Source: a virus. From it: a stretch of DNA of 20,684 nucleotides. The DNA lies in IMG/VR virus record IMGVR_UViG_3300007735_000454, positions 1 to 20,684 of that record. One strand, given 5' to 3'. This document shows positions 1-20,684 of this stretch, piece after piece (the first letter of the stretch is position 1; the number at the start of each line of letters is the position of its first letter). The notes under the pieces were generated by a model. The model did not search any database and was not told where the DNA came from. It saw only the letters and a program-made list of their open reading frames with translations. A program made the translations under genes and the position numbers.

Positions 1-87
1 GAGACGGCCGCGAAGCGTTATTAGTTCGTTCCGATGCCGTTCGATTTGCTCGACCGTCAGCAGTATCATTTCTGTTTTATTAATCAT
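1..87 (-). CDS. Partial small ORF running off the window edge
   Basis: An ATG at 85-87 opens a frame that stays open for 29 codons to the window edge. The visible peptide begins MINKTEMILLTVEQIERHRN and looks helical and charged. I do not recognise it. There is no convincing Shine-Dalgarno sequence, and the ATG lies just after the terminator hairpin at 107-126, so it would need read-through or a promoter I cannot see. The sequence here is clearly more GC-rich than most of the window, as is the beginning of the neighbouring gene. Its reality depends on what follows outside the window. Confidence 0.4.
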   Translation of the reverse strand, partial: MINKTEMILLTVEQIERHRNELITLRGRL

Positions 88-106
88 GTTAATAAGATTT
101 TAATAA

Positions 107-126
107 TGGGGGAAATTAATCCCCCA
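107..126 (-). terminator. Probable intrinsic terminator after the basic 95-aa gene
   Basis: On the minus strand TGGGGG (126-121) pairs with CCCCCA (112-107) around an 8-base AT-only loop. An AT-rich tail with short T runs (TTATTAAAATCTTATT) follows. The stem is only 6 bp but nearly all G-C. It begins 5 bases after the TAA of the 95-aa gene, where a terminator for that one-gene unit is expected. The T tract is imperfect, so efficiency is uncertain. Confidence 0.6.
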
Positions 127-131
127 TATTA

Positions 132-419
132 TTAAGCCGCAATCAATTCGCCTTTTTCGTTCGGCTTCAAAACCTTTACAGCAGACGGCTTACGAATCGC
201 TTTCTTCACCGCAGCAGGACCCTGAAGTTTGGCCAGCTTGGCTTGAAGTTTCGCAATACGCTCCGCTTTACGGGCTTCGCGCTTTTCTTTCTTAGCTTTA
301 GCTTCAACAGCCTTTTGGTTTTTCAAAGCGGTCCGACGATTTACAATTTCAGCCTTGATAACTTTGACGAATTCACGCAGTTCCTTAATATTCATTTGCT
401 CAAGTGTTACGGTGGTCAT
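132..419 (-). CDS. Small highly basic Ala/Lys-rich protein, monocistronic
   Basis: A 95-aa protein. Residues 1-25 look like an amphipathic helix. Residues about 35-70 are a long run of A, K, R and E resembling a coiled coil or an H1-like nucleic-acid-binding tail. The C-terminal third is Lys/Pro-rich. A good ribosome site (AAGGA, 8 bases from the ATG) and a consensus promoter about 50 bases upstream support expression. A terminator follows directly, so the gene is its own transcription unit, unlike everything else here. The gene is more GC-rich than most neighbours. I do not recognise a family. A nucleic-acid-binding role is inference from composition only. Confidence 0.75.
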   Translation of the reverse strand: MTTVTLEQMNIKELREFVKVIKAEIVNRRTALKNQKAVEAKAKKEKREARKAERIAKLQAKLAKLQGPAAVKKAIRKPSAVKVLKPNEKGELIAA

Positions 420-472
420 AATATATTTCCTTTTTAATTAAAATTAAGAGTAAATTTCAAACTACAGGAGAC

Positions 473-520
473 ATTATACATTAATTATTGTATTTGTCAA
501 CCATTTTGTAAGTTATTGAT
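473..520 (-). promoter_or_regulatory. Early sigma70-type promoter P1 with shared upstream element
   Basis: On the minus strand: the shared 13-mer ATCAATAACTTAC (520-508), a 7-base gap, -35 TTGACA (500-495), a 16-bp spacer and -10 TATAAT (478-473). Both hexamers match consensus. Transcription should start near 466, giving a leader of about 47 bases before the ATG at 419. The 13-mer lies immediately downstream of the stop codon of the preceding gene (522-758). It recurs in the same position at two other promoters in this window. Confidence 0.88.
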
Positions 521-521
521 T

Positions 522-758
522 TTATTTACTTTTCAATCCTTTCCTTTTATTTTTATACCATTGATTGATAAATTTTTTCTTCCATTGAACAAATGTCATA
601 GAAAATACCAAATCAGGATTTTCCTTTTTTGCTTTTCTCCATGCATTATTCAATTTGGTAACGTTAAAATGAGATTTTTTTACTCCATGGGAAATATCGC
701 GTGAAATATCATTATCGCTATAAACTCCAGAACCTAATCCAAACTTTTGCTTTTTCAT
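522..758 (-). CDS. Hypothetical basic phage protein, 78 aa
   Basis: A 78-aa, Lys-rich soluble protein with a basic C-terminus (KNKRKGLKSK). The middle contains two Trp residues in helical context (NNAWRKAKKENPD, FVQWKKKF). I see no catalytic motif and do not recognise the family. Its ATG overlaps the stop of the phosphoesterase gene by 4 bases (ATGA), so translation is probably coupled. It is the last gene of the unit starting at promoter P2, and its stop abuts the conserved element of P1. Confidence 0.72.
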   Translation of the reverse strand: MKKQKFGLGSGVYSDNDISRDISHGVKKSHFNVTKLNNAWRKAKKENPDLVFSMTFVQWKKKFINQWYKNKRKGLKSK

Positions 759-1534
759 ATGTCAAGTGGTTTATATTTCATCGAATTTTCATATGGATAA
801 TATCCTCTAGGATTACAGATAACACGGCATTCCCCAATTTCATAATCAAATGGGTCATGGGTATGTCCGTGCGCCCAATACTTGATATTTGGATTATCAA
901 GAATAAATTCCGACAATTCACTATGAAAAGCACCATTTATCATTTTACCATTGTATTTCGCATGGCAGCTTTTAAACGATGGCGTATGATGCGTGATTAC
1001 AAAAATCTTTTTATCTTTATTTTGGTTCACAATCGTTTGAATGTAGTCCAAATCTTTTTTGTGCAATTCAACCGAATCCTCAGGCAGAAATCGTTTTTCA
1101 TTATACCGAATAATCGAAAAATCAGCCATATTTTGCTTCAGATTTTGTATTGTAAACCAATCGCCTTTATTACAATCAGTCCAAAGAGTAGCACCAACAA
1201 AAAGATAGTCACCATATTCAAAAGTATCACGATTTAAAACTTTTACATTTTTTGGCAATGTCTGCGGATAAATTTCAGTTATCGTTTCAATTTTGCCATT
1301 GTAAAATTCATGATTACCAAGAATATAAAGAACCTGTTTATATTTTGCAAGTTCGTTTTGAAAAAACTTTAGAAATCTATTTGTAGCTTCGCCTTCCAAT
1401 CGGGTCGAATGAAATTCACCAAGATACGTTCGGGCTTCAATCAAATCGCCCGCGATAATCAGCAAATCACCACCGGGCAATTTAAGGTCACCAAATTCAA
1501 GATGAAGGTCCGAAACTACTTGTATTTTATTCAT
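755..1534 (-). CDS. Calcineurin-like metallophosphoesterase
   Basis: A 259-aa protein with the full metallophosphoesterase motif set: D9-x-H11 (VSDLHLEF), GD at 29-30, GNHE at 73-76, a His pair in ITHH (182-183) and the terminal GHTH at 223-226 with an upstream AH. These residues bind two metal ions in the family, which hydrolyses phosphomonoesters or phosphodiesters. The substrate cannot be read from sequence. The C-terminal NPRGY motif also occurs in similar bacterial and phage proteins. Its start shares one base with the stop of the gene upstream (TAATG), so it is translated as part of the P2 unit. In an early-type region, a role in RNA, nucleotide or cyclic-nucleotide turnover is plausible inference. 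Confidence 0.93.
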   Translation of the reverse strand: MNKIQVVSDLHLEFGDLKLPGGDLLIIAGDLIEARTYLGEFHSTRLEGEATNRFLKFFQNELAKYKQVLYILGNHEFYNGKIETITEIYPQTLPKNVKVLNRDTFEYGDYLFVGATLWTDCNKGDWFTIQNLKQNMADFSIIRYNEKRFLPEDSVELHKKDLDYIQTIVNQNKDKKIFVITHHTPSFKSCHAKYNGKMINGAFHSELSEFILDNPNIKYWAHGHTHDPFDYEIGECRVICNPRGYYPYENSMKYKPLDI

Positions 1535-1938
1535 TATTCAATCGCATGTTCTTTAATAAATTTTACCATATACTCAGCATCGGAATCCCAATCAAAATTC
1601 CTAGATGCATTTTCTTCCGCTTCGGCTTGAGAATAACCACATTCAAGATATGTTTTACCAAAATCTTTCAACCGATTCTGATAATCTTCTGCTTTCAATT
1701 TACATGCATCACATGATTCTTGAAAATCATATGGGTGTTCGTCACATTCTCCATGATTATTATATCCAAATTCACGCTCAAATCCATCACAGTATGAACA
1801 TGAACCAAATGAACCCCATACCCAAAACGTTTCATTTTCATATTTTACTTTAGCCCACCAGTCACCTTGATAGGAACCAAATCGTTGAAATTCCAATACT
1901 TCAGCGCCAGCGGCTTCCAATGCCATTTTATAACTCAT
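1534..1938 (-). CDS. Cys-rich hypothetical phage protein
   Basis: A 134-aa soluble acidic protein. Residues about 14-45 are rich in aromatic residues (Gln/Trp/Phe/Gly). Then come Cys pairs (CSYC, CDAC) plus further Cys and His (GECDEHP), suggesting a zinc-stabilised domain. The C-terminal third is helical. I do not recognise a named family. It overlaps both neighbours: ATGA with the gene before it and TAATG with the phosphoesterase gene. A zinc-binding fold is inference from the Cys/His spacing. Confidence 0.75.
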   Translation of the reverse strand: MSYKMALEAAGAEVLEFQRFGSYQGDWWAKVKYENETFWVWGSFGSCSYCDGFEREFGYNNHGECDEHPYDFQESCDACKLKAEDYQNRLKDFGKTYLECGYSQAEAEENASRNFDWDSDAEYMVKFIKEHAIE

Positions 1939-2105
1939 TCATATTCTCCATAAAATTGGGAATCCAAATCATACGAATTCGCAGCATACATTTGCATATC
2001 ATATTCTGCAAACAATGTGTCCATAAATTGTTCGTATTGTTGTTCGGTCTCTACAAAAATTTCATCGACCGCGAGGTCATCAAGAATCTGATTTATTTTG
2101 TCCAT
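1935..2105 (-). CDS. Small acidic hypothetical protein, 56 aa
   Basis: I choose the ATG at 2105 (MDKINQILDD). It sits 2 bases after the stop of the preceding gene, with a GAG-type ribosome site in the overlap. An upstream ATG at 2153 would give 72 aa but overlap that gene by 44 bases. The product is very acidic and Tyr-rich (LFAEYDMQMYAANSYD), resembling the small acidic proteins common in phage early regions. Function unknown. The stop overlaps the next start (ATGA). Confidence 0.65.
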   Translation of the reverse strand: MDKINQILDDLAVDEIFVETEQQYEQFMDTLFAEYDMQMYAANSYDLDSQFYGEYE

Positions 2106-2109
2106 TATC

Positions 2110-2313
2110 TCACTCAATGTCGTTTTTGTCAAGAGCCCAGCCATCGACTTCAAGCCATGTTTCGGTATGATATGTTTTTGGTTCTCTATGATAAACTACC
2201 AATTTTTCATCAGATAGACCATAAGTATCGGAACAATCACTTACACTAAAACTGATACCCACATTGTATTTTTCCAACAGGGCTTTAAATTCTTTTAGAA
2301 ATTCTTGCTTCAT
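2110..2313 (-). CDS. Small hypothetical protein, first gene of unit P2
   Basis: I choose the ATG at 2313 (MKQEFLKEFK), preceded at 8 bases by GGAG. The longer reading from a TTG at 2352 would begin inside the promoter's -10 region and cannot be on that transcript. This leaves a 67-aa protein: an N-terminal helix, then a mixed segment with VVYHREPKTYHTETWLEVDGW. No recognised family. The leader is only about 23 bases. Confidence 0.7.
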   Translation of the reverse strand: MKQEFLKEFKALLEKYNVGISFSVSDCSDTYGLSDEKLVVYHREPKTYHTETWLEVDGWALDKNDIE

Positions 2314-2342
2314 CGAATTACTCCATTCATCATTATGGAACA

Positions 2343-2391
2343 ATTCTAACAAATAATAGCTTATTTGTCAATCAATTTGTAAGTTATTGAT
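2343..2391 (-). promoter_or_regulatory. Early sigma70-type promoter P2 with shared upstream element
   Basis: On the minus strand: 13-mer ATCAATAACTTAC (2391-2379), a 7-base gap, -35 TTGACA (2371-2366), a 17-bp spacer and -10 TAGAAT (2348-2343, one mismatch to consensus). The 13-mer overlaps the stop codon of the preceding gene (CAA TAA). It should drive the genes from 2313 down to 522. The identical layout at P1 and P3 argues against chance. Confidence 0.87.
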
Positions 2392-2626
2392 TTTGTTTAG
2401 GTTTTTCTGGGCGAACAAAATGAAATGCTTTATATGTAACATACAGAGGCCAAACCATACCGCTTAACATTCCAATCAGTATTCTATCTCCAGCAGTTAC
2501 ACGGACTTCCTGATAACCCATAAGATTACGAGTTTCTCCATCATAAAATTCAGCATTTGCGGCATAACCAAATGTCAAAACAGCCATAACAACATAAAAA
2601 ATAAAAATCTTATCAAAATTGTCCAT
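2384..2626 (-). CDS. Small inner-membrane protein, 80 aa
   Basis: I choose the second ATG, at 2626 (MDNFDKIFIF). It forms a TAATG overlap with the previous stop and has GGAG 8 bases upstream. The ATG at 2632 would be only 2 bases from that site. Two hydrophobic segments are visible, residues about 6-24 and 49-66 (LIGMLSGMVWPLYVTYKAF). They flank a polar loop with YDGETRNLMGYQEVRVTAGD. The C-terminus is charged. Probably a two-TM membrane protein. Family and role unknown. It is the last gene of the long P3 unit. Confidence 0.72.
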   Translation of the reverse strand: MDNFDKIFIFYVVMAVLTFGYAANAEFYDGETRNLMGYQEVRVTAGDRILIGMLSGMVWPLYVTYKAFHFVRPEKPKQNQ

Positions 2627-2973
2627 TACCATTTCTCCGCTTTGTCAAAATTCGTTAGAAAATCATCATAATCATGAATATCTGTTACTGTTGGTATTTC
2701 AATTGCATAATCTTCTGCATTTTGTTCTATCAAAGGTTTGTTATCTTGTTCTAATTTTTGATTTTTCTTGAAAGTTTTACCACGTAATTTTAAATGTGCA
2801 ATACCTTCGGGTGTATCATGATATTCGTTTGATACTTCGCGCATATTGTCACGCTGTCTTTGCGTTACACCACGTCCAGCATTACGACATGCACCAGAAC
2901 AATATGTCTTTTGATTGCGATGTTCTTTACCGCAAACGGGACATATTTTTTTACGATATACTGGACGGCCCAT
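2626..2973 (-). CDS. Zinc-finger-like hypothetical protein
   Basis: A 115-aa protein. The basic N-terminal third has a Cys4 pattern (CPVCGKEH then CSGAC), typical of a small zinc ribbon, followed by an Arg-rich stretch (RNAGRGVTQRQRDNMRE). The C-terminal half is acidic and probably disordered. The architecture suggests nucleic-acid or protein binding, but no enzymatic motif is visible. Its start lies inside the end of the upstream gene (23-base overlap), and no in-frame ATG follows soon. Confidence 0.72.
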   Translation of the reverse strand: MGRPVYRKKICPVCGKEHRNQKTYCSGACRNAGRGVTQRQRDNMREVSNEYHDTPEGIAHLKLRGKTFKKNQKLEQDNKPLIEQNAEDYAIEIPTVTDIHDYDDFLTNFDKAEKW

Positions 2974-3337
2974 CTTTTAATTTGTATCCTACAGATTCCA
3001 AACTCATGACGCAGGATATTAATTTTAAATTCTTGTTTTCTCTATTAATCAGACCATAATAATAATCATCAGAACCATGCACTAGACCAAAAAAGATATT
3101 CTCTTTACCATTTTCATCAATATAAATCTTATCTAAAAGATTCTCACATTCAGAAACAAGCAAACGCCAATTTCCTTTACAGATACATTCATCTTTTGGT
3201 TTTTCAATTCTCAAATCACAAGTGCAGGCATCATATTCCGGACAAGTTTCATCGATTGCCATAAAATCCCAATCGGGACAATAATGTTTCCACTCGCCTG
3301 TCAATTTATCGAATCGTTCTTTTTCAATATCTTTCAT
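2951..3337 (-). CDS. Cys-rich hypothetical phage protein, 128 aa
   Basis: A 128-aa soluble protein. Residues about 19-60 hold six Cys in an irregular pattern (HYCPDWD, CPEYDACTCD, CICKGNW), suggesting a metal-binding N-terminal domain. A later segment (FFGLVHGSDDYYYGLI) resembles a beta hairpin seen in other phage unknowns. No function recognised. The start overlaps the previous stop by ATGA and the end overlaps the next gene. Confidence 0.72.
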   Translation of the reverse strand: MKDIEKERFDKLTGEWKHYCPDWDFMAIDETCPEYDACTCDLRIEKPKDECICKGNWRLLVSECENLLDKIYIDENGKENIFFGLVHGSDDYYYGLINRENKNLKLISCVMSLESVGYKLKDGPSSIS

Positions 3338-3651
3338 TTTGAAATTTTTTCATGGTAATTTAAAATCTTCTGGGCCATAGAATAAACCCAAGGCTGACGA
3401 TGTGGCAAATGTGAACCAGTAGCACCAGTCCAATCACGAAATTCATAATCAAAAAAATCAATATTGCAATCTTTAGGATTTTTTGATTGCAATTGTTCTA
3501 ATTCATCTGCCCATTTTTGCCAGGTATCATCGCTAATAATTGTGGCATCCATTTCATAATAAAGGCACGAATGGACCAACATCTGGGCCCTACGCCGACG
3601 AATCAATTCTTGGCGTTTGGTCAGTTTTTTCTTTTCAATCTTTTTTTTCAT
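3334..3651 (-). CDS. LigA-related (DNA ligase Ia-domain-like) small protein
   Basis: A 105-aa protein. A basic N-terminus (KKLTKRQELIRRRRAQ) leads into HSCLYYEMDATIISDDTW and then KWADELEQLQSKNP. This resembles the N-terminal Ia region of NAD-dependent DNA ligase (LigA), where a YY...D..ISDxEYD helix pair contacts NMN. Here it stands alone, with no adenylation domain and no catalytic Lys motif. Phages carry such stand-alone LigA-related proteins. Their role is not established to my knowledge. The match is by eye and moderate. No ligase activity should be assumed. Confidence 0.68.
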   Translation of the reverse strand: MKKKIEKKKLTKRQELIRRRRAQMLVHSCLYYEMDATIISDDTWQKWADELEQLQSKNPKDCNIDFFDYEFRDWTGATGSHLPHRQPWVYSMAQKILNYHEKISK

Positions 3652-3659
3652 TGATATTG

Positions 3660-3899
3660 TTAGTGCAAAATCGAAGTATTTGAATTAAATTCAGGTGTTC
3701 TATTCAATATGTGTTTTAGTAATTGATTAAAAGATTCGGTGCATTCCATATAATCATTTACAACAACCAATCTCGACAAAACAATAGCAGTCAATTCGGT
3801 GACCTTAAAATGTTCATTGTTTATGGCCAAATTTGCAATGAATTCATCTGTTTCTTCAATCACTTTGCTAAACTTTTCCATATCAATTTCATTTTCCAT
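3660..3899 (-). CDS. Small helical hypothetical protein, 79 aa
   Basis: A 79-aa, mostly helical acidic protein with no Cys pairs, signal peptide or TM segment (KVIEETDEFIANLAINNEHF, then VLSRLVVVNDYM). A GAGAG ribosome site precedes the ATG. It overlaps the upstream gene by 11 bases and is 8 bases from the next. Family not recognised. Confidence 0.65.
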   Translation of the reverse strand: MENEIDMEKFSKVIEETDEFIANLAINNEHFKVTELTAIVLSRLVVVNDYMECTESFNQLLKHILNRTPEFNSNTSILH

Positions 3900-4089
3900 T
3901 TTTTTCTCTCAATAGATTTAATTCGATTTCAAGTTTTCTTGCAAATTTACTAGACACAAAACCCTCTCTATCTTTTCCGGGTCTTTGTGTTCGTAGATAA
4001 TCCGTTGACACGCGAGGAACTTCATAGTAAAAGAATCGTTCCTCTTTATCGGTCAATGGTGTGTTACTTTTCTGTGGTTTCTCCGCCAT
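3889..4089 (-). CDS. Small basic hypothetical protein, 66 aa
   Basis: A 66-aa charged protein. Residues 12-40 contain LTDKEERFFYYEVPRVSTDY and then RTQRPGKDREGF. The C-terminus is a Lys/Glu-rich helix. No known motif. The start lies within the end of the upstream gene (26-base overlap), which is common here and suggests coupled translation. Confidence 0.62.
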   Translation of the reverse strand: MAEKPQKSNTPLTDKEERFFYYEVPRVSTDYLRTQRPGKDREGFVSSKFARKLEIELNLLREKNGK

Positions 4090-4345
4090 TTGTTTCTTCT
4101 TTTGCTTTTACTTTTCCGCTAGAACCACCAGAATTAGCTTGAGCAGGTTTATGTCCAATTTGCCAGATAGCAGCGATTTCTTCACTACCCAATTCGAGTG
4201 GACGTTTCACAGGGTCAGCAGTTTCATATTCAATCCTGCGCCCTTCTTTTTTAAAATCATAAACATCAAAATCGTGAGTATAACCTGACTTATAAACAAT
4301 TCTTACAGTAAAAATATCACGTTTAATTTGTGTGTTTTGTGCCAT
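4064..4345 (-). CDS. Hypothetical protein with disordered tail, 93 aa
   Basis: A 93-aa protein. Residues 8-60 look beta-rich (FTVRIVYKSGYTHDFDVYDF), ending in ELGSEEIAAIWQIGHKP. This resembles small phage domains of unknown function. The last 25 residues are a Gly/Ser/Lys/Glu/Thr tail, probably disordered. A clear AAGGA site lies about 8 bases upstream of the ATG. I cannot name the family. Confidence 0.7.
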   Translation of the reverse strand: MAQNTQIKRDIFTVRIVYKSGYTHDFDVYDFKKEGRRIEYETADPVKRPLELGSEEIAAIWQIGHKPAQANSGGSSGKVKAKEETNGGETTEK

Positions 4346-4360
4346 TTTATATTTCCTTAA

Positions 4361-4741
4361 TTATGAAAATTCAGTCGTTGTAAAAGAATAGCCATCTTCA
4401 TCATCCCAATCTCTATCTGGATTAAAATATGGTCGAGGTGCTTTTTTGCCCTCACTATTATGTAGTAGATTTTTATGTCCATTTTCATTCACATAATTTG
4501 GACTTTTATATGTTTCAACCATATGAACAAATGCATCATAGTCCATAGGCTGACCATATTCATCCATGATAATTTCATTTTTGAGAAATTCTTTCCATGC
4601 TTTCCATGAAGTTAGTTTTGCCCACGGATAACCTTGAAATGAAAATGCCCATCCACCCGATGATTTGCCAATATGATATTCAGTATCATATCTATTGCAG
4701 CATTCACATAGATTTTTTGCAACGTAATAATTAGTTCCCAT
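4361..4741 (-). CDS. MGTNYY-family conserved phage protein
   Basis: A 126-aa protein beginning MGTNYYVAKNLCECCNRYD, with HIGKSSGGWAFSFQGYPW after it. I recognise this as a widespread phage and bacterial family of unknown function: an N-terminal MGTNYY, a Cys cluster that may bind zinc, then the HIGK(S)SxGWxF motif. The C-terminus is acidic and ends SFTTTEFS. It starts by TAATG overlap with the gene upstream. No activity can be assigned. Confidence 0.8.
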   Translation of the reverse strand: MGTNYYVAKNLCECCNRYDTEYHIGKSSGGWAFSFQGYPWAKLTSWKAWKEFLKNEIIMDEYGQPMDYDAFVHMVETYKSPNYVNENGHKNLLHNSEGKKAPRPYFNPDRDWDDEDGYSFTTTEFS

Positions 4742-5028
4742 TATTTAATTCCGAAATGTTCTTTCAATTCAAATACAGCATCTTCTTTTAGACGATATGC
4801 AGCAAACAATGCGGCATAGGCGTTGTTTTCTTGACCTGGCGCCGGGTTGCGACTAAACTGTTCCCAGTCATTACCTTGCTTGATTAACTGTTCACAACAT
4901 TCATGCACAATCAACTCGGCAAATTTTTCTATGTCAAAATGATATACATCACCACGCGACCTAGGTTGAATGACACCATGTTCTACCGTCGTGCATTGTT
5001 CAACCAAATTTTTGATTTTTTCGTTCAT
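4741..5028 (-). CDS. FAELIV-type phage protein, tandem paralog A
   Basis: A 95-aa protein with an N-terminal helix (MNEKIKNLVEQ), a core motif EKFAELIVHECCEQL and the C-terminal signature ELKEHFGIK. The same signature ends the next gene upstream (5028-5258), and the gene junctions are nearly identical, so the two look like a tandem duplication. The family is common in large phages and has no known function. Between core and tail is a 30-residue insert (SRNPAPGQENNAYAALF) missing in the partner. Confidence 0.78.
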   Translation of the reverse strand: MNEKIKNLVEQCTTVEHGVIQPRSRGDVYHFDIEKFAELIVHECCEQLIKQGNDWEQFSRNPAPGQENNAYAALFAAYRLKEDAVFELKEHFGIK

Positions 5029-5258
5029 TATTTAATCCCGAAATGTTCTTTTATATACCATCCAACACTAACATCAGATTCATATTCATTATATCCTTGT
5101 TCTTTCAATTCAGCAATTTTAACACAATCATGAACAATCAATTCAGTAAATTTTATAAAATCATCTTCAAGAAAAACATATTGCTTGCGACCTGTCATCA
5201 TTTTATTAATAACAAGACCATCGGATTGTTTGAGTAATTCTTCAATTCGTTTGTTCAT
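5028..5258 (-). CDS. FAELIV-type phage protein, tandem paralog B
   Basis: A 76-aa protein sharing with its neighbour the start MNxxIxxLxxQ, the core IKFTELIVHDC and the last eight residues KEHFGIK preceded by a Tyr/Trp segment. It lacks the central insert of paralog A. It starts by ATGA overlap and ends by TAATG overlap. Function unknown. Divergence outside the shared blocks is large, so the duplication is old or the copies evolve fast. Confidence 0.76.
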   Translation of the reverse strand: MNKRIEELLKQSDGLVINKMMTGRKQYVFLEDDFIKFTELIVHDCVKIAELKEQGYNEYESDVSVGWYIKEHFGIK

Positions 5259-5596
5259 TTAAATTTATCCAAAATAGTCTCAATGGGAACAATTTCCATT
5301 TTAACATCATGACCATTTTGTTTATATGCTTCACTGTATTGTTGAAAAATACCATGGGTCATCATGTTAGTCCGTTCAGTATCTTTATGGCAAACATAAG
5401 TGCTACCAGAATATCCATCAACATAATAGAAATTATCATCTTGTGAGATTTCGGTAATACCACTATTCAGTTTCCATGAATCGGCACCATTATATCCACC
5501 AAACCAACCAGCGAGAACCTTATACAATTCACCGTCGGGCACTTTATTACCCGAAAACTTCACAATAACCCAAACATCAGGTGTATATACACTCAT
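5255..5596 (-). CDS. Conserved phage protein with GWFGGY...SWKLNSGI motif
   Basis: A 113-aa soluble protein. An N-terminal beta-rich part (VWVIVKFSG, ELYKVLAGWFGGYNGADSW) is followed by KLNSGITEIS and YVDGYSGSTYVCHKD. This VLAGWxGGYxxxDSWxxNSGI pattern recurs in phages and is familiar to me as an unassigned family. No catalytic residues stand out. ATGA overlaps on both sides place it firmly within the P3 unit. Confidence 0.75.
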   Translation of the reverse strand: MSVYTPDVWVIVKFSGNKVPDGELYKVLAGWFGGYNGADSWKLNSGITEISQDDNFYYVDGYSGSTYVCHKDTERTNMMTHGIFQQYSEAYKQNGHDVKMEIVPIETILDKFK

Positions 5597-5823
5597 TCTA
5601 TTTCCTCTACCATAAATTCACAACCACAGGGGCAATCCAACAATTCGTCCAATGTTGAATTCTCGTTCAATGGCAAATCATAACCATATTGATTCAAATC
5701 AGTTTCATCACCTTCAAGACACAATGAACAAACGTGCGAATATAATTCATTTCGCACATCAATTTCCGTATCAAATTGTTTTTCCCAACCGGGCGATGAT
5801 AGTTTAATTAGTGTATATTTCAT
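5593..5823 (-). CDS. Small Cys-containing phage protein with CPCGCE motif
   Basis: I start at the ATG at 5823 (MKYTLIKLSS), which forms the usual ATGA overlap. The longer form from a TTG at 5835 is unnecessary. The 76-aa acidic product has LYSHVCSLCLEGDETD in the middle and ends LLDCPCGCEFMVEEIE. Two Cys pairs about 35 residues apart suggest a single zinc site. Phage proteins with this HxC...CGCE layout are common and uncharacterised. Confidence 0.72.
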   Translation of the reverse strand: MKYTLIKLSSPGWEKQFDTEIDVRNELYSHVCSLCLEGDETDLNQYGYDLPLNENSTLDELLDCPCGCEFMVEEIE

Positions 5824-6146
5824 TTTAATCCACAAGCCTTTAAATCAATTTCATCACTTAAAATAGGATACCAATATCTTTTATTACTTAATGAGGGTAT
5901 TTTTGAGAATCTTGGAATAATTGAATTATCAACATGACTATCATCAAATTCAAATTCTGGTGCCATCCATTTCTCAAATTCTCTTATTGTTCTATTTCCG
6001 TTTTGTTGCTTTAGTTTAACATTTGTGAAATGATAATATGCATTCTTAGGAACATAATAGAAAAACAACAGATATGCTCCACATGTATCCTTTTCTATTC
6101 TGTCATGTTGAAGTTTAAATGCATTTTTTAAATCATCTTGTGTCAC
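5820..6146 (-). CDS. Hypothetical protein with GTG start, 108 aa
   Basis: A 108-aa protein. The start codon is GTG at 6146, overlapping the previous stop as GTGA, which fits the 4-base overlaps on both sides. The N-terminal half has AYLLFFYYVPKNAYYHF, a hydrophobic beta-like stretch rather than a clear TM helix. The C-terminal half has EFEKWMAPEFEFDDSHVDNS and RYWYPILSDEIDL. I do not recognise it. Confidence 0.68.
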   Translation of the reverse strand: MTQDDLKNAFKLQHDRIEKDTCGAYLLFFYYVPKNAYYHFTNVKLKQQNGNRTIREFEKWMAPEFEFDDSHVDNSIIPRFSKIPSLSNKRYWYPILSDEIDLKACGLK

Positions 6147-6373
6147 TTAGGTTCCCACAGTTTACCTTTTGCACCACAAGGAGCAAAGAATGAAATTTTC
6201 TGACGTTCCTCACGACAATTTGAGCCATATGGCATTCCTTCATTGTTGTTAGCCAATGCCCAAGAATCGCTTGCAACAACCTTTGGATGGAAACAGCGAT
6301 TGTTCCATTCAGAACCCTTTTCCGGTTTAGAATGTTTACAGTCCATACATAGTGCTGGAAATGGTTTTTTCAT
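6143..6373 (-). CDS. Cys-rich zinc-binding-like phage protein
   Basis: A 76-aa protein. CMDCKHS at residues 9-15, then CFHP, a Cys in SNCREERQ, CG at 67-68 and a terminal GKLWEPK. The spacing of at least five Cys plus His is typical of a small phage family with zinc-ribbon character found in many enterobacterial and aquatic phages. Function unknown. ATGA coupling on the upstream side, GTGA on the downstream side. Confidence 0.75.
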   Translation of the reverse strand: MKKPFPALCMDCKHSKPEKGSEWNNRCFHPKVVASDSWALANNNEGMPYGSNCREERQKISFFAPCGAKGKLWEPK

Positions 6374-6786
6374 TTCGTCATCTCGTCAAAAACTGATTGA
6401 GCCTCTGCTGCAAGGCGTTTCAGAGCAACAGCATCACTTCCGTAATCGCAAGGCTGTTTGCCAAGAATACCGACCCTCAACGCCGCCAGCGCCTCGGCCA
6501 GCTTGCGCTCGGCGGACTCGGTGCGATGGTTCTCCGCAGCGCCGCGTTCAAAGTGTTTCGCGCATAACTGTGTCAGCCTTTCTACCTCCGCTTGCAATTC
6601 AGAAATTCTACATTTTTGCAAATGATACCCATCAACATGACCGCAAGCCGTGCATACTTCGCGCGTTTCAGGCTTCGGCATCTGCGCGGGGGCGGTCATG
6701 GGGAACCCACAGCAGTTTTCGTTGACTGCCAGTCCGCTGCCGTCGCAGCACTTGTCTTTTTTGGCGTCCATCATTCCCCTTCTCAT
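6370..6786 (-). CDS. GC-rich, probably recently acquired coiled-coil protein
   Basis: A 138-aa protein. A Cys-rich N-terminal part (CCDGSG, CCG, CTACGHVDGYHLQKC) is followed by a coiled coil (ISELQAEVERLTQLC onward) and an Ala/Leu/Arg-rich helix. It resembles siphophage hypothetical proteins from GC-rich hosts. The base composition (runs such as CGCCGCCAGCGCCTCGG on the plus strand) is unlike every neighbour, while the ends match the operon exactly with ATGA overlaps. The start at 6786 fits the overlap. Internal ATGs at 6774 and 6771, next to a GAAGGGG stretch, are alternatives. Function unknown. Confidence 0.72.
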   Translation of the reverse strand: MRRGMMDAKKDKCCDGSGLAVNENCCGFPMTAPAQMPKPETREVCTACGHVDGYHLQKCRISELQAEVERLTQLCAKHFERGAAENHRTESAERKLAEALAALRVGILGKQPCDYGSDAVALKRLAAEAQSVFDEMTK

Positions 6787-7004
6787 TTAATTTCCACAAT
6801 TCGTCCAGCAACATTCCAAATCATATCTTCCAAAAGTTTGTTGACAATTTCTTTTTTGCCCAAACAAATGGCATCAGCAATATTATTTACTTGTTCGATT
6901 ATATCATCGGAAGTAGCAATATTTAAATTACGGCGTTCAATTTCTTCAATCAAATCTTCATCATCAATGTCATACATATCAACTTCTACTGTAACAAATG
7001 CCAT
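6783..7004 (-). CDS. Small acidic conserved phage protein, first gene of unit P3
   Basis: A 73-aa acidic protein starting MAFVTVEVDMYDIDDEDLIE and continuing EIERRNLNI. The TVEVD + D/E-rich + LIEELERR pattern is familiar from many phages and uncharacterised. A GGAG site lies 7 bases before the ATG, and the leader from P3 is only about 20 bases. It heads the longest unit in the window, 16 genes down to 2384. Confidence 0.76.
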   Translation of the reverse strand: MAFVTVEVDMYDIDDEDLIEEIERRNLNIATSDDIIEQVNNIADAICLGKKEIVNKLLEDMIWNVAGRIVEIK

Positions 7005-7030
7005 AATAAATCTCCTGTCAGTTTATAATA

Positions 7031-7080
7031 ATTATATCACGGTAATGCTATATTGTCAAGCAATTTCGTAAGTTATTGAT
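7031..7080 (-). promoter_or_regulatory. Early sigma70-type promoter P3 with shared upstream element
   Basis: On the minus strand: 13-mer ATCAATAACTTAC (7080-7068), an 8-base gap, -35 TTGACA (7059-7054), a 17-bp spacer and -10 TATAAT (7036-7031). Hexamers and spacing are all consensus, predicting a very strong promoter. It reads into 16 co-directional genes. The 13-mer starts just after the stop codon of the preceding gene, as at P1 and P2. Confidence 0.92.
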
Positions 7081-7082
7081 TT

Positions 7083-7316
7083 TTATAGAAAAGGTAAATC
7101 TTCTGAGGCATCCTGAAGCAATACAAAATTAATGAATTGGACAGCACCATCTTCATTATCAAAATAACGAATTATTGTCTGACCTGTCATCATTGAGAGT
7201 ATGACAAGTAACACATGGTCATCATATGTTGAAAATTTTATAACCCAATTATTTTTTAATACTGGATTAAATGATTTTAATTTCAAAAAAGTTTTGTTCT
7301 TTTGGGAATTCTTCAT
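7083..7316 (-). CDS. Conserved small phage protein, 77 aa
   Basis: A 77-aa protein. A Lys-rich N-terminus leads to NNWVIKFSTYDDHVLLVILS, then TGQTIIRYFDNEDGAVQFIN. This core reads as a small alpha/beta domain that I recall from T4-like marine phages, with no assigned function. The ribosome site is weak. It follows the 63-aa gene by 33 bases and ends next to P3's conserved element. Confidence 0.72.
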   Translation of the reverse strand: MKNSQKNKTFLKLKSFNPVLKNNWVIKFSTYDDHVLLVILSMMTGQTIIRYFDNEDGAVQFINFVLLQDASEDLPFL

Positions 7317-7322
7317 ATTGTT

Positions 7323-7330
7323 TATTTATG
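7323..7330 (-). promoter_or_regulatory. CATAAATA late-promoter-like box (weak)
   Basis: Minus-strand CATAAATA matches 7 of 8 bases of the T4 late -10 box (TATAAATA). It lies only 7 bases upstream of the ATG at 7316, so transcription would begin almost at the start codon. In an AT-rich genome this could be chance. I list it because the same octamer occurs at two other gene-leading positions. Confidence 0.25.
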
Positions 7331-7349
7331 AAAAATTCCCATCGGAACA

Positions 7350-7541
7350 TTACTTGACTTTTACAGTCACAGTCTTATAAACATCATCAAAGAATTTTAC
7401 AACAGATTTTGCAAATGCAGTTTCAGCGGCAATATAACTGTCCACTGACTTTAATACTGCTTCATTGGTAATAAATGTTTTTGCAAATTTGGATTTTGCA
7501 GTTCCAACACTGTCAATCATCGTTTCGGTAATAGTTTCCAT
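7350..7541 (-). CDS. Small helical protein, 63 aa
   Basis: A 63-aa protein, mostly helical and poor in aromatic residues (METITETMIDSVGTAKSKF, then SYIAAETAFAKSVVKFFDDV). Short helical proteins of this style occur in marine T4-like phages. Function unknown. A TAGGAGATATT sequence puts the stop codon of the 33-aa ORF inside this gene's ribosome site, so the two genes are tightly coupled. Confidence 0.72.
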   Translation of the reverse strand: METITETMIDSVGTAKSKFAKTFITNEAVLKSVDSYIAAETAFAKSVVKFFDDVYKTVTVKVK

Positions 7542-7549
7542 AATATCTC

Positions 7550-7651
7550 CTATTTCACAATAAAAGTTTTGTTACGTGTAGCAGAATACATACGACGGGC
7601 TTCCTGTATTGCAGAGATTACTTTCTTTACAAATTTTAACGTGCGTTCCAT
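7550..7651 (-). CDS. 33-aa basic peptide, first gene of unit P4
   Basis: Small ORF starting MERTLKFVKKVISAIQEARR and ending KTFIVK. It is a basic amphipathic helix followed by a short tail. A GGAGAG ribosome site lies 6 bases before the ATG and a consensus-spaced promoter directly upstream. Its TAG stop is part of the next gene's ribosome site. These signals make it credible despite its size. Function unknown. Confidence 0.7.
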   Translation of the reverse strand: MERTLKFVKKVISAIQEARRMYSATRNKTFIVK

Positions 7652-7664
7652 TTTGGCTCTCCTT

Positions 7665-7688
7665 GTGTGATACACTATTATATCACAC
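7665..7688. repeat. 8-bp inverted repeat over the P4 -10 box
   Basis: GTGTGATA (7665-7672) and TATCACAC (7681-7688) are perfect inverted copies separated by 8 bases. The -10 box of promoter P4 (7677-7682) and the expected start site fall between or inside the arms. This is a typical operator geometry. It could also form a hairpin at the very 5' end of the transcript. The arms are too far apart for a standard CRP site. Confidence 0.65.
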
Positions 7689-7705
7689 TTTTATTTATGT
7701 TGCAA
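7677..7705 (-). promoter_or_regulatory. Promoter P4 with embedded late-like box
   Basis: On the minus strand: -35 TTGCAA (7705-7700), a 17-bp spacer and -10 TATAAT (7682-7677). It drives the 33-aa, 63-aa and 77-aa genes. It lacks the 13-mer shared by P1-P3. A CATAAATA octamer (7699-7692), resembling a T4 late box, lies within the spacer, so the site may serve in two phases. The inverted repeat at 7665-7688 overlaps its -10. Confidence 0.75.
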
Positions 7706-7709
7706 TGCA

Positions 7710-8105
7710 TCAGAATTTCAGATGATTTTTTCTTATTTTGCAACTGACCCATTCGTTATAGAATAAATCGCTTCGGAGAGCGTGATAGGTAAATATATAA
7801 TAACTTTCCCAATATGAACATTCACCTCGGGATATACACAATTTTATTATTTCTTTTTTATATTTCTCGGTGCCGTTCTTTTCAATTTCTTCCAATAAAG
7901 TTTTATTTGAACCCCAATAAGATTCCCAATCGCTTGTCTTGCGAATCTTTTTTCTTTTACCCTTTATTTGTTTTGTTCCTGCTTTGGTAAAGAATTTTTT
8001 ACCGATATACTTTTTATTTGTTTCAAGATTTGTAATGATATAAACAAATCCGTAATTATTTTCAATCTGTTCAGATGTAAATTCTTTATCATTATATAAC
8101 CACAT
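7710..8105 (-). CDS. GIY-YIG / Seg-like putative endonuclease
   Basis: I start at the ATG at 8105 (MWLYNDKEFT), which has GGAG 6 bases upstream. The ATG at 8117 is inside the terminator tail. The 131-aa protein has NYGFVYIITNLETNKKYIGK, a GIY-YIG-like signature at residues 18-35, and a KTSDWESYWGSNK segment. It also has ECSYWESYYIF (95-105, with candidate catalytic Glu) and an Asn near 117. This resembles the Seg-like or uncharacterised GIY-YIG proteins of T4-like phages. No separate DNA-binding domain is visible. Homing activity is inference. It stands alone between a terminator and P4. Confidence 0.8.
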   Translation of the reverse strand: MWLYNDKEFTSEQIENNYGFVYIITNLETNKKYIGKKFFTKAGTKQIKGKRKKIRKTSDWESYWGSNKTLLEEIEKNGTEKYKKEIIKLCISRGECSYWESYYIFTYHALRSDLFYNEWVSCKIRKNHLKF

Positions 8106-8117
8106 GCTGTTCTCCAT

Positions 8118-8148
8118 AAAAAAAGGAGAGGGTTTTACGCCTCTCCTT
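8118..8148 (-). terminator. Strong intrinsic terminator after the porin gene
   Basis: On the minus strand AAGGAGAGG (8148-8140) pairs with CCTCTCCTT (8131-8123) across an 8-base loop, followed by an uninterrupted T run. The stem is 9 bp and perfect. It ends the nrd/pstS/porin unit about 20 bases past the porin stop. It is the clearest terminator in the window. Confidence 0.93.
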
Positions 8149-8169
8149 ATTTAGAGAACTACAAAAGTA

Positions 8170-8886
8170 TTAGAATGCTTTTGCTACAGATAGAACGACA
8201 GCATTTTTATATAGATGCTGACCATCGACTGTATTTGCTGCTACTACACCAGAACCCATTGCTTTATTGGTATAATAGTGTGCACCCAAATCCCAACCTT
8301 TCAAGCTGTATGTTGCACCAAGTTTATAGTCCGTGTAATTTAATGCATCATGACTATTTACTTTTGTGCGACCTACATGACCGTTCAAGGTAACATTTGC
8401 AATACCAGGAACTGGAACATTTGCATCAGCTTGGAAATATTGCGAACCAACACTGTTTGCAACACCAAAGTAATCACTGATTGAACGTGTATATTTTACG
8501 CCAATAGGACCAGCAGTCAAACCAGCATACAATTCATTTGTATCATATTTCTTGTTTGTTGCTGTTGCTGCACGTTGATAGAAATAATTATAGCTTCCGA
8601 CATCAACTGTTACACCCTTAACAACTTCAAGTTTATAACCACCATAGATGTCACTTTCTAGACCAGAACCATTGGTATAAAGTTCGGTGCTGACAGAACT
8701 GTTCCAATTTCCAACATAAAATCCTTTCATGCCATATTCAACACCACCCTGAATTGCACGTGAATTTTGTGTTTGGCTCATACCACGAAAACGATAATCT
8801 GAAACCATTCCTGCATTTCCAGAAAGACCATCAGCCAATACCGAAGTAGATACCAACATCAATAACATAAGTAAAGTTTTCTTCAT
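8170..8886 (-). CDS. TorF / Gcw_chp-type outer-membrane porin
   Basis: I start at the ATG at 8886, which has a good GGAG site and begins a classical signal peptide (MKKTLLMLLMLVSTSVLA, cut before DG). The longer frame to 9006 lies in nrdB. The mature protein of about 220 aa opens GLSGNAGMVSDYRFRGMSQT, the hallmark start of the TIGR02001/Gcw_chp family of putative porins. It continues as alternating beta strands (YVGNWNSSV, YDTNELYAGL, YKLGATYSL) and ends in Phe, as outer-membrane barrels do. It is the last gene of the nrdA-pstS-nrdB unit. A phage-borne porin could change outer-membrane permeability or receptor display. Which one is unknown. Confidence 0.88.
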   Translation of the reverse strand: MKKTLLMLLMLVSTSVLADGLSGNAGMVSDYRFRGMSQTQNSRAIQGGVEYGMKGFYVGNWNSSVSTELYTNGSGLESDIYGGYKLEVVKGVTVDVGSYNYFYQRAATATNKKYDTNELYAGLTAGPIGVKYTRSISDYFGVANSVGSQYFQADANVPVPGIANVTLNGHVGRTKVNSHDALNYTDYKLGATYSLKGWDLGAHYYTNKAMGSGVVAANTVDGQHLYKNAVVLSVAKAF

Positions 8887-8905
8887 ATTTTCTCCTATAA
8901 AAGTT

Positions 8906-9895
8906 TTAAGCCGCTTCGCTCCAAACATCTTCCCAACTACCTGAAAGTGCGCCCTTGGCATAGTCAGTGGCACGATTTTCAAAAAAGTTGGTATGTGTCG
9001 GTGCATTTATCATTTCTTCAACCCAAGGCAGCGGGTTCTTCTTCGCTTTGAAGATTCCCTTGAGTCCTAGACCAATCAACCTCCTATCTGTAATGTAACG
9101 AATATAATTCTTTACATCAATCGCGGTAAGATTTTCCATCTCACCCATAGTAAAGGCTAAGTCAATAAATTTATCTTCTAATTCAACCATGCGTGTTGCT
9201 ATAGTATATATCTCACCTTTTAATTCATCATTCCATATTTCTTTGTTCTCCTCTATGTAAGTCCTAAACATCTTAGTCATACCTTCACAATGCATCGTTT
9301 CATCAACAATTGACCAGGTAACAATCTGACCCATACCCTTCATTTTACCATGTCTTGGGAAATTAAGCAACATGATAAATGAAGAAAATAGCTGCATTCC
9401 TTCTGTAAGTGCCGAAAATACTGCGATATGTTTTGCTGTATTTTGTTTATTACTATTTTGTTGTGATATATTCAAAACATAATCATGTTTTTCTTTCATT
9501 TCATTATATTGCATAAATTCATTATACATCGAATCAGGCATACCCAAAGTTTCAATCAAATGTGAATATGCAGCAATATGTAATGCTTCACGTGCTGCAA
9601 AACCCATAAGCATCATTCTTATCTCAGGCTGAGGGAAATAAGGCAAATAATTATGAACATAACCACCAGCGACATCAATATCTCCTTGGGTAAAGAATCG
9701 GAAGATTTGTGTGAGGAAGTATTTTTCTTTTTCATTTAATTTTTGTTTCCAATCTTTAACATCTTCAATCATCGGAACTTCTGTATGCATCCAGTGGGAC
9801 TGTTCATGTTTTAACCATGCTTCATATGCCCAAGGATATGAAAATGGTTTATAATGTGTTCTTTCTTCTGTTAAATTAATTTTTTTTCTGGTCAT
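8906..9895 (-). CDS. nrdB: Class I ribonucleotide reductase beta subunit
   Basis: A 329-aa small subunit that makes the tyrosyl radical needed by NrdA to reduce ribonucleotides to deoxyribonucleotides. All ligands of the di-iron site are visible: D72 (GDIDVAGG), E103 and H106 (REALH), E165 (EGMQLF), and E199 and H202 (DETMH). Y110 is at the position of the radical Tyr (E. coli Y122). The length is typical of short phage and bacterial R2 proteins. Its start overlaps the 47-aa ORF by ATGA, and it is separated from nrdA by pstS. The ribosome site is weak, so it probably relies on coupling. Confidence 0.97.
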   Translation of the reverse strand: MTRKKINLTEERTHYKPFSYPWAYEAWLKHEQSHWMHTEVPMIEDVKDWKQKLNEKEKYFLTQIFRFFTQGDIDVAGGYVHNYLPYFPQPEIRMMLMGFAAREALHIAAYSHLIETLGMPDSMYNEFMQYNEMKEKHDYVLNISQQNSNKQNTAKHIAVFSALTEGMQLFSSFIMLLNFPRHGKMKGMGQIVTWSIVDETMHCEGMTKMFRTYIEENKEIWNDELKGEIYTIATRMVELEDKFIDLAFTMGEMENLTAIDVKNYIRYITDRRLIGLGLKGIFKAKKNPLPWVEEMINAPTHTNFFENRATDYAKGALSGSWEDVWSEAA

Positions 9896-10035
9896 TTATC
9901 GTCTTTCTTTTTTTGATTTTTTGCTTCCATTTCTCTCAAGTCCATAGCTGCATCCGCTACTCCATGCCAATCTTCATGAAGTATTTTCATCTGAAGATAT
10001 TCAAGCATTATTCTTTTTTGTTCTTTATAGTCCAT
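9892..10035 (-). CDS. 47-aa conserved phage peptide upstream of nrdB
   Basis: Small ORF starting MDYKEQKRIMLEYLQMKILH, then EDWHGVADAAMDLREMEAK and a Lys-rich end. The EDWHGVxDAAxDLRE pattern is familiar from other phages and has no known function. GGAG lies 6 bases before the ATG. It overlaps pstS by 11 bases and nrdB by 4, filling what would otherwise be a gap. Predicted all-helical. Confidence 0.82.
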   Translation of the reverse strand: MDYKEQKRIMLEYLQMKILHEDWHGVADAAMDLREMEAKNQKKKDDK

Positions 10036-11017
10036 ATTTTCTCCATTCAGACATTATTTTGTTTTTAATTTTATCTGGCATAGGGACATAATCCAAATCT
10101 AATGCTGTTTTATCACCATTTTGATATGCCCATGAAAAAAACTTGAGAACTTCAGTAATATTTTTCTTTTCTGTTTTAGTGTTTAGTAATATAAACGTTG
10201 CACCTGTAATTGGCCAACTATCTTTACCTGGTTGGTCAACAAGTAGTAAATAATAACCTGGTGCTTTATCCCATTGTGCATTTGCTGCTGCTGCTGAAAA
10301 TGTTTTATCATCAGGTGCTACAAAATTACCATCTTTATTCTTTAGTAGAATATATGTCATTTTGTTTTGAAGCGCATAAGCATATTCAACATAACCTATC
10401 GAACCATTAATCTTTTGAACATATGCCGAAACACCTTCATTTCCTTTTCCTGAAATTCCTGTTGACCATTTCACGGAGGTTGCAGCACCAATCTTCTCTT
10501 TCCATTCATCATTTACTTTTGAAAGATAACTTGTAAAAATAAATGATGTTCCGGAACCGTCAGACCTTGTTACTACAGTAATATTTTCATCAGGTAATTT
10601 CACATTTTTATTAATTTCAGCAATTTCAGGCGCATTCCATTTTGTTATTTTACCTAAAAATATGTCAGCTAAAATTTTATTTGTAAATTTAATATCACCA
10701 GATTTAAATTGCTTCAGATTAAAAACAGGAACTACTCCACCCATTACGATTGGAAATTGAATTAAACCTTCCTTTTCTAATTGTGTTAATTCAAGTGGGG
10801 CATCACTTCCACCAAAATCAACTGTTCTTGCAATAATTTGTTTTATGCCACCACCAGAACCTATTGATTGATAGTTTATCATAATACCAGTTTTATTTTT
10901 ATATTCATCTGACCATTTTGAATATAATGGATATGGAAATGTAGCACCTGCACCATTTATCTGAGCATAAGAATTATTTACAAGAAACATCATTAAAATT
11001 AAAATAAGTTTTTTCAT
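10025..11017 (-). CDS. pstS: Periplasmic phosphate-binding protein PstS
   Basis: A 330-aa protein with an 18-residue signal peptide (cut after NNSYA). It closely resembles E. coli PstS along its whole length. Phosphate contacts are preserved: T26-F27 (GAGATFPYPLY), S54 (SIGSGGG), D72 (GGSDAPL), R151 and S155-G156-T157 (RSDGSGTSF). It binds phosphate in the periplasm for delivery to the host PstCAB transporter. No pstC, pstA, pstB or phoU gene is present in the window. It sits 3 bases after nrdA, whose end supplies GAGGGG as its ribosome site, so it is co-expressed with nucleotide synthesis. Phage pstS is a known auxiliary metabolic gene. Confidence 0.97.
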   Translation of the reverse strand: MKKLILILMMFLVNNSYAQINGAGATFPYPLYSKWSDEYKNKTGIMINYQSIGSGGGIKQIIARTVDFGGSDAPLELTQLEKEGLIQFPIVMGGVVPVFNLKQFKSGDIKFTNKILADIFLGKITKWNAPEIAEINKNVKLPDENITVVTRSDGSGTSFIFTSYLSKVNDEWKEKIGAATSVKWSTGISGKGNEGVSAYVQKINGSIGYVEYAYALQNKMTYILLKNKDGNFVAPDDKTFSAAAANAQWDKAPGYYLLLVDQPGKDSWPITGATFILLNTKTEKKNITEVLKFFSWAYQNGDKTALDLDYVPMPDKIKNKIMSEWRKYGL

Positions 11018-11020
11018 TTT

Positions 11021-12820
11021 TTACCCCTCACACGCAAGGCAAACATCATCATCTTTTGCCAATTTTTTCAAATCAATTTCTTCAATAACATGTCTTTCAA
11101 TTTTTCTTGCAACCTTATCTGCTTTTGCAAGTTTTTCAGAACGACAATAATAAAGTGTTTTTAATCCCTGTTTCCATGCTTGAAAATGAACAGCATGAAG
11201 ATATTTTACATTTACGTCCGGTCTGAAAAATAGATTAAGGGATTGCGACTGGTCAATGTAATCTTGTCGGCTAGCTGCATGGTCCACAATCCATCTTTGG
11301 TCAATTTCCATTCCTGTTTTGTATATTTCACGTGTTTCGGCATCAAGAAATTCCAAGTGCTGGACTGAACCATCGTTTGCAATGATACTTGACCAGATTT
11401 CATTGTAGTCCAACTCCTTGTCTGCATCGCATTTCTCCTTGATTATTTTATCCAGAAATTTGTTTTTGTTTAAATGTGCGCCACTCAAAGTATCTTGTCT
11501 GTATGCATTTGCTCTCCAAGGCTCAATACTTGGTGATGTATTACCCATGATAATTGACGATGATGCATTTGGTGCAATCGACATTACATGTGAAAATCTA
11601 CGACCAGTTCCTTTTGCATCGGGTGCTTCACCACGTTCTTCACCCAATTTCATATTTGCTTCATCAAGACGTTTTCTGATATGTTTAAATATACGAATAT
11701 TTGCTGATGTTGCAAGCGCAGATTCCCATGCAAGATTGTTCTTTTGCAAATATGCATGATAGCCCAATGCACCTACGCCAATTGAACGTTCGCGCTTTGC
11801 AGAATATTTTGCACGTGAAATTGTATCAGGTGCATTCTTGATAAAATATGTCAATACATTATCAAGCATTTCTGCAACATCATGCAGGAACATTTTATCA
11901 GATTTCCAATCGTCAAAATATTCAAGATTGACTGACGATAGACAACATACAGCAGTTCTTTCTTTATCTGTCGGCAAAATAATTTCAGAACAAAGATTTG
12001 ATTGGCGAATCTTCAGTCCAAGTTTTTTCTGAAATTCTGGCATCTTACGATTTGATTCATCGATAAAATGAATATAAGGTTCACCAGTGTGCATACGCAT
12101 TTCAAGAATACGTTGCCACAATTCTTTTGCAGATACTTTATCACGAACTTCGCCTGAATGGGGGTCTTTTAATTCCCATGTATCATCATAGTTTGAATCT
12201 AACATGCATTTTTCAATAATTTCCATAAAATCATCAGTGATATTAATACCATGATGAAGATTCAAACAACGCATATTTTGGTCACCCGTCGGTTTTCTTA
12301 TCTCTAAAAAAATGAGAATATCAGGATGAGAAATATCAAGATAAGCAGCATAGGAACCACGACGAGTGCGACCTTGACGATAAGCCAAAGAAGAAGCATC
12401 GTAAGTCCTAAGATGAGGAATAACGCCAACAGACTTATCATCAGAAGCACGAATACCAATACCGATTCCAACTCCACCTCCTAACATTGAGAGCCAATTT
12501 ACTTCCGAAAGGGTATTGACAAGACCCTCTGCACTATCATCCAAATAAGGGAGAAAACAAGAAATAGGAAAACCACGCTTACTACGACCAAAACTAAGAA
12601 TAGGTGTGCTATAAGATAGCCAATGTTTGCTACTATATTCATATAACCTTTGCGCGTGTTCTTTGTTTGAACTGAATTGTTTCGAGACATATGCAAACCT
12701 TTCTTGCGGTGATTTTTCATCATCCGTCATATAACTTTCTTTTAATCGCTTTAAACCCAATTCATCAAATAATTTATCACGCGAATAATCTACCTTAATA
12801 CCATACACAAAATCTTCCAT
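11021..12820 (-). CDS. nrdA: Class I ribonucleotide reductase alpha subunit, no ATP cone
   Basis: A 599-aa catalytic subunit. Active-site residues are present: C88 (ISCFLP) and C292 as the redox pair, N275-x-C277-x-E279 (SNLCSE) with the thiyl-radical Cys, the radical-transfer pair Y557-Y558 (TLYYCR), and a C-terminal C594-x-x-C597 for re-reduction by thioredoxin or glutaredoxin. The E. coli enzyme is about 760 aa. This one starts directly at the helical domain and lacks the N-terminal ATP cone, so dATP shut-off through that domain should be absent. GGAG precedes the ATG. It heads nrdA-pstS-47 aa-nrdB-porin. Confidence 0.97.
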   Translation of the reverse strand: MEDFVYGIKVDYSRDKLFDELGLKRLKESYMTDDEKSPQERFAYVSKQFSSNKEHAQRLYEYSSKHWLSYSTPILSFGRSKRGFPISCFLPYLDDSAEGLVNTLSEVNWLSMLGGGVGIGIGIRASDDKSVGVIPHLRTYDASSLAYRQGRTRRGSYAAYLDISHPDILIFLEIRKPTGDQNMRCLNLHHGINITDDFMEIIEKCMLDSNYDDTWELKDPHSGEVRDKVSAKELWQRILEMRMHTGEPYIHFIDESNRKMPEFQKKLGLKIRQSNLCSEIILPTDKERTAVCCLSSVNLEYFDDWKSDKMFLHDVAEMLDNVLTYFIKNAPDTISRAKYSAKRERSIGVGALGYHAYLQKNNLAWESALATSANIRIFKHIRKRLDEANMKLGEERGEAPDAKGTGRRFSHVMSIAPNASSSIIMGNTSPSIEPWRANAYRQDTLSGAHLNKNKFLDKIIKEKCDADKELDYNEIWSSIIANDGSVQHLEFLDAETREIYKTGMEIDQRWIVDHAASRQDYIDQSQSLNLFFRPDVNVKYLHAVHFQAWKQGLKTLYYCRSEKLAKADKVARKIERHVIEEIDLKKLAKDDDVCLACEG

Positions 12821-12833
12821 ATTCTCTCCGTTA

Positions 12834-13538
12834 TTATTGTTTTATGTCTGCTACAAATGAAATACTATATCTTTTTTCCCTGAAATTTATAAGTGGTGTT
12901 ACGAAATGCTCAAGTGATGCTGGAAATAATATCAACATCCCCTCGCGTGGTTGAATGTATATATCAGCACCATTGAATAACTTACTATCAAACAATCTCG
13001 ATTTAGTTAAATTTTTTATTACTTTAGCTGGGTCACGTAAAACCAAAACACCATCTTCAGATACTACTGTAGATGCTGTAAGCAATTTGCTGCGGTCAAA
13101 TTCATCAAGATTTATATTCTCACTACCTTCACTTTTTGGATAATATACACCACTCCAAACAACATCACCATCACCATGAATATGTGGTTGTGACCATCCA
13201 CCAGATTTCGTTATGACATTTGCCCATAGACCATACACATGAATCTTATCCTGATATTCTTTTTTCAAGTCCACTGTTTTTAATATTCCAGTAACAGCTT
13301 GTTTGAAAATTTCCTGTAATTGACTAAAACCTGGATATTTTGTTTCCATGCCCCAATCAGATTGCCATGCAGAATCGTTTCCAGAAAAACTACGTCTTGC
13401 TGATTTGTGTGTTGCCATTTCTTGTTCAATTTCTGCAATCAATTGATGATTCAAATTTCTACTCTGTTCACCAAAATTAATATATCCTATTGGTGTAGGA
13501 AATATAGGAATCATTTCCAAGAAATTATTATTACTCAT
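12834..13538 (-). CDS. 2OG-Fe(II) oxygenase (TIGR02466-like)
   Basis: I start at the ATG at 13538 (MSNNNFLEMI), preferred over a TTG at 13544. The 234-aa protein opens with PIFPTPIGYI, typical of this family. It has the iron-binding HxH/D cluster in SQPHIHGDGD (H119, H121, D123) followed by WSGVYYPKS. The distal His is in LEHFVTP (H211) and the 2-oxoglutarate-binding Arg in EKRYSISF (R223). Such putative dioxygenases are frequent in aquatic T4-like phages. Substrate unknown; protein, lipid or nucleobase hydroxylation are all possible. It overlaps thyX by 8 bases. Confidence 0.88.
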   Translation of the reverse strand: MSNNNFLEMIPIFPTPIGYINFGEQSRNLNHQLIAEIEQEMATHKSARRSFSGNDSAWQSDWGMETKYPGFSQLQEIFKQAVTGILKTVDLKKEYQDKIHVYGLWANVITKSGGWSQPHIHGDGDVVWSGVYYPKSEGSENINLDEFDRSKLLTASTVVSEDGVLVLRDPAKVIKNLTKSRLFDSKLFNGADIYIQPREGMLILFPASLEHFVTPLINFREKRYSISFVADIKQ

Positions 13539-14196
13539 GAACAAATTCCATAATCATGGGGAATATCGGTTCAATTGCTTTTGCACAATCAATAGCAACA
13601 TCACGGTGTTCTTTTTGTGTTCCATTACCGCTGCGTAAATCTATGTAGTGAATCCAAGACCTGACTGTTCCAGACATATACAATCTTGATTCTGTCATAC
13701 CTTCGGGTAATACAGCACGTGCTTGTTCTTTTGCAATACCATGTTCAATTGCCCACTGATATGCTTTTTTGGTAATTTGAATAATTTCTTGCTGATAAGT
13801 TTGCCAATTATCTTTCAATTCTTGATTATCTGTCACAATACTATTTTGACGATTCTTGGTGTCTTGTAGTCTTGCTTCCTTTGTTTCAAATTTCAAATCT
13901 TTTGTTGGGTCAGCATATCGCTGCGAAAACTCTTGAAATGAAAATGAACGGTGTCTTAAAATCTGTCTTGCGATATCCCGTGTCGTGGTAATTTCCAAAC
14001 AAATAGAAGCCATTTCCATAGGACTCCAGTGCTTGTTCTTCAACAAATATCTAATCAATTTTTCATTTGTTTCTGTGTTATTCTGATTACTGGGATTTGA
14101 TACTCTTGCACAAAATGCAATGATATCTTGTAAACTTTTACCATCACAACGACAACCTTCGGGCTGCTGACTGTAACTAATCAATTCAACTTTCAT
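13531..14196 (-). CDS. thyX: Flavin-dependent thymidylate synthase ThyX
   Basis: A 221-aa protein that methylates dUMP to dTMP using FAD, NADPH and methylenetetrahydrofolate. The signature RHR-x7-S is complete (R81-H82-R83 to S91 in RHRSFSFQEFS), followed by RYAD. The helical segment KNKHWSPMEMASICLEI and the C-terminal GTVRSWIHYIDLR match the family's active-site regions. Length is normal. With nrdA/nrdB and the primase it forms the DNA-precursor and replication block. Its start shares one base with the upstream stop. Confidence 0.96.
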   Translation of the reverse strand: MKVELISYSQQPEGCRCDGKSLQDIIAFCARVSNPSNQNNTETNEKLIRYLLKNKHWSPMEMASICLEITTTRDIARQILRHRSFSFQEFSQRYADPTKDLKFETKEARLQDTKNRQNSIVTDNQELKDNWQTYQQEIIQITKKAYQWAIEHGIAKEQARAVLPEGMTESRLYMSGTVRSWIHYIDLRSGNGTQKEHRDVAIDCAKAIEPIFPMIMEFVHE

Positions 14197-14693
14197 TATA
14201 GAATTCCTTCTTCAGTTTGGTCTGGTGATACAGGTTCAGCTTCAGATTTACGATACTTGTATTCAGACTTGGGATAATATGGGAATGTTACTTTTGTGTG
14301 ACTTTCTTTATTCGTATAATATAATTTATACTGGTCATCTTTTGTTCCAGCCCATTCCCAAAATATAATACCATCAACATCATATGCTTCACCAGCATCA
14401 TTTTTAAAAACATTACTACATCTTAAATTTTGCCACATATCATTTCCAACATTCATCCACTCACCATCTTCACCTGTCAATGGTGCAATTGGTTGAAATT
14501 TGGCCAATTTTTCAAACAAATCTATTGTATAATGTGCAGATGAACCTGAATGTCCTTCGCCATAAAAAGCATTTAACAATTTTATGACATGACGACAAAT
14601 CATATCTTGCATAGTATCTTTAAAATTATTATTTTCATCTGTCCAACCAGCAGCGCGAAATTCTTTCCATGCATGTGATTCATAATTATTCAT
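14196..14693 (-). CDS. Conserved phage hypothetical (HSGxSA...LTGEDxEW)
   Basis: I start at the ATG at 14693 (MNNYESHAWKEF), with AAAAAGG upstream. The frame continues upstream to a TTG at 14711 inside the primase gene. The 165-aa protein has helical N-terminal residues ending FYGEGHSGSSAHYTIDLF, then PIAPLTGEDGEWMNVG and a beta-rich part (VDGIIFWEWAGTKDDQYKLY). This layout is common in diverse phages and is unassigned as far as I know. Neighbours suggest involvement in nucleic-acid or nucleotide metabolism, but nothing in the sequence proves it. Confidence 0.78.
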   Translation of the reverse strand: MNNYESHAWKEFRAAGWTDENNNFKDTMQDMICRHVIKLLNAFYGEGHSGSSAHYTIDLFEKLAKFQPIAPLTGEDGEWMNVGNDMWQNLRCSNVFKNDAGEAYDVDGIIFWEWAGTKDDQYKLYYTNKESHTKVTFPYYPKSEYKYRKSEAEPVSPDQTEEGIL

Positions 14694-14695
14694 GA

Positions 14696-15727
14696 TTATA
14701 CCTTTTTCCAAAATGTAAATTTAGTCAATGCATTCAATCCACTAAATGTGTTTTCTTCAATTATTTTCTCAATTTCTTTTACTGTCATTCCGTTTTGAAC
14801 CATTTCATTGATATCTTTATATGGAATATCATCTGGCCAAATAACAACATTGTTTTCATGTTTGATAGCTTTCTTCATCAATCCAACAATTTCTTTATTT
14901 CTTTTTTCATTGTCATAGATTAATATTTTATTTTCAGCATAAATTGCTTTTGCAGTTCCTTCAAGATTTGAATCACTTGATGCAATACAATTACTCAGGA
15001 ACATACTATCGATTGGACCTTCAACGATTTTTACGGGGAGTTTTGTGTTGACTGTGTTCATGCCAAAAATCAATTTCTTTTCACTTTCTTTCATGCGAAC
15101 AGTTATATATTTCAATTTAAAATCACTTGTTTCTAATGCTCTACCAGACATAGCAATTAATTCATCATTTTCATCATAAAAAGGAATAACCAAACGAGCA
15201 TCGTTTAATAATTCTTTACCATGATTGGGAATCAGAGTATCAATGAATGTCTTGTATTTATTGACGAACAGTAGATTTTTATACTGTTCTTTGGGTATTT
15301 TTCTGTTTTCAAGATAATTTAAACAGAAATGTCCACTTGGCAGTTTGTCACACCATTCTGCATGTTCAAAGATTTTTTGTTTTTGAAGTTTTCCGAATTT
15401 TGGTGACGGGATATCAAAAGTGGGTGCTTTAAAATTGGACACACCGGATTCACCCGCTTTGTATCGTTCAAGGATGTATTCTTTATGTAATGATGCATCA
15501 ATGTGTTTGATAAGGTTACCAGCATTTGTTCCCATTCCACAATTATGGCAAGTATAAAATAAACCACCTTTTTTACAGAAAACATATCCTCTTGCCTTTG
15601 TGAGTTTCTTTTTAGAATCTCCACAAAAAGGACAGGAAAAATTGAAAAGGTAATTATTCTTCTGTTTAAAGTTTCTTAAACGGGAAGAAATAAGACGGAC
15701 GTATTTGATATCGATATGAAGTGACAT
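14696..15727 (-). CDS. T4 gp61-like DNA primase
   Basis: A 343-aa protein from the ATG at 15727. In-frame starts at 15742 (ATG) and 15745 (GTG) are possible. None has an ideally spaced ribosome site, and 15727 gives a length near T4 gp61's 342. The N-terminal zinc ribbon is complete (C32, C35 in CPFCGDS; C60, C63 in CHNCG), with KARG between. The central domain has NDARLVIPFYDENDEL. The Toprim part shows VKIVEGPIDSMF and a DNE motif (LIYDNEKRN). It synthesises RNA primers for lagging-strand replication with the phage helicase, which is outside this window. Confidence 0.93.
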   Translation of the reverse strand: MSLHIDIKYVRLISSRLRNFKQKNNYLFNFSCPFCGDSKKKLTKARGYVFCKKGGLFYTCHNCGMGTNAGNLIKHIDASLHKEYILERYKAGESGVSNFKAPTFDIPSPKFGKLQKQKIFEHAEWCDKLPSGHFCLNYLENRKIPKEQYKNLLFVNKYKTFIDTLIPNHGKELLNDARLVIPFYDENDELIAMSGRALETSDFKLKYITVRMKESEKKLIFGMNTVNTKLPVKIVEGPIDSMFLSNCIASSDSNLEGTAKAIYAENKILIYDNEKRNKEIVGLMKKAIKHENNVVIWPDDIPYKDINEMVQNGMTVKEIEKIIEENTFSGLNALTKFTFWKKV

Positions 15728-15758
15728 ATAAACATTATACATCACTCCACATTCTTAA

Positions 15759-16055
15759 TCAACCTTCTCCGAGCATCTTTACTAATAGACCCCAATGACC
15801 AATTGCCCATGATATAGCAGCAACAGCACCCGTTAAAACCCAAAACCATTTATCTTTTATTTTTTCTAATTCGGTAATCTTTTCAGTTAAAACATCATGT
15901 GCTTGTTCGGCTGATTTTGCCATGTTTTCCAATTGCGTTTTTAATTCATCTTTTGATGCACAAACATGGTCTTTTAAATCATCAAGTTTTTCATTGAGAT
16001 TTTCAACTTTGGTTTCTACAACACCCATTCTTTCTGATAAGTTCTTATTAGTCAT
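15759..16055 (-). CDS. Coiled-coil protein with C-terminal membrane anchor
   Basis: A 98-aa protein. Residues about 8-66 form a long charged coiled coil (VVETKVENLNEKLDDLKDHV). Residues about 70-92 are a TM segment (WFWVLTGAVAAISWAIGHWG). This is the layout of XhlA-like or tail-anchored phage membrane proteins, often near lysis genes. It follows the 57-aa secreted peptide by TAATG overlap and is the last gene before the primase. An accessory lysis role is inference. Confidence 0.75.
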   Translation of the reverse strand: MTNKNLSERMGVVETKVENLNEKLDDLKDHVCASKDELKTQLENMAKSAEQAHDVLTEKITELEKIKDKWFWVLTGAVAAISWAIGHWGLLVKMLGEG

Positions 16056-16228
16056 TATTTTTTCTTTTCAGGAACTTTTGTGCCTTCAAGTTTTTCATGA
16101 ACTTTCATTACTTTGCATGTTTCTTTTTTGGTTTTTTCGTCTTTTACGCAAACTTTTTTTGTCTCAGCTTGGACACTAAAAGATGTTGCAAGAAAAGCAA
16201 ACAAAACAGCAGTTAGAATCTTTTTCAT
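16055..16228 (-). CDS. 57-aa secreted Lys-rich peptide with two Cys
   Basis: Small ORF with a clean signal peptide (MKKILTAVLFAFLATSFSVQA, 21 residues, Ala-x-Ala type cut). The mature part is a 36-aa, strongly basic peptide, ETKKVCVKDEKTKKETCKVM and a tail ending KVPEKKK. The two Cys, 11 residues apart, could form one disulphide in the periplasm. GGAG lies 8 bases from the ATG, which directly follows the previous stop. Similar peptides are familiar from aquatic T4-like phages, without a known role. Confidence 0.82.
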   Translation of the reverse strand: MKKILTAVLFAFLATSFSVQAETKKVCVKDEKTKKETCKVMKVHEKLEGTKVPEKKK

Positions 16229-16720
16229 TTAAATCTCCGGTTGAGGTGGTTGAACAGGCATTGGTTTACCTGTTGATGATGTTAGAATTTGTGGTGTAAA
16301 ACTTGCAACAGGTGTTGATGTTGAAAGTGACACTATTGGTGCTGGTGTCCAACTGCTTGATGGACCCGATGTTTGTGGTGTTACTGGTGCTGGTGATACA
16401 GGTGTTGGACGATTTGCTGCTTGTAATGCTATCTTTTGTGCTTCTTTATCATTACCAGCTAACATAATACCCGACAATGTTCCCGTTAAAAATGTTGCGA
16501 TAGGAACAATCAATTCAAAGAATTTCTGGTCAATTGGTGAAATAGCATTAAGTGGTTGTGTTACGAAAATTAAAGAATATAATACGACGAATACAATACC
16601 AGTTAATGTTAGGGATAGACATATACCAATAAAAAATCTTAACCTTGCCATCAGTTGGTCATCGGTATAGATATATCCTTGTTCTTTTTCTTCTTGTTTG
16701 ACAAAATTAAGTATGCTCAT
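16229..16720 (-). CDS. Two-TM membrane protein with Pro/Ser/Thr-rich tail
   Basis: I start at the ATG at 16720 (MSILNFVKQE), which forms the ATGA overlap. A TTG at 16726 is not needed. The 163-aa protein has a short soluble head with YTDDQLMARLRF, TM1 at about 30-53 (GICLSLTLTGIVFVVLYSLI) and TM2 at about 70-92 (LIVPIATFLTGTLSGIMLAG). The roughly 65-residue low-complexity tail is rich in Pro, Thr, Ser and Val. Position beside the endolysin makes a holin-type role possible, but the long tail is unusual for a holin. Treat function as open. Confidence 0.75.
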   Translation of the reverse strand: MSILNFVKQEEKEQGYIYTDDQLMARLRFFIGICLSLTLTGIVFVVLYSLIFVTQPLNAISPIDQKFFELIVPIATFLTGTLSGIMLAGNDKEAQKIALQAANRPTPVSPAPVTPQTSGPSSSWTPAPIVSLSTSTPVASFTPQILTSSTGKPMPVQPPQPEI

Positions 16721-16986
16721 TTGCAATTCACTCCTGTTGGTGGAATTCCTTTTGTTATATTATTATTTTCAGGTGGTGGTGGACCTTGTCTTGGGTCACG
16801 TTGTCCTTTGAAAATCTGTTCAGGACATGTTCTTGTCACATCACAATATGGAAGTTGACACATTTGTTTATTCCAATTTTCAGGGTCTTGACATGGATAA
16901 CGGAATCTGTCTCCGCTGCATGTTGCCAGTCCCACGGGTATAAGCAATAGTATAAAAAGACCTTTTGCTAATTTATGGTCAGTCAT
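16717..16986 (-). CDS. Cys-rich putative lipoprotein (GDRxRYPCQDPENW)
   Basis: An 89-aa protein with a hydrophobic N-terminus (LAKGLFILLLIPVGLATC). Cys23 could be lipidated, though Thr at -1 is not the classical lipobox. The mature part reads SGDRFRYPCQDPENWNK, then CQLPYCDVTRTCPE with several Cys, and a Pro-rich end. I recall near-identical GDRxRYPCQDPxNW lipoproteins in T4-like aquatic phages, of unknown role. It starts immediately after the endolysin stop. Confidence 0.78.
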   Translation of the reverse strand: MTDHKLAKGLFILLLIPVGLATCSGDRFRYPCQDPENWNKQMCQLPYCDVTRTCPEQIFKGQRDPRQGPPPPENNNITKGIPPTGVNCK

Positions 16987-17607
16987 TTAAGCACCTAATA
17001 TATGAAGCGCATGTTCATAATGTTTTTTACGGTCCTCAATACCCAATGTGCCACCATTGATAACTTTTGTCATACCAACGATATCATCATTGTCTGCGTA
17101 TTTGTTTAGATTATTTGTTTCCCAAAACCAACATGCTGATTGTGCAGCACCCTCAAATGTCTGTAGATATTCGGACGCTTCTTCGACAGATATATTCAAT
17201 GAACCTGCAAAGAAAGAATAGTTTGTTCGACCAGTTAATTGAATTAAACCACGTCCACAAAATCTGTAACCGTCACCTGATGCTTCATCACCATTACCCA
17301 TACAATTGGCATATGCGCGATTTGCGATTGCTTCTTGTTTATTAGGGCGTGATGCATAATCTCTTGCTACATCAGGTGGAAAATATTTTGGCCAAATTCT
17401 TGTTAATGTTTCTGCTTTATAATTGAGATTTTCTTTGAGAAACAAAAATCCACCAGATTCATGAGCGCATTGTGCTATAAAACCAGCAATTCGTTTTGCT
17501 GTATTAATTTCATAATCAGGTAATAATATTGAAAGAGCGTGATGCCAATTTTCAACATATGGATTTTTAGGTAGAAGCAGTTTTAATTGTTGTAAAGTCA
17601 ATTCCAT
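16987..17607 (-). CDS. GH19 (chitinase-like) endolysin
   Basis: A 206-aa glycoside hydrolase family 19 domain. It shows AQCAHESGGF with catalytic E50, a second acidic site near E59 (LKENLNYKAE), RYCxGRGLIQLTG-type substrate loop (RFCGRGLIQLTGRTNY), and the C-terminal KVINGG segment. Phage GH19 enzymes cleave the peptidoglycan glycan backbone. No signal peptide is present, so a holin would be required for release. AAGGA precedes the ATG. Spanin and membrane-protein genes lie on both sides, completing a lysis block. Confidence 0.94.
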   Translation of the reverse strand: MELTLQQLKLLLPKNPYVENWHHALSILLPDYEINTAKRIAGFIAQCAHESGGFLFLKENLNYKAETLTRIWPKYFPPDVARDYASRPNKQEAIANRAYANCMGNGDEASGDGYRFCGRGLIQLTGRTNYSFFAGSLNISVEEASEYLQTFEGAAQSACWFWETNNLNKYADNDDIVGMTKVINGGTLGIEDRKKHYEHALHILGA

Positions 17608-17618
17608 ATTATTATCCT

Positions 17619-17825
17619 TTATGCTAGAGCAGATGCTAGATTGATTGCATTGACAATAATATCACGATACATGATATTTTCTTCTAATTGTGCAGTTTCA
17701 CTTTGTATTGCTTGCATCAAACCAATATTTGCAACAAGTTCTTTATATTCATCATTTGATATATTACCAGCTTGTAAATCTGCCTGAAGTTGTTGTGCTT
17801 GAAGTGCTAATTGTTCTATAGTCAT
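17619..17825 (-). CDS. 68-aa helical Gln-rich protein
   Basis: A 68-aa acidic, Gln/Leu/Ala-rich helical protein (MTIEQLALQAQQLQADLQAG, NISNDEYKELVANIGLMQAI). It has no TM segment or Cys. Short helical proteins of this type recur beside lysis or structural genes in T4-like marine phages. Role unknown. The start overlaps the lipoprotein stop as ATGA, and 11 bases separate it from the endolysin. Confidence 0.75.
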   Translation of the reverse strand: MTIEQLALQAQQLQADLQAGNISNDEYKELVANIGLMQAIQSETAQLEENIMYRDIIVNAINLASALA

Positions 17826-18244
17826 GGACGTGGTCTCTTTCCTATTGCTTTTTGAATCATTTCAGATGATTCTTCGATTGATGTTAGTTTCAATTCACAA
17901 TATGTTTTGCTCACATTACCTTCTGCTTGATATCTCTTATGCAATTCTTCAGCCATCGTATATAGTTGTGAAACAGGTTTTAATGTCTGGTCATTTTTAG
18001 GAAGATATTGACTGAAATTTTTTAGTTCACTGGCTGAATAAAAAATAGATTCTGAATTATTTTTCATTACACTTTTATCGGTGCAATCTTTTTTTGATAA
18101 CTGTGCTGTTGTTCTTATTTTATTGACAATACCATATTCATTATTATCATATGGTGCAATCATGAATCTATCAATAAATGGTTGAATAACTGAACAACCA
18201 GAAATGCTTATTAATGCAAATGCTGTGATTATAAATTTAAGCAT
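17822..18244 (-). CDS. Putative phage lipoprotein, 140 aa
   Basis: I start at the ATG at 18244 (MLKFIITAFALISISGC). It gives a textbook lipoprotein signal with lipobox ISGC and Cys17 as the lipidated residue. The 18259 start adds a disruptive leader. The mature part has about 124 residues, two further Cys (KKDCTD, TYCELK) and helical segments (LYTMAEELHKRYQAEGNVSK). Membrane-attached periplasmic location expected. Not Pro-rich, so it is not an obvious o-spanin. It overlaps the upstream gene by 8 bases. Confidence 0.78.
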   Translation of the reverse strand: MLKFIITAFALISISGCSVIQPFIDRFMIAPYDNNEYGIVNKIRTTAQLSKKDCTDKSVMKNNSESIFYSASELKNFSQYLPKNDQTLKPVSQLYTMAEELHKRYQAEGNVSKTYCELKLTSIEESSEMIQKAIGKRPRP

Positions 18245-18497
18245 ATAAATCAATTCCACTATGTAAAGGGTCTATATTTTTTGTTTTACAGTGAGATTTC
18301 CAATCATCATAATGTTTTTGTTTTATTTGTTTTAGATGATTATCATATCTATCTATCAATTCATATCCCTTTTGTGTATTCGCATGTCCACCACGCTTCA
18401 CATGATTTTGAATTGATTTTTCTGTTTTATGTAATTTATTTAAATGATATTCAAAAGAATCTCTTTCTTCAAGAATAAAAATACCGAATGATTTCAT
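18237..18497 (-). CDS. Hypothetical basic protein, 86 aa
   Basis: An 86-aa soluble protein rich in Lys and His (SFEYHLNKLHKTEKSIQNHV, HYDDWKSHCKTKNIDP). Predicted helical. No known motif; the sequence could be metal- or nucleic-acid-binding but nothing proves it. It overlaps the i-spanin stop by 4 bases and the lipoprotein start by 8. Confidence 0.68.
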   Translation of the reverse strand: MKSFGIFILEERDSFEYHLNKLHKTEKSIQNHVKRGGHANTQKGYELIDRYDNHLKQIKQKHYDDWKSHCKTKNIDPLHSGIDLYA

Positions 18498-19084
18498 TTT
18501 ACACTCTCATAAATTTTCTTTTGTTCTTTATACCATTCTTGCCAACCAGTTAATTGCTCTTTTACTTTGTAGTAGGTTGAGTAGTTGTCAACGACTGTTC
18601 CGATGAGTTCACTGGCTTTAACATTGGAGGTTCCTTCAATAGCTGTTCCGGAACTTGGGGCCAAGACATTTTGACTGGCACTGTTGTGGAGCACGATTGC
18701 AGCATTAGACAAAGTGCAAAGATTATCATATTTTGTAACAATTTTTTCAACGATTTGAACATTGCCTTCCTTTACTCTATCAATATATTTTATCTTTTCA
18801 ACATACTTAGTTTGAATGACTGTATTTACTTTCTCAGATTTTTCTTCGGCTTCTTTTACTTTTTGTTTATATTCTTCGACTTTATCACGCCACTGTTTTT
18901 CAACAAAATAACCACCTTCAAAATATAAACCTGCTGCTAATAATACCATTGCAACAAATTTAGCTAAATCCGAATAGGGTCTAACAAGAAAATATGCACC
19001 AACATAAAGAAGAATTGAGAATATTACAATACCATGAATTACTTTTTGTAATAACTCTGAAGGAATAAAACTCAGTATCCACAT
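18494..19084 (-). CDS. Rz-like i-spanin with two N-terminal TM segments
   Basis: A 196-aa protein. Hydrophobic segments at about 17-34 and 41-60 are followed by a long charged coiled coil (62-120, VEKQWRDKVEEYKQKVKEAE onward) and a polar periplasmic tail. This is the design of an inner-membrane spanin subunit, although Rz has one TM rather than two. The decisive support is a second gene nested in another frame (18562-18762) that looks like an Rz1 o-spanin. Rz and Rz1 fuse inner and outer membranes after the endolysin has acted. It starts by TAATG overlap with the 55-aa ORF. Confidence 0.82.
   Translation of the reverse strand: MWILSFIPSELLQKVIHGIVIFSILLYVGAYFLVRPYSDLAKFVAMVLLAAGLYFEGGYFVEKQWRDKVEEYKQKVKEAEEKSEKVNTVIQTKYVEKIKYIDRVKEGNVQIVEKIVTKYDNLCTLSNAAIVLHNSASQNVLAPSSGTAIEGTSNVKASELIGTVVDNYSTYYKVKEQLTGWQEWYKEQKKIYESVK
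18562..18762 (-). CDS. Nested Rz1-like o-spanin lipoprotein
   Basis: A 66-aa ORF lying wholly inside the i-spanin gene, shifted by one frame. A basic start and hydrophobic stretch (NMIIFALCLMLQSC) form a lipoprotein signal with Cys24. The mature 43 aa read STTVPVKMSWPQVPEQLLKE then PPMLKPV, the short Pro-rich design of Rz1, which typically has a PxxPxxLL.xxPPLxP pattern. A strong ribosome site (AAAGGAAGG, 2 bases before the ATG as CA) is embedded in the host gene. Nested Rz/Rz1 pairs are established in lambda. I consider this a real gene, not a shadow. Confidence 0.87.
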   Translation of the reverse strand: MFKSLKKLLQNMIIFALCLMLQSCSTTVPVKMSWPQVPEQLLKEPPMLKPVNSSEQSLTTTQPTTK

Positions 19085-19251
19085 TAATTAGGTGCCTTTC
19101 TGCGAATAAATCCCATAAAAGGTGTTAGCTTTTTCTTTTTATTAATACCAGGTTCACCTTGTTTACCTACACCAATTCCAGCAATATTACCTTGTCCTGC
19201 GTTGTTTGCTGGAACTACTGCAATACCATCTTCTTTTAGCTTTTGCTTCAT
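19084..19251 (-). CDS. 55-aa Gly/Lys-rich conserved small protein
   Basis: Small ORF starting MKQKLKEDGIAVVPANNAGQ, then a Gly-rich NIAGIGVGKQGEPGI, a KKKKL basic patch and an end in FIRRKAPN. Overlaps: ATGA with the gene upstream, TAATG with the i-spanin. Similar short Gly-rich, basic-ending proteins sit beside the next gene in T4-like aquatic phages, which suggests a virion or packaging context, but I cannot assign a role. Confidence 0.75.
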   Translation of the reverse strand: MKQKLKEDGIAVVPANNAGQGNIAGIGVGKQGEPGINKKKKLTPFMGFIRRKAPN

Positions 19252-19643
19252 TTTATTTCCCTGAGTATATTTGCTATTTTCATGTCAACAGGAATGTCTG
19301 ACGATATTATGTCATTTCCTTTAATACCTCGGATTCTTTCCGGCATAATGTTTAAAAATATCATATACGTTTTTAATACTGAATAATCTTCATTCGACAT
19401 TCTAAAAAATAACAATCTTGAAACTGCTTCTGGTCCAAACACATTATATAAAACCATAAGATGATTTAAAACCAATCTTTCTTTAGTTTCACCATATTTA
19501 CGATATCTACGAAATAATCTTTTTATGTAATTAAATCGCTTCATATCTTCAATAAATTCGCTCATGATACAATTTGGCTTCTCATATGCTTTTGTTGCAT
19601 ATAACAAGAAATTTTCATTATTCAAATCATCAAATGGATTCAT
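19248..19643 (-). CDS. Conserved T4-like aquatic phage protein (DUF7207-like)
   Basis: A 131-aa, mostly helical soluble protein. It has NENFLLYATKAYEKPNC near the start, EDMKRFNYIKRLFRRYRK in the middle and VLNHLMVLYNVFGPEAVSRL with a C-terminal LFFRM. I recognise this pattern (LLYAAxxYxxPxC, FxEDLKRxxYIKRLF, LNHxxVLYNVFG) from cyanophages and related T4-like viruses, where it is conserved but of unknown function. It is the main lineage marker here besides the primase. Confidence 0.82.
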   Translation of the reverse strand: MNPFDDLNNENFLLYATKAYEKPNCIMSEFIEDMKRFNYIKRLFRRYRKYGETKERLVLNHLMVLYNVFGPEAVSRLLFFRMSNEDYSVLKTYMIFLNIMPERIRGIKGNDIISSDIPVDMKIANILREIK

Positions 19644-19664
19644 TTATTCAATCAAATCATAATA

Positions 19665-19694
19665 ATTCATAGGATGCCGAAACACCCTATGAAT
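19665..19694 (-). terminator. Hairpin between the structural gene and the DUF7207-like gene
   Basis: ATTCATAGG (19665-19673) and CCTATGAAT (19686-19694) are perfect 9-base inverted copies. Inner G-U, T-A and G-C pairs extend the stem to 12 and leave a loop of about 6 bases. It lies 12 bases after the stop of the 119-aa gene. The following minus-strand tail is AT-rich but without a clean T run, so it may be a weak terminator, an RNA-processing site or an mRNA 3'-end stabiliser. On the plus strand a short T run follows, but no plus-strand gene is present. Confidence 0.6.
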
Positions 19695-19705
19695 ATTTTT
19701 CAAAA

Positions 19706-20065
19706 TTAATTTGCAGTATCTTGATAGATTACGTCATCGTTTGCTGAAGCAGAACCGTCACCTGTCATTGAACCCATAGCAACAAGAACTTCAGTTTGAA
19801 CACGACCAGCACGACCACCTGTGCCACCAGTTCTGATTACCCAACCCGCATGTGCAGGACGACTTGCTACGCTACTTGCAGCGGTGTTTGCCATTTCATT
19901 TGTATCAACACCAAATACACCAACGTTTGCACCTGTAATAAATGCGCTTGTTGTTGTGTTACCATACAAAAGATTTGAATTAGCTTGTGTATTTGTAAGA
20001 TTTACCAAAGATGGTGCGAATTTTGGCACACTTGTGTTAGCGTCAGTATTTGACCATAGAGACAT
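19706..20065 (-). CDS. Probable virion/structural protein of T4-like aquatic phages
   Basis: A 119-aa, Ser/Thr/Ala/Gly-rich protein with very few Lys. It starts MSLWSNTDANTSVPKFAPSL. The middle has GVFGVDTNEMA, then PAHAGWVIRTGGTGGRAGRV and QTEVLVAMGSMTGD. I recall the HAGWVxRTxGTGGRAGRVxxEVLVAMGS motif from marine and freshwater T4-like phages, where the protein lies among virion genes. A capsid decoration or neck role is inference. The GC-balanced codons and a GGAG site fit high expression. A late-type box lies 29 bases upstream. Confidence 0.78.
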   Translation of the reverse strand: MSLWSNTDANTSVPKFAPSLVNLTNTQANSNLLYGNTTTSAFITGANVGVFGVDTNEMANTAASSVASRPAHAGWVIRTGGTGGRAGRVQTEVLVAMGSMTGDGSASANDDVIYQDTAN

Positions 20066-20093
20066 TGTGTTTCTCCTAATTATTGTTATTGAT

Positions 20094-20101
20094 TATTTAT
20101 G
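20094..20101 (-). promoter_or_regulatory. T4 late-promoter-like box upstream of structural gene
   Basis: Minus-strand CATAAATA matches 7 of 8 bases of the T4 late promoter TATAAATA. It is 29 bases before the ATG of the 119-aa gene, leaving room for a leader of about 24 bases with the GGAG ribosome site. No sigma70 -35 box accompanies it, which fits a gp55-type late promoter. Whether this phage encodes such a factor cannot be seen here. Confidence 0.55.
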
Positions 20102-20104
20102 TTA

Positions 20105-20684
20105 TCAGTTATTCTCTGTTTTTACATAAGTTTGTGTAATAACAGGGTCAGCTATAAACTTTTCTTTACCTTTTTTAGCAGCTTTTTTAACGATTTCTGC
20201 TTTTTTTGAAACAGCTTCAGTTTTCATCTGATTTCTAATCGCAGTTTTAGCTAAATGTTTTGCAACAGACATACCAGCAGGTCTTTTACCAACAGTTACG
20301 CCAAGATTACTTTTTGGAGGGTCAGGTGTAAATGGTGGTGTTGGATTTGCTGGCATTTTTGGTTGCACAGGTTTTGATGCTTTGATTAATTTCATTGTAT
20401 CAAGTTTACGCATAAGAATACCACGTGCAATCGATGCTGTTTTTGATTCCTGCATGTTTTTATTATGATAATTTTTTAAACGATTCATCATATCTTTTCC
20501 ATGCTTCTTCTCAACTTCTGAATATGCTTTTTGTTTTGCTTCATCAGAATGTCTTATAGTTTTAGCATGTTTACCATAAGTCTTTGCATATAATGAACGA
20601 ACACTAATAGGAACTTCCATTGGGTTCTCATCAACTTCTTCTTTTACTTGTTCATACCCACGTTTTTCATATTCAGGATCAGCT
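20105..20684 (-). CDS. Partial basic phage protein, C-terminal part
   Basis: The frame is open from the window edge (about 20683) with no stop, so the ATG at 20620 is probably internal. The visible 192 residues are Lys/Ala-rich: LYAKTYGKHAKTIRHSDEAK then KAYSEVEKKHGKDMMNRLKN, a Pro-rich linker (PTPPFTPDPPKS) and a basic helical end ending KTENN. I recall similar GKHAxTIxHSDEAKQKAY segments in T4-like aquatic phages but no function. The many Lys and the linker suggest a structural or nucleic-acid-associated protein. It precedes the 119-aa structural gene. Confidence 0.65.
   Translation of the reverse strand, partial: ADPEYEKRGYEQVKEEVDENPMEVPISVRSLYAKTYGKHAKTIRHSDEAKQKAYSEVEKKHGKDMMNRLKNYHNKNMQESKTASIARGILMRKLDTMKLIKASKPVQPKMPANPTPPFTPDPPKSNLGVTVGKRPAGMSVAKHLAKTAIRNQMKTEAVSKKAEIVKKAAKKGKEKFIADPVITQTYVKTENN

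Follow-up and report, generated by a model that had tools for sequence, protein, structure and literature searches.

The window, meaning the whole stretch of DNA analysed here, is a virus fragment of 20,684 bp from IMG/VR. It contains genes for ribonucleotide reductase, thymidylate synthase, primase, endolysin, and a PstS-like protein. According to the list of open reading frames (ORFs), positions 1-8000 hold numerous small genes of no assigned function, almost all of them on the minus strand. A 13-mer, ATCAATAACTTAC, occurs as exact copies at 508-520, 2379-2391, and 7068-7080, with no further mismatch-free copy in the window. The preliminary description of this DNA had reported these copies in front of three early promoters, and its observation holds apart from the strand, which is minus for all three elements. 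The word common to the three copies extends to 16 bp, AAAATCAATAACTTAC, within which lies the sequence AATCAATAACTTA, treated below as the core of the element.

Three modules on the minus strand

The arrangement around each element is nearly the same. Between the 13-mer and TTGACA there are 7, 7, and 8 bp in modules 1, 2, and 3, and spacers of 16, 17, and 17 bp lead from TTGACA to TATAAT, TAGAAT, and TATAAT, respectively, as had been described. The reported closeness to the stop codon of the preceding gene was also confirmed, with the element starting 1 bp past the stop in module 1, overlapping it in module 2, and starting 2 bp past it in module 3. All features listed in the following paragraph are on the minus strand.

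Module 1 follows a gene at 522-758, whose TAA stop occupies 524-522. Its core is located at 509-521, inside the 16-mer at 508-523, and is bordered by an A-rich flank at 522-537. The sigma70 promoter at 473-500 (TTGACA at 500-495, TATAAT at 478-473) agrees with the consensus at 12/12 positions. The first gene downstream in the ORF list, at 132-419, encodes 95 aa, and its product gives a weak match to DUF1192, below the cut-off. In module 2, the TAA stop of the preceding gene (2384-2632) falls within the element, the core is found at 2380-2392 inside the 16-mer at 2379-2394, and the promoter at 2343-2371 carries a TG before the -10 box and scores 11/12. The downstream gene, at 2110-2313, starts with the ATG at 2313 and encodes 67 aa; the TTG start listed for it at 2352 was rejected as implausible, as it adjoins the -10 box. 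Module 3 is preceded by a gene at 7083-7316 (TAA stop at 7085-7083) and consists of a core at 7069-7081, inside the 16-mer at 7068-7083, and a promoter at 7031-7059, again with a TG before the -10 box and a score of 12/12. The gene downstream, at 6783-7004, encodes 73 aa. No terminator-like hairpin was found at any of the three window modules.

The three-copy repeat by itself is just moderately unusual, because about 4% of first-order Markov simulations (11/300) also produced a 13-mer with three same-strand copies. Only the exact copies stand out, since matches with up to three mismatches number 16 in the window, close to the 14.6 expected. The three promoters that bear the element are the top three listed sigma70-like matches on the minus strand of the window (12/12, 12/12, and 11/12), and two other window sites also score 11/12. 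That the three copies fall exactly on the best promoters is far beyond what chance would give for the repeat alone.

Identity of the element as an IHF-type site

In all three promoters, AATCAATAACTTA within the 16-mer is a perfect match to the consensus of the integration host factor (IHF) written as WATCAANNNNTTR. The published IHF consensus is WATCARNNNNTTR, and the strongest sites carry an A-tract on the left (PMC8421141). The four N positions of this consensus are identical across the three window copies, for which recent duplication could be a source. Phage lambda (97,004 positions) and the window were scanned with a matrix constructed from 56 de-duplicated phage modules. In lambda, positions 27618, 27696, and 86 ranked third, fourth, and sixth of the 97,004 positions. 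The first two we take to be the attP IHF sites H1 and H2, and position 86 is presumably I1 of cosB; the attP core is at 27724-27738 in the lambda record. Lambda H' was absent from the matrix's top 15 lambda matches. In the window, the same matrix placed core 2 first (23.7), core 1 second (22.8), and core 3 third (20.7), with the next best position at 13.4. The left flank of the modules shows A/T enrichment at -14 to -10, moderate after de-duplication, and the window flanks are A-rich. By agreement with the consensus and by the independent ranking of the lambda sites, the motif is, as a sequence, an IHF-type site.

No member of the IHF/HU family (PF00216) is encoded in 22 module-bearing or related phage records, some of which are possibly fragments, and this implies that IHF is supplied by the host. 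The host probably possesses IHF, as suggested by the TTGACA/TATAAT promoters and by NrdA relatives in phages of Proteobacteria.

Distribution of the module among viruses

A search of IMG/VR for the exact 13-mer ahead of TTGACA returned 22 contigs, and the 13-mer read backwards returned 0. With the more general pattern AATCAANNNNTTR, 7-10 bp, TTGACA, 16-18 bp, TATAAT, the combination of IHF core and promoter was found in at least 119 IMG/VR stretches, against 14 in all when the letters of the core were scrambled (AACTAA). In the aligned modules the consensus is retained by construction, and the free positions alone are informative. Among the matches listed, the bases at the four N positions differ, R being favoured at the second and third; the commonest gap is 8 bp, and these modules have an A/T-rich left flank. 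A search that allowed any gap from 2 to 32 bp showed a preference for distances of 4-6, 8-9, and 16-17 bp (chi-square 100, df 30, over 83 de-duplicated modules), and the distribution may comprise two classes. Helical phasing was considered and rejected: the gaps are strongly non-uniform but show no clean 10.5-bp period, the best being about 12.5 bp. Phages whose DNA shows no detectable similarity to the window also carry the IHF core, and in some relatives the core is reversed. Some contigs of the 16-bp gap class combine a hairpin with the IHF core and the promoter.

Repetition within a genome is common. In 30 records searched whole, modules recur two to five times in many contigs, nearly always on the same strand, and the reversed-pattern control gave zero matches in 30/30 records. 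Modules were present in 23/30, which is no frequency, since most of these records were chosen for holding one. The copies in one genome keep the core and have different bases at the N positions. Where a genome has several modules, the genes that come first after each of them are mutually unrelated; between genomes, some of these first genes are orthologous.

The closest case to the window is contig L030, from a Flavobacteriaceae bin, which is 90% identical to window positions 1-526. Over 420-523, covering leader, promoter, and element, it shows about one mismatch in ~104 bp. The adjoining first part of the gene behind this module has diverged, and the encoded protein is 77% identical to the product of 132-419. 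A second module in L030 carries a different NNNN (GACC). Flavobacteriaceae use another type of promoter; on this ground the group was rejected as the host of L030, and the contig was probably mis-binned.

The word and the module also have clear limits. As to whether the word is frequent inside genes, 30/124 copies (24%) of the 16-mer, with A or G allowed at one place, lie in ORFs of at least 80 aa, compared with an ORF coverage of 85%, so that the 16-mer is mainly intergenic. A promoter scoring at least 10/12 within 40 bp downstream accompanies 11/119 copies (~10%), and 12/119 have one on the other side, facing away, compared with 2 in the control interval. Consequently, the word alone is no mark of an early promoter, which agrees with the other tasks that IHF sites are expected to have, and IHF-like sites serve more than promoters. 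An exact IHF core at 7-9 bp was found at 0/132 promoters in an unbiased sample of strong viral promoters, and among relatives of nrdA (80 loci, 1.17 Mb) the exact core, in either orientation, accompanied 4/35 consensus promoters. The module is therefore confined to a subset of phages and is not a feature of phages at large. BLAST comparison of the window modules with named phages gave no convincing relative. Searches with the module consensus detected IHF-like cores in named phages; among those inspected, the promoter part was present only in the Felix-like phages Moogle and mistaenkt. In phage mistaenkt, whose listed host is MG1655, the best-scoring IHF site of the first 48 kb lies 21 bp before a sigma70-like promoter.

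Proposed function, alternatives, and significance

It is likely that each element is a binding site for host IHF just upstream of a near-consensus sigma70 phage promoter. IHF would bind there, would activate rather than repress, and the units would be expressed early in infection. IHF would be oriented with its A/T-rich left arm pointing away from the promoter and the ATCAA....TTR half facing it, and would introduce a bend of about 160 degrees. The placing of this bend relative to the 13-mer core is modelled on the geometry of lambda H'. With the core ending 8-9 bp before the -35 box, this geometry would put the bend centre near -57 and leave the -35 box free. The bend would fold the upstream DNA onto RNA polymerase and its alpha C-terminal domains, thereby raising initiation. 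IHF may additionally protect AT-rich phage DNA against silencing. As several separate units share this module, a single host protein would adjust them in concert. Of the two options in the preliminary description, a UP-like element or a regulator site governing units together, the regulator half is well supported, given the IHF match and the several modules per contig, and a classical UP element is not.

IHF could also bind chiefly to repress, to shield the unit from transcription reading through from the gene before it, or for a purpose in replication or packaging. The many 16-mer copies without a promoter nearby fit such a role, as does the location of the core in a terminator-hairpin loop ahead of the promoter in some phages (L293, L343). 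It is nevertheless unlikely, as in the window and in more than 100 other stretches the core is placed at preferred distances from near-perfect promoters and the -35 box is left free.

It is improbable that the element is a classical UP element, contacted by the alpha C-terminal domains of RNA polymerase themselves with no other protein involved. The position of the element, -43 to -56, and its A/T-richness suit the UP region, and the promoters are otherwise near consensus. However, UP elements are A/T runs with no fixed C and no fixed TTR 4 bp further on. The scrambled core of equal composition is not enriched, which indicates that the order of letters matters and not the composition, and copies in one genome retain the core and vary at the middle bases. 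In the gap classes of 16-17 and 20-21 bp the same core falls outside the UP window, and reversal of the core in some relatives also speaks against a UP element. On the grounds of letter order and the several gap classes, it was rejected as the sole explanation.

The probability that the element binds a phage-encoded regulator that switches several units together is similarly low. Such a regulator would account for identical copies in one genome, on the same strand and each ahead of a separate unit, but the same core recurs in phages that share no detectable DNA similarity with the window, and lambda sites with a known host binding protein are picked up by the matrix. The lack of an IHF/HU-family protein in the 22 phage records counts against it as well, and no regulator was identified in the window, where several small genes have no assignment. 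It is very improbable that the copies arose by duplication of a promoter cassette and stay similar through recombination, the word itself being functionless: the window copies do share their N positions and part of the gap, and the nearly identical L030 module does lie beside diverged coding sequence, but independent phages hold the consensus at preferred gaps despite diverged spacers and downstream genes, and scrambling abolishes the enrichment.

The preferred reading, host IHF at sigma70 promoters, has precedents, as IHF at phage early promoters is an already known kind of arrangement, represented by lambda pL and Mu Pe. The title of Giladi et al. 1992, cited in PMC8942017, states that stimulation of lambda pL by host IHF needs the C-terminus of the RNA polymerase alpha subunit. 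The likeness is that of a phage's strong early sigma70 promoter working with host IHF, the window modules combining a sigma70 promoter and an IHF-type site by sequence only. In lambda pL the IHF site is further upstream and serves a single promoter, whereas the core in the window ends 8-9 bp before the -35 box and several units each have a copy of the module in front. For Mu Pe, transcription is described as reduced when the IHF site is deleted (PMC3820752). There too, an IHF site affects a phage early promoter. Mu Pe is one promoter in an operator/enhancer region with a repressor, and, in contrast to the window, no repeated module of fixed spacing is present.

Two further systems resemble the module in part. 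UP elements of strong bacterial promoters and of T4 early promoters are likewise A/T-rich, located upstream of the -35 box, and expected to boost initiation, but they lack the invariant ATCAA....TTR and act by direct contact with the alpha C-terminal domain. The PeSL cassettes of T4-type phages, which consist of an early promoter and a stem-loop, are likewise short units carrying a promoter, set between small early genes that share a strand; their defining stem-loop is missing from the window modules, and we know of no IHF core as a PeSL component. The repeated module with set spacings in many environmental phages appears to be a new variation, and no account of phage-wide IHF promoter modules was found in the open-access library searched.

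More tentatively, a large set of environmental phages could use a repeated IHF-promoter module with few spacings to place early units under one host architectural protein. It is possible, though somewhat doubtful, that this amounts to an IHF regulon across phages, responsive to host physiology and acting against the silencing of AT-rich phage DNA. In any case, an anonymous repeated word in viral dark matter gains a concrete, testable reading. It provides a search rule for promoters of uncultured phages: an IHF core, then 4-6, 8-9, or 16-17 bp, then TTGACA-17-TATAAT. The module points to IHF-bearing hosts, and with phage mistaenkt the reading is open to test in ordinary E. coli K-12. Phages seemingly take host IHF as a common input to several transcription units.

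Hairpin cassettes in other records

In two other sequence records, L293 and L343, a perfect 11-bp terminator-like hairpin carries the predicted IHF core in its loop. A T run follows the stem, a consensus promoter lies immediately downstream, and 16 bp separate the core from TTGACA. Judged from sequence, this cassette would unite a terminator, an IHF site and a promoter, an arrangement reminiscent of the PeSL elements of T4-type phages.

Single, tandem and facing IHF-like words

In Escherichia phage mistaenkt, the top-scoring predicted IHF site in the first 48 kb searched (L579:2041, minus strand) lies 21 bp upstream of TTGACA-17-TAGATT, in a small-gene region. Citrobacter phage Moogle likewise has an IHF-like site before a promoter. 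For work on the mistaenkt site, E. coli K-12 can serve.

Within the window, a weaker IHF-like site, AATCAATGGTATA (566, minus strand; score 13.4), falls inside the gene preceding module 1, 45 bp upstream of core 1. Four records (L521, L561, L536 and L514) carry IHF-like words in tandem, AAAATCAATAACTTAC ... AAAATCAACAACTTAC, with a few tens of bp between them. Others, including L465, L477, L483 and L526, contain inverted repeats of two facing words about 10-25 bp apart, located in intergenic phage DNA without a promoter; these pairs are possibly paired IHF sites or some other element.

Relatives and host-like genes

The contig L030 (RFXU01000123.1), assigned to a Flavobacteriaceae genome bin, is closely related to the window phage (90% over 526 bp), and its placement in that bin is probably an error of binning. 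Because the window encodes host-like PstS-like phosphate-binding (10025-11017; PHROG 5385) and secreted/outer-membrane-like (8170-9006) proteins, both on the minus strand, its gene content suggests auxiliary functions when phosphate is limiting.
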